A DNA stretch of 64,000 nucleotides from Spirogloea muscicola. Taxonomy: Eukaryota > Streptophyta > Zygnematophyceae > Spirogloeales > Spirogloeaceae. Of this stretch, positions 1 to 64,000 are shown in pieces (position 1 is the first letter of the stretch; every line of letters begins with the position of its first letter). A program made the translations under genes and the position numbers. The DNA is taken from contig WELB01000002.1 of NCBI GenBank assembly GCA_009602725.1, positions 515,523-579,522 on the forward strand, written 5' to 3'. The notes below the pieces were generated by a model, which ran no database searches, was not told the DNA's origin, and worked only from the letters and a program-made list of their open reading frames with translations.

Positions 1-49
1 GACGCTGATGGGACGCTGCCCACCTTAAAAGGCTGGCCATCTCCCAACT

Positions 50-245
50 CCCTTGGCACAAGAGCTTGTCAAATGCCGTCCCGTATTTGGGCATCAGTCA
101 GCGACCTCTATGTGCTGACTCGTGGTTACTGAACGCGTCAGCTCAGCAGCACGTGCTGTTCATGTGTCAATGTGCTTGCCTTTGTACTTGGCCGCTCAGG
201 CCGTCTAAAACTCAATACACACTCCATTCATTTCTTTATTCACAC
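50..245 (+). mobile_element. 5'-truncated LINE (beta subfamily): ORF end and 3' UTR
   Basis: The reading frame ending at the TGA at 130-132 closes with SDLYVLTRGY, the shared C-terminus of the LINE family in this window. The following sequence, including the GGCC-loop-GGCC hairpin near 188-205, recurs after the same ORF end at 24.35 kb and 53.05 kb (+) and at 35.5, 47.3 and 50.4 kb (-). I call this 3' UTR type beta. Only the last ~25 codons remain. Confidence 0.75.
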
Positions 246-587
246 CCTCAGTCTCTCTCCTGCTCCCTCTCGCCGTTCCCTTCATTATCTGTCACCTTTC
301 TCCCCGATCAAGCTCGCCAATCACTCTCACTCTCCTCTGCCTCTTCCTCTCCTGGCACTATCACCCTTTCATTCGAGTTCTCCGTGTCTCACACTTCTTG
401 ATATGTTGTGCAACAAAACCACGGTCAGCAGGCAAATGGAGTGACGGGGGAGTGCACAAACACAGACCTGTCATAACAATTAGAAATAATCTTTGCAGCA
501 TCAAACCTCGACCTCCAGGAATCTCATGTAGGGCTTTGGCATAGTGCCAGCCAAGAGAGGGATGTGCACGAAGTGGATAAAACTGAA
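246..587. other. RLK-A 3' flank
   Basis: Pyrimidine-rich sequence followed by a stretch (about 405-445) resembling sequence downstream of other RLK copies in this window (34.43-34.53 kb, 54.05-54.2 kb, 61.08-61.13 kb). No gene of its own was recognised. It is probably the 3' untranslated or flanking part of the family. Confidence 0.45.
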
Positions 588-3500
588 TTACCCGGTGGCA
601 CCGGTTGACTTAGGAAACGTCAACCCAGCACCACATGATTCGAGATTCTGGAGCATCTCAACAACGTCAACCATCGTTGGCCTTTGTTTTGGGATATTGG
701 AGCAGCAAAATAGCCCAACTTTCAAGGCGCCCCGTATTTCGTCCACTTTCTGGGGGACGAATGGAGCTAGCGCCATATCAACGCACTCCAATGGCTTCTT
801 GTGATTAAGGCATGATCGCACCCACAAAATTAAGGTGCCACCAGCTGCAACCTCGGTCTGAAAGAAAGGGTCAACAGGCCGTTTGCCAGTGACAGTCTCC
901 AGCAGCATCACTCCAAAACTGAAGACATCGCTGTACTCGGTCAGTTGGCCTAGGGCGCAGTCTGGAGCGAGATAACCGATTGTGCCTGCCCATGTGCATC
1001 ACCATGACGTCATGAGTTGCAGGAAAGATGACCCATGATCATTGCGCGGCAGTCTGAGGTGCCTCTACCAGCATCTACCAACACATCCTTCTTGCACGGT
1101 GCCAGAGAGGCCTACGATACAGCTCAGCAGACATTGAAAGGCAGTAAAAGCTACCTGCAGCCATGGTTGAAACGTGCGTTTCATGTGCCTGAAAGATTCG
1201 TGCAAGCCCAAAATCGGCCACGTAACCTTGACCATGTTCATCCAACAAGGTGTTGTTTGGCTTGACGTCCCTATGCAGCACACGAGGACTGCACTCATGA
1301 TGCAGGTACTTAAGCCCAACTGCTGCATCCAATATGACCTTCATCCGTGCAGCCCAGTGATCAAACGCGTCTGGCTTTGGAGGCACGCCCTTGCCCCCGT
1401 GCATCAACTGGTCAAGATGTCCGCCAAGCAAGAAAGGGTAGATGAGGAGCATGCCCGCTTGGCTGTCCCTGGGGATGTACCAGCCCTGTAGAGGGACCAA
1501 ATTGCGGTGTCTGATGCGACTCAGTGTCTCCACCTCAGCTTCCACCGATCGCAATCCTTGCTTGCTGTCTCCTGCTAGCCTCTTCACTGCATACTTTTGG
1601 CCATTCTTCATCTGCGCACTGCTCAGCATATCCATACAAATGATGTATAGATTTGTTTGAGGCCATATTTTAGGGAGAGGCCTGGACAAGCAACACCAAG
1701 AAAAACACACCACTTGCAAGTGGGGAATCCACTTACCCGTAGACTTTTCCGAAGCCCCCGAAGCCAACTATCAACTTTTCATTGAAGTTCTCAGTTGCAT
1801 CCATAAGCTCCTCCAAGGTGAAGGGAGCTTGTAATATATCCTGCGTGATGGACATCTCGGAGCAGAAGTGCTCAAAGGTCCGCTTGTCTGGCATAGTCCT
1901 GTCGTTCTTCTTCTTCCAAGCTAAGCAGCACAGCAGGAGAAGTCCCAGCAACAGGAGGAGAAGGACAACAGCCCCAACAACAATGCCAGCAATTGCCGCC
2001 CCCGATAAGCTCGACGATTTGTGCTCTGGAGGTGGTGGGAAAGGCGGAAGAGAACGAGGTGGGGGAGCTATCTTGCAGGCCAAATAAGGGCCGCCACATA
2101 AGGCGGCATTGCCAGAAAAGGAGCTGCTGTTGAAATGACCAATAAGACCGTCTGGAATAGGCCCACTGAGGTTGTTGTTGGAGATGTTAAAGAAGATGAG
2201 GCGACCCAGATTTGCAAAAGACGCCGGGATGCTGCCGTTGAGCTTGTTGTCAGAAAGGTCGAGACTGATCAGATCCGGCAGACTGCCAATGTCAACAGGT
2301 ATGGGCCCGCTGAATAAGTTGCTTGCAGCCGAAAATGTGAAGAGGTAGAATAAATTTCCAATCTCCAGGGGGAGACTGCCTGTTAGGCGGTTGCTGGAGA
2401 TGTCTAGGTTTTGAGCAATTTGCAGACCCCCAATGCTCGCAGGTACACCTCCGGTCAAATTGTTGTGATCTAGGTGAACACTCAATGCACTGCTTAGGTT
2501 GCCTAGCCACGCTGGAAATGGGCCAGATAATTTGTTATTGTCCATCTTCAGCACTTGCAATTTCTCCAGATTGGAAAAGTTTGTCGGAATCGGTCCAGAG
2601 AAGTTGTTGCCAGCAAGCCAGAGCTCCTTGAGCAGCACAAGTTTCCCCAACTGAGGCGGCACAAGGCCACTTACCCTGCCAGTTGGAAGTGAGCCGCTAA
2701 GATTGTCAGCTGTGGCTCCTGCAATTTATGTATCTGCTGACACGGCAAATCAGGTAAACTATGGCTGCATCAAAGACGCAGTCACCAGTGAGCTCCTGTC
2801 AAGGTCCTGACAGCTACTGTTGCATGAGATATCCAAACAGTATAGCAGAGATGTATGGCTGACACTTGGCAGAGGGCAGCTTCGAGCCTACTGATTGTTG
2901 CTGACAGAAAGATAGCTGAGACTGGTGCAGTTCCCCAGCTCAGATGGTAAGATACCAGTGAGGCTGCAATGCAAGAAAGAGCAAAGCTCACATACAAAGT
3001 CGCCAGCAATTGGGTTTTCCCTTACACAAATTGCAGTCAGCTCCTTCAAGGTCCAGGCAGCTACTGTTGCATGAGATATCTAAACAGTATAGCAGAGATA
3101 TACGGCTGACACTTGGCAGAGGGTAGCTTCAAGCCTACTGGTTGTTGTTGACTGAAAAAAAGCTGAGACTGGTGCAGTTCCCCAGCTCAGACGGTAAAAA
3201 ACCAGTGAGGCTGCAATGCAAGGAAGAGCAAAGCTCACATGCCAGCATTTGGGCTTTCCCTAAACACATATTTCAGTCAGTTTTTTTCATGGTCCGGGCA
3301 GCTACTGTTGCATGAGATATTCAAACAGTACAGCAGTGATAAGTGGCTGACACCCGGCAGAGGGCAGCTTCGAGCCTACTGGTTGTTGTCGACAGAAAGA
3401 AGATTAAGTCTGGTGCAGTTCCCCAGCTCGGATGGCAGAATACCAGTGAGGCTGCAAGGCAAGGAAGAGCAAAGCTCACACACAAGATTGCCAGCATTTG

Positions 3501-6500
3501 GGCTTTCATTCAACACAAACTGCATTCAGCTCCATTCAAGGTCCGGGCAGCTACTGTTGCCCGGACCTTTAGAAAGGTCCGGGCAACAGTGTAGCAGAGA
3601 TATATGACTGACACTTGGCAGAGGGCAGCTTCGAGCCTACTGGTTGTTGTTGACAGAAAGAAAGCTGAGACTGGTGCAGTTCCCCAGCTCAGACGGTAGA
3701 ATACCAGTGAGGCTGTAATGCAAGAAAGAGCAAAGCTCACATACAAAGTTGCCAGCATTTGGGCTTTTCCTACATACAAATTGCAGTCAGCTCCTTTCAA
3801 GGTCCGGGCAAGCTACTGTTGCATGAGATATCCAAACAGTATAGCAGAAGTATATGGCTGACACTTGGCAGAGGGCAGTTTCGAGCCTACTGGTTGTTGT
3901 CGACAGAAAGCACGCTGAGACTGGTGCAGTTCCCCAGCTCAGACGGTAGAATACCAGTGAGGCTGCAATGCAAGGCAGAGTGAAGCTCACATACAAAGTC
4001 GCCAGCATTTGGCTTTTACTTAACACAAATTGCAGTCAGCTCCTTTCAAGGTCCGGGCAGCAACTGTTGCAGGAGATATCTAAACAGTATAGCAGAGATA
4101 TGTGGCTGACACTTGGCAGAGGGCAGCTTCGAGCCTACTGGTTGTTGTCGACAGAAAGAACAAAAGACTGGTGCAGTTCCCCAGCTCAGGCGGCAAAATA
4201 CCGGTGAGGCTGCACTGCAAGGAAGAGCAAAGTTCACATAAAAATTTGCCATCATTTGGGCTTTCACTCAACACAAATTGCAGTCAGCTCTTTTCAAGGT
4301 CCGGGCAGCTACTGTCACATAAGATATCTAAACAGCATAGCAGAGACATACGGCTGACACATGGCAGAGGGCAGCTTCGAGCCTACTGATTGTTGTTGAC
4401 AGAAAGAATTCTAAGACTGGTGCAGTACCCCAGCTCAGGCGGTAAAATACCGGTGAGGCTGCAATGCAACGAAGAGCAGAGCTCACATACAAAGTCGCCA
4501 GCATTTGGGCTTTTACCAAGCACAAATTGCAGTCAGCTCCTTTCAAGGTCCTGGCTACTGTTGCATGAGATACCCGAACAGCATAGCAGAGATTTATGGC
4601 TGACACTTGGCACAGGGCAGCTTCGAGCCTACTGGTTGTTGTTGACAGAAAGATAGCTCAGACTGGTGCAGTTCCCCAGCTCAGGCGGCAAAATACCAGT
4701 GAGGCTGCAATGCAAGGAAGAGCCAAGCTCACATACAAGGTCGCCAGCATTTGGGGTTTTTGTAAAGACAAATTGCAGTCAGCTCCTTTCAAGGTCCGGG
4801 CACCTACTGTTGCATGAGGTCTCCAAACATTATAGCAAAGACATATGGCTGACACTTGGCAGAGGGCAGCTTCGAGCCTACTTGTTGTTGTTGACAGAAA
4901 GAAAATGGAGACTGGTACAGTTCCCCAGCTCAGACGGTAGAATACCAGTGATGCTGCAATGCAAGGAAGAGCAAAGCTCATTCTACAAATGTCGCCAGCA
5001 TTTGGGCTTCTACTGAACACAAATTGCAACCAGCTCCTTTCAAGGTACGGGCAGCTACTGTTGCATGAGATATCCAAACAGTATAGCAGAGATGTACGGC
5101 TGACACTTGGCAGAGGGCAGCTTCGAGCCTACTGATTGTTGTCGACAGAAAGAACGCTGAGACTGGTGCAGTTCCCCAGCTCAGACGGTAAATGACCAGT
5201 GAGGCTGCAATGCAAGGCAGAGCAAAGCTCACATACAAAGTCGCCAGCATTTGGGCTTTTACTTAACACAAATGGCAGTCAGCTCCTTTCAAGGTCCGGG
5301 CAGCAAATGTTGCATGAGATATCCAAACAGTATAGCACAGATATGTGGCTGACACTTGGCAGAGGGCAGCTTCGAGCCAAACTGGTTGTTGTCGACAGAA
5401 AGATAGCTGAGACTGGTGCAGTTTCCTAGCTCAGGCGGCAAAATACCAGTGAGGCTGCAATGCAAGGAAGAGCAAAGCTCTCATACAAAGTTGCCAACAT
5501 TTGGGCTCCTACTAAACTGAAAGTTGCAGTCAGCTCCTTTCAAGGTCCGGGCAGCTTCTGTTGCATGAGATGACCAAACAGCATAGCAGAGATGCATGGC
5601 TTGACACTTGGCAGAGGGCAGCTTCGAGCATACTGGTTGTTGCTGACAGTAAGAACGCTGAGACTGGTGGAGTTCCCCAGCGCAGGCGGTAAAATACCAG
5701 TGAGGCTGCATTGCAAGGAAGAGCCAAGCTCACATACGAAGTCGCCAGCATTTGGGCTTCTACTAAACATAAATTGCACTCCACTCCTTTTAGGTCCAGG
5801 CAGCTACTCTTCATGTACTGCTCTATGTAGTGTCCTCAATGATGGTTACTCTGGCATTCAGATGCAACCTCATGAAAAGACAATATCACTTGTCATTGCC
5901 TGTTCTGCCACATACTGATACGTCATAACAGTAGCTGCACAACATAGAAGCAGGACCCTCACGGCTCCACATAGCTGCACATGTCATGGACTTTTGAGGA
6001 AACCTGTTCCTGACTAAGGCCCGATTTCAGCTACATCTCCCAAGCGCTGGCAAATTCCCATTACTGCATGCCAGTGCATGCAGGAGGATGCACAGTAGTA
6101 GTCGCTGACCCTAGTCACTATCAAGAATCCTGCTCAACAGAACATGAAGGTATCTCAACAATAAGCTGTGCATCTGCAAGCCTAAAATGGTTAACCTTTG
6201 GCATGCTGACCTGTTCTCGTCGAGGTAGAGTTCGCGGAGCTGCGGGAGGCTACCCAGCGCCGGAGGGATGGGGCCGGAGAAAGAGTTACCAGACAGATAT
6301 ATGGACGTCAGGCTGCCAATACTAGCAAGCTCCGGTGCCAGCGTGCCTTCCAACTTCAAGTCCTCCAGATTGAGCCCAATCACTCGCCTGCAAATGTGTA
6401 CCAGCGGCCAGCAGCAAAGAGAGCTGAGCTTGATCAGATCTCGAACTCACACTGCACCTCGCAAGGAGCTCGCAACAACGCTGCTGGCTCAGAAGCCCTC

Positions 6501-7138
6501 CACGGAGCTGCCGCTAGTCCTGTGGCTGCAGAGGAGGCGGGCCCTGCAGGCTCACGACCTCGACAACGGCGGGGCCGCTGGGGGTACCAATGCCTGTGCC
6601 CTTGCTTGATACGTCGCGGCGGCCCACTCGGACTAGACCGGGCTCAGGACGAAGCTCTTGCCTGGGGCCGCCTATGTAGTCGCACTCAACGCCATGCCAC
6701 TTGCACGGTGTGACATCGGCGGGGTGCCAGTCGGTGAGAAAGCCACGTGGGTCGTGGGTAGTGCGGGCCTTGAATGCTAGCAGCGCAGCCTTGTCGGAGC
6801 TGCGCGAGAGAGGATGACGGGCAGTCAGCCGGGGGGAGCCACACGGAGGCCCACGCAGCGCGGGCGCCGGAATGCAGCCTCAGCAGGAGCCCGACGGCGA
6901 CGCGGCGGACGAGGAGAGGGCTCGCAGGCGCAATGTACTTCCTTTGGGAGAGCCACTTGGTGCTCTAGGCGCAATGTGCTTCGTTTGGGAGAGCCACTTG
7001 ATGCTCCAGGCGCAATGTGCTTCCTGGCTCAGGAAGAAAGCCGCGGCGCGAAAGGGCTGCTCACTTGAGGTCCCCGGCGGCGGCGGCGGAGCCGAGGCGG
7101 GTGAGCAGCGCGGCGGCGGCGAGCGCTGCGGCTGCCAT
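588..7138 (-). CDS. RLK-A: LRR receptor-like kinase with a 12-unit LRR exon array
   Basis: Plasma-membrane type LRR receptor kinase. Exons on the minus strand: 7138-7065 (signal peptide, MAAAALAAAALLTRLG...), 6799-6662 (N-terminal LRR cap with SDKAALLAFKA and TPCKWHGVEC), 6387-6211 (two LRRs), an array of twelve 72-nt single-LRR exons (5705 down to 2892), 2675-1737 (LRRs, ALCGGPYLACK, proline-rich stretch, poly-Leu transmembrane helix, kinase start with FGGFGKVYG), 1618-1155 and 985-588 (kinase). The kinase keeps YAVKRL, HRDVKPNN and DFGLA, and has APD in place of APE, so it looks like an active RD kinase. The fixed exons alone sum to 2190 nt (729 aa plus stop); twelve LRR exons would give about 1017 aa. 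The array exon at 4139-4209 is 71 nt, so it must be skipped or the gene is broken. The intron after the LRR cap has a GC donor (6661-6660). The ligand is unknown. Confidence 0.85.
2790..5815 (-). repeat. Tandem array of twelve ~250-bp LRR exon+intron units
   Basis: Twelve direct repeats, spaced 241-261 bp. Each contains one LRR exon of the SLTGILPPELGNCTSL type followed by intron. Exons (plus coordinates): 2892-2963, 3139-3210, 3380-3451, 3641-3712, 3891-3962, 4139-4209, 4387-4458, 4633-4704, 4882-4953, 5133-5204, 5383-5454, 5634-5705. Eleven are 72 nt with AG acceptor and GT donor (mostly GTAGGC; GTTTGG in the 5383 unit). All are phase 2 on both sides, so any number can be spliced without shifting frame. 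The 4139 unit lacks one base. RLK-B has a single equivalent unit at 9888-9959. Confidence 0.93.
3554..3589. repeat. Perfect 17-bp inverted repeat inside the array
   Basis: Arm CTGTTGCCCGGACCTTT (3554-3570), two-base loop AG, then its exact reverse complement (3573-3589). It lies in the intron of the longest unit (261 bp) and appears to come from inverted duplication of the GGTCCGGGCA segment found once in the other units. Confidence 0.9.
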
Positions 7139-7789
7139 GCTCGCCACGGCGGGGCCCGCGGGAGGCCCTCCCGGGCGGCGGGGGCGGCGGGCCCGTGCCA
7201 GGGCGGGCTCAAGTCAAGACGGGGCTGGGCTTCTAAGAAGTGGCTCGTCCAAAGTGGGGCAAGGGCTGTAAACGAGAAAGAGGAAGGGCTTGAGGATAGG
7301 GGCACCCAGTGGCCACTTGAGCACCCGGTGGCCACTTGAGGCGCTGTGGGCTTTGATGACGCTGTTGCGCCATCCGGCCCTTCCAGGCCTTGCACATCCC
7401 TTTGCGCCTCAGTGTAGCTTGTCAGATATGCATGTGCTCACTCGGAAATATTAGTGTCCCCCTTAGCCAGCTCATCACCCAGTTTACAGGACATTTGTAA
7501 GGCTAGAATGGCCTCCCTTTCAATCTCATGCGCACCGCGCGCCTTCTCTCTTTGGGCTAGCTGTTCACAGCCCTAGCCCCCTTTGGGATAGCCACTTTCC
7601 ATCCTTCTTACCGGTGGGAAGCGCCTACTTTCTCCCCTACCCACTCCTTGACTTTACTAAGACTCCTGAGGCTCCTCCTCTTTGAGGCTGACACCTCGCG
7701 CGCCGCTATCTGCGCAGCAGCCCCCCGCCTCTGCCGAGCCGCCGAGACGCTGGCTCTGGCACCGCCCACAAGATCCCGCTTGTCTGAGC
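7139..7789. other. 5' half of the spacer between the divergent RLK genes
   Basis: GC-rich sequence just upstream of the RLK-A start (7139-7220) matches, in reverse, the sequence upstream of RLK-B (8440-8501). The rest holds a LINE alpha-like 3' end (about 7240-7300, -), short repeats of the phrase GTGGCCACTTGAG (7310-7340) and a gamma-subfamily LINE end (next entry). No TATA box was recognised. It may carry a shared promoter region, but that is inference. Confidence 0.4.
7395..7570 (+). mobile_element. 5'-truncated LINE (gamma subfamily): ORF end and 3' UTR
   Basis: TCAGATATGCATGTGCTCAC... encodes SDMHVLTRKY and then a stop at about 7452, matching the LINE ORF end. The 3' UTR (TGTCCCCCTTAGCCAGCTCA ... 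CACCGCGCGCCTTCTCTCTT) recurs at 15.42 kb and 63.28 kb (+), and at 14.2, 19.0 and 25.9 kb (-). I call this 3' UTR type gamma. Confidence 0.65.
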
Positions 7790-7875
7790 ATGGCAGCCGC
7801 TTTGGCCGGCGCTGCCGCGGCGCTTGTCGCCTTTGCGCAGCTGGATTGCTTCGCCTCCGCCGCCGGGGACCTTGA
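7790..7875 (+). CDS. Orphan signal-peptide exon, possible alternative first exon of RLK-B
   Basis: ATG at 7790 opens MAAALAGAAAALVAF..., ending ...SAAGDL just before a GTGAGC donor, exactly as the first exons of the other RLK copies do. The 86-nt length leaves phase 2, which fits the RLK-B cap exon at 8794. No cap exon follows before the RLK-B first exon at 8502. It could be an alternative first exon or a leftover from a partial duplication. Confidence 0.55.
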
Positions 7876-7949
7876 GTGAGCAGCCCGTCCTCCTCCGTTC
7901 ACTTCTGGCCACTTCAGTCGCTGTGTGCTCTTAACGATTTTCCGGCCCC

Positions 7950-8200
7950 TTCGTTCTTTCCTTTGTCTGGGCTGGCCTCTCCCTGTGTGTTTTTTTCTTT
8001 CTTTGGCTTTTCGGACATTGTCCATTCTTTCCGGGCTGGCTTTGCTGGCCCCCTTTTCTTATGGGCGAGCACTTTCTCTCCCAGCCACCGCGCTCCCATG
8101 GAAGCATCTTCCTTTCGAACTTCGTTCATCCTGTTATTCGGGCTGGCCGATCACAGCCATCGCCCTCTACAAGGTCTGAAAGGGCCGGGCGGCGCAAGTA
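7950..8200 (+). mobile_element. LINE alpha 3' ends, decayed
   Basis: Two consecutive stretches (about 7950-8075 and 8115-8180) carry the alpha 3' UTR pattern: TTCGG/CCTTTG run, a GGGCTGGC...GGCC-type or CAGCC hairpin, then the GGGCGAGC or gaag-rich end. No ORF end is kept. Confidence 0.5.
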
Positions 8201-8329
8201 GTAAGCTAGTCTTCAAGGAGTCAGCAAGTGGGCGCTCAATAACCTCTAGTCAGCAAGTGCGTCTAAGTCAGATTGTTTACAAAAGAAAGTCAAATAGCGT
8301 AGAGGGCGGGAAAGCGTCAGAGCAAACAG

Positions 8330-8425
8330 CGACTCAGGTGGCCACTGGGTGCTCTCCGAAGCCCCTTCGGGCTTTTGGGCTGGCTGTTCCAGCCCCTATC
8401 CTCAATGGGCGAGCTCTTTCTTCTG
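8330..8425 (+). mobile_element. Solo LINE alpha 3' end
   Basis: Contains the hairpin GGGCTGGCTGTTCCAGCCC followed by CTATCCTCAATGGGCGAGC and TTTCTTCT, a nearly invariant terminal sequence found repeatedly in the window. It lies just upstream of the RLK-B first exon. Confidence 0.65.
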
Positions 8426-8501
8426 GATTATGCGCCCTCTTGGCACGGGCCGCCGCCGCCGCCACCCCGGGAGGGGCTCCCGCGGGCCCGGCGTTGCGAG
8501 C

Positions 8502-11500
8502 ATGGCAGCCGCAGCGCTCGCCGCCGTCGCGCTGCTCACCCGCCTCGGCTCCGCCGCCGGGGACCTCGCGTGAGCAGCCCTTCCGCAACGCGGCTGCTCC
8601 TGAGCCAGGCAGCACATTGCGCCTAGAGCACCAAGTGGCTCTCTCAAAGCATGGCACATTGCGCCTGCGAGAGCCCTCTCCTCGTCCGCCGCGTCGCCGT
8701 CGGGCTCCTGCTGCGGCTGCACTCCAGCGCCCGCGCTGCGTGGGCCTCCGTGTGGCCCCCCCAGCTGACTGCCCGTCGTCCTCTCCCGCGCAGCTCCGAC
8801 CAGGCTGCGCTGCTGGCCTTCAAGGCCGGCATCACCAACGACCCCCATGGCTTCCTCACCAACTGGCACCCCGCCGATCTCACGCCGTGCGACTGGTTCG
8901 GCGTTGCGTGCAACGGCGTAGAAGGCCCCAGGCAAGAGCTTCGTCCCGAGCCCGGCCTAGTCAGAGTGGGCCACCGCAGCATATTAAGCAAAGGGCACAA
9001 GCATTGGTACCCCAGCGGCCCCGCCGTTGTCGGGGTCGTGACCCTGCCGGGCCCGCCTCCTTTGGAGTCACAGGACTAGCAGCAGCTCCGTGGAGGGCTT
9101 CTGAGGCAGCAGCGTTGCTCCTTGCGAGGTGCAGTACGAGTTCAAGATCTGATCAAGCTCAGCTCTCTCTACTGCTGGCCACTGGTACACACTTGCAGGC
9201 GAGTGATTGGGCTTTTTCTGAAAGACGGGCAGTTGAACGGCACACTGGCACCGGAGCTGGCTAATATTGGCAGCCTAAAGTACATATATCTGCTCAACAA
9301 CTCTTTCTCGAGCCCCATCCCTCCGGCGCTGGGTAACCTCCCGCAGCTTGGCGTTCTCGTCCTCGACCAGAACAGGTCAGCATGCCAAAGCTTGACCGTA
9401 TTTGAGGGTTGCATATGCACAGCTTATTGCAGAGATACCTTTCTGCTCTGATGAGCAGAATTCTTGATGGTGATTAGGGTCAGCAACTGCTACTGTGCAT
9501 CCTCCTGTATGCACTGGGCATGCAATGATGGAAATTTGCCAGCGCTTAGGGAGATCTAGCTTGAAATCGGGCTTAGTCAGGAACAGATATCCTCAAAAGT
9601 CCACTAATATATGTGCAGCTATGTTGAGCCATGAGGGTCCTGCTTCGAAATTGTGCAGCTATTGTCATGATGTGTCAGTGTGCGGCAGAACAGGCACTGA
9701 CAAGTGATATTATGTTTCGCAAGGTCGCATCTGATTGTCAGGTTGACCATTATTGAGGAGAGTACTTAGAGCAGTAGATGACGAGATCAAGAGCTGACTG
9801 AACCTTGAAAGGAGCTGATTGCAACTTGTCCTAAGAAAAGCCAAACTGCTGGCGACTATGTGAGCTTTGCTCTTCCTTGCATTGCAGCCTCACGGGTATT
9901 CTACCGTCTGAGCTGGGGAACTGCACCAGTCTCAGCTTCGTTTCTGTCAGCAACAACCGGTAGGCTCGAAACTGCCCTCTGCCTAAGTGTCAAGCTATAT
10001 ATTTCTGCTACAATCATTGAATTTCATGCAACAGCAGCTGCCCGGACCTTGAACGGAGCTACTGCGATTTGTGTTAGTGAAAGCCCCATTGAGCCTGACC
10101 TCCAACTTGTAAGGGCTTGCCTGCAGCCCATGTCAATTGCTTGACCCCTATCAAAAGCTCTTTTTGTTTCAGCTTGGAGGGTGGAGTGCCACCAGAGCTC
10201 GCTGATCGCAGGGGAATGATCAGCCTGGACCTGAGCCACAACAGGTGCTGAGCTGTGACTGCATCTTCAATGCAGCCATGAGTTGCCTGATTTGCCATGT
10301 CAGCACATTACATAAGTTGCAGAGGAGCCACAGCTGGCATCCTTAGCGGCTTACTCGCAATTGTTGGCAGGTTAAGTGGCCACCTGCCACCTGAGTTGGG
10401 GAGACTCGTGCTGCTCACCAAGCTGTGGCTTGCTAGCAATAAATTCTCTGGACCGATCCCAACGACGTTCTCCAATCTGAAAAACCTGCAAGTGCTGACA
10501 ATGGACAATAACAATTTCTCTGGCCCATTCCCACAGTGGCTTGGCAACTTCAGCAGTGCATTGACTATTTCCCTAGGTCACAACAACTTGACCGGAGGAG
10601 TCTCTGCAAGCATTCGCAGTCTGCAAAGCGTTCAGTATCTTGACATCTCCAACAACCGCCTTACAGGCATTCTCCCCCTGGAAATTGGAGAATTAAGCAG
10701 CCTCAAAACATTTTCGGCTGCAAGCAATTCATTCAGCGGGCCAATTCCGGAGGGTATTGGCAACTTGCCGAGTCTTACCTATCTCGATCTTTCCAACAAT
10801 AATCTCAATGGCAGCATTCCGGCAAATCTGGGTTCTATACCTTTCTTTAACATCTCCAATAACAACCTCAGTGGGCCTATTCCAGACATGCTCATTGGTC
10901 ATTACAACAGCAGCTCCTTTTCTGGCAATCCCGCCTTATGTGGCGGCCCTTATGTGGCCTGCAAGACAGGTCCACCACCTCCAGTACACAAATCGTCGAG
11001 CTTATCAGGGGGGGCAACTGCTGGCATTGTTGTTGGGGCTGTTGTTCTTCTCCTCCTATTGCTGGGACTTCTCCTGCTGTGCTGCTTAGCTTGGAAGAAA
11101 AAGAAGGACAAGACTATGCCAGACAAGGAGCGGAGCATTGAGCAATTCTGGTCCGAGATGTCCATCACGCAGGATAGACTCCAAGCTCCCTTTACCTTCG
11201 AGGAGCTCATGGATGCAACTGAGAACCTCAATGATCATTATATTGTTGGCATTGGGGGCTTCGGGAAAATCTACTGGTAAGTAACCTTGCCTACTTGCAA
11301 GGTGGTGTGCTATCCTTGGTGCAAATTGTTCAGGCCTCTTCTTAAAGTACGGTACACACAAACTTACGATCATTTTGATGGAGATGCTGAGCAGCGCGCA
11401 GATGAAGAATGGCCAAAGGTATGCAGTGAAGAGGCTACCAGCAGACAGCAAGCAAGGATTGAGATCGGTGAAAGCTGAGATGGAGACACTGAGTCGCATC

Positions 11501-12463
11501 AGACATCGCAATTTGGTCCAGCTACAGGGCTGGTACATCCCCAGGGACAGCCAAGCTGACATGCTCCTCATCTACCCTTTCTTGCTTGGCGGAAATCTTG
11601 ACCAGTTGGTGCACGGGGGCAAGGGCGTGCCTCCAAAGCCAGACGCATTTGATCACTGGGCTGCACGGATGAAGGTCATATTGGATGCAGCAGTTGGGCT
11701 TAAGTACCTGCATCATGAGTGCAGTCCTCGTGTGCTGCATAGGGACGTCAAGCCAAACAACACCTTGTTGGATGAACATGGTCAAGGTTACGTGGCCGAT
11801 TTTGGGCTTGCACGAATCTTTCAGGCACATGACACGCACGTTTCAACCATGGCTGCAGGTAGCTTTTACTGCCTTTCAATGTCTGCTGAGCTGTATCGTA
11901 GGCCTCTCTGGCACCGTGCAAGAAGGATGTGTTGGTACATGCTGGTAGAGGCACCTCAGACTGCCGCGCAATGATCATGGGTCATCTTTCCTGCAACTCA
12001 TGACGCGTCACGGTGATGCACATGGGCAGGCACAGTCGGGTATCTCGCTCCAGACTGCGCCCTAGGCCAACTGACCGAGTACAGCGATGTCTTCAGTTTT
12101 GGAGTGATGCTGCTGGAGACTGTCACTGGCAAACGGCCTGTTGACCCTTTCTTTCAGACCGAGGTTGCAGCTGGAGGCAGCTTAATCTTGTGGGTGCGAT
12201 CTTGCCTCAATAACAAGAAGCCTTTGGAGTGCGTTGACATGGCGCTAGCTCCATTCTCCCCCCAAAAAGTGGACGAAATACGGGGCGCCTTGAAAGCGGG
12301 GCTATTTTGTTGCTCCAATATCCCAAAGCAAAGGCCAACAATGGTTGACGTTGTTGAGATGCTCAAGAATCTCGGAGCATTTGGTGCTGGGTTGACGTTT
12401 CCTAAGTCATCATTGCCAATAGACGGGACGGCAATGGACAAGCTTTTGTGCCACGGGACTTGA
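8502..12463 (+). CDS. RLK-B: intact LRR receptor-like kinase (776 aa)
   Basis: Eight exons: 8502-8569 (signal peptide), 8794-8931 (N-terminal LRR cap, SDQAALLAFKAG, TPCDWFGVAC), 9199-9375 (two LRRs), 9888-9959 and 10173-10244 (one LRR each), 10371-11276 (remaining LRRs, ALCGGPYVACK, transmembrane helix near residues 392-418, kinase start IVGIGGFGKIYW), 11395-11858 and 12030-12463 (kinase). They sum to 2331 nt with no internal stop. Introns are phase 2 up to the kinase and phase 1 before the last exon. The kinase has YAVKRL, a Glu-containing helix C (VKAEMETLSRI), HRDVKPNN, DFGLA and APD for APE, as expected of an active plant RLK/Pelle RD kinase. The intron after the cap uses a GC donor (8932). 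Introns are very similar to RLK-A, its head-to-head neighbour. The C-terminus (after FPKS) differs from RLK-A. The ligand is unknown. Confidence 0.92.
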
Positions 12464-12469
12464 GAGGTG

Positions 12470-13010
12470 GCCAGCCTTTACAGGGGTGACTGAGGGTTTC
12501 GCAGCTACTTGATTCTCTGTGTGCTCTAGCGCTTTCCCTTGGCCCCTTCGAACTTTGATCATTCATCTTTCTGGGCTGGCCTCCCACAGCCACCGCCCTC
12601 TCCTGGAAGCGTATTTCTTCTTTCAAGGATGGACAGCGTCCCATCAGCGTCCCAGTAGCCCTGTGGTCAATGGAATGGAATGGAGCTTTGCCCGTTCTGC
12701 AGCGGTGGCAGAAACACGTACAATTTACCAACTTACAAGTATGGTCGTCACAGTGGTGAGATTGAATCAATGGCACATAATACCAGCTGCAGCCTCTGGC
12801 TTTCGTCAAGGGACTGCTTTACGGCTGCTAGTCTTTCTGACTTGCGGCTCTGAGTAAAATTTAGTGGTGATAAATGAGTGACTACCCCGCATGGTATCTC
12901 TTAATTATGTGTTTCAGCGCTTTTTGGCCCCTTCTGACCTTGTCCACTCGTTTAGGGCTGTCTTTTCACTGGCTGACTTGGTTATGTGTTACAGCAAATC
13001 CTCAGCCGCT
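12470..13010 (+). mobile_element. Decayed LINE alpha fragments
   Basis: A 3' UTR-like stretch at 12510-12640 (TTCTGGGCTGGCCTCCCACAGCC core) is followed at 12785-12856 by an ORF end (AASGF, then DCFTAASLSDLRL and a stop after a frame change) and another 3' UTR (12890-12990). Two 5'-truncated copies probably sit back to back. Confidence 0.6.
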
Positions 13011-13500
13011 TACGACCTGGTCACTTCTTTCCTGTAGGGATTTGTCACAAGAAGGTTCTCAATGCTCCGCTCTTTGTCTGTCATGGTCTTTTCCTTCTTC
13101 CGAGCTAAGCAATACAGCAGGAGCAGTCGCAGCAACAGAAGGAAAAGGACAACAAAAGCACCAATGCTGCCAATTTCTCCCCCTGATAAGCTCGACGATT
13201 TGAACTCCGGAGGTGATCGAAACGGAGGAACAATCGAGGTGGGGCAGCTCTTCCAGCCAGGCCACATAAGGGCCGCCACATAAGGCTGCATAGCCAGAAA
13301 AGGAGCTGGCGTCGTAATGAGTAGGACCACAGGAAAAGGCCCACTGAGGTCGTTGTTTGAAGACATTGATAAGATAGTCAAGACCCAGATCCGCGAAGGA
13401 TGTCGGGATGCTGCTTTTTAATTCCTGGTTTGGAAGTTCGAGGTAGGTCAAAGCCGGCAGATAAATACTCTCCTCTGGCTTGGGTCCGCTGAAAGAGTGT
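13010..13500 (-). pseudogene. RLK fragment: last LRRs and transmembrane segment
   Basis: Minus-strand frames read SFSGP...LPALTYLELPN, then SSFSGYAALCGGPYVAW, a leucine-rich membrane segment (FVVLFLLLLRLLLLYCLARK) and KTMTDKERSIE. This matches the large exon of the RLK family from its last LRRs to just after the membrane helix, with frameshifts. LINE sequence lies on both sides, so this is an isolated broken piece. Confidence 0.75.
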
Positions 13501-13502
13501 TT

Positions 13503-13910
13503 TGATGACGCGACCAGGTCGGCACCAGGCGTGTTGACCGGGTCGCCATCTCGCCTGGCGTCGACCCATGCACTTTGGCCAATGTAATTACCACGGACGC
13601 TGGTCATCTTGTCCCTCGGCAATCTATCTAAAGTACGAGGTCGCCAACGCCGCCCTCAATAAGGGTCTCAAGTATGCCGATCATCCAGTAAGGTCTAGGA
13701 TTCAGGGCACTTCTTGGCTCTTGAGGCGCGGTGGCTTGATCTCCTGCATACCGAGTCGTCCGAACGAGCGGTGCCCCAATGGCAACCACAAGTTAATGCC
13801 GCTGGCTATCTCGCCCCTGTGTACCACATTTTTCTAATTGCAGTCGTCCCTGGCTTTGTGCCTTGCATCTGCGTGCTGGCCATGCCCTGGCTGCCGCTCT
13901 AGGCTAAGGC
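13503..13910 (+). mobile_element. LINE fragment: endonuclease region and ORF end
   Basis: Frames read RVDRVAISPG, then NVITTDAG, KYEVANAALNKGLKYADHPV, and finally LCALHLRAGHALAAAL at 13856-13905. These are the RVDLV...DVVTTDA, KYADHP and ALHLRAGRALAAAS segments of the LINE endonuclease and C-terminus, with indels between them. Confidence 0.7.
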
Positions 13911-13919
13911 GGGGGGACC

Positions 13920-14330
13920 CCTTGCAGGCTGCCCCTTGAACATGAGATTGCTCGCCCATAGACAAAGAGGGGCTAGCAAAGCCAGCCCAGAAAAGAATGG
14001 ACAACATCCAGACTTGAATTGACAAGCAGCAGCTGACCGGGGATTATCAGCCGCCATCCGTGGCGGTCACTTGCTTAGCCAAGTTCTTTGCGCTCTCGAC
14101 GTCCCTTCGGACCTTGGTTGTCCTGTGGGCTGGCATTTCGCAGCCGTTGTTCCATCTTGGAAGATGGCGCGCGGTGCTCAGGAATATAGAAGAGAGGCCA
14201 AATCGAGCCTTACAGGACTTCTGGTAAAGGGGTAATGTGCTGGCAAAGGGCCATGGTTCCATCTTGGAAGAGAAGTGGCTGTCCCAAAGGGGGGCAAGGG
14301 ATGTGAACAGCCAGCCCGAAAAGAGTGACA
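13920..14330 (-). mobile_element. LINE 3' ends (alpha and gamma debris)
   Basis: 13950-14000 is an alpha 3' end in minus orientation (GCTCGCCCAT...GGGGCTAGCAAAGCCAGCCC). 14160-14260 carries the gamma 3' UTR in minus orientation (GGCGCGCGGTGC ... TAAAGGGGTAATGTGCTGGC). 14275-14330 resembles a second alpha hairpin. No coding part is kept. Confidence 0.5.
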
Positions 14331-14339
14331 AGGTCCACG

Positions 14340-15110
14340 TCCTTGGAAGAGCCCACATCCCCCGACATGCGCGCTCAGGCGTATTACATGGCGTTGGTGG
14401 AGAAGAATTACAACCAGGCTGTGGCGCTCCTTCCCCAGGACGACCTTCGTGGGCGCGCCCGGCTCTTGTCGACCTCCTCCCAAGGGGCGACGGCGTGGTT
14501 GACATTGCTCCCCATCTACGCGGCGCTGACCATGCCGGACGCTGTCTTCTCAATGGCTTTCTCAACCGGCTCCTGGGAGCCTAAATCGCCCTGCCTCGTC
14601 GGTGTGCAAGTGCGGAGCACACCACCGACGCTGCAGAATTGGCTGCGCACATGCTTTGCTGAGCACATGCGGGAGAGCGGGCCGGGTCTCACGACCTCCT
14701 GCGAGTTAGCATGTGTAGCGTGTTCCTGAAGGCCGGCTACACAGTGGCCTTAGAAAATCGTCTGTCATGCCCATACAGCTGGGGGCTGACGGTCGTCTCC
14801 ATACACGGCGCGCCCACCTGGTCGCCATCCCGCCTGGAGGGGGTCCCCGCATCATTGCGGACGTGGTTATTACGTTTCCGTCGACTCCGCCAACCCCACC
14901 AAATCGGCGACGGAGCAAGGGCACGCGGTTGGCAAGGCTGCTAGCGGGAAAGAGCCAATGAGTCACCCTGCCGGTGCTAGATTTTGTGGCGTTGACGACG
15001 GACGTGCACGGGGCGTTTGCCAGTCCATGTCTGGACCTCCTGCATTCACTCCAGTACATTCCCTTTCCTGGGCTGGCCAATCACAGCCATCGCCCATCGA
15101 CTGGAAGAGT
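14340..15110 (+). mobile_element. LINE 3' half, decayed
   Basis: Frames read DDLRGRARLLSTSSQGATAW and LTMPDAVF, then a degenerate CCHC region, VFLKAGYTVALENR, MPIQLGADGRLHTRRAHLVA, IADVVIT and VALTTDVHGAFASPCLDLL. The order matches the best copy (36.2-37.7 kb), with several frameshifts. It ends in an alpha-like 3' UTR near 15060-15110 (CCTGGGCTGGCCAATCACAGCC). Confidence 0.75.
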
Positions 15111-15114
15111 CTTT

Positions 15115-15400
15115 CTTTCTTGCTTTCCTGCAGCGGCTTGCACGGCGGGCCATCAACCGTCGGCAGGGCAGAGCTGCTACTCGCGCGGAGGTGACGCCGC
15201 CGTGCTCCGCGGCGGGACCAGGCCGGCGCGAGGGGGCTGGCGCGCAGTCCGGGCTGGGCAGGGAATCGAGTGTGTATTAAGTGATGGGCTGGGGGCGCCC
15301 GCCTGGCCCACCCGGCGGCGGCGTCTGGACTCCCCGAACCGCGACAATCGGGCTAATTTCGTCTCCCAGGCGGTGTGGACTGAGGATCTGATCCCTTTGA
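15115..15400. other. GC-rich spacer, nothing recognised
   Basis: Between two LINE copies lies GC-rich sequence with cgcgcggaggtgacg and cccggcggcggcg runs. I see no gene, LINE end or other known repeat in it. Confidence 0.3.
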
Positions 15401-15404
15401 AATC

Positions 15405-15570
15405 CCCCACAATAGGATTCTCAGCTTAGTTTATCAGACATATAAGTGCTCACTCGAGGATATTAGTGTCCCCTTAGCCAGCTCATTACCTCATTACCAG
15501 GACAAGGCTAGTATTGGCCTCCTTTCCAATTTCATACGCACCACGCGCCTTCTCTCTTTGGAAGGATCCT
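15405..15570 (+). mobile_element. 5'-truncated LINE (gamma subfamily)
   Basis: The ORF end reads SDI, an in-frame TAA, then VLTRGY and a TAG stop near 15464. The gamma 3' UTR follows up to CACCACGCGCCTTCTCTCTT. The in-frame TAA shows that this copy is dead. Confidence 0.7.
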
Positions 15571-15579
15571 ATTGGGGGC

Positions 15580-16700
15580 TCACAGCGGAACAGGCCGTCC
15601 CCTTCATCCACCTCGCCCACACCCCCGACCTGCGTGCCCAGGCACGCTTCACGGCGTTGGTTGAATAAGCGGCCTCTGACCAGGTGGTGGAGCTTCTCCC
15701 TCTGTCTGACCTCCACGGGCGTGCTAGGCTCCTGTCAGCCTCTTCCCCAGGGGCGGCTGCGTGGTTGTCAGCGCTCCCACTCTACGCAGCACTAAATTAT
15801 GGCCGATGAGGTCTTTAGGACGGCAGTCATCGGCTCTTGGGCCTCCTCCCTCCCTGCCTCGTGGGCGTCACTCAGTGCAAGTGCGATGCCAGTCACGCCG
15901 ACCCTGCGGAGCTGGCTGCCCACATGCTCCGCTGCGCGCACAGGGGCGAGCGGACAGGTTCACACGACCTCCTGCGAGACGCCATGCAGGGTGTGTTCCT
16001 GGAGGCCGGCTACAAGGTGGCAGTGGAGAACTCGACCATCGTGCCCATTCAGCGGGGCGTCGATGGACGGCTTCACCTCCGCCGCGCTGACCTCGTTGCC
16101 ATCCCGTTCCGGAGGAGGTCCGCATATCATTGCAGATGTGGCGACTGCAGATAGCGTCGACTCCGCCAACTACGCAAAGTCGGCGACGCTCGCCGGGCAC
16201 GCGGTCGCTTTGGCGGCTCGGAGTAAGGAGCGCAAGTACGCGGACCACCCTCCCGGCGATGGCTTCGCGGCCCTCGCCATTGACGTTCACGGGGCCTTTG
16301 GCAGTGGCTCGTTGGATCTCCTCCAGCGGCTTGCCCGGCAGGCCATCGAGCGACGGCCGGGTTCGCCAGGCTTTAATGCTGCCAGCTCCCTGGCTCAGGT
16401 ATTTTGGATGAGGCTGGCGGCCTCGCTCCAGCGCTCTTTGGCTCATGTGGTCCACGTGCGGGCTGGCCGCGCTTTGACTGCTGCCTCCGGGTCTCGACAG
16501 AGTGCCTCTTTCCCTGCAGCGAGCTACTCTGACCTGCTGTTGCTCACTCGCGGGTACTGAGCTTCCCTCTGCATCGTCTTGTGTTCTGTAATGTAGTCCT
16601 TTTCTGGTTTCTCTTTCTTTGGCTTTGGACATTGTCCATTCTTTTTGGGCTGGCTTTCTCAGCTGTCATGCGCGAGGGCGTCGGTGCGAGATGGCGTCGA
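15580..16700 (+). mobile_element. LINE 3' half, alpha type, lightly damaged
   Basis: Reads VPFIHLAHTPDLRAQARF, DLHGRARLLSASSPGAAAW, a zinc-binding C-x-C...H-x3-C segment (CKCDASHADPAELAAHMLRC), RRADLVAIP, IIADVATAD, KERKYADHPPGDGF, IDVHGAFGSGSLDLL and VRAGRALTAASG, ending SDLLLLTRGY at the TGA 16558-16560. There is an in-frame stop near 15666 and frameshifts near 15800 and 16110. The 3' UTR runs to the hairpin at about 16648-16668. Confidence 0.8.
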
Positions 16701-18080
16701 TAGGTCTAGAAGAAGGAAATTGCTGACTTGCTAGTCTGGTGTACACACAAGCCAGAACGAGGATATTGGCCACTTTGACCAGACTGACATGAAAAGCCAT
16801 CTGCTGAGGAACCATGCCAGACATCACAGCACCATGGACAAGTCAAGAATAGTCGAATTTTAATCTGTAGTTTCCCCCCCCCAACTGACAGTCCTGGCAC
16901 AGGATGACAAGGTGGGTGATACATTGAGGAATTGACTCAGAGCACATCATGCTGTGTCACAGAATCATCACCAGTACATCCACAAGCACTTATCTTCACT
17001 GTAGTCTCGATGTAGTCTCGATGCTCAGTGACTTCCAGGCGTAAGGTACGACTTCAGCCTGTGCGTGATGTCATCCTTCTGTAAGGCAAACATGTCGAGA
17101 AGAAGTATGCCAGTCTGACTACGTCGCAGAAGTGGAACATCTCCAAATCAGAGTATACCATCAGAAACATCAAATATAGATGTGAAGTAACCAGATATTG
17201 AGATACAGAAATAGTCTCAACAGCTACATTCAAGCAGTCCATGCAACAAACTCAAGCTCGAGAATTCGCATGACAAGTGAACGCAAGTGAAGAAGTTGTG
17301 AGCCGCTGTCCACGGAATAGTTGGTCACCCGTAACCAAGTAACGAGACCGTCCGAAGGTCGGTGCTATCTACCGGGTGACGAGACCGTCCGAAGATCGGT
17401 CCTATGTATGTTCTCCGGGTTCTTAGGAGGCCGAAACGGCGCGTCCTCTGTATCTTCGTGTTTAACAAACGATGCAGCCAATGCATGCATACAAGCAATC
17501 AGTTCAATACGTGCACTCAAATAATGAGAACAACACTCAAAGTGTGAAGACGTGCAAAGAGCAGCACAATGTGTAAGACTGCATACCAAAGACTAACGAC
17601 AATGACGGCTGGCCATCGGTGTGGATCCCAAATCCGTCTTGACAGAAATCTGCAAACAAGGTTGCAGCACTGCAGGCTTCTGCACCAAAGGTCTGTCAGA
17701 ACGCATCATGCGTTGACCTCTCTCTGGAATTAGTATCATTTGTTTTGATATTCTTGGTTTGAGTGGTGCATTAGTAACACCTACAACCATTCCACATACA
17801 AGTGATGACTGTCTACTGAGTGATTGCGAGCAATATGAGAGCACACACACAAGCAAATGTGCAGTCCCTTGTCCGCAAGCTCATCACTTGTGCAAGGTTA
17901 GTAAATGCCAATCGTTAATAGTGCTACTAGGCCTCAATGCACAGTCTTGACTGATGCAACTTGAGAATTAGTGCGACACGTAGCTCAATACTCGAGGCTG
18001 CTCACCACAGAATCACCACGACTTCTCGCAGTCGCGCCGCAGGTCCGTGCTAAGGTTGACTAGCTGCTGCGGCTCCTGCC

Positions 18081-18620
18081 CTAGGCTCTACGCTTCCATG
18101 GCGCGGCGTTGGTGCAGGCGTGGCTCGCGGCAAGAGGGTCAGACTTGCAAAGCGGACTGCTTTGCAAGGGCTGCTCGCCCGACTTGGGCCGGGCGCGGCG
18201 AAACCCTAGCGCTACCTGATAGGTAAAGTGCGGCCGTTGGCTACGCTGGTTGGCTAAGCTGGATGGTCGGCTGTCGTGGGTTGTCATCCGTCGCAGGGGC
18301 TGGCTCGACCGTAGGATGGTCATCTTCAGCCGTCTGTTCCACGATCGCCCCGCCACCGCTTCTGTAGCGCCCACCTTCACGGTCTTGTGGGTGGTTGAGG
18401 TACCTTCAGATGGGCTTCCCTCTTTGCGCCTCGAACGGTCTTCTGACGGTCGGCGTCGCGTGTGGGCCTGGGCCCTTGTAGTCGCTCCGTTGTTGTTGTC
18501 GCCAGCATTTGATGTGCGGTTGATGTTGTTGTTGTCGTTGTCGTCGTTGTCGTCGTCCACATTTGAGCGGTCACCGAGAGAGGGAAAAGAAGAGAGAAAC
18601 AGAGAAAAGTGGTCCTCCAT
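18081..18620 (-). CDS. Hypothetical Asp/Asn-rich ORF in duplicated unit copy 1
   Basis: A 179-codon ORF with ATG at 18620, beginning MEDHFSLFLSSFPSLGDRSN, then an Asp/Asn run encoded by a GTTGTC-type microsatellite (18484-18555) and an Arg/Ser-rich remainder. I recognise no domain. In copy 2 (21640-21910, -) the matching frame has stops and a LINE insertion, so coding capacity is not conserved. It may be a first exon of a duplicated gene or non-coding. Confidence 0.2.
   Translation of the reverse strand: MEDHFSLFLSSFPSLGDRSNVDDDNDDNDNNNINRTSNAGDNNNGATTRAQAHTRRRPSEDRSRRKEGSPSEGTSTTHKTVKVGATEAVAGRSWNRRLKMTILRSSQPLRRMTTHDSRPSSLANQRSQRPHFTYQVALGFRRARPKSGEQPLQSSPLCKSDPLAASHACTNAAPWKRRA
18484..18555. 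repeat. GTTGTC-type microsatellite
   Basis: Imperfect repeats of GTTGTTGTC and GTCGTTGTC. It encodes the Asp/Asn run of the minus-strand ORF. Confidence 0.8.
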
Positions 18621-18659
18621 CCTTAGCGTGAATCACACACAAAAGTGAATGAGACAGCC

Positions 18660-18712
18660 TAGGAAGCCACGTGTCAAGCCAGGTCAGCTGTCTTAGTCAA
18701 ATCGACACAAAT
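18660..18712 (-). promoter_or_regulatory. Conserved G-box block upstream of the copy 1 ORF
   Basis: A block containing CACGTG (18668-18673) and GTCAAGCCAGGTCAGCTGTC is conserved with few changes at 21957-22006 in copy 2, while sequence around it has diverged more. CACGTG is the plant G-box core. A promoter role is inferred from its position about 50 bp upstream of the minus-strand ATG. Confidence 0.35.
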
Positions 18713-18739
18713 ACCCAGTCGACGTGATTTAGCACGACA

Positions 18740-19545
18740 CAGCCCCTTTTGGGCGCGCACTTTCACAGCCCTTGCCCCCTTTCAGAAGAGGTGCCTCTGA
18801 TTACGACGGTGGTGCGCCTTGCGGGCCCTTTCGGACCTTCGGTTCTTCCCGAACTGCCTCTCACAGCCCTCCTTTCCATACATAGAAAGAGCTCCTCTTT
18901 CTTGCTGGCCTCTCACACCATTGCTGTCAGTTAGGTAAGCTGTTTTCATTCTTTTCTTGGTTCGAAAGAGAGAGAAGGCGCGCGGGGCGCATGAATTGAA
19001 AGGGAGGCCAATTCAAGCCAATACATTGTTCAGGCAGAGTCGAGTGCAGACTAAACAATGCTACATAATACGGAAAGAGATGAAATAGGTGGTTGTCCCC
19101 CTCCACCTTTGTCAACGTAAGAAGAAGCAGCTATGTCAAAGGGGGCAAGGGCTGTGAAAGAAGGAGCAGCTCCTCCGTTGGCCCCTTCTCGCACTTTGTT
19201 CATTCTCTTTTAGGCTGGCCTTTTTCAGCCCCTATCCTCTATGGGCGAGCCCTTGTCTGTCTAAAACCAGCCCAAAAGAAGAAAAGTCAGCCCTGCAGAG
19301 GATTTTTACTAGGAAGAGCCAGCGCGTGGCTGATAAAGCGGTGCGACCCGACGCGCGCCCCCCCGCCAACTGCTGATGGGCCGACCAGTGGGGCGCATCC
19401 ACACGGCCACTGACTAGGGGCTATTGAGCTGGCTGTTCCAGCCCCTATCCTCAATGGGCGAGCTCTTTCTCTATTGAGCACATATTCGTAGTAGCCATTA
19501 ACGTAGCTTTGCGCGGCTCGGGATTGCTAAGCTCCCATTTAAGAG
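18740..19545. mobile_element. LINE 3'-end debris
   Basis: Several alpha 3' ends: 18740-18860, 19180-19265 (+, TTTTAGGCTGGCCTTTTTCAGCCCC) and 19420-19480 (+, hairpin, CTCAATGGGCGAGC). A gamma end in minus orientation occupies 18965-19050 (GAAGGCGCGCGGGGCGCATG). No coding sequence was seen. Confidence 0.5.
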
Positions 19546-20194
19546 TGTAACGTCCCCCCTGCTCGGGAGAACCAAACGGTCCCGGTAAACGGCTTCACGC
19601 GCGTCACGCGCCAGTCACGCGCGGCACGCGCCAGTCCCCAGGACTCGTACCATTCGTCAGGCTCGCGCCACGCGAGCCCGCACCTTGCGCGTCACGCGCC
19701 AGTCGTATCCCCATTGTGCGGGTCCGCTCCTTCGGGGGCCGGACCTTGGGGCTACCCTCGTCACACCCTCGGGAGAGGGGTGGCAGGTGGAACGCTATAA
19801 GTAGTAGGCCGAGGCCAGACTCTTGAGTCGGACAAGTGACCCCTAGAGAGAAGCATAGCCCTGCTTGCCTGCTGCTGCAGCCGCCGCCCCAGCCCTGCTG
19901 CTGCCGTCTGCTCCCCAGCCCGTCGCCGCAGCTCGTCGCTGTGGATATCGCCGGCTCTCCGTAAGTGCTATGGTTGCGCCCCATCTGGGGACAGCTACTA
20001 AAGAGACCCTCGGTAGAGTCGCCACCCTCTGGCAACGCCTCGGGGTCAGACTTCCGCTGTGTTTTGTGATGCACTTGAGTTCACCGTGTGCGCTGGCGCT
20101 CCACTATGTAGGGGGGTAGTCCCAGAACCCCCTAGGTCCGAACTCAATAAGGACGTACTAAGCCCTAACTGCGTGTATAGAGATCAGGACGTCA
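19546..20194 (+). mobile_element. Solo LTR (LTR family 1)
   Basis: Starts TGTAACGTCCC and ends GGACGTCA. It contains CTATAAGTAG (a TATA-like site near 19796) and repeats of the phrase CACGCGCCAGTC (19611, 19627, 19688). It shares blocks, in order, with the LTR at 62243-62953: CTTGGGGC, a CACCCT..GAG..GGGGTGGCA segment, GCCTGCTGCTG and CAATAAGGAC. No internal region or second LTR adjoins it. Target-site duplication is unclear (AGAG on both sides). Confidence 0.7.
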
Positions 20195-20214
20195 ATAGAG
20201 TCTCATGCATGGCT

Positions 20215-20310
20215 GTCTGTTTTGGCGCCTTTCGGCCCTTCGGACCTCGTTCATTCTTGCTTGGCAAGCCATTCACAGCCCCCGCCCTCTTTGGAAGAGC
20301 TCACTTCTTG
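20215..20310 (+). mobile_element. Solo LINE alpha 3' end
   Basis: GGCGCCTTTCGGCCCTTCGG, then a hairpin variant (GGCAAGCCATTCACAGCCC), then TTTGGAAGAGCTCACTTCTT. Only the 3' UTR end remains. Confidence 0.55.
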
Positions 20311-20389
20311 TGTGCTCTAAATGGAAGTAGCTCTATCAAAGGGGGCAACAGCTGCAAAGGGCCAGTCCACAAAAGAACGACAAAGGTGG

Positions 20390-20720
20390 CTCAGTGCTTT
20401 CCGGCCCCTTGTGGACCTTGCCGCCTCTGGCTACCGTCAAGGGGACTGCTTTCTTCGGCTAGTTCTGACTTGCGGCTGCCTACTAGGGGTTACTAAGTAA
20501 TCATCCAGTGTAGTACTCCTCAATTTTGTGTTTTAGCACTTCCGGCCCTTCGGACCTTGCCCACTGTTTCCGGGCTGGCTTTCTTAGTGCTTCGCCTTAG
20601 TGCTTCGCCTGGCCCCCTTCTTCTTGGGCTTCTTGTATTCTGCTCATTCTTTTTTGGGCTGGCTGTTCCAGCCCCTATCCTCAATGGGCGAGCTCTTTCT
20701 TCTTTTTCCACAGCCCTCGC
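20390..20720 (+). mobile_element. 5'-truncated LINE alpha: ORF end and 3' UTR
   Basis: The frame ending at 20496 closes SDLRLPTRGY and then a stop (TAA). The 3' UTR follows, with GGCCCTTCGGACCTTGCCCA, the hairpin GGGCTGGCTGTTCCAGCCC near 20657 and the end CTCAATGGGCGAGC near 20680, then TTTCTTCTTTTT. Confidence 0.75.
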
Positions 20721-21559
20721 CCCTGTCATGCCAGATGGTGTCGACTGCAAGTGATGCCGATAGGAGTATCTAGACTGAGAAATGACACAATAAGACCGCG
20801 TGATACTAAACGATAGTAAGAGGAAGTCATCTGTGAACATAGCAGGAGAAAGTTGGAAGATCAAACAGTTTTTATTCGGAAATTGTCTGAATTGATCTTG
20901 TGTAGCTTCAGTGAAACATGTTTTCTGCTGTCTATAGAGTATCTTGTGTCCAATATCCAAGTCAATGAGACCCTCCGAAGAGTGGCCCTATTTAAGTGAC
21001 TCTCACCAAGGAGACCTCCGAAGAGCAGCCGCTCTTTACCGGGCTGATGGTTTTATGCAAGCATACAAGTAGAACAATGCGAGCAATCTGCAAGAGCATA
21101 CACGCCAGCATTAGATTTCAGCACGTATACTCAAACAATGAGTACAACGCTTAGGGTGTAAAGACTTCAATGAGCAGCACAGTAGTCAAGGCTTTTCACA
21201 TGGAGTCGCAATGATTTCTCGCAGTCTGCACGCGGCTTTGCGCAAGGCACACTAGCTGTCTGCGCCGTATGCTCCGGGCTTTGCGCTCTGTGGGCGTGGG
21301 CGCGGACGCAGGCGCGGGTGGGCGCAGGCGCGGCAAGATGGTGAGACTGGCCAAGCGAACTGCTTGGTGAAGGCGGCTCGCCCCGGATTGGGCCGAGATC
21401 CTAGCGCTGCCTGATAGGCCAGGTTCGGCCGTCGGCTACGCTGGTTGGCTAAGCTGGTTGACCAACCTTCATTGACGAATCACCTGACCCGCTGGCCGAC
21501 TCGACCCAGGAAGGGATCCAGCCGCTTGTTCACGATCGCCCCGCCACCGCTTCTGTAGC

Positions 21560-21723
21560 TGACTTGCATCTTCCGACTTCTTCCGACTTGCATCTTCTGA
21601 CTAGAGTTTACTGAGCGTCCCCTTGCTGATGTCTTACTCCTTAGCACTCTGGCTCCTTCAGACCTTGTCCATTCCTTTGGGCTGGCCTCTCTCAGCCACC
21701 AGTAAATGTGGCCGCGCTTGCAT
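21560..21723 (+). mobile_element. Short LINE alpha insertion with target-site duplication
   Basis: Begins within the ORF end (SDLHLLTRVY and a stop at 21612-21614), then runs through the 3' UTR and hairpin (GGGCTGGCCTCTCTCAGCC). It is flanked by TTCTGTAGC (21551-21559) and TTTTGTAGC (21724-21732). The homologous empty site is intact in copy 1 at 18359-18370. Confidence 0.85.
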
Positions 21724-21956
21724 TTTTGTAGCGCCTACCTTCACGGTCTTGTGGGTGGTAGAGGTGCCTTCAGATGGGCTTCCCTCGTTGCGCTTCGAAC
21801 GGTCTTCTGACGGTCGGCGTCGTGCGTGGGCTTTAGCCCTTGTGGTCGCGTCGTTGTTGTAGTCCGCTTGTGATGAGCGGTCGCCTCGATTCGATCCGGA
21901 GGAAGTTCCCCATCCTTGGCTCGAATCACAACCAAAAATGTATGACTCAGCCGCAG

Positions 21957-22006
21957 GAATCCACGTGTCAAGCCAGGTCAGCTGTCCTGGTCAGATCGAC
22001 ACAATA
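21957..22006 (-). promoter_or_regulatory. Conserved G-box block, copy 2
   Basis: Partner of 18660-18712, with CACGTG at 21962-21967. Function is inferred only from conservation and the G-box core. Confidence 0.3.
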
Positions 22007-22039
22007 GGCCGTCGAAATGATATAGGACGACACCGCGTT

Positions 22040-22480
22040 TGCCCCATCTGGCCCTTTTAGACCTTGTTATGCCTTTGGGCTGGCCTCTCACAGCCACTGC
22101 TGTCAATGTGGACAGCTTTACCCCTTACATTCCCCATCTCTTGATACACAGGTTTCCCCTTATATTGAAAGAGCTCGTGTTACAGCCCTCGCGCCCTTCG
22201 AATGACCGTACTTGTTTTTCTGGCATTCTTCTTCTTCTTTCTGGCATTAGAGGCCAGCCTACTTGCGAGCAGGCCGCGCTACGGCTGCTGCATCTGGGTG
22301 TAGACGGAGTGCCTCTTTCCCAGCTGCGAGTAATTCCGACTTGCTGCTGCTTACCCGTGGGTACTAGGCTTCCATCTGCGGTCGTCTCGTGTCTAGCTGT
22401 GTGGTTTTTCTTTTCGGCACCTTTTGGCTCTTTGGACCTTATCCATACTTTTTGGGCTGGCCTTTCCTTGGGGCTCTCTG
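22040..22480 (+). mobile_element. LINE alpha 3' ends, one with ORF end
   Basis: 22055-22100 is a solo 3' UTR (TTTGGGCTGGCCTCTCACAGCC). 22265-22370 reads LRAGRATAAASG, then SDLLLLTRGY and a TAG stop. Its 3' UTR continues to the GGGCTGGCC motif near 22455. Confidence 0.7.
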
Positions 22481-23020
22481 CCTCGCGGGCTGGCCACGCT
22501 GCGGCGAAGGCCGCTCGCAGCAAGGCGGCCAAACACGCCGACCACCCGGCTGCAGATGCGTTCGTCCCCCTGGCCATGGACGTGCACGGGGCTCTCGAGT
22601 CCCAGTGGCTCGACCTGCTGGCCAGGGGTTTCCGTGGCGCGCTGTCTCCCGCAGGCGCGGTGAGCCGGCTGACTTCAATGCCGCCGGCTCGTGGGCTCAA
22701 GTGTATTGTATGAGATTGTCAGTGTCCCTTCAGCGGTCCATGGCCCACGCTCTGCATCTGCGTGCTGGCCGTGCTCTAGCTGCGGCCTCCGGCTTTCGTC
22801 AGGGGGATAATTTTCCGGCAGCTAGTCTGTCGGATCTGAGGCTCCTTACTCGTAACTACTGAGTGATCCATCCCCTATTCTGACATAGCATCTTCAGGCC
22901 CCTTTGTAGCTGCTAAACGCCTGTAGGCCCTACCGAACCTTGTGTCAATTCGTTTGGGCTGGCTTTTCGCAGCCCTTGCCCACATTGGGAGTGCCACTTC
23001 TTCTTTCCCACTTCTTTTTC
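22480..23020 (+). mobile_element. LINE alpha: endonuclease end, C-terminus and 3' UTR
   Basis: Reads RAGHAAAKAARSKAAKHADH, FVPLAMDVHGALESQWLDLL, then after a frameshift FNAAGSWAQVYCMRLSVSLQ and LHLRAGRALAAASGF, ending SDLRLLTRNY and TGA at 22861-22863. The 3' UTR hairpin is GGGCTGGCTTTTCGCAGCCC near 22956. Confidence 0.75.
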
Positions 23021-23022
23021 TG

Positions 23023-23700
23023 GGGTGATGCCCATCCAACTCCGCGATGGGGTCCCTCGGACGAGGCGTGTCGATCTGGTCGGCGTCCTTCTGGGAGGTG
23101 GCAAGTGGCTCCTCGTGGACGTTGTCCTCACCGACAGCTTCCGGACGAAGGGCCCCATTACTTCTAAGACCGGCTACGCTGTGAAGGTGGCCGAACGGAA
23201 GAAGCCTGCACAAGTACAAGGACCACCCGGCGGGTGATACCTTTTACCCCCTGGCCATGGACATCCATGTTACGGGTCGGTGGTCCTCGTTACTTTCGCT
23301 GCTGGCCTCTCAAGCTGACCAGCGGCGCCGGGAACAGGGTGCCGCCCTTCCCGGTGGCTCGGTGCCTTTGGGTCTTGTTTCCTGCTACCGCATGCGTCTT
23401 TCTATGTGCCTACAGCGGTCCCAGGCGATTGCTTTGCATCGCCGGGCTGGTCGCGCCCTTGCAGCAGCTTCTGGCTTGCGCAGCGGGGTTGCTCTTCCTC
23501 CCCTCAGCTCATCTGACTTCCTACTGCTGACACGGGGGTATTGAGGGCGCCCTGTCTGCCTAGCCTTTGGCTCCGTCATGAACACCTGTAAGCATCTGGC
23601 TGACAGCCGATTCTTTCATATCAGCAGCCGCTTTCTTTCTTTTTCCAGCCCCTACCCTCGTTTACACTCTTCGACCCAAAGAGAGAAGGCGCGCGGGGCG
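23023..23700 (+). mobile_element. LINE: endonuclease and C-terminus
   Basis: MPIQLRDGVPRTRRVDLVGV and WLLVDVVLTDSF give the RVDLV...DVV endonuclease core. After a frameshift come MDIHVTGRWSSLLSLLASQA and RRAGRALAAASG, ending SDFLLLTRGY and TGA at 23542-23544. Later sequence includes a gamma-like GAAGGCGCGCGGGGCGCA (-) near 23683. Confidence 0.75.
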
Positions 23701-24109
23701 CATAAAGGAGTGAACAACCGGCACGCCGCCTACCGCGGCTGCCCTCAAATATGCCACTCTCTTATCTTCGGCCCTTTGCGACCTTGTCAATTCTCTACGA
23801 GTTAGCATTTCACAGCTCGCCCCTTTGGAAGAGCTCACTTCTCCTTGTACATTCCATTGGGCTGGCCTCTCACTGCCATTGCCTTTACATCAGAAGAGCT
23901 ATTTCTTCCTCGTTGACTTCTGTGAGACTTTCCTATGACTTCCCTCCACGAGCTTCGCCGCTGGCGCACCCCACGCCCACTGCCATAAGCGCCGCCGCCG
24001 CCGCCGTATGAGAAGCCCCTTGGCCCAGTTGTGGCGAGCCGTCCAGCGGCGCTTCCGCCTTGGTGTTCAGTGGCTGCGGAAACGGGCCATGTAGCGGCTC
24101 TCGTTGACA
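23700..24109. other. Upstream region of RLK-C
   Basis: Holds LINE alpha 3'-end debris (23760-23880). A GCCGCC-rich stretch (23985-24010) lies about 100 bp upstream of the RLK-C ATG. No other gene was seen. Confidence 0.35.
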
Positions 24110-24224
24110 ATGGCAGCGGCTGCAGGCGCCACGGCCGCGGCCACGGGGCCTTGTCGCGGTTGCGCTATTGGGTTTCTTCGCCGTTGCCATCGGGAGCCTT
24201 GCGTGAGCAGCCCCTTCTCTGTGT

Positions 24225-24470
24225 GTCAGCCTGTTTGCAGCGAGCTCAGGCTTTGCACCAGAAAGCTGGTCGAGCCTTAGCTGGTGGCACAAGGGCTTGT
24301 CAATTGCCATCCGGTAGTCGAGCCTCACTTAGCGACCTTTGAATGCTGACTCGTAGTTACTGAGCGGGTTAGCTTAGCAGCAGGTCATGTACATCTGTCA
24401 ATGTGCTTGCCTTTGCACTTGGCCCCTCAGGCCCTCCATCACTCAAAACACAGTCCATTCCCTTCCTTCT
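24225..24470 (+). mobile_element. 5'-truncated LINE (beta) in RLK-C intron 1
   Basis: Reads QRAQALHQKAGRALAGGTRA, then SRASLSDL, a premature stop, MLTRSY and TGA at 24360-24362. The beta 3' UTR follows through GGCCCCTCAGGCC and ACTCAAAACACAGTCCATTC. Confidence 0.75.
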
Positions 24471-25857
24471 CCTCCCCATTGGATTTTAATCCTTCTGTTG
24501 CAACGGGACCGCCATTCCTAAACTGCGAGCAGAATGCGCCTGCAAGTCATCTTCCTGCAATTGCAGCAGTTGCCACATTGGACTCCTGCAGAGGCATGCG
24601 CTCCATTATACGCTGCATGGCGTCCTCATTGTCCCCGCCCGCTGACTTGCGTCTCTCCTCCGCCTCGCAGCTCCGACAAGGCCGCCCTGCTGGCCTTCAA
24701 GGCCGGGATCACCAACGACCCCTATGGCACACTCGCCAACTGGAGCTCAGCCGACCCTACCCCGTGCGGCTGGTTCGGCATTGTGTGCAATGCAACGATG
24801 CAGGGAGGCCCCAGGCAAGAGCTTCATCCCTAGCCCCGACCTACAACAAGTTGGCCGTTGAAACGTGTCAAGCAAGATGCACGAGCAGCCCTTATTGAGG
24901 TCGTGGACCTGCAGAGCCCCCCTTCTCTGCGGCCACTCTCGCCAGGACCAATCGCAGTGGCTGCGTAAGGCAGCAGAGGGCCCCTGGACCAGCAGCTTAT
25001 AAGCCAGCTCATTGAGAGGCGCAGCATGGAGATCTCGGTCAAGCTCAGCCGTATCAACTCCTGGCCACTGGTATCTACTTGCAGGCAAGTTATTGGGCTA
25101 GATGTGACGGAGATGCTGCTGGAAGGCAAGCTGGCCCCGGAGCTCGGCAACATTGGCAGCCTGCACTACATATTTCTGAATGACAATGTCCTCTCGGGCC
25201 CCATCCCGGCAGCGCTGGGCAACCTATCGAGATTTCAGAGACTCGACCTCAGCTACAATATGTGAGCAAGTTTACAATTCTCAATCCCGATCTCGATTAA
25301 AGGTTTGACAGCAGTGATCCTTTGTCTTTATCTCTACCTCAATGATCCTCCCTGGGGGCCTGCGTGCACGGCGAATTTGCGTGGCCGCTTGTGAGCACGG
25401 CCTTCTTGAGGTCGTGCCTGTCTTTCTGAGTGTCAAGCAATGGGGCAGAAGCCTCTATGGCTGCACCCTTCATCTTGAAGCTGCTCATTTCAAATTCGAT
25501 TTCAAGACTCGATGTCAAGACTCTTGCTCTTTTGTGTCATGGCAGATTGTCAGGTCCCATCCCAGAAGAGCTTGGGAATCTCTTGGCCCTCCGAGGCCTC
25601 AACCTTGACAACAACACGTAATGACCCTCCCACCACCTGCGTGTGTTTGGAAGGCTGTCCGTTGTCCACCCTTGACAACAGAAGCCAGATTTGCATACAC
25701 AACCAGAACAGGCTCAGCCTTAGCATGACCCTTGCTAAGGCTGCTGCATGCTCCACACTCAGTAATCTCAGCAAGCAAGTTGCTTCGCACTGGCTTCTCA
25801 AATGTACATCCTGCAATACCATCTATCATCACAATGGCCTTGAAGCCATCACTGACG

Positions 25858-25978
25858 TGCCAGGAGAGAAGGCGCGCGGTGCGCATGAAACTGAGAAGGG
25901 AGGCCAATTCTAGCCATACAAATGTCCTGGTAACGGGGTAATGAGCTGGCTAAAGGGGACACTAAATATTCTCCAGGA
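25858..25978 (-). mobile_element. LINE (gamma) 3' end in an RLK-C intron
   Basis: Minus-strand gamma 3' UTR: GAGAAGGCGCGCGGTGCGCA ... GGTAACGGGGTAATGAGCTG ... ACTAAATATT. It lies between LRR exons 25546 and 26009 of RLK-C. Confidence 0.65.
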
Positions 25979-28900
25979 AGTGACCACATTGCCTTCGCTG
26001 TCTGTCAGATTGAACGGCTCCATCTCAGTCAGTCTTGCCGCGCTTCCGCTCCTCGAGGAGCTCTACTTGACAAGTAACAGGTCCCTTTCGTAATCCATAC
26101 TCAACTTGGAGATGAGGATGTGGACATTATGATGCACATACCCTCTACTCCCATTGCATCCAGCTTTTGATTCACTTCTACTAAGCCATTTCCGCAGCCT
26201 TACGGGACAATTGCCAGCTGAATTTGGAGTCTCTTTGAGCCTCACACAATTAGTCCTGGATTACAATAGGTGCGCTTACAGGATACTTTTCTTCTGGATT
26301 GGCGAGACTGGATAGAGAAGCAGACCATATAATTCAGACAACCAATCATATCTGCTGTATCTGTCTCGTCTTGTTTCCCATTAAGTCCGACTTGTTTCTC
26401 AGCACATCTGTTGCATCGATAGTAGCTACTAAGGCGAGCAGCTCAAACAGCTGTCTGGTTGCTCATAAGCCATTCTCGTTTCTTGATTCAGGCTCATGGG
26501 ACTTATCCCATCTCAGCTTGACCAAAATCAGGCTCTCTAATTCTTGAGACTCGCAGGCAACCAGTAAGTACAAATTCGCTGGAAGGCACATCTATATTGC
26601 GCTTTTAAGCTTGCGGTCTCTTATGTCATATGTCCCTCTGTCTATTGTGGAGGCATTTGACCTTGAAATGTCAAGTTGGGGCTGTCATTCTACGGCAACT
26701 ATATGCTGCTGCCACACCCAGTATGAATGCACTTGTTGTCGTCAGCATTCATTGAGAACCACAAAGGGGTTTGATCATGCAATTCCTTTGTTTCTGCATG
26801 CGGTCGCCCATCTCATTGTTGACTATCCTTCAACCCAGATTGTCAGGAAGCATACCATCTGCGCTTGGAAATTGATCGCAGCTCCTTGGTCTTGATATCT
26901 CCTATAATAGGTTTGCTGCTGCGCATGAAACACTATCAGCCCAATCGCATATACTGCATGTACAAGGCTGCGCAGCATCCATCTTATTAAAAGGAAAGCA
27001 AAAGCAGTCAAACTGTTGGAGCTTTACCTTCTTTGCCGGTGCTATCTCTGCACGCTTGGGGTTCTTCACAAAAGCATCAATGAGAAGTTTGACATTGTCT
27101 AGGTTGGTTGGGGCCATTCCTGTGGAGCTTGCGATGCCTCAGATTAAATACCTCTCTATCCAGAACAACAGGTGGAACATATGCAATAATCTCACAATCA
27201 AGTTGCCAGTCTTTCTGCCCCTCTTGCACTTCTCTTTCTATGAGGCTGCCTTACTGATGGCTTTGCTTAGCTTCCTGCATATCAGTCTCGCAGGACCCAT
27301 TCCTAAGGAGTTTGGACAGTTAGTCAACTTCACAATCTTCTTAGCAGACAACAACCAGTATGCGACCGTCCCTTGCAGGACATGTAGTATACCTTGCTTG
27401 TACTGTCTAAACTCACCACATTTTAGAAAGCGTATGAGGTGGAACGGAAGGCAACATATAAGGCAACACCATGACCCTGAAGCCCCTCGTCTTCAACAAT
27501 GGGAAATTGCACGTACCTCACGGACGTATTCTTGAGTAACAACAGGTGAGGAAGCATGCTCCACCTCTCCTACATCCTAGAGTGTTCACCTTAGAAGAGG
27601 TTTGAATAAAAACGAATGAGTCCTCTGATGCTCTAATTTTGGATTGTATGATGCGTTGTGCTCGCTTCGAACGTTGATTTGAAGCGCAAGATAGCTGGAC
27701 TTAATCAAAGGCCTCTCTGTGAGCCGGATATTCTATGGCAGCTTTTGGATACCTGCTACACCGTCAAACTCCTCAACTTTGTCCTTGCATTGCCTACTTC
27801 CGCAATCAGTAATTATGGACAGAAGCTTTTAAATCGTGGGAGTCAGAATAGAAGAATAATGCGTCTTACGTAGTGCGGGCAGGTTCACAGGAGAGGTCCC
27901 GCCTGAGTTTGGCAACTTCAACGGACTTGTAACACTCGAAATCACCAATAACAGGTGCTAGTACCCCAACAAATTCACTGGCCATGTTTACACAAGGTGT
28001 CACAAGTACGCTCTGTACAAGCCATAAGTGCTCGCAGATGCCCGACTGTTGTGGATCTACTCTGACGAGCATAGAAATTGGTGTTGAACAACTGTCAGCA
28101 GCAACCGCCTGCATGCAATGGCACGATAACTATAACCACGATTTCCATCTGAAGTCTCACCAGCACGATTCCCATCTGCAGTTTTACAGGAACAATTCCG
28201 CCAGAGCTTGGGAGATCCAGTGTTGTGAAAGTGGGCTTGGGTTTGAACAGGTTTGCTCACAAATCGGAAACACAAGTTTGATAGCGGCTCCTGTTGAAAC
28301 CGCTATCAGTCTTCATAATTTGTGCAAATGCTTGATATCTTGTCAGTTAATATCTTGTCAGTGTGTGGCAGTACAGGGAGGACATGATGAGTTATGATTC
28401 ATCTTCTGTGGATTCACAGAAGTCTGCTGCAAGTGGTACGCCAATCATACACAATATGTGACTCCCTGGTACATTGCTTTTTGCAGGCTCACAGGCGTGA
28501 TTCATTCAGAGATTTTTGGCAATGGCAGGTTGCAGTACCTGTATCTCTTCCAGAACAAGTATAGGCTTCATCCTTCTCACGGCTGCAATAGAGAGGCAAC
28601 CTCTTCTTTCGTACATACTGCAGAAGTAGATACGTGACGAAATCAGGAGACTGATAGTCCTTTGCTTGGTGACATCAACAGACTCACAGGAAGCATTCCT
28701 GCAACAATCGGGAACTGCACCACACTGGCACATTTTGATGCATCCAATAACAAGTCAGTGCTCACATTGCTCTGAGCAGCATACAAAACTCTGTGGCAGT
28801 GGTGCACAAGGATGAACAGAAGCGACTTCTTTTTGTACATACTGCAGGAGATGCATCCGGAGTCAGGAGACTGAATAGTCTTTTGCTTGGTGACATCAAC

Positions 28901-29429
28901 AGACTCACAGGAAGCATTCCTGCAACAATTGGAAACTGCTCCACACTGACACATTTTGATGCATCCAATAACAAGTCAGTGCTCACATTGCTCTGAGCAT
29001 CATACGGAACTCTGTGGCAGCGGTGCACAACAATGAACATGATCGAGGGAGTCCCTTGAAGACCTGGTGGCACAATGCCAATGCTCTGTGTTTTGCTATT
29101 AGATCCACATTGATGATGTACACAATATGTGACCCTCTTGTGCAATGTAGTTGCAGGCTCACAGGCGTGGTTCCCTCAGAGCTTTTTGCTAGTGGCAGGT
29201 TACAGTTGCTGCAGCTTTTCCAAAATGAGTACGGGCTTCATCCTTCTCAGTAGGACAGATGGACAATCTTTACTTCAATCTGCTGGTACATGATGAAGTC
29301 AGCAGACTGATTGTCTTTCTCTCGATGACATCAACAGACTTACAGGAAGCATCCCTGCGACGATGGGGAACTGCACAACGCTATCAAGCTTTGATGCATC
29401 CAACAACAAGTCAGCTCTCATATTGCTCT

Positions 29430-29530
29430 GGGCAGTGTTTGAAACTTTGTGTTGTCTCACCTTGTACATTCCTCTGGGCTGGCCGCTCTCAGCCATTGCC
29501 TTACATTGGAAGAGCTGTTTCATTCACACC
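29430..29530 (+). mobile_element. Solo LINE alpha 3' end in an RLK-C intron
   Basis: TTGTACATTCCTCTGGGCTG, CTCTCAGCC and TTGGAAGAGCTGTTTCATTC form the alpha 3' end. It lies between LRR exons 29338 and 29599. Confidence 0.6.
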
Positions 29531-32500
29531 TACACTACAGCAATATATATATCATGAAGTTGGCAGACTGATTGTCCTTTTCTCAATGACATTAACAGAC
29601 TCACAGGGTGCATTCCTGCCTCCATTGGGAACTGCACAACGCTGTTAAATTTTGATGCATCATCCAACAAGTCAGCTCGCACATTGCTCTGAGCAGTATA
29701 TGAGACTTAGTGGCGTGCTCAACATTGCACATATCAAAGTTCAGGGCGATTCATTTAAGACCAGGTGGCACGTATGCCCATGCGCTGCAATCGTCTTGCA
29801 TTCAGATTGACGGGAGTCATCCCTTCAAGCATTGGCAACCTTCGAATGTTGAGGGCGTTGCTTTTGGGGATCAATAAGTAAGTATGAGCAATACACTCCT
29901 AGCAGAATTGTGCCGTGCGTAGAGCATCGAGGCATCATTGCAAGTAATGTCCTTGAGACACGGTGAGCTTGACAACATCAACTCATTGCGAGCTGTCTGA
30001 TTGATGAAGTGGTCATCAGTAATGAAGCTATGGAGAAGGTGGACATTGTTTGTTGAAGCTCTCTGTTGTGATGCAGCCTTACTGGTCCCTTACCACCGGA
30101 GATAGGGAACTGCGCCAGTCTCAGCTATTTCCATGTCAGCGACAACCAGTAGGCTCCAATTTGCTTTTGCCCAGATGTCAGCCACGTAGACCTACTTTGC
30201 TGTCCATATGTGCAGGTCATCCCATGCAACAGCTCCCAGTCTAGATGGAGCAGACCGCTATTTGTGCACATAAGAGCCTGATTGCTAGCCACATTGGCTT
30301 TACAACTCTCAGGAAGTCGTAGTGCAATTGCAAGTCCATGCAATCCTGCTGAAGTGTGCAGCTTAAAGGACAAGCCTTCCAACATAGTGCAGATTAAGCG
30401 GAGAGTTCCCCGCTTCGCTGGCGAAATTGTCCCTCTTACAGGTCCTTGTCGTTTCGAACAATCGGTAAGTGATTACGCACGAACGTGGCAAGCTAAGTAC
30501 TGATGGTCGTCTGGAACAAAACAGAGAAGTCAAAGTCTAAGCCAACCAAACATGAAAACCCCTGATGTCATCTCTCCTTGCTGCCGCCATGCAGTATATC
30601 TAGAAGCCTGCCCGCCGAGCTTGGGAGGAGTGGAAATTTCATTGATCTTATCCTCTCCAACAACAAGTACTCTCAATACTGCACTCCTCTCCAAATTAGT
30701 GTGACGGTGTGGCTGGCCAGCCACAGCAGTATGTCTGACGTTTTCATCGAGACTGCTCCCGTGCATATTGAGGTCTGCTTGATGCATGAATGCATGTTGA
30801 GTAACTTGATCTGACACAGACCTGAACAGGCTGACAGGCTCCCTGCCACCAGCAGTTGGCAACTGCCGGAATCTGACAATTCTTGAGCTTAATAATAAGT
30901 GCGCAGTCCTGCACCTCTGCTTTTCTACTTTATGTCACATATGCTGCACGATAGACATGGTCATTCACTGTCAAGCCTGCAGTCGTAGAAGTGTGTCAGC
31001 ATAGTGGGGCTCTGCTACAGTGTTGTATTGATACCGCATGTGTTCAGGCGTTTGACTAAGAAAATCATGAGACAGACACGTTGCATTTCAATGTCTGATT
31101 CTGATAGTAGAAGTCACAAACAGTGGGACTCTGCTGAAGTATTATAATGCATATCACAGTCTTCTTGCTTGTGGGACCTGTGAAAATGCTGCTCACAGTC
31201 TCTCATCACCTTTCCACAGACTCAGTGGGCTCATCCCTCCATCATATGGCAACTTGGCTAATTTGTCAAGCCTCTTGCTGTACTCCAACAAGTGGGTATT
31301 TCTCCCTTACTGTCGACTCAAGTTTTGGCATTGATGAATCTTGAACCTGACAACTTCCATGCTACCTTCCTTGAAGTCAGGATACAAATCATCATAGTCA
31401 GCTGCCACGGCATTGTTTTATAGAGCCCTTCCTCCTGTACCAATCACAGATTATCGGGCCACATACCGAAGCAGCTAAGCAAGTGCAAAAAGCTCCGATA
31501 CCTGGACCTGAGCTTCAACTTGTAAGGGGTTTCTTGCCGCCCATGTCAACTGCTTGGGTGACTATCTAGTTTCTCAAGGAGGCTTGTGTGCGTGGCTCCA
31601 GTCTCCACTCTCGGTGTAGCTTCCAAGATCTTATTTGTCCACAGTATGTCCAACACCAACCCCTATAACTCGTAAGGTGGCACTCTGCATTTTGAATATA
31701 GCAGGCTTGTTGGAGGGGTACCGCGAGAGCTTGGGGAGCTGCCAAATCTCCTCGGCTTTCAGGCAAGCAACAACAGGTGAAAGAAGCATGAAGTTCAAGA
31801 GTCGGCAGCCGATCACAGCATGTGACTGTAGATATTTGTGATCGCGTATGATATTCATCACGCCTGCAGTGTAAGGCCAACTGGATTTAGCGCGCTGTTT
31901 CAGTCTGTGCTATGTATGAGGTCGACCTTGCAGGTGTCAGATCACCCACTATCAAATGCTCGTTTCGTGTCAGCTTGGAGGGTGGAATGCCACCAGAGCT
32001 TGCTAATTGCAGGGCAATGGTCAACCTGGATCTGAGCTACAACAGGTGCCGAGCTAGGACTGCGTCTTCAGTGGAGCCATTGCTTGCCTGAATTACCATG
32101 TCAGCAGATGAAAGATTTGCAGAAGAGTCACAGCTGGCTTTGTCACTTAGCGACTCACTCGTAAATACTGGCAGGTTAAGCGGCCACCTGCCACCTCAGC
32201 TGGGAAGGCTTGTGCTGCTCAACGGGCTTCGGCTTGCTGGCAACAGCCTTTCAGGACCGATCCCGACAACCTTCTCCAACCTAGAGAACTTGCAAGTACT
32301 GGACATGGAGGGTAACAACTTCTCTGGCCCATTTCCAGAGTGGCTTGGCAACCTGAGCAGTGCATTGAGTGTTAATCTAGGTCACAACAACTTGACCAGA
32401 GGAGTACCTGCGAGCATTCGAAGTCTGCAGAATGCTCAAATTCTTGACATCTCCAACAACCGCCTAAATGGCAGTCTCCCCCCAGAAATTGGAGGATTAA

Positions 32501-35479
32501 GCAAGCTCAATACATTTTCGGCTGCAAGCAACTCATTCAGCGGGCCCTTACCGGAGCATATCGGCATTTTGCCGAGGCTTACCTATCTCGATCTTTCCAA
32601 CAATTATCTCAATGGCAGCATCCCGGCGACCTTTGCTAATCTGAGTCTTACTCGATTCTTTAACATCTCAAATAACAACCTCAGTGGGCCCATTCCTGGC
32701 GGCTCTATTGGTCAGTACAGCAGCAGCTCCTTCTCTGGCAATGGCGCCTTGTGTGGTGGCCCTTACGTGGCCTGCAAGACAGCTCCCCCACCTCGTTCTC
32801 TTCCTCCTTCCCCACCACCTCCGGAGCACAAGTCGTCGAGCTTATCAGGGGGGGCAATTGCCGGCATTGTTCTTGGGGCTGTTATCGTCCTCCTCCTGTT
32901 GCTGGGACTTCTCCTGCTGTGTTGCTTAGCTCCAAAGAAGGACAAAAGTATGACAGACAGAAAGCGAAGCATTGAGGACTTTTGCTCCAAGTTGTCCATC
33001 ACTCAGGATAGACTCCAAGCTCCCTTCACCTACGAGGAGCTCATGCTTGCAACTGATGACTTCAATGACAACCATATTGTCGGCACAGGGGGCTTCGGGA
33101 AGGTCTATGGGTACGTACACTGCCCTGCTTGCAAGCTGTGTGCAGATTGTGGTGCTTGGTGTCCCGGTCATATTTTGTCATATAACTCTTTCTTATCCTA
33201 TGGCACAAACACTCATCCATAACGATGCAAAATGCTGTGCAGTGCGCAGATGAAGGATGGGCAAAAGTATGCAGTGAAGAGGCTAGCGCCAGACAGCAAG
33301 CAAGGTCTGAGAGAGGTGCAGGTTGAGGTGGAGATACTGAGTCGCATTCGTCACCGCAATCTGGTCCCGCTACGGGGCTGATACATCCCTAAGGACATCG
33401 ACGTGGACATGCTGCTCATCTATCCATTCTTGCCTGGCGGGACTCTTGACCAACTGGTGCACGGGGGGAGGGCCGTGCCTCCAAAGCCAGAAGGGTACGA
33501 TCACTGGGCTGCACGTAAGAAGGTCATAATGGGTGCAGCAGTTGGGCTTAAGTACCTGCATCACGAGTGCGAACCTCGGGTGCTGCATAGGGACGTCAAG
33601 CCAAGCAACACCTTGTTGGATGAACATGGTCAAGGGTACATGGTGGATTTTGGGCTTGCACGAAGCTTTCAGGCACATGACACGCACGTGTCAACCATGG
33701 CTGCAGGTACTTTCTTCGAGCACTTCAGTGGCACTGTGCTTTGTCATTGGCTTCTTTGGCAAGGAGGGCGAGTTTCTCCCTGCAATTACTTGTACATGCT
33801 GGTTGTGGCATCTCAGACTAACAGCCTCGTACAGAGAGCAGTCAGGTCTCCTGCAAGTCATGAACGCAACACCATGACTGCTGCATATCCGCAGGCACAG
33901 TTGGATATTGGGCTCCAGATTGCGCTCTGGGCCAATTGACTGAGCGAAGCGATGTCTTCAGTTTTGGAGTCATGATTCTGGAGACCGTCACCGGGAAGCG
34001 ACCTGTTGACCCTTTCTTCCAAACTGAGATAGCAATTGGGGGCAACTTGATCAGTTGGGTGCGATCATGCCTTCGCAATGAGAAGCCTTTGGAGTGCATC
34101 GATATGGCTCTAGCTCCATTTGATCCCCAGAACGTGGATGAGATGAAGGGAGCCTTAAAAGCAGGGCTATTTTGCTGCTCCAATACTCCAAATCAAAGGC
34201 CACCAATGAATGACGTTGTTGAAATGCTCCAGAATCTCCGAGCATTTGGTGCAGGTTTGACATTACCTAAAGTGCTGAGTTGACTATCTCAGAGGGACTG
34301 ATGCCACCCATTATTACTTCTGATGATTTTCTTGGTTTTGTTGTTTATAGCCAAATACCTTGGCAATAGACGATGTATATATGAGACGCCTGACGTTGAA
34401 AATCTGATGCTACAGATGCGGTGCAATCAGTTGTCAGGGGTCCATGGGCACGGCCCCCTGGCTTTGTTTGCCCTGCTGACCATTTTTAGCACGATATCAA
34501 GAAGCAGGCTGGAATTGAGGCACTGAGAAGTTGAGAGAGTGAGTGATATGTCGAAAAGAGGGAGAAGAGAGACAATGTTAATGGCGAGCGTAAGAAGAAA
34601 GGAGGTGACCGAAAACGAAGCGAAGTCGGACGGGCAGCAGGAGAAGAATAAGGCGTGAGACCGAGGAATGACTCAAGAGGTTATTCAGCTTCCTAGGCTC
34701 GGCAGTAACGCCATTGGCGTGCCAGTAGCAACATGACAAGCGCTTCGCACACGTGTCATACCCAGTCTGGAGCAGTGGCTACACGGCTAACAACCACAAC
34801 AAACACTGGTGGTCTTCGTCATTGCGAGAGTAATCTACTAATACCTACGCACTGCTTGTCATTGATCAGCGGTCTGGAGAACAGAACTGGCAAGAAGCAG
34901 ATCAATGCAGACCCTGTGAAGGATCATCAATGAGTGACCTGATCTCAAGAATGACGCTGGGTTTGCGCATGCTCCCGCTGACTGCATGTCTTCACATGAA
35001 TTTGGAAGTTGTCGACTATTATGACGGAGATTCGGGCGGGTCAAGGGCTATCAATGCTCGGGACGATCCTTTGAGCCGTGGCAGCAGGGCTGCCGAGGTG
35101 TGCACAGCCGGCACTCCCGCCAGACGCGTCTTATTGTCCGAGTGCATTGTTTGGCCTTCTACTTGCAAAAGCGAGCCTTCAGCGGCTCTCACAAAGAGGA
35201 GCGTGTCCACAATTGTGAGCTCAAGCTCATGCTTTGCACCAAGGCTGGACGAGCTTCATCTGGTTGCAGTAGGGCTTGGGACCTGCTAGCCAGTGTTCGA
35301 GCATCACTTAGCGACCTTTACATGTTGACCTCGTGGTCCCTGAGATGCACGTCAGCTCAGCAGCTTAGCTCCAATCCCGGACGCCTAATGGCACCTTGAG
35401 TGCCACTGTCAGCGCCTGAAAGCCCCAGGCCTTAATGATATACTTCGCTTTCGTGCCCAATCTTGACGAGTTGCTGGAC

Positions 35480-35745
35480 AAGCTGAAGGGATGCCGTGTG
35501 TATTGAGTGATGGAGGGCCTGAGTGGCCAAGTACAAAGTCAAGCACATGACAGATGTACATCACCGCTGTTAAGTTGATCCGCTCAGTAACCACGAGTCA
35601 TACGGAAAGCTCGCTACTATATGCCCGATTCCGGACACTAAATGACAAGCCCTTGTGCCACCCGCTAAAGCTCGACCAGCTTTCTGGTGCTGAACGGTGC
35701 CAGGGTCTCTGCAAGTATGTACATGACAGCAAGTCACTGGCAAAG
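35480..35745 (-). mobile_element. 5'-truncated LINE (beta), part of the inverted duplication
   Basis: Minus strand: HQKAGRALAGGTRACHL, then a frame change, an ORF end matching the SDL...TRGY region and a beta 3' UTR (GGCCACTCAGGCCCTCCATC near 35515-35535). The same insertion is present in arm 2 at 52925-53165, so it predates the duplication. Confidence 0.7.
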
Positions 35746-35889
35746 TAGGACGACTCAGGTCACGATACTCAGATGAATTTCTCTGTTCCGTTGTATTCAT
35801 TTCAGAAAAACTTTGTCCAAAGCAACAAACAGATGTCAGTATAACAGTGGTCGAATGTCTATAAGTGAGGGTCCACCGGGACTACCCTT

Positions 35890-36015
35890 GTAGCCGTTGC
35901 TGTAAAGTGGAAGAATTGTTCTTTCAAAAGCGTGTAGCGAGGTCTATCTCCTTCTTTTTGGGCTGGCTTTGCCAGCCACTCTTCTCTATGGGCGAGCAAT
36001 TCCTATCCCCTTAGG
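35890..36015 (+). mobile_element. Two short LINE 3'-end insertions absent from arm 2
   Basis: Compared with arm 2, arm 1 has an extra ~44 bp after CCTTGTAGC (about 35900-35940: CGTTGCTGTAAAGTGGAAGA...), flanked by TGTAGC on both sides. It has a second insertion (about 35950-36010) carrying the hairpin GGGCTGGCTTTGCCAGCC and ATGGGCGAGC. Both are 3' ends of the LINE family. Confidence 0.65.
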
Positions 36016-36103
36016 ACATGCTGTGACGGTACCTGTAAGGAACCTCAGCCCTACACACGCAAGTAGAGTGAGTCGTCCTTTTTATGTTCGGCTGTAGGGG
36101 TTT

Positions 36104-37700
36104 AGAGGAAGAAAGGGCTCGCCCATTGAGGATAGGGGCTGGACAAGCCAGCCCAAAAAAGAATGAACAAAGAACGAGAAGGGGGCCAGAGGAAGCCAGA
36201 GGAAGCGCTAAGAAACCAAAGCAGACAAAGAAAGAAAGCAGCTACAAATCACTCAGTAACCCCTGCTAAGCAGCCGCAAATCAGAGAGGCTAGGGTCCTG
36301 GAAGTGGGTCCCCTGGACAGAGCCAGAGGCAGCAGCGAGGGCTCTCCCGGCACGAAGGTGCAGCGCACGGGCCATGGACCTCTGCAGCGAGACGGCCAAG
36401 CGCATGCGATACACTTGCGCCAGCGACCCGGCTGCAGGAAAGTCTACCGGTTCACCATGGAAGCGACGGGCGATTGCGTGGCGGGCGAGCTGGTTAAGTA
36501 GCTCAAGCCACCGAGCGCCCAGTGCCCCATGGATGTCAATTGCCAACGGGAAGAACTCGTCTTCCGGTGGATGGTCGGCGTACTTGATCTCTTTTGCCCG
36601 AGCGGCGCAGGCGACCGCATACCCAGCCTTGGTGGCAGACTGGGCTGGGTGGGAGCGGTCAAATGCGTCGGTAGTCACCACATCCAGAAGCAGACGTGGC
36701 CCGCCGGCCTGTGGGGTGGCCACCAGGTCGACGCGACGAGCGTGGAGACCGTCGGCCCTGGCCTGGAGCGGCATGACGCCGGAGTGCTCCGCTGCCACCG
36801 CGAAGCCAGCCTCCACCAGGATGCTGTGCATCGCGTCCCGGAGGCGGTCGTGGGCCGCCGTCCTCTCGCCGCCATGGGAACAGCGCAGGACGTGAGCAGC
36901 CAGCTCGCCAGGCTTGGCCCCTCGCTCGCCACACTGGCATTGACGCACGCCCTGGAGGCATGGAGGCGGCAGCCCCAGGAGCCGGTGGACGGCAGTGCGA
37001 AACACCTCATCTGGGAGGGTCAGGGCGTCAGTGATGGGGAGTGCCTGGAGCCACGCCGCTGCCCCCGGGGAGGAGGCCGAATGTAGTCTCGCGCGCCCGC
37101 GCAGGTCAGCCTCAGGAAGCTGCAGCACGGCGGTGGTGTAGGCGGCCTTGTCGACGACGGCCGCGAAGCGCGCTTGGACGCGCAGGTCAGCGGTGTGCGC
37201 GAGGTGCGCAAAGGAGACCGCCTGGCCGGCCATGTCGGGGTGCGCCGCGAGCAGCTCCTGGTGGGCGGTGCGAAGCGCCACCTGGAACGGCAGCGCGCCT
37301 TTGTCCACCTCCACCACCGCCTGCTCCAGTGCACGCCGGCCATGGACCATGAAGCGCTGAGCCACGGAGGCGGCAGTCTGCGCCCAGCTGCCGAGGTATG
37401 CAGCCCGGCATGAGCGGACGAGCGGGCGCAGGCCGAGACCCCCGTGGCTGATGGGTAGCGCCGCCTGGTGGATAGCGGCTGGCGACTGGGGGAAGCCCTG
37501 GTGGCGGACCAGGGCCGCCAAGCTCGCCACCATGCCCGCGTCGAAAGTCGCGTACGCCGCCAATGCCTCTGGGGACGGCGGGGTGGCCCGCGTCAAGTAC
37601 TGGGGCCGCTGCCCGATGGCCTTGGTCAGCATGGCCAAGGACAGCTGCATATCCTCCAGCTCGGGGAGCCGGGCCGAGGAGCGAAGCCACTACACGGTGA
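36104..37700 (-). mobile_element. LINE alpha, best 3' half: 465-codon ORF with CCHC finger and endonuclease
   Basis: 5'-truncated non-LTR retrotransposon. The open frame from ATG 37650 to the stop at 36253 (465 aa; it stays open upstream to about 37690) starts after the reverse-transcriptase core. Features: QYLTRATPPS and LPISHGGLGLRPL (residues ~18-76), a thumb-like RGRARL...GAAAWL region (184-201), a CCHC motif (C238, C240, H253, C257), then RRVDLVA...LLLDVVTTDAF with D308 and D323 14 residues apart, and KEIKYADHP. The order CCHC finger then R/K-PD-like motif is that of the restriction-like endonuclease of R2-type LINEs. It ends SDLRLLSRGY. The 3' UTR carries the alpha hairpin (about 36140-36155), ending near 36104. 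No catalytic RT motif is present. Confidence 0.85.
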
Positions 37701-38365
37701 AGCACTGACGCATAGGCGCAGCGGAAGACAGGCCCTGTGGCGCCGCCGTCCGGCGGCGACTTCACCTCCTGGGCGCAAGCCAGCGGCTGTCCCCCAAGGG
37801 GCGCAGCCATGGACTCCCCGCAGCGAGCCCCGCAGCAGGCTGCGGCGGCGGCTGCGGCGGCAAGCAGCGGCAAGGCTGCTCTCAGGCTTCACCGGCGGGC
37901 CCAAGGTCCCCCCCTTGGCAGGGTGGAACCTGGCGAGGGGACGGGCGGGACTCGCTCGCACCTGTGCGGGCCAGTTGTCCGTCAAACGGCTGGCGGTCAT
38001 GTAACGTAACAGCACTGTGTGGCATAACCAAACGGCGGATCGTTACACACCTGCCCACTCTGGTTTTCACGTCCTCGGGAACAACGAGAAAGCAAGCGCG
38101 GCCACATTACCGGTGGCTGGGAGAGGCCAGCCCAAAGGAATGGACAGGGTCTGAAGGAGCCGGAGTGCTACGAGAAAACAGCCGGCAGGTATTACGATGC
38201 CTGACGAATGCGGCCTCTACCAAGCCTAGGAGGATCAACACCCTTGGCCTAGGTGTTCCCAAAGAGCAGGCGGACAATCTGCCAGATTGGCCGCAGGCTG
38301 CCACGTGATGTGCTCAGGCCCATTACAGAGCCACTTCACCAGATACTCATGGGTCTTGGACGACG
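37701..38365. other. GC-rich stretch, then a possible LTR edge
   Basis: 37700-37960 is GC-rich with alanine-coding runs on both strands and no credible gene. Near 38047 (-) TGTAACGATCC resembles the start of the LTR family seen at 19546 and 62953, and TGTAACGTAAC lies at 38000 (+). This might be a remnant 3' LTR of the adjacent minus-strand gag element. 38110-38160 contains LINE-like debris. Confidence 0.3.
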
Positions 38366-38369
38366 TTGT

Positions 38370-39425
38370 TCTTATCGCCGCAGCGAAAGCAACCTTTCCC
38401 CTCCATAGCTGGCTTCTCCAAGCGTCTCATGGGAACGAATGTGCAGCCCCTCCTTGGGCCGAAATTCTTTCGGTCCCCTCTCTGCCTCAGCAGATACTCC
38501 CGCCTCAAGCAGGGAGCGCTTGCCAATACACGTAGGTAAGGTTCAGCACCTTCCTGGCGTGCTCCACCAGCTGGGGCAAGCTGGCAAGGGCTGCGAGGTC
38601 ACGGAGTGCACAGCGACCCACCTCCGCATCGGCTCGGGCAGCCCAGCCTCAAAGCGCTGGCACTGATCGACAGCTTTCATAGGCTCGTTGCACAGCTTTG
38701 AGACCGGCAGCCTGAACTGCCGCACATGGTCCTCAAAGTCCCCGCCAGACGAGTAGCATCCAGCTCATCACGAGCCTGCAGCTCCCCATGAATTTCACCA
38801 TACACGTGGTGAACGAGCCCGAGAAATACTTTTAGGTGTTGCACACCTCTGGCGTGGAAGTCTTCGTCATGGTGTCCCACCACGGGGATCTCTGACGAGA
38901 TAATTAGCGGCAAGCTCATCTTGCCGACACGTCCGTGCCACTGAGCACGGACCACTCACTTATCTCGCTGAGCCACGCGTACAGTCCACCATGGTCAGAT
39001 TGACCAGAAAATCGCTGAAATTGGGCGGCCCTGGCAAGTCCATGCGCAGCATTTCCCCGGCTCTGGCGCATCAGATGCGCCTCAGCCCCGACCCCTTGCA
39101 AACGCCTGTCGCCGGCCCGAAGCCGGCCGAGCAAGCTTTGCACCTCCCCACACAACGCCCCCAGTAGAACGTGGGAGGATGGATCCAGCACAGCCTTGGC
39201 TGCCTCCAAGTGCTCCTTGAGGAGTGCAACACGTTGCATCTCCCCAGCCGACAGGCCCTCATGACCTGCGGCCCGAGCTTGGCGTGCTCGTCAGGGACTT
39301 GCCCCGCAGTAGCCACTGCTGGCTCCGCAGCAGCCGCTGCCTCAGCAGCCGGCCGGTCTACCTCCCGAGGGGGGCTAGGCCGCGTACTGGAGGTGTGCGA
39401 CTCATGCCGTCTGAGGAACATTGAG
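38370..39425 (-). pseudogene. Decayed LTR-retrotransposon gag gene
   Basis: Minus-strand frames in order read EAAKAVLDPSSHVLLGALCG, AQFQRFSGQSDHGGLYAWLS, DEDFHARGVQHLKVFLGLVH, then MRQFRLPVSKLCNEPMKAVD followed by RFEAGLPEPMRRWVAVHSVT (the usual retrotransposon capsid pattern), and last GCFRCGDKNNVVQD, a damaged zinc knuckle missing its His. Frameshifts separate the pieces. No protease, RT or integrase follows. It is assigned to gag by pattern only. Confidence 0.5.
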
Positions 39426-39735
39426 TGCTCAAGTCAGGCTCCGGCAGTCAGCATAGAGAACATCGCAAGACTGCTGCAGCAGCGAGCGAGCAAGCAAGGC
39501 AGCGCGCTAGCCATACCTCCAAACAGCAGGCAGGCAGACAGCCGCAGATAGGGCCAAGACCGATGCACAAGATCGATGCTGGCCACACGACTAACCTTCA
39601 CCACACAAAGGCTGCCTAAATCCCCATCTCAAAGTAGTTGATATGCAGCAAGTGGTCCATCACAAAGGATGTACAAAGTCTGAAAGGGCCGGATGGCGCA
39701 AATAGCAGGATGCTAGTCTCCAGAATGTCAGTAAG
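39426..39735. other. Spacer between gag remnant and RLK-D
   Basis: No gene recognised. 39665-39735 resembles, in reverse, a repeat also present near 8170-8240 (GTCTGAAAGGGCCGG.TGGCGCAA). Confidence 0.35.
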
Positions 39736-41689
39736 TGGGAGCTAAAGAGCAGGATCACTTCTCTGTCATACTTTTGTCCTTCCGTGCTAAGCAACACAGC
39801 CGGAGCAGTGCCAGCAACAGGAGGAGAAGGACAACAACAGCCCCAACAACAATGCCAGCAGTGCCCCCCCTGATAAGCTCGACGACTTGTGCTCTGGAGG
39901 CGGTGGCGAAGGAGGTGTCTTGCAGGCCACGTAAGGGCCGCCACACAAGTCGCCATTGCCAGAGAAGGAGCTGCTATTGTAGTGACCGATAGAACCGCCA
40001 GGAATGGGCCCACTGAGGTTGTTATTTGAGACGTTGAAGAAGGAAGTAAGGTTCAAATTAGCAAAGGACGCCGGGATGCTGCCATTGAGGTCGTTATTGG
40101 AAAGATCGAGGTATGTAAGACTCGGCAAGTTGCCAATCTGCTCCGGAATGGGCCCGCTGAATGAGTTGCTTGCGGCCGAAAATGCAATGAGCTTGCTTAA
40201 CTCTCCAATTTCCACAGGGAGACTTCCACTTAGGCGGTTGTTGGAGATGTCAAGATCTCGGAGATCTTGCAGACTCCGAATGCTCGCAGGTACTCCTCCG
40301 GTCAAGTTGTTGTGAGCTAGGTAGATACCCAACACATCGCTTAGGTTGCCAAGCCACTCTGGGAATGGGCCAGATAGATTGTTATTTTCCATCCCCAGCA
40401 ATTGCAAGTTCTCCAGGTTGGAGAAGGTTGTCGGGATCGGTCCAGAGAGCTTGTTGTCATCAAGCGAGAGATCGTTGAGCAGCACAAGTCTCCCCAACTG
40501 AGGTGGCACAAGGCCAGTTAACCTGCCAGTAAGTGCAAATGAGCTGCTAAAAATGCCAGCTGTGGCTCTTCTGCACTTTATGTATCTGCTGACATGGCAA
40601 ATCAGGCAACTTATAAAGCAGTCACAGCTCAGCACCTGTTGAAGCTCAGGTCCAGACTGATCAACCCCCTGCAATCAGCGAGCTCTGGTGGCACTCCACC
40701 CTCCAAGCTGACACCAAACACGCATTTGGCAGGCGGTGAATTAACACCAATAGCAGTCAGCTCCCTCATGAAGTGGGAGCTTGTTGCACGAGATGACCTG
40801 CACGTAGGGACAGCAGAGCAGGCCTACATGATCGAAACTTGGGCAAAAGGCATACTGGAGCCTACTGGTTGTGATCGACCCAGAGAGCGCTGAGATTGGT
40901 GCAGATTCCCAACTCCGATGGTAGGGGACCAGAAAAACTGCATCGCAACGAAGAGCTTCGACTACTGTCAACCTTCTCCTTAGCTTCGTGAACGATGACA
41001 ACTTCATCTACCAGACACACTCGCAACTGAGTTGATATTGTCGAGCTCACTGTGTCTCAAGGTAACTCCTTGCAAAGATGCCTTGATGCAATATGCACGG
41101 CAACAGTCTGGTAGGAGAGTCTTGCTGATACTTACTTATTGCTCCCCAAAAGTAACAGTCTCAACATTCGAAGGTTGCCAATGCTTGAAGGTATGACTCC
41201 CGTTAATCTGAACGCAAGACAACCACAGGGCATTGGCATATGTGCCACTTGGTCCATGAATGAAATGCCTTGAAGTTATGATGATGCCTTGATCAGCCTG
41301 ATCAGCCTGATCAGCCTTGATCCTCTTATGTGCACAAATAGCAGTCAGCTCCCTCATGAAGTGGGAGCTTGTTGCACGAGATGACCTGCACGTGGGGACA
41401 GCAGAGCAGGCCTACATGCTCGAAACTTGGGCAAAAGGCATACTGGAGCCTACTGGTTGTCATTGACATAGAGATTGCTGAGACTGGCGCAGCTTCCCAA
41501 CTCCAATGGTAAGGGACCAGTAAGGCTGCATCGCAACGAAGAGCTTCGATTACTGTTCACCTTCTCCTTAGCTTTGTGACCAATGACCACTTCATCAATC
41601 AGACACACTGGCAACTGAGTTGATGTTGTCAAGCTCACTGTGTCGCAAGGACACTACTTGACGGTGTAGCCTCCCTGAGGCAAGGCCGT

Positions 41690-43520
41690 GATGACTGTGG
41701 TCTGTCGTTATGCGGACGAAGCGACAGCGCTTCGTCAAGGGATTGCGACTTTAAGAACCATCTACTGGGTTGGGCTCTCAGATTTCTTGTACTTTGGCAG
41801 GCTGTCAGGTTCTCTGCCAGAGGAGCTCAGGAACCTCTCCGCCATCCAGGGCCTCGACCTCTCCGAAAACATGTACTGGACGCAATCCAACTTCGCATGC
41901 TGGAGACATCGTACAATGTCGCAATCTGACAAATAACAGCCAGTGTGCTCTGCATGAATTTATCAATTGCTAACCTTCTGAGCAAGCTCGACAGGCTTCT
42001 GAAGTCTCGGCTGAGCTTGGCCGTGCTATGAAGTCAAGCTGCAACAGAGCTCGCTCCTTGCAGCCTGGTCCAGTGGCCTTGATGCTTGTACTGACATTCT
42101 AGGAAGTGCCACTGTCATTGTGCAGATTGACAGGCTCCATACCTCTCGGTCTTGCTAGGCTTCCGCTCCTGGAGGCGCTGTACTTGACACAAAACAGGTC
42201 CCTGTAGCAGTCCTTTCTCAAGATGGAGATGAGGTTGTGAAAGTCGTGATGGTTACACTGCCCTCTGCTCATGCATCTTCCATTGCATGAGTTGGCTTCT
42301 GACAAGGCCAAATGTGCAGCCTCACGGGTCAAGTGCCAGGTGAATTTGGAGGATCTCTGAGCCTCCAAACTCTATACTTGGACTCCAATAGGTGGGTTGC
42401 CAAGACCATTGGTTGTTTGAAGAATTGGTAGAATGTCAATACTGGATGATGCAAAGCCTGCTTCGTCTCCGACTCAACGATACTGCCGACGCGTTCAGTG
42501 CATTGTCAGTAACTGATAAAGCAAGGCAGTTAGAGCAACCAGCTGGCTGGTTGCTCAAGTGAAGTTTCTGCTCTTGCTATCAGGCTCACAGGAGATATTA
42601 CCTCTCAGCTTGGCCAGAACCAGGTCCTCCAGAATTTGTCACTCGCAGACAATCAGTAAGTTCACTTATGGTCCTGTTTTGAGGCCATTTGAGGCTGGTT
42701 CGCTGGCAGCTTGAATGGCACACTGCCAGCATCCCTGAGCGGGCTTGCAGTCTTGCAAAAGCTGTACCTGGGGGCCAATGAGTGCGTGATAATTGTGCGC
42801 TGTGTGCTTTACCACTTTTCTTGCCCCTTCGATCTCTGTTCATTCCTGTTCCTTGGCTGGCCATTCACAGAGATCACCCTCTACTGGAAGAGTTATTTTT
42901 TCGCTGAATTGACTGCTCGTTTGCTGGTTAAATTATTGTCTTTCTGATTGTTGTCCTTGCAATGCTAAGCCTCGCTTCCAAGCTAAGCACAGAGGTCAAG
43001 GTCATGCGATCAGGATAGAGGCGGGTTTGACTTGATGCATCTGTGCGGTGCGGGCACCTAATGTCATTCAGCAAAGCTCGCCGATGCGACATTTCTGTGG
43101 ACTGCGCTTTATACTCGGACGAGAATGGTCATGAAGTCAGCAGAAGTCAGCATGAAGGCAGCATCATCAAGTCAGCAGACTGATTGTCCTGTTCTTGATG
43201 ACATCAACAGTCTTACAGGAAGCATCCCCGCCACGTTTGGGAACTGCACATCGCTATTAAGCTTTGACGCATCCTACAACAAGTAAGCTCTCACATTGCC
43301 CTGAGCCGTATATGAGTCTCTGTGGCGTGCTCAATATAGCACATGTCAAAGTCAAGGCATTGCATTCATGGATCAGGTGGTACGTATGCCAATGCCCTGC
43401 AGTTGTCTTGCATTCAGATTGACGGGAGTCATCCCTTCAAGCATTGGCAACCTTCGAATGTTGAGTACGTTGAATCTGGGGAGCAATGAGTAAGTATGGG
43501 CAAGACTCTCCTAGCAGCCA
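41690..43520 (+). repeat. Inverted segment within RLK-D
   Basis: All LRR exons here read on the plus strand, while RLK-D exons on both sides read on the minus strand. The exon order inside (SLPEELRNLSAIQG, then SIPLGLARLPLLEA, QVPGEFGGS, GDITSQLGQ, GTLPASLSG, SIPATFGNC, VIPSSIGNL) is that of RLK-C. A 9-bp-arm hairpin (GACGAAGCG, loop, CGCTTCGTC; 41715-41736) sits at the left edge. Confidence 0.8.
42795..42905 (+). mobile_element. Solo LINE alpha 3' end in RLK-D
   Basis: GCCCCTTCGATCTCTGTTCA, then a CTTGGCTGGCCATTCACAGAG hairpin variant and GGAAGAGTTATTTTTTC. It lies in an intron of the inverted segment. Confidence 0.5.
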
Positions 43521-44609
43521 AGCAACATCACTGTGGACCCAGGCCTCCCAGGAGATGCGAGATAGAGAAAGGATGGAGGCTCACTGTTTTGTCTGAAACA
43601 AATCGAGATGCGAAAATCGAGCAACTTACGCATGCTAACCTGTTAATTCTGAGGAAGAGGACTTGAAGATTAGGGAGGCTGCCCAGCGCGGGTGGGATGG
43701 TGCCCGTGAGCAGATTGTTGTTTAAGATTATGTACTGCAGGTTGTCAAGGTTGCCGAGCTCCGGTGCCAGCGTGCCTTCCAGCAGCATATTAGATACATT
43801 GAGCCCAATCACTTGCCTGCATGTAGACAGCAGGGGCCAGCTGCGCAGGAAGCTGAGCTTACTGAAGTCTTCACCACAAGCAGAGCCTTACAATGAGCTT
43901 GCAATGACGCTGCTGTTACACAAGCCCTCCGCCGAGCAAGCGCAGGCAGCCATTGCCGTTGGTCCTGGCGAGAGGTCACAAAGGCTGCGGCCCTTGCATG
44001 GCCACGACCTCAACACCGGCTGCCGCCAGGGCTGCCAAGCTTGTGCTGGTCGCTTGACACATCGCAAGGTCAGCTCGCGCATTTACTGGGCAATGGTCAA
44101 AGCTCTCGCCTGGGGCCGCCAGGTGCCGTGGCATTGCACGCAACGCCATACCAGCCGCACGGCGTTTGGTCGGTTGGGCGCCAACTGGCAAGCGCGCCAG
44201 ATAGGTCACTGGTTATGCGGGCCTCGAAGGCGAGCAGCCAGGCCTTGTCGGAGCTGCGCAGCGGAGGAACGATGGCAGTCAGCGGGCAGGGGGCTGTATG
44301 GTGGCGCCACACCCCAGCCATGGCGCTGGGTCGCACTTCGTCAGAGAAGCCCGGCGGCGAATGCGGCAAACACAGAGAGGACTCGCAGGCTCAGGACCTG
44401 CCAGCTGCTCAGGACTGCCAATGCTGTGGTGGTGACGGGGGTTAATAAGAATGCGGCTGTTGACAAAAGAAGTGCGGCTGTAGAGCCAGCCAGGTGTATA
44501 CAGAGGGTAAGAGGGTGAGAGGGAGGGCTGCTCGCGCGAGGTCCCCGGCGGTGACGCCGACGCAAGACAGCAGAGCGGCGGCGACGAGCAGCGCGGCGGC
44601 GGCTGCCAT

Positions 44610-45165
44610 GCTCGACGGTCTCGCGGCCACGCAGCCGGCAGCTGGCCAGAGGCGATGCCGGAGGCCACAACTGAAGCCGGCAGCGAGACAGCGGCTCTTC
44701 CAAAGGTGGCACCTCGGGGGGGCTCCGGGGGGGGGGGGTGGGTCCTGGCCCGGCTCTGGCCGGCAGCTTCCGGGAAACTCCCGGCCGCCGGCCGGCTGCC
44801 GGCAGCCGTCGGCCGGGCCCCGCCGCCCGCCTCGCGGCCGCGCTGCGCGCACGGCGAAGCCGCGGGGTCAGCGCCGGTCCCCCCCGACAAGCCTCCTGCC
44901 TCGTGATTTTCACAGCCGATTCTTTCATACCATCAGCAGCCGCTTCTCTCGTGATTGGCTGGTCGGCGCCGTACGGGGTGGAAATCCACCTACCCGCGCC
45001 CAGGTCTGCTTTTTGAAAATCCGATTTCTTGGAGCCGGCGATGTCTTTAATGGCGGAGGCGGCCGCCACGGGTGGATCTTTGGGACGGGATTTTGCGGCA
45101 AGTGGCGCGGCCGCTTCATCGTCCCATAAAGCCGGAGGCAGGGCTCCAGCGGACCTCAATATGAA
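44610..45165. other. GC-rich upstream region of RLK-D
   Basis: Very GC-rich (CCGGCCGCCGGCCGGCTGCC near 44780), giving long chance ORFs on both strands. A short stretch at 44915-44945 (CAGCCGATTCTTTCATA) also occurs near 23608, upstream of RLK-C. I see no gene. Confidence 0.4.
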
Positions 45166-45470
45166 ACTGGAAGTGGCCCGCCCATATCGACGAGGGGCTG
45201 GCGAGCCCAAAAAGAAGAGCCAAAAGGTGCCGAAACAGAAGAACTACACAGCTAGACACGAGACAACGCAGATGGATGCTTAGTACCCACAAGTGAGCAG
45301 CAGCAAGTCCGAGTAACTCGCATTTGTGGAAGAGGCATTCTGCCTCGACCCAGATACCTGTTTAATCGCTCGCAAAAAAAGAGAGGTGCTGGCAAAGCCA
45401 GCCCAAAACGAATGGACAAAATCCAAAGAGCCAAAATAGGTGCCGAAAAGGAAAGCTACACAACTAGACA
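45166..45470 (-). mobile_element. LINE alpha 3' ends with ORF end
   Basis: 45175-45260 is a 3' UTR (GCGAGCCCAAAAAGAAGAGCC). 45282-45380 reads, on the minus strand, ASYSDLLLLTCGY and a stop, preceded by SGSRQNASS. A third 3' UTR (45380-45470) follows upstream. Confidence 0.6.
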
Positions 45471-45965
45471 CAAGAAAGGGCTCGCCCATTGAGGATAGGG
45501 GCTGGACAAGCCAGCCCAAAAAAGAATGAACAAAGAACGAGAAGGGGGCCAGAGACGACGCCAAGGACCCACGAGTAAGCAGCAGCAAGTCCGAGTAACT
45601 CGCAGCCGGGAAAGGCACTCTGCCTGGACCCAGATGCAGCAGCCATGGCACGGCCTGCTCGCGTGTGAACCGCGTGAGCCAGGGAGCGCTGGAACGAGAC
45701 CGCCAGCCGTATGCGTCATACTTGCGCCGACGAGCCGGCAGAGTTGAAGCCGGGCACTTCACCTGGCTGACCCGGTCGCCGGTCGATGGCCGGCCGGGCA
45801 AACCGCTGGAGGAGATTCAGCCAGCGACTGCCAAAAGCCCCGTGCACGTCGATCACCAGTGCCGCGAATGCATCACCAGTAGGGTGGTTCGCCTACTTGC
45901 GCTCCTTGCCCCGGGCCGCCAGGCCGACCGCGTGCCCTGCGGTCGACGAATCGACGTCTCGTCCT
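45466..45965 (-). mobile_element. LINE alpha: endonuclease end, C-terminus and 3' UTR
   Basis: Minus strand: FAALVIDVHGAFGSR-like frames, PGRPSTGDRVSQVKCPAS, then PAASYSDLLLLTRGS and a stop near 45571. The 3' UTR carries GGGCTGGCTTGTCCAGCCC-type hairpin at 45497-45515. Several frameshifts. Confidence 0.65.
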
Positions 45966-46680
45966 TGGGCTTGGCTATCCTCATTCATAACATGTACGGT
46001 CAATTTGTTACAAGGGCTGTCAGGTGCCAGCTCAGTATAACAAGGTTCATAGGGGCGGAATCGCCTCAAAGCACACAGCTATGCAAATGGCTATATTCAA
46101 TGGGATCTTTTTGGTCAGCGGTCACAAGCCGGAGTAATCTGCGAGTTGAAGGAGTGAACGAGATCGGAAAGGGCCAGAAGGAGAACAAAACATAGGAAAG
46201 AAGCTCGGTCGAAAAGAGGAGATGAAACAGATCTTTCAAAGTAAGGCGATGCTCATGAGAGGCCAGCCATCAACATGTACGGGCTTCAAAGGTGGTGGCC
46301 AAGAACCTCGACGGCAACTGCAGCAACCCATTATGCAGCTACCTCTTCCCAAGGTGCTAGTGCATATGATTAGCTACTCAAGTGACTCCTGAAATTGGCC
46401 GCTCCCAAGAAGAGGTGCTCTGACCTGATACCCGCCTCGCGATGTACAGGGTCCTACAGTCCAGCCAAATAATATCTCTCCCCAAGGTCTTCAATGTTGC
46501 ACGCACTTGGACCGAGCATAATCAATTCAGTGGTTTCTGCTGGTGTTGTCGAGCGCCGGATGCCTTGACAGAGTGAGGTAAGCCTTTCCAGGGGGCGAGA
46601 TTTCTGAGAAGCCAGGCCAGAAAGACTGGACTTGACAGAGCAGAGCAGCAGAGAGAAGGCGCGCGGTGCGCTTTAATGAA
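45966..46680. other. Spacer with no recognised gene
   Basis: Low-complexity-free sequence with only short chance ORFs. The last 40 bases (46648-46672) match the gamma LINE end in minus orientation (GAGAAGGCGCGCGGTGCGC). Nothing else was recognised. Confidence 0.4.
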
Positions 46681-46716
46681 AGGGTTAGGGTTAGGGTTTA
46701 CGGTTTACGGTTTAGG
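46681..46716. repeat. Interstitial telomere-like tract
   Basis: AGGGTTAGGGTTAGGGTTT followed by two ACGGTTT variants and AGG. It mixes 6-bp TTAGGG and 7-bp TTTAGGG-type units. It lies immediately after a minus-strand LINE gamma end. Confidence 0.85.
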
Positions 46717-46799
46717 CCATATCTTGTTCATGCAAAAGCTAGTGCAATCAGATTATTACTAAAGCCCTATGCTTAGGTGGCTAAGGTGACAGTGTGATT

Positions 46800-47045
46800 T
46801 TAGTATCCACGGGTGAGCACATACGAATCTAACAGGCTAACTTGGGAACCCAGAGCGCCGCCACAAAAACCGGTGACCTGACTTAGAGTGCGCCCAGCGC
46901 GCTGAGGGTCAGCCAGAGCTTGCGCGCGCTGCAAAGTTGCGAGAGCCGCATCTCTGGAGGGGGAGTGCAAGTCTCTAACTTGTACTTTACTTTGGGCTGG
47001 CCTCTCAGAGCCATTACCTTTCATTGGAGCCGTATTCTTAAACGT
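46800..47045 (-). mobile_element. LINE ORF end (-) and an adjacent alpha 3' end (+)
   Basis: 46800-46960, minus strand: LQRAQALADPQRAGRTLSQV, then SLLDSYVLTRGY and a stop at about 46802. 46980-47045 (+) is a separate alpha end (TTTGGGCTGGCCTCTCAGAGCC). Confidence 0.6.
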
Positions 47046-47239
47046 GAGCTACCAAGAGAAGATATACGCTTCCAGTGGAGGGCGATGGCTGTGATTGCCA
47101 GCCCAGAAAGAAAAACGAACAAAGTTCAAAGAGGCTGGAATAAGCGCTAGAGTACAAAGCGACTCAGATGGCCACTGGGGTGCTCATTATACCCTGTTGA
47201 GCAGCCGCAGGTCAGATAAATTAGTCTCCGGGTAGCATT

Positions 47240-47480
47240 TGGAGTTTGTATTGTGATGGAGGGCCTAGCGGGCCAAGTACAAAAGCAAGCACATTGACAC
47301 GTACATCACCTGCTGTTAAACTGACCCGCTCAGTAAATACGAGTCAGCTCATAGAGGTCGCTGCACGAATACCGGACGGCAAATGACAAGCCCTTGCCAC
47401 CAGTGGAATGCTCGACCAGCTTTCTGGTGCAAAGCATGAGCGTGAGCTCGCTGCAAGCAGGCTGACACTCGACGTCGCAA
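47240..47480 (-). mobile_element. 5'-truncated LINE (beta)
   Basis: Minus strand: LMLCTRKLVEHSTGGKGL, then SCSDLYELTRIY and a stop at 47330-47332, followed by the beta 3' UTR (GGCCCGCTAGGCCCTCCATC at about 47257-47276). Confidence 0.7.
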
Positions 47481-47718
47481 ACCGTAGCGGGGTGAGCCAA
47501 GCTAGTGGGAGGCCGATCACGATCAGAAGTGCGACCAAGCACGTGCGGCGCGCGTGGGGGGCGGTCAATGATGGTCAGCATGCCGTGGGGGGGGCGCGGA
47601 CGTGTGAACCGCGGTGGCGCCCGGGGGGGGTGTTGGGAGGCTTTCCGCCGTTGTCGGGGATCTGCCGACCAGGTCGACCAGCCAACTCAGGGGGACCCCC
47701 CCGCCCCCCTCCCCCCCC

Positions 47719-47719
47719 N
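47719..47719. other. Unresolved base in a C-rich tract
   Basis: The only N in the window, inside a run of Cs (47698-47720). The length of this tract is uncertain, so reading frames crossing it are too. Confidence 0.95.
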
Positions 47720-47783
47720 CTTGCCAGCCCCTCTTTGGGCCCCGCCGCCCACCCCCCACTGCCCGCTGGCCGACCCCACCGCC

Positions 47784-49375
47784 ATGGCGGCTGCCAAAGG
47801 TCGAGGCGCGGCGCGCAGCCCGTCGCGGCGCGTCCCTCGCCCTTACCGCACCCGCAGCTCGACTGCTGCAATGAGGGCTGCCATTGCCTCAGTGGCCGTC
47901 CTTCCCACTCCTTCAACGCCTGCTTCGGCTTCTCCAGCTTCTTCACGCTCCTCCCCGACGACGGCTGTGGAGCCCGAGCCCCTCCCTGCAGTCCTGGCAG
48001 TCCCTGCTCCTGATGAGACAGCTCGGCTTGCAGACCCCAGCTCGGCCTCCTCGGATGCAGAGTCCGATTCTTCCAACATGGACCCCCGAGTCGGAATTGT
48101 CATCAGCCCGGCACAGTCAAGCGACTCTTCTACTGCGGATGGGCCCTCTCTTTCCTGCCGGCCGCGAAGTTTGCTGCATCTACTCTCTTCTCGAAGGCAC
48201 CGCCCATCTCTTCCCCAAGCTCCAGCTGTACATTCACCAGTGCCTGCACCAGTCCCCGCCCCTGAGCCACCACCACCACCACCACCACCACCACCACCTC
48301 CACCACCACCACCAGTGCCGCCGCCACCATTGCCTCATCTTCCTCCCCTGCTAGCCCTTCCCGTACCTCTTCCTCCCTTGCTGCCTCAACCTGTTGTCGA
48401 GAGACGCCATCCAGCTGGTGACCATCAAGAACGACCTCGCCATCAGCAGGGTCGGTCTCACGACCCGAGCCCACTCCAAACGGGCCTCCCAAGTGCGCCA
48501 GACCAGCGAGTCCCCTGCCCAGCATGCCAGCAACGTTTCAGCACGAGAGGGCTGCCAATCCATGCCTATTACTGCCGCAATCGCCAGAATCGCCAGGAGC
48601 TGGCAGCGCGTTCACATGTGCCGGGCACCGTCCGTCCTCCACCACCCCCATCTTCTCTGAGCTGGCAATGGGCTGCCACAGTGGACCTCCACCCCCTTCT
48701 CATCCCTGACGGCATTCGTAACCTACGCCACATCCCCAGATGGGCACGTCGTGAGTGCACCAAGGTTCTTACGCCTTACCTCGCACGCATCGAAGCGGAT
48801 TCGTTGGACGAGGCGGCCTAGGCCTTGTTCATGCTTTTTCCCAAGCTTGTTCTTGGCCATCTTCCCTCTTTCGGCGTCGGAGGCCGCAAGACTTTCCAGG
48901 ACAGACTGGCTAAATTTACAAGTGGGAAATGGGAGGAGTTGGCTCAGCAGCGTGCAGCAGCTGCTCAGGTCGCGCTCTCACAGCAGCGGGCGCGCAATGG
49001 ACGAGTCAATCAGCCCTCTCAACAGTCCACAGCTGGCAATCTAGCGCGGGCAAGACGCACGCTTTGGCAGGGCAGGAGAACTTTCCCGGGCCGCTCAGGC
49101 CCTTTGTCCTGACCCCCTGGTTACTACCAATGACGCCACAGAGGCTATCTTGCGACAGCTCCACCCCCCTCCACGACACCCCCTTGAGCCCTGGGATGGC
49201 GAGCTCCCCAATCCTCTTGACCTATCGGCAGAGGCGCTCCGTGTGGCCCTGACCAAAGCCCCCCGGATGGTGTCTGGAGGCCCTTCTGGATGGCTCTTCG
49301 AACACCTACAGGACCTTTTTCTTGATGGGGATGAGAGGAGCTTCTCCCTGTTCCTGTCCACCTGCCGGCAAAATT
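47784..49375 (+). mobile_element. LINE 5' half: zinc finger and region before the RT core
   Basis: ATG at 47784 in a good context (GCCGCCATGG-like) opens a Ser/Pro-rich protein with a polyproline run (48262-48320). A finger follows, CPACQQRFSTRGLPIHAYYC (C-x2-C, H, C), of the kind at the N-terminus of R2/NeSL-type LINEs. Next come WARRECTKVLTPYLARIEAD and an in-frame TAG (48819). The same frame then continues ALFMLFPKLVLGHLPSFGVG...FQDRLAKFTSGKWEELAQQR. After a frameshift near 49090: ALCPDPLVTTNDATEAIL and SGGPSGWLFEHLQD, where LINE ORFs approach the RT domain. Homology stops abruptly at about 49375, where an antisense RLK cap exon begins. Pairing this half with the 3' halves elsewhere is inference. 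Confidence 0.7.
48262..48320. repeat. CCACCA-type microsatellite (polyproline)
   Basis: Imperfect CCACCACCAC repeats within the LINE 5' ORF. Confidence 0.85.
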
Positions 49376-49844
49376 CCGTACCAACAGCATGGCGTGTGGT
49401 CGGCTGGGCGCCAATTAGCAAGCGCGCCAAATGGGTCACTGCTTATGCCGGCCTTGAAGGCGAGCAGCCAGGCCTTGTCGGAGCTGCCCAATGGAGGAAC
49501 GATGGCAGTCAGCAGGTAGGGCTGTATGGTGGCCACACACCCCAGCCATGGCGCTGGGGTGCACTTCGCCATTGAACTCCGGCGGCGAATGCGGCAGATA
49601 CAGAGAGGACTCGCACGCGCAATCTGCTAGCGGCTCAGTACTGGCAATGCCATGGTGGTGCCGGGGGGTGAGAAGAATGCGGCGCCTGATATTAGAATAG
49701 CGGCTGTAAGAGCCAGCCAGGTGCATACAGAAGGTAAGAGGGTAAGAGGGCAAGAGGGAGGACTGCTCACGCGAGGCCCCCAGCTGTGAAGCCGACAAAA
49801 GTCAGCACAGTGACGGCGACAAGCAGTGTGGGGGCGGCTGCCAT
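49376..49844 (-). pseudogene. RLK-F: signal exon and partial LRR cap exon only
   Basis: Minus strand: 49844-49771 encodes MAAAPTLLVAVTVLTFVGF and ends at a GTGAGC donor (74 nt, phase 2). The cap exon starts at 49483 (SDKAWLLAFKAGISSDPFGA, TPCCWYG) and breaks off at about 49376, before the second half of the Cys pair motif. LINE sequence follows directly. No LRRs or kinase remain. It is closest to RLK-D (shared WLLAF). Confidence 0.8.
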
Positions 49845-49989
49845 GGCCGCCATGCTCGACGATCGCAGCTACGCAGGCCGCGCTGCCAGCAGCCGGCAGC
49901 TGGGCAGAGGCGCTGCCGGAGGCTCGCCACGGCGGGCCGCGATTGCTCCTTCCAGGCGGCGGCGAGGGATTTGGCGGCGGCGAGCGTGG

Positions 49990-50125
49990 TGCTTGTCTTC
50001 TTATTGTGCTTGTCTTCCTTACTGCTTCGCCTAGCCCCCTTTTTGTACTTTGTTCATTCTTTTTTGGGCTGGCTGTTCCAGCCCATATCCTCAATGGGCG
50101 AGCCCTTTCCGGTGTGCGTTTTTCG
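49990..50125 (+). mobile_element. Solo LINE alpha 3' end
   Basis: CCTAGCCCCCTTTTTGTACT, GGGCTGGCTGTTCCAGCCC and CTCAATGGGCGAGCCCTTTC. It matches, in reverse, the end at 54436-54520. Confidence 0.7.
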
Positions 50126-50289
50126 AGAAAAGTCAAGACAAGGCACAAAAAAGTCGGAGAAGAAAGGGGGGGAAGAGGAAGAAAGAACTGCTCTTCCAGA
50201 TTACGGAACAAAGTAAGTTCTTCCAGTGGGACGGGGGCTGTGAGAAGAAAGGCATGCTCTTCCAATTGTCAGGCAATGGCTGTAAGATA

Positions 50290-50570
50290 AATTTACGTGT
50301 ATTTGACACAAAGGAAGCCCAAAATGGCCAAGTACAAATGCAAGCACATCTAATGACGTACATCACCCACTGCAAATTGACCCGCTCAGTAACCACGGGT
50401 CAGTACATAAAGGTTGCATATTGATGCCTGAATACAGATGGCAGATCGAAGCCCTTCTGCCACCAAGTAGAGCTCGCCTAGCTTTCTGGTGCAAAGCATG
50501 AGCCTGAGCACGCTGCAAATAGGCCGACACTCGTCGTCGCAAGAACGATAGTTATGCAGCTGGCAAGCCC
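50290..50570 (-). mobile_element. 5'-truncated LINE (beta)
   Basis: Minus strand: LRLMLCTRKLGELYLVAEGL, then CNLYVLTRGY and a stop at 50386-50388, followed by the beta 3' UTR (TTGCATTTGTACTTGGCC near 50320). Confidence 0.7.
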
Positions 50571-50649
50571 ATCTCAGCCGGAAGCACACCTGCACGTCGT
50601 GCATAGCCTAGATTGGCAATATTTTGAAGGAGAATGTGGTTGCAAGACA

Positions 50650-51060
50650 TGAAGCTCTTTTTAGGGAGAAGTGGCTCTCCCTAAGGGGGGCAAGGGCTGT
50701 GAAAAGCCAGCCCGAAAAGAATTGACAAGGTTCGGAAGGGCCAAAAGCGTTGACTCAGGACTGGGGTAGGCTGAATCACTAAATTACCACGAGTGAGGAG
50801 CCGCAAAATCGACAGACAAGCAGCCGGAAAGCAAATTCCCTGACGAAAGCCAGAGGCTGCAGGGAGAGCACGGCCAGCACGCAAGTGCAAGGAGTGGGCC
50901 ATGGACCGCTGGAGGGAAATGGTAAGGCGCATGCGATAGACCTGAGCTAAGAAGCCAGCGGCGTTGAAGTCTGCCTGCTCACCTCGCCTGCGGGACACAG
51001 CGCGCCGCGTGAGGTGGCGAGGGCTGTGAAAGGCCAGCCCGACAGGCATAGCGGTACAGT
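50650..51060 (-). mobile_element. LINE alpha: C-terminus and 3' UTR
   Basis: Minus strand: TRRAVSRRRGEQADFNAAGF, LAQVYRMRLTISLQ and LHLRAGRALPAASGF, ending LRLLTRGN/LVI near 50785. The 3' UTR runs to the hairpin near 50695-50715 (GGGCTGGCTTTTCACAGCCC). Confidence 0.7.
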
Positions 51061-52685
51061 GTTTCCATGAAGGGCGATGTGTGAATGGCCACCTAGATTA
51101 CGGGATGTGAGAGGCCGGCCCGGAAATTCTGAACAAGGGTTGAGATGGCCGGGAGGCGCAATTAGTCGAAACTACTATCTGGTGGCTTCTGTGAGCTATG
51201 ATCTCTGCGAATGGACGCACAATAAGAGGTGAGCTCTTCCAAGGAGAAGCTCGCCCAAATTAAGAAGGTGGCAAGGGAAATGCTAGCCCAAAAAGAATGG
51301 ACAAAGGTCCAAAGAGCCGAAAGGCGCCTATACTACACAGCAATGCACGAGCCTACAGTGGAGGGAAGCTTAGTAACCCGGGTTTAGCTGCAGCAAGTCG
51401 GAGTAACTCCAAAGGGGGCGAGGGCTGTGAAAAGTTTACTGTAGGTTACTGTTTGATAAGCCAGCCCGACAAGAGTTGACAAGGTCCGAAGGGCCCAAAA
51501 AGGGCTGAAACACGTAGGCATGGCAAATGCTTTTATAATTTACGGCAATGGCTTGAGCCGGCGGGCAGCGAGAAAACACGCGTCAAGGCGGCTGTGCCGG
51601 GACTCCGGGCCGCGTGGGTCCCGTCAGCCCCAGGCTGTCATGCGTTGCCGCCACGTGCCACGCCGCCACTCTCGGCGGCGTTGACCACGCGAGCAAGGCG
51701 TACAAGGGGCACGGGCTAAGCGTGTGGCAGCAGCAGAAAGTGGGCGTTGCAGGACTTTTGAGGATGCCGGAGGTTGAGAGCATCCGGAGGAATTTGCGCA
51801 CGATGCATCTCCCTTAGCATACACGAATCCACCACTTGGGGACTCTATGCACGCCCTTGTCGTGCAATTTTCCGTCGGTGGCCTTTTACTGTAGATTTGA
51901 CAAGGATGGTGACGGGCTCCACGCAGTGGACAGATAAGAGGATTATGCTTTGGTTTGGTGTTAAAGAAATAGATGAGTGTTAAGTCTTCCGAAGGGGGTG
52001 AGCTGTGAAAAGCCAGCCCGAAAAGAGTAACAAGGTCCAAGGGGCCAGGAACAGAGAGGAGTCGCAGCAAGCACGGCACCTCCTTCAAGGCAAATACCCT
52101 ATCTGCCAGTGCCACAAATGGCGTCGGTGCACAGATTCATCCTGCCGTACCCGAAACGTCCAGAAGCCGGCTCCAAGGGGTGTGATCCACCTTGACAACT
52201 TGTCGCGGGTTGGTTCCGGTGAGGCAGCGGCAGGTTTCATGGTAGGTATTCGTGAAAATGATGGTACCAGGAGGCGTGCTACACCGGCCATTGGGACCAG
52301 GGGAGCCAATCCTGCCAGACGGCTCACCCCAAGGAATGAGAGGAAGTAAGCTCTTCCAGAGGGGGCTCAGCCCAACACACAATGTGATTCTTTGAGTAAC
52401 CGAGCATAAGGGAGGAGATGGTCTCGGGGACGAGTAGTCCACTCGGTCCAGCCTCTTGCTTGGGACGGATCTGACCTAGGGTCACCAGTGCCGCCGCCAC
52501 CCGCGTTGCACCGGCAGGCGTTGTTCGAGCATTGCGCGCTGCGCCAAGGGGCGAGGGCTGATCACCAGGCAGACCGGCCGCTAAGGAGCCTCACCCCGAC
52601 AGCACTTTGCTAACCGGTCACCAATTCGGCACTGCTGCAAGGCAAGCTCGCTCGTGCTTACTCGTTATATTATAGACTGTCCTGC
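51061..52685. mobile_element. Fragmented LINE 3' ends and unassigned sequence
   Basis: Minus-strand alpha ends at about 51100-51160, 51230-51340, 51410-51520 and 51990-52060 (each with the ...GAAAAGCCAGCCCG... half of the hairpin and TTGACAAGG/TGGACAAAG). 51540-51980 and 52100-52680 contain no gene I recognise; 52345-52375 is a possible further end. Confidence 0.45.
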
Positions 52686-52924
52686 AGAGAAAAGAGACGC
52701 ACTACATCCTCGAAGGTACCGTCACAGTATGTCCCAAATAAACAGACCTCGCTACAAGGTTAGTCCCAGTGGACCCTCACTTACAGACACGAGACCACTG
52801 TTTTACTGACATTCGTCACTTGCTCTGTACAAAGTGCTCTCGATTAGAAATACATCGGACTACTTCGACCTCGGTCGTCCTACATTGCCAGTGACCTGCT
52901 GTCATGTAATTACTTCCAAAGACC

Positions 52925-53170
52925 CTGGCACTCTTCAGCACCAGAAAGCTGGTCGAGCTTTAAAAGCTGGTCGAGCTTTAGCTGGTGGCACAAGGGCTTG
53001 TCATTTGGTGTCCCGTATTCGGACATCAAGTAGCGACCTCTACGTGCTGACTCGTGGTTACTGAGCCGATCAGTTTAGCAGCAGGTGATGTACACCTGTC
53101 ATGTGCTTGCCTTTGTACTTGGCCACTGAGGCTCTCCATCACTCAATACACACGCCATCCCTTCAGCGTG
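52925..53170 (+). mobile_element. 5'-truncated LINE (beta), shared with arm 1
   Basis: Reads QHQKAGRALKAGRALAGGTR (an 18-nt direct duplication inside), then SSDLYVLTRGY and TGA at 53062-53064, followed by the beta 3' UTR to ATCACTCAATACACACGCCA. Partner of 35480-35745. Confidence 0.75.
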
Positions 53171-53334
53171 TCCAGCAACTCGTCAAGAGCTGGGCACGAA
53201 AGTGAAGTCATTCTTGCAGGCCTGGGGCCTTCCAGGCGCTGACCGTGGCACGCAAGAGTGCCATGAGCCGTCCGGGACTGGAGCTAAGCTGCTGAGTTGA
53301 CAGGCATCTCAGGAACCACGAGGACAACAAGTAG

Positions 53335-53520
53335 AGGTTGCTAAGTGATGCTCGAACACCGACAGCAGATCCCAAGCCCTTCTGCAACCAGATGAAGCTC
53401 GTCCAGCCTTGGTGCAAAGCATGAGCCTGAGCTCACAACTGCTGACACGCTCCCCTTTGTGAGAGCCGCTGAAAGCTCGCATCTGCAAGTAGAAGGCCAA
53501 ACAATGCACGCGGAGGATGA
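53335..53520 (-). mobile_element. Decayed LINE ORF end, shared with arm 1
   Basis: Minus strand: LRLMLCTKAGRASSGCRRAW, then a frame change and SNLYLLSS. Partner of 35220-35340. Confidence 0.6.
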
Positions 53521-54230
53521 GACGCGTCGGGCGGGAGAGCCGGCTATGCACACCCCGGCAGCCCTGCTGCCACGGCTCAAAATTCGTCCCGAGTATTGAC
53601 ACCCCTTGCCCCGCCCAAAGCTCCGTCATGATAGTCGACAACTTCCTATCTCATGTGAAGACATGCAGTCAGCAAGAAGCATGCGGAAAGCCAGCTTCTT
53701 CCTTGAGATCAGGTCACTCAGTTCTCCTTCACATGGTCTCCATTGATCTGCCTCTCTTCTCTACACCGCTGATCAACGACAAGCAGTGCGTCAGGTGGTA
53801 GTAGGTTACTCTCACACAATGACGACGACCAAGATTGTAAGGTGTGGCTCTTACCCATGTAGCCACTGCTTCAGACAGACTATGACACGTATCCGATGCG
53901 CTGGCCATGTTGCTACTGGAACGCCAATGGGGTTACTGCCGAGCCTAAGATGCTGATTATTCTCGACTCATACCTCAATTTCTCCCAATCCTCTCCTTCT
54001 GCCTGTCCGACTTCGCTTCGATTTCTGTCAACTCCTTTCTTCTTACGCTCGCTATAAACTATCTCTTCTCCTCCCTCTCTTCAACTCATCACCCACTCTT
54101 TGAAGTTCTCAGTACCTCACAGTTCTTGCTTCTTTCTAAACATGGTCAGCAGGGCAAACAAATCCAAGGGGCCGTGCACATGGACCCCTGGTAACTAATT
54201 GCACCAAATCTGTCAGCTTCTTTGCTTGTG

Positions 54231-54435
54231 CCAGGCGAGAGCTTTGACCATGGCCCAGTAAATGCGCGAGCTGGCCTTGCAACCTGTCAAGCGAATGGCA
54301 CAAGCTTGGCAGCCCTGGCGGCAGCCGCTGTTGAGGTCGTGGCCATGCAAGGGCCGCAGCCTTTGTGGCCTCCAGCCAGGACCGTCCGCAGAGGCTGCCT
54401 GCGTTTGCTCCGCGAAGGGCTTGTGTAACAGGGAA
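54231..54435 (+). pseudogene. Orphan piece of RLK intron 2
   Basis: Matches, in reverse, the RLK-D intron after the cap exon (44110 down to about 43905). It starts at the GC donor itself (CCAG then GCGAGAGC) and ends at TTGTGTAACAG, where a LINE alpha 3' end begins. No exon is included. Confidence 0.7.
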
Positions 54436-54705
54436 GGGCTCGCCCATTGAGGATATGGGCTGGAACAGCCAGCCCAAAAAAGAATGAACAAAGTACAAGA
54501 AGGGGGCTAGGCGAAGCACTAAGGAAGACAAGCACAATAAGAAGCTAAGCAGCTACGAAGCACTCAGTAACCCCTGCTGAGCAGTCGCAGGTCAAAGATG
54601 CTAGGCTGCTGGAAGGGGGTCCCCTGGCCAGAGCCAGAGGCAGTAATAGCAGTGCGCCTGTCAGCGAGACTAACAGGCGCATGCGATACACCTGCGCGAG
54701 AGAGC
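54436..54705 (-). mobile_element. LINE alpha: ORF end and 3' UTR
   Basis: Minus strand: LAQVYRMRLLVSL, a decayed ALLLLPLALARGP region (LPLALARG is a frameshifted LHLRAGRA..ASG segment), and an end near 54568. The 3' UTR extends to AAGGGCTCGCCCATTGAGGA at 54436. Confidence 0.65.
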
Positions 54706-55186
54706 CTGCTTGTACACTCCATTGGGCTGGCCTCTCACAACCATTGCCGTAAAGTGGAAGTTGTTCTCTGAGAGAGCCATATCTTCTCACAACAGGACAG
54801 AAGCAGCGCTTACAGCCATCGCCCCCTTGGGAAGAGCTTCTTTCTGCGGCTGCTCAACGGGGATATTAAGCACCCAGTGGCCACTTGAGTCGCTGTGTGT
54901 TTTGACGCTTCTCTGGCCCCTTCGAATAATAATCAATCGTTCTTCTGGGCTGGCCATCACAGCCATCGCCCTCAAGACGAAAAGCTCGCCCAAAGGGAGC
55001 TGGAAAAGGCCAGCAAAAAAGCACGGACAGAGAGAAGGCGCGCGGGGCAAATGAAATAAACGGTCGAAGAGCCGAAAGCCCAGAGGCGCTTAAACCTGGG
55101 CTGGCTTGTCCAGCCGCTATCCTCAATGGGCGAGCCCTTTCTTCTTAAACCACACAGCTATGCACGAGACTACAGTAGAGGGGAGC
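54706..55186. mobile_element. LINE 3' ends on both strands
   Basis: Plus-strand alpha ends at 54712-54800 (CATTGGGCTGGCCTCTCACA) and 54900-54975; minus-strand material at 54980-55060 including a gamma end (GAGAGAAGGCGCGCGGGGC); plus hairpin GGGCTGGCTTGTCCAGCC near 55100. No coding sequence. Confidence 0.5.
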
Positions 55187-55470
55187 TTAGTAACCCCGGG
55201 TTAGCAGCAGCAAGTCGGAGTAACTTGCAGCTGGAAAAGAGGCACTGCGATGAGACCCAAAGGCAGCAGCAAAAGCACGGCCTGCCCGCAAGTGCACGGC
55301 GTGAGCCAGGGATCGTCGGGAGGAGACAGAGAGCCGCTTGCAAATACTTGGGCAAGCGACCCGGCAGCGTAGAAGCCGGGCAAGCAAGTGCTCGCCCATA
55401 GAAAAGGGGGGCCAGCAAAGCCAGCCCAGAAAGAATGGACGATGTCGAAAGCCCAAAAAAACACACAGCT
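55187..55470 (-). mobile_element. LINE alpha: C-terminus
   Basis: Minus strand: SLAHAVHLRAGRAFAAAFGS, then PAASYSDLLLLTRGY and a stop at 55187-55189. It joins head to tail with another alpha 3' UTR at 55386-55470. Confidence 0.7.
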
Positions 55471-55960
55471 AGGCAGCTGGACAATAAAACACGACGAAAA
55501 CACAGGAAGCTCAATACCCACGGGTGAGCAACATCAGGTCGGAGTAGCTCGAAGCAGGAAAATATGCATTCAGACGCGACCCAGAAGCAGCCGCGATAGC
55601 GCGGCCGGCACGCGAGTGGACGGCATGAGCGAGGGAGCGTTGGAGGGCTCCTCGCGCGGACCCTGCCGACGATCGATGAAGAAAGAAGAAAGCGCGGCCA
55701 GATTGACTGGTGGCTGGGAAAGTCCAGCCCAAAGGGAAGAAGAAAGGGCTCGCCCATTGAGGATAGGGGCTGGAAAAGCCAGCCCATACAAGAAGGAACA
55801 AAGTACGAGAAGGGGGCCAGGGGAAGATCGATGGCCTGCCGGGTCTACTAAGGAGCTTTCCTTCTACTGGAAGAAGTGGCACTCCAAATGCGGGCAAGGG
55901 CTGTGAAAAGCCAGCCCAAAAAGATTTGACAAGGGTTCGGAGGGGCCGACAAGCGTTTAG
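55471..55960 (-). mobile_element. LINE alpha: C-terminus and 3' ends
   Basis: Minus strand: LQRSLAHAVHSRAGRAIAAA, then PASSYSDLMLLTRGY and a stop at 55511-55513. Further solo alpha 3' ends lie at 55735-55830 (CGCCCATTGAGGATAGGGGC) and 55880-55960. Confidence 0.7.
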
Positions 55961-55971
55961 CAGCTATAGAA

Positions 55972-56730
55972 GAAAGGGCTCGCCCATTGAGGATAGGGGC
56001 TGGACAAGCCAGCCCAAAAAAGAATGAACAAAGAACGAGAAGGGGGCCAGAGGAAGCCAGAGGAAGCGCTAAGAAACCAAAGCACACAAAACCAAAGCAC
56101 ACAGCTATAGAGGGGCCTGAAGATGCTATGTCAGCACAGGGGGAGGATGGATCACTCAGTAGGTACGAGTGAGGAGCCGCAGATCCGACAGACTAGCTGC
56201 CGGAAAGAAGAAAGGGCTCGCCCATTGAGGATAGGGGCTGGACAAGCCAGCCCAAAAAAGAATGAACAAAGAACGAGAAGGGGGCCAGAGGAAGCCAGAG
56301 GAAGCGCTAAGAAACCAAAGCACACAAAGAAAGAAAGCAGCTACAAATCACTCAGTAACCCCTGCTAAGCAGCCGCAAATCAGAGAGGCTAGGGTCCTGG
56401 AAGTGGGTCCCCTGGACAGAGCCAGAGGCAGCAGCGAGGGCTCTCCCGGCACGAAGGCCGGAAAGCTATCCCCCGGACGAAAGCCAGAGGCCGCAGCGAG
56501 AACTGGAAGAAAGGGCTCGCCCATTGAGGATAGGGGCTGGACAAGCCAGCCCAAAAAAGAATGAATAAAGAACGAGAAGGGGGCCAGAGGAAGCCAGAGG
56601 AAGCGCTAAGAAACCAAAGCACACAAAGAAAGAAAGCAGCTACAAATTACTCAGTAACCCCTGCTAAGCAGCCGCAAATCAGAGAGGCTAGGGTCCTGGA
56701 AGTGGGTCCCCTGGACAGAGCCAGAGGCAG
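55972..56730 (-). mobile_element. Three head-to-tail truncated LINE alpha copies
   Basis: The same 3' terminal block (GAAGAAAGGGCTCGCCCATT...) recurs at about 55972, 56209 and 56507, each continuing ~125 bp almost identically through GAACGAGAAGGGGGCCAGAG. The first copy's ORF end reads AASLSDLRLLTRTY (about 56150-56205). The second and third carry the SDL.L.SRGY-type end (about 56355-56460 and 56655-56730), nearly identical to 36240-36360. Confidence 0.85.
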
Positions 56731-56744
56731 AACTGGAAGCGTCT

Positions 56745-57110
56745 TTTCTGTTACTTAGCGCTTCCCCTGGCCCCCTTCTCGTACTCTGTTCATTCTTTTT
56801 CGGGCTGGTTATTCCAGCCCCTATTCTCAATGGGCGAGCACTTTCTTCTTTTCTTGTTTACTTCTACTCCTTCCTCGTGGTCTCGCCCACCCAGCAAGCT
56901 GCCCGCCGCGGTTTGCCCTCTGGTCCTGCACCCCTCATTGTCCTTCTTTTCGGGCTGGCTTTGCCGGCCCCTCCTCTCTATTGTTTCAAATACACGAAAT
57001 TTTCTTCTCTATGGGCGAGCACCCTACTCGTACTTTGTTCATTCGTTTTTGGGCTGGCTTGTCCAGCCCCTCTCCTCAATGGGCGAGCCCTTTCGTCTTC
57101 TTTCTTCTGG
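56745..57110 (+). mobile_element. Solo LINE alpha 3' ends in plus orientation
   Basis: Copies at 56765-56850 (TTTTCGGGCTGGTTATTCCA), 56945-57030 (GGGCTGGCTTTGCCGGCCCC) and 57030-57100 (GGGCTGGCTTGTCCAGCCCC, CTCAATGGGCGAGC). They face the minus-strand array at 55972-56730. Confidence 0.65.
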
Positions 57111-57382
57111 TCCTGCACGCTGCCCTCTGCCTCGCTTGCCTTCTAGCCACTTCCCCATGACTTTGTGGAGGACTTCTCCCCCTCTTCCCACACACCCCGA
57201 GCGCCACCGCCGCCGCCTGGGAGTGGCTCTCGCGGCCCGCCTGGGCACGCCGCCGCCGGAGCCTCTGCCTCGCTTCTTGCCGTTGTACTTGGCCACTCCG
57301 GCCCCTCCATAACCTCTCAATACACACTCCGTCGTTCGCCTGTGGCCAGCTTGGCCCTTCCAGTCCCGCCGCCCTGTCAGGC

Positions 57383-60300
57383 ATGGCAGCCACCGCAGGT
57401 GGCGTCGCGTCCGCAGCGCTTGCCGCCGTCGCGCTGCTCACTTGCGTCGTCGGCTCCGCTGTCGGTGACCTCGGGTGAGCAGCTGCCCACCACGGCACTT
57501 TCAGTCCTGAGCCGCGAGCGGATTGCGCCTCCCAGTCCTCTTTCTTTCTGTGTTCATTCTTTTTTCTGGGCTGGCCACTCACAGCCATCGCCCTCTACTG
57601 GAATCGTCTTTCTTACTTTCTTCATGATCCAATTCGCCGCTGGGCTCCTCCGGTGGCACACACTTCAGCGCCCAATGCTTGGCCACTCCGTACGGCCGCC
57701 CTCGCGCGCTGACGGCAATCCTTACGCTGGCACGCAGCTCCGACAAGGTGGCGCTGCTGGCCTTCAAGGCCGGTATCACCAGCGACCCCTTTGGCGCGCT
57801 CGACAACTGGCACTCTGCCGATCGCACACCGTGCGGCTGGTTCGGCATCAAGTGCAACGCCACGGCGCCTGGCGGCTCCAGGCAAGAGCAAGAGCTTCGT
57901 GCCGAGCCTGGCCTTCGCCGGCTGCTGCAACGCTTCAGACGACCAGCACAAGCATCGGCGTCCGAAGTGGCAGCCGGTGTTCGCCTCCTCGGCAGCCTTC
58001 CGTCAGGACCAATGGCAGTGGCTGCCTGCAGCAGCTCAGCGGAGGCCCTGTTGACCAGCAGCATTCTCGCGAGCTCCGGAAGGTGCAGCGGGTGGTCAAG
58101 GATTGGATCAAATCAGCTTCCTCCGCCACTGATCGCTGCTTACTGCTTGCAGGCAGGTGGTTGGGCTCTATTTGTCCGGGACGCTTTTGAAAGGCGTGCT
58201 GGCACCGGAGCTCGGCAACATCAGCAGCCTGCTCTACATAATATTGAACAACAATCTGCTCTCGGGCCCCATCCCTATGGAGCTGGGCAGCATCACTAAT
58301 CTTCGTACCCTCCTCCTTGGTAGTAACAGGTCAGCATGCTTCAGTTGCTTGTTAGTTATTTCAGTCAATGCTAAGGCAACAGTAATCCTTGTGCAATTTC
58401 TCGACCTTACGACGTTCTCCTGGGGGGCCTGCATGCACACGATATGCACATGGCGTCTTCAGAAAAGCCGCCTTCTCCAGGTCTTTCGGTCAGCTGGTGA
58501 GGCGGCAGCAGTCATGATTGCACTCTTCATCACGAAGCTGCAATTTTTCTAAGTGCAACATATTGGTCAATCGTCTTGTACGTGGCAGGTTGTCAGGTCT
58601 TATACCAGAGGAGCTCGGGAGACTCTTCGCCCTCCAGGGCCTCTATCTCCACAATAACACGTACTCACCTTACCTGCACACTCTTAAAACTCTTAAATGC
58701 TGTCGTCCGCCCTCCCGAGGTGTGTCTTGTGTGAAAGAAATTGCAGCTGACATTGTCACTTAGTGGCTGACTTACAAACTTCTGGCAGGTTAAGTGGCCA
58801 CCTGCCGCCCCAGTTGGGACAACTAGTGCTGCTCACCCGACTATGGCTCTCTGGCAACAACCTCTCTGAGCCAATTCCATCAACACTCTCCAGTCTCCAG
58901 AACTTGCAAGTGCTGATGATGGACAGCATCCAATTTTCCGGCCCATTTCCAGAGTGGCTTGGCAATCTGAGCAGTGCACTGACTATCTCCCTAGGTCAAA
59001 ACAATTTGACTGGAGGAGTACCTGCAAGCATCCAATATTTGCAGAGAATCCAATTTTTTGACATCTCCAGCAACCACCTGACAGGCAGTCTCCAACAGGA
59101 AATTGGAGACTTAAGCGAGCTGACTGCATTTTCGGCCGCAAGCAACTCATTCAGCGGGCCTATACCAGTCAGCATTGGCAATCTGCCGTCGCTGATCTAT
59201 CTCGACCTTTCGGAGAATGAACTCAGTGGCAGGATCCCAGCGTCCTTTGCAAGTTTGAATCTCACTCTCTTCTTTTAACATCTCCAATAACAACCTCAGT
59301 GGGCCTATTCCTGGTGGTTCTATTGGTCAATACAACAGCAGCTCCTTTGCTGGCAATGCAGCATTGTGTGGCGGCCCTTATCTGGCCTGTAAGGCAGCTC
59401 CCCCACCACCTCGCTCTTTTCCTCCTTTTACACCACCACCTCCAGAGCCCAAGTCGCCAAGCTTATCGGGAGGCGCAGTTGGCGGCATTGTCACTGGGGC
59501 TGTTGTTGTCCTTCTCCTCCTGTTGCTGGGACTGCTCCTGCTGTGTTGCTTAGCTTGGAAGAAGGACAAGACTATGACAGACAAGGAGCGAGACATGGAC
59601 TTCTGCTCGAAGATGTCGATCACTAAGGACAGACTCCAAGGTCCCTTTACCTTTGAGGAGCTCATGGATGCAACTGAGAACTTCAACGGCAATCACATTA
59701 TCAGTTTGGCCGGCTTTGGGAAATTCTATGGGTACGTACATGATGGAAGCACAAGCTATGCATATGCCGGCCCTGCTTGCAGTTTTACTTTTCTTCTTCC
59801 CTTGATGTATCTTCTCGGTTCTTGTTGCCCTGATCTTTTCAATGTCCTATGGCTTGCACAAGTACATAGGCCACTCAGATGAAGATGCTGAGCAGTGCGC
59901 AGAATAAGGATGGCAAAATGTATGCAGTGAAGAGGCTAGCACCAGACAGCACACAAGACATGAGCGAGGTACAAGCTGAGGTGAAGTTGCTGAGTTCCGC
60001 TGTCAATCATCGCAATGTGATTCCGCCACGGGGCTGGTACATCCCCAAGCACAACAACGAGGACATGTTGCTCATCTATCCCTTCTTGCCTGGCGGGAAC
60101 CTTGACCAACTGGTGCACGGGGGAGAGGGTGTGCCTTCCAGCCAGATGGGTTTGACCACTGGTCTGCACGATGTAAAGTCATCCTGGATGCCGCCGTTGG
60201 GCTGAAGTACTTGCATGATGAGTGCCATCCTGGGGTGGTGCATAAGGACATCAAGCCGAGCAAGATCTTATTGGATGAGCAAGGTCAAGGTTATGTGGCG

Positions 60301-60932
60301 TTATGTGCACGAGGTTTGCTTGACACGCACGTGTCAATCAGGGCTGCAGGTGACTTCTTCGAGCACTTCAGTGGCAGCTATTCTCTGCCATGGGCCTCTT
60401 GACATCACGTCAGAAGGATGAGTTGCTCACTGCATGTATTCGGACATGCTGGTTGTGGCTTCTCAAAGTAAACCCCTCGCTAACAAGGAGTCAGAATTTC
60501 TGCAACTCTTGAATGCAATGCCATGATTGCTGCATTCTCGCAGGCACAATTGGATATCTGGCTCCAGATGGCATTCTGGGCCAAAGGACTGAGCGCACCG
60601 ATGTCTTCAGTTTTGGAGTCATGATTCTGGAGACCGTCACCGGCAAGCGGCCTGTTGATCCATTCTTTCAATCCGAAACTGCGACTGGACGCAGCTTGAC
60701 TGAGTGGGTGCAGTCATGCCTTCGCAGTGGGGAGCCTTTGGAGTGCATCGATATGGCGCTGGCTCCATTTGTCCCCCAGAAGCTTGATGAGATGAAGGGA
60801 GCCTTAAAAGCAGGGGTACTTTGCTGCTCCAGTGTTCCAAGTCGAAGGCCATCAATGAATGGCGTTGTTTTAATTCTCCAAAATCTTCAAGCTTTTGGTG
60901 CCGATTCCCCCTTTCCTGAAGTGCTGAGTTGA
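57383..60932 (+). pseudogene. RLK-E: LRR receptor-like kinase, frameshifted, kinase core lost
   Basis: Exons: 57383-57474 (signal peptide, MAATAGGVASAALAAVALLT), 57738-57881 (cap, TPCGWFGIKC), 58153-58329 (two LRRs), 58589-58660 (one LRR), 58789-59731 (large exon), 59896-60349 and 60544-60932 (kinase). It has only one 72-nt LRR exon, the fewest in the family. The large exon is 943 nt: an extra T in the TTTT near 59272 causes a stop at 59276. The first kinase exon is 454 nt, with a one-base loss near 60138. The glycine loop reads SLAGFG (first Gly lost), HRD is HKD and the DFG motif is gone (YVALCARGLLDTHV). The C-terminal lobe (GTIGYLAPDG...FSFGVMILETVTGKRPVDP) is well kept. The cap intron has the GC donor (57882). 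Confidence 0.88.
57530..57625 (+). mobile_element. Solo LINE alpha 3' end in RLK-E intron 1
   Basis: TTCTGGGCTGGCCACTCACAGCC followed by CATCGCCCTCTACTGGAA and TTCTTACTTTC. It matches the alpha hairpin and end. Confidence 0.55.
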
Positions 60933-61660
60933 CCTTTCCAGAGAGACTGTTGGCCACCCAATTGAGTCTGATTATCTCGTCAAAATTTAATTCTTAAGCT
61001 GAGTACCTTGGCCAAAACGATGACTCAGATGAGACGCCTGACAGTAGAGATCCGATGCTGCAAAGTTAGTGGAATTCATGACCAGGGGTACCAGGGGTCC
61101 ACGTGCATGGCTCCCTGGCTTTGCCCTGCTGACCGTTGACATACCCACTGTCTGTACTCAATCAGCGATGTTACCGCTTACATGATTGAAATAGTTGCGG
61201 ACAAGTTCCCCCAAATTTGCCCGCAATACAAGGCCGTCAGCCTCGAGACGCATGGCACGTTCCTGTGCCGTTCCGACACTCGTCCTTCATCGTCCTTAAT
61301 CGACCTGATCTTGCCGGGTAGCTCTCGGTGGGTCCCGTACAGGGGCTCCCGATGCCTGAATACTAGATGTCAGATACGATGGGTCCACCCTGGGAGGCAT
61401 TCACCTCGTGCACTTTGCGTATTATTTTTGGGCTGGCTGTTCACAGCCCTTACCCCCTTTGGCAGAGCCACTTCCTTTCTCTGGAAGCGTCTTTCTCTTC
61501 AGGAAGCGCTAACTCTCTTCCCGACCCACTCCTTGTATTCTCTCAGACTTTTGAAGCTCCATTCTAAAAGTAATTGCGCGCCCGTAGAGAAGAGGGGCTG
61601 AGGCCAGCCCGAAATGAAAGGACAAAATCCAAAGAGTCAAAACATACCGAACAGAAAAAT
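60933..61660. other. RLK-E 3' flank and LINE ends
   Basis: 61080-61135 (CAGGGGTCCACGTGCATGGC, CCCTGCTGACC) matches the 3' flank of RLK-C at 34435. 61420-61510 (+) and 61570-61650 (-) are alpha LINE ends. No gene was recognised between 61140 and 61420. Confidence 0.45.
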
Positions 61661-61669
61661 TACACAGCT

Positions 61670-63250
61670 CTATCGCAGCGGCCTGGCTCTCCGCGCTTCC
61701 GATCTATGACGCACTGCGGATGCTGGACGAGATTTTCCGCACGGCCCCCCGCCCTGTCTTGTGGGAGTGCTGCAGTGCGAGTGCGGTGAACGTCGGGGGA
61801 TTCAGCGGAGCTGGCGGCGCACGTCCTCCGCTGCGCTCCTCCGGAGGCGAGCGCACCGCTGCCCATGATCTCCTCAGAAGTGCCATGTTCGGCAATTTCC
61901 TGGAGGCTGGGCACGCTGTGGCGCTGGAAAATACGTGCATCATGCCTATCCTGCAGAAGGCGGATGGACTCCACACTCGGCGGGTCAATCTGGTAGCCAC
62001 CACGCCGGACGCCGCCCGGGCGTCATCGCCGACGTTGTCACTGCTGTGGTGGACCGTCCCAGTCATTCCAGGGCTTTCTACCTCGAGGGCTGGCCATGCT
62101 GCGGCGAACGCCGCTCGCAGCAAGGCGACGAAGCACCCAGATCACCCGGCAGGGACGAGTTAGTACCCCTGGCCGCGGAGTGCACGGGGCTCTCGGTCCC
62201 CAGTCGCTCGACCTGTTGGCCCCGCTTGCGCAGCACGCTGTGTGTCACGTTCGGACCTAACAAGCAGGTTAGAGCCGAATGTGTCCTTATTGGATTGAGT
62301 GCTTGGGGATTTAGGGACAACCACCCGCCACGAGGAAGCACTCCGACACAGCGGAAGACTTGCCCTGTGGTGCTGTCGCTAAACAGAGGCTTCACCCACG
62401 GGCACACGTTGTAGCCTTACCTCCCGCAGGACGCCGCCAAGGTCCGCAAGAGCAGCCGGCAACGAGCCGCGCGGGGCAGCGGTCTACAGCAGCAGGCAGC
62501 CGCAGGGCTGCGCGCCTCTCCGAGCGTCACTGAGTCCCCAGCCCCTAGGTCGGGTCTCTCTCTGCTCGTGCAATAGTCAGTGCTTCTCCGTGCCACCCCC
62601 CCTCAAGGGTGTATGGGGGTCGCCCCAAGGCTCGCCCACGAGGAGCGTGCCTCACGAGGGGACCATGGGCTGTCTCCAGCAGGCGCCATGGCGCCGAGCA
62701 TGGCCGCGGCGGGCATGGCGCCGAGCATGGCCGCGGCGGCCATGCCGCCCGGGGCGTTCCGGGCCCACGCATGCCGCCGAACATGGCTGGGCCGAGCATG
62801 ACGGGAGCATGCGAGGCCACCCGGACGAACCTGGACGGAACGACAACGACACGAGTGCCAGGGCGGTTCGTGCCGTCCGGCACAAACGGCCAAATGAACA
62901 CCAGGTAAGCGTTAACAATACTGTTAGGCGCTCACAAACCTGGGAACGTTACACTGTGTCCCGCAGGCAAGGTGAGCAGGCTGACTCCAACGCCGCTGAC
63001 TCGCCAGCTCAGGTATATCATATGCGCCTCTCTATCTCCCTCCAGCGGTTCATGGCCCACGCCTTCCATCTGCGTGCCGGCCGTGCTCTAGCTGCAGCGT
63101 CTGGCTTCGGTCAGGGGGATTGCTTTGCGGCTGCTAGTTTTCGAATTTGCGGCTCCTCTTTCGTGGATTCTAAGTAAATCATCCTACCCAAGGTCTGAGA
63201 GCGCTTTTGGCCCCTTCGGAACTTGTGAGTGCTTTTCGGGCTGGCTGTAT
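61670..63250 (+). mobile_element. LINE 3' half split by a solo LTR
   Basis: Starts in AAWLSALPIYDAL and continues LDEIFRTAP, a broken zinc region, GGERTAAHDLLRSAMFGNFL, EAGHAVALENTCIMP, LHTRRVNLVAT, RAGHAAANAARSKATKHPDH, then LAPLAQHAV up to 62242. After the LTR (62243-62953) it resumes in the same frame at 62959: SRRQGEQADSNAADSPAQVY, LHLRAGRALAAASGF, ending with a frameshifted terminus near 63175. The 3' UTR follows to about 63250. Confidence 0.85.
62243..62953 (-). mobile_element. Solo LTR with 5-bp target-site duplication
   Basis: 711 bp. Read on the minus strand it starts TGTAACGTTC and ends GAACGTGACA, a near-perfect inverted terminal pair. Both sides carry CTGTG (62238-62242 and 62954-62958), as expected for LTR integration. 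It is related to the LTR at 19546-20194. A GCCATG/GCGGC tandem (about 62680-62745) lies in the upstream part. Without internal region, it is a product of LTR-LTR recombination. Confidence 0.9.
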
Positions 63251-63269
63251 GGCTTACGTGGTGGTGGTC

Positions 63270-63495
63270 TGGCTCCTCAGCTTAGCTTGTCAAAACGTAT
63301 GTGCTCCACTCGACAATTATTAGGGTCCCCCTTAGCCAGCTCATTGCCCCGTTACCAGGACTTTGTAAAGCTCGAATCGGCCTCTCTTTCATTTTCATAC
63401 GCACCGCGCGCCTTCTTCACAGCCCTCGCCGCCTTACCTTTGTACTTGGCCATACAGGCCTCCGTCACTCAATACACACTCCATTGCTTTTTTTT
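63270..63495 (+). mobile_element. LINE gamma end, then a beta fragment
   Basis: 63276-63418 is a gamma ORF end (frameshifted, LTR.LL) and 3' UTR through CACCGCGCGCCTTCTTCACA. 63438-63490 is part of the beta 3' UTR (TTTGTACTTGGCCATACAGG, CACTCAATACACACTCCATT). Confidence 0.6.
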
Positions 63496-63522
63496 GGGAG
63501 GGCCACTTTCTTTCCTTTCCCC

Positions 63523-63800
63523 CTAGTGTACCGTTGGCGCTTGGCCGTCTCGCTGGAGCGGTCTATGGCCCGCGCGCTGCACCTGCGTGCCGGCAGAGCC
63601 CTCGCTGCTGCCTCTGGCTCTGGCCAGGGGACCCACTTCCAGGAGCCTAGCTTCTCTGACCTGCGGCTGCTTAGTAGGGGTTACTGAGTGATACGTAGCT
63701 GCTTTGTTTCTTTGTGTGCTTGTATTTCTTAGCGCTTTTCCTGGCCCCCTTCTCGTCCTTTGTTCATTCTTTCTTGGGCTTATCCAGCCCCTATTCTCGC
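63523..63800 (+). mobile_element. 5'-truncated LINE alpha: C-terminus and 3' UTR
   Basis: Reads YRWRLAVSLERSMARALHLR, AGRALAAASGSGQGTHF and EPSFSDLRLLSRGY, TGA at 63685-63687. Its 3' UTR reaches CTTTGTTCATTCTTTCTTGG near 63775 and then a shortened hairpin end. It is close to the 36.2-kb copy. Confidence 0.75.
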
Positions 63801-64000
63801 GGATCATCCGCGGGAAGACGAGTTCTTCCCGTTGGCCATCGACACACATGGGGCGCTGGGCGCTCGGTGGCTCGAGCTGCTCACCCAGCTCGCCCGCCAC
63901 ACCATCGCCCGGCGCTTCCATGGGGAGCCGGTTGACTTCCCTGCAGCCGGGTCGCTGGCGCAAGTGTATCGAATGCGCCTGGCCGTCTCGCTGCAGAGGT
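63801..64000 (+). mobile_element. LINE alpha fragment running off the window
   Basis: Reads ADHPREDEFFPLAIDTHGAL, GARWLELLTQLARHTIARRF and AAGSLAQVYRMRLAVSLQR, open to the last base. Very close to residues 359-424 of the copy at 36.2-37.7 kb. It begins abruptly after the previous copy's 3' end. Confidence 0.8.

Follow-up and report, generated by a model that had tools for sequence, protein, structure and literature searches.

The gene RLK-A of Spirogloea muscicola lies in a 64,000-nucleotide window of contig WELB01000002.1, the whole stretch of DNA analysed here. Its sequence is best read as that of an LRR receptor kinase of plant type, in which a single exon encoding one LRR has, together with its flanking intron, been multiplied to twelve tandem cassettes, with their number changed by recombination. 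We put the probability of this reading at roughly two in three.

TRF, run on the window, detects a 249-bp unit in 12.2 copies at positions 2786–5815 (score 4302), and a repeat search of the RLK-A array finds 12 direct copies at a spacing of 241–261, which agrees with the twelve repeats of about 250 bp in the original prediction. Within each unit lies an LRR exon, encoded on the minus strand and ending in phase 2; an AG acceptor and a GT donor are present in all 12 cassettes. That every repeat is a 72-nt exon of this type, as had been proposed, holds for 11 of them, while cassette 7 measures 71 nt. The 72-nt exons are cassettes 1 to 6 at 5634–5705, 5383–5454 (with the donor context GTTTGG), 5133–5204, 4882–4953, 4633–4704 and 4387–4458, and cassettes 8 to 12 at 3891–3962, 3641–3712, 3380–3451, 3139–3210 and 2892–2963; cassette 7 occupies 4139–4209. 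Consecutive, equal in length save for this one, encoding one LRR each and ending in phase 2, they form a tandem one-LRR exon array. Rfam and tRNA scans of the whole window gave no match.

Around the array, the RLK-A model runs on the minus strand from exon 1 (7065–7138), with a signal peptide predicted by eye, through exon 2 (6662–6799), which has a GC donor and encodes an LRRNT cap (Pfam LRRNT_2 in the RLK-B protein), to exon 3 (6211–6387) with the first LRRs. The post-array exon (1737–2675) comprises LRRs, a transmembrane segment predicted by eye and the start of the kinase, and is followed by a kinase exon (1155–1621; Pkinase match at C2:516672-517136) and a final kinase exon that includes the stop (588–985). 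The reading frame is open all through exons 1–3 and 6–8. The neighbouring RLK-B, on the plus strand at 8502–12463, is an open LRR receptor kinase of 777 aa in eight exons. LRRNT_2, LRR_1, LRR_8 and Pkinase all score above the Pfam cut-off in its protein, and the PDB entries that its ectodomain matches best are GSO1, MDIS1-interacting receptor like kinase 2, FLS2 and PEPR1. RLK-A has counterparts of the LRRNT, LRR and kinase exons of RLK-B; by these predicted products, both genes are plant-type LRR receptor-like kinases. RLK-B does carry a single cassette (9888–9959), as originally predicted, but it is not near-identical to RLK-A: identity is 83–87 % in two long shared parts, and RLK-B has a second 72-nt LRR exon at 10173–10244, a counterpart of which was looked for in RLK-A and not found.

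The array exons look translated, since dN/dS among the RLK-A cassettes is 0.39 (0.21 excluding codons 16, 17 and 21), albeit with a codon-bootstrap range extending to 0.98, and third codon positions diverge at an intron-like level. In the cassettes used, positions 1 and 2 of the codons other than these three have a diversity of 0.065, compared with values of 0.178 for introns and 0.181 for third positions. Indel events in RLK-A number 1 in exons versus 19 in introns, 7 of the latter lying near the alignment end, where gaps are least sure. The absence of stops is by itself uninformative (P 0.32 under neutrality). Across the 11 RLK-A exons that measure 72 nt, codon 16 encodes S, H, R or N, codon 17 encodes Y, F, V, I or L, and codon 21 encodes D, N or S; the scaffold codons are conserved, which bears out the expectation that exon bodies and splice sites are kept while residues on the LRR face vary. 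The case for diversifying selection on that face is no more than suggestive. At the three codons dN/dS reaches 1.12 within RLK-A and is 0.50 when 30 cassettes are taken together; five concave codons chosen from LRR geometry, compared with introns, give P 0.07 over 30 cassettes and P 0.012 in RLK-A; and the comparison of M2a with M1a yields p 0.72 when the unit tree is used and p 0.0009 with a star tree. These selection tests cover 30 of 33 cassettes, RLK-A cassette 7 and both L035 cassettes having been left out.

Cassette 7 lacks a single base, adjoining the variable codons, and neither of its two AG acceptors, the additional one lying 5 nt upstream, preserves the frame. Because of its 71 nt, RLK-A with all 12 cassettes joined reaches a stop after 418 codons. 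Use of the second acceptor was considered as a rescue and rejected, for the exon then measures 76 nt and translation ends after 306 codons. Without cassette 7 the gene encodes a 994-aa LRR receptor kinase that is open through the kinase, and the other 11 cassettes leave the frame open in 2048 of 2048 subsets. The idea that cassette number could change without frame loss thus applies to the 11 intact cassettes in every combination and fails at cassette 7. Unless the missing base is a sequencing error, a working RLK-A receptor would be expected only from transcripts that omit this cassette.

It is possible, though doubtful, that subsets of the cassettes are alternatively spliced, as in brown-algal ROCO genes, a proposal compatible with the best explanation. 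The open frame in every subset of the intact cassettes is in its favour, but any symmetric exon array would permit this, and the sequence itself demands nothing of the kind. In the arthropod receptor Dscam, exons are drawn from tandem clusters of interchangeable units, and a mutually exclusive choice is made through RNA pairing. RLK-A has tandem exons of this interchangeable type too; however, one duplex scan for Dscam-like docking sites, in which the introns flanking the array on either side were paired with the 11 inner ones, returned best mean duplexes within the range of 40 shuffles each (fraction equally strong, 0.225 upstream and 0.85 downstream). On this one scan, docking sites of the Dscam type were rejected. 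An excerpted account of brown-algal ROCO genes mentions the Dscam exon clusters alongside them and describes tandem 72-bp phase-2 LRR exons that yield several splice forms (PMC11378527).

The cassette is present at 13 places at least, a lower bound because the search scores its best candidates only. Copy number varies among these sister genes: one place each has 12, 5, 4, 3 and 2 cassettes, and eight have 1, one of the eight being cut short (C108; left out of all later counts). Loci were compared by BLAST using pieces longer than 350 nt in one comparison and longer than 250 nt in another, weak tblastn pieces also being dropped. The kinase part is absent from the examined stretch at the loci with 5, 4 and 2 cassettes. 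All six other loci grouped with RLK-A carry a lesion, be it stops, frame breaks, lost donors or a kinase part absent from the examined stretch, so that, judging from these sequences, this gene branch may be decaying. Taken with the 71-nt length and second AG of cassette 7, these lesions could mean that RLK-A is itself becoming a pseudogene, with the array a relic, the frame broken by cassette 7 and the full receptor never made. We consider this unlikely, as exons 1–3 and 6–8 are open, dN/dS falls to 0.21 outside the three variable codons, the splice dinucleotides are intact in 12 of 12 cassettes, and the damage is confined to one removable exon.

Less probable still is an assembly or sequencing error in the twelve-unit count or in the 71-nt exon, with cassette 7 as the chief suspect. 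Positions 6108–9107 of the window are 100 % identical to contig C330, after which identity drops to 0.91–0.97; C330 has a single N right before the start of the match, inside RLK-A intron 3, and for the part of RLK-A past the array the matches listed include no second copy above 90 %. The relation between the two contigs thus changes oddly across the array. However, the 12 units diverge from each other by 6–20 %, which makes collapse or false repetition unlikely, and the window has no N other than the one at 47719. C330 was also considered as a haplotype with another array length: it has the 5' part in common, but its match starts just after the N and short of the array, and is therefore uninformative on array length. 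Least credible is a scheme in which splicing of the array would produce many ectodomains from one gene with cassette 7 as the switch, its skipping giving a membrane receptor kinase and its inclusion either a secreted LRR fragment, 418 aa long if all twelve are joined, or a decay-marked transcript.

As for the multiplication of one exon and the later change in copy number, short direct repeats of the unit ends may provide the substrate. They surround the cassette at all 7 of the single-cassette loci that were tested and at none of 3 outgroup cassettes; in RLK-B the upstream and downstream copies lie at 9792–9867 and 10036–10118 on the plus strand. Recombination between such repeats would alter cassette number, although the repeats could be the original seed instead of a trace of contraction. 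Exchange between loci would mix the units. The RLK-A units form no clade, as forcing one lowers lnL by 43.4 (AU p 0.041, near 0.05, for short recombining units, with L035 left out of the tree and the test run after an earlier tree had already shown mixing). The original prediction also foresaw fast variation through unequal crossing-over, which is not seen in RLK-A: units next to each other show no greater similarity than units far apart (lag-1 mean 0.866, permutation P 0.44), and the highest similarity (0.94) is between two units five places apart. Ongoing unequal exchange is therefore not visible at RLK-A, and neighbour-to-neighbour amplification there was rejected for want of any lag structure. 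A hint of a newer neighbour duplication comes from L029 alone, where units 1 and 2 are 93.8 % alike. At L031 and L032 similarity to the window stops about 106 and about 30 nt beyond the last cassette, respectively; no hot spot of rearrangement is claimed for the array, because the loci were found by their cassettes. By these comparisons, the locus would be an old array, grown and shrunk by recombination between repeats, and not one visibly turning over at present. Over evolutionary time, copy-number change and mixing would give receptors of differing length and concave-face composition.

Other receptor families already provide examples of exon arrays of this kind. Brown-algal LRR-ROCO genes are reportedly the subject of work by Zambounis from 2012. 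In an excerpted source, these genes have tandem 72-bp phase-2 exons of one LRR each, exon shuffling and a variable concave face, with splice variants and positive selection reported (PMC11378527). So far as that excerpt goes, RLK-A is alike in its tandem 72-nt phase-2 one-LRR exons, its variable concave-face residues and, on the present reading, exon shuffling, but the brown-algal proteins are ROCO GTPases, set apart also by the reported splice variants and positive selection, whereas RLK-A is a predicted transmembrane receptor kinase. Rice LRR kinases, as partially excerpted, share with RLK-A both the receptor class and the type of exon, which encodes one LRR in 72 nt and ends in phase 2, with exon duplication proposed as the source of LRRs and positive selection given a limited part; one-LRR exons are described there in general, whereas RLK-A unites twelve cassettes with still similar introns in a single gene (PMC3050792). 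The available portion of a report on Tetrahymena describes tandem arrays of 90-bp phase-2 LRR exons with variable copy number in thousands of genes, for which unequal crossing-over and also a retrotransposon were proposed (PMC6564038). Equal-length phase-2 LRR exons in tandem, variable copy number and a proposed role for unequal crossing-over are common to both, but those of the ciliate are 90 bp long and spread over thousands of genes, compared with 72 nt in RLK-A. Among the matches listed in the open-licence literature, judged by titles and the beginnings of abstracts, there was no report of an array like this one from a plant LRR-RLK.

Receptor change by exon gain and loss is discussed in the excerpted texts for brown algae (PMC11378527) and ciliates (PMC6564038). 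Here, an LRR exon array, apparently long used, is found within a receptor kinase of plant type, and the sister loci in the same genome range from 1 to 12 copies. The array and its sister loci would allow changes in receptor length and binding face through exon gain and loss to be tested directly.

The minus-strand receptor kinase gene RLK-A (7138-588) contains a tandem array for which TRF gives a 249-bp unit in 12.2 copies at 2786-5815, and for which a repeat search gives 12 copies at a spacing of 241-261 bp. Every unit holds an LRR exon, which with its splice sites and flanking intron we call a cassette; the exon is preceded by AG, followed by GT, and opens with one base of a codon and closes with two. 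The original prediction held that all twelve exons measure 72 nt and that the array can vary without loss of frame. Both statements hold for eleven of the cassettes, which are 72 nt long and stay in frame in all 2048 of their 2048 possible subsets, but not for cassette 7 (4139-4209), which has 71 nt and breaks the frame. When all twelve cassettes are joined a stop follows after 418 codons, while leaving out cassette 7 gives 994 codons that read through the kinase. A second AG lies 5 nt upstream of the cassette 7 acceptor, and rescue by this site was rejected because the frame is still broken when it is used.

Two features of the array introns deserve mention. In the 261-bp unit, the intron that separates cassettes 9 and 10 includes a perfect inverted repeat with 14-nt arms (3557-3586), which resembles a small insertion made by template switching. 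Directly downstream of each array donor, ~20 nt show a diversity of 0.02-0.05 per 10-nt bin versus ~0.18 for whole introns, and are still recognisable in distant relatives; this stretch is possibly a splicing element.

RLK-A forms a head-to-head pair with RLK-B (plus strand, 8502-12463), which has one cassette at 9888-9959. The open 777-aa translation of RLK-B matches the LRRNT_2, LRR and Pkinase domains, and the PDB entries nearest to its ectodomain are GSO1, MDIS1-interacting receptor like kinase 2, FLS2 and PEPR1; from these domains and neighbours we infer that the gene belongs to the plant-type receptor kinases. In both gene models exon 2 is closed by a GC donor (GCAAGAG), at 6662 in RLK-A and 8931 in RLK-B. 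Between the genes, a ~150-bp piece (7401-7553) occurs at more than 20 places at 88-94% among the matches listed, and is a dispersed repeat near a possible shared promoter.

The array has zero Ns and its units are distinct from each other, and for these reasons we think that it is real; the single missing base of cassette 7 needs confirmation from raw reads. Among the matches listed, there is no near-identical second copy of the part of RLK-A after the array (best 90%; 56 DNA matches, self included). Nearby, 6108-9107 matches contig C330 (from 53003) with 100% identity for 3,000 bp, after which identity falls to 0.91-0.97. Just ahead of the match start, at a point that corresponds to RLK-A intron 3, C330 has a single N. 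A recent copy, gene conversion and assembly duplication are alternative explanations of this identity.

Diversity within the array depends on codon position. The RLK-A values are 0.169 for third and 0.072 for second positions, against 0.13-0.17 for the introns. Across 30 cassettes (the 33 full ones found in the genome, minus cassette 7 and both from the sister locus C134:142k), third positions (0.181) are on a par with introns (0.178), and positions 1 and 2 reach only 0.065 when codons 16, 17 and 21 are excluded. The eleven RLK-A cassettes of 72 nt have a dN/dS of 0.39 (codon bootstrap 0.16-0.98), and the full set of 30 gives 0.36 (0.16-0.63); without these three codons the values are 0.21 and 0.23, respectively. 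RLK-A indel events number 1 in exons versus 19 in introns, 7 of the latter being near the alignment end, where gaps are least sure. The lack of stop codons carries little weight alone (P 0.32 if neutral). Codon-position diversity, dN/dS and indel distribution together argue that the cassettes have generally been translated.

By LRR geometry, codons 16, 17 and 21 lie within the xxLxLxx segment of the repeat. At their first and second positions diversity is 0.41 and exceeds that of introns (P 0.0005), with the codons picked after the data had been seen; for five concave codons chosen from LRR geometry, the same comparison gives P 0.07 with the 30 cassettes and P 0.012 with those of RLK-A. M2a versus M1a yields p 0.72 on the unit tree and p 0.0009 on a star tree, at codon 17, and the three codons have a dN/dS of 1.12 in RLK-A and of 0.50 across the 30 cassettes. 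Diversifying selection at the variable face is possible.

Sister loci were sought with one unit as DNA query against the same genome (153 Mb in 471 contigs; the window is C2 515523-579522), and since only the best candidates were scored, the numbers of matches and of places are lower bounds. There are at least 39 matches to the unit and, as counted in 14 fetched stretches, cassettes at at least 13 places: twelve in RLK-A, five in C365, four in C2:505k, three in C2:468k, two in C134:142k, and one each in RLK-B, C2:493k, C330:51k, C330:57k, C134:93k, C104, C28 and C108, the last cut short. The 33 full exons measure 72 nt in 32 cases and 71 nt in one, with AG in 33/33 and GT in 31/33; GT is lost in both C134:142k cassettes, where the end of the exon was placed from the alignment. 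Ns occur close to C2:505k and C365, outside both arrays.

Five B-type genes (RLK-B, C330:57k, C134:93k, C104, C28) combine one cassette with another 72-nt exon that was not found in RLK-A, C2:468k, C2:493k and C330:51k. C2:505k, C365 and C134:142k, which are cut after the array and allow no judgement on this exon, were put in the RLK-A group on the strength of having the array and orientation in common with it. RLK-B, C330:57k, C104 and C28 appear open exon by exon. Within the RLK-A group, all other exons are open in RLK-A only: the kinase exon of C2:468k is divided over two frames, C2:493k and C330:51k contain stops, and no kinase exon was found in the fetched stretches of C365, C2:505k and C134:142k. 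Remoter relatives of the cassette, with similar acceptor and donor surroundings, occur in other receptor genes in the window and nearby. In one such gene (40745-41632), a related cassette is present twice on a 588-bp unit, 90% alike, and is a separate exon duplication. Pkinase matches are numerous on C2, and related receptor kinases cluster there (about 193 to 609 kb) and on contigs such as C28, C330, C134 and C108.

Neighbouring RLK-A units are no more alike (0.866 at lag 1) than units at other distances (permutation P 0.44), and the two most similar, units 3 and 8 (0.94), are separated by five units' distance. In a 37-row tree rooted on outgroups, with 18 of 34 inner branches weak, the twelve units form no clade; forcing them together lowers lnL by 43.4 (AU p 0.041, in a test that was not blind, as mixing was already visible in an earlier tree). 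RLK-A units 10, 4, 1 and 5 pair with C365 units 1, 2, 3 and 4 (starred support in two of four pairs), so that unit order differs between the two arrays. Within a single RLK-A unit, the upstream part, the exon and the downstream part often have different closest matches, an indication that the units are mosaics. A newer duplication between neighbours is best suggested by C2:468k, whose units 1 and 2 are 93.8% alike.

B-type cassettes cluster together (86/90), and a topology in which every other unit excludes them is not rejected (p 0.41). At all seven single-cassette loci tested (the cut C108 not among them), the unit ends recur as a short direct repeat on both sides of the lone exon, with a score above 200 base shuffles; none of three outgroup cassettes has such repeats. 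They represent either the seed from which the array grew or the remnant of one that was lost. Each reading agrees with copy number changing through recombination between repeats, and neither shows ongoing change in RLK-A.

Comparable exons are described in the available text of three reports: 72-nt, phase 2 exons of one repeat each in rice LRR kinases, with exon duplication proposed (PMC3050792); tandem 72-bp phase-2 exons, together with splice variants and positive selection at concave sites, in brown-algal ROCO genes (PMC11378527); and tandem 90-bp phase-2 exons of variable number in Tetrahymena LRR genes, with unequal crossing-over proposed (PMC6564038). The RLK-A array resembles these as far as that text goes, its host gene being of the plant-type receptor kinase class, and RLK-A thus adds a plant-type receptor kinase case to the LRR exon arrays already known.
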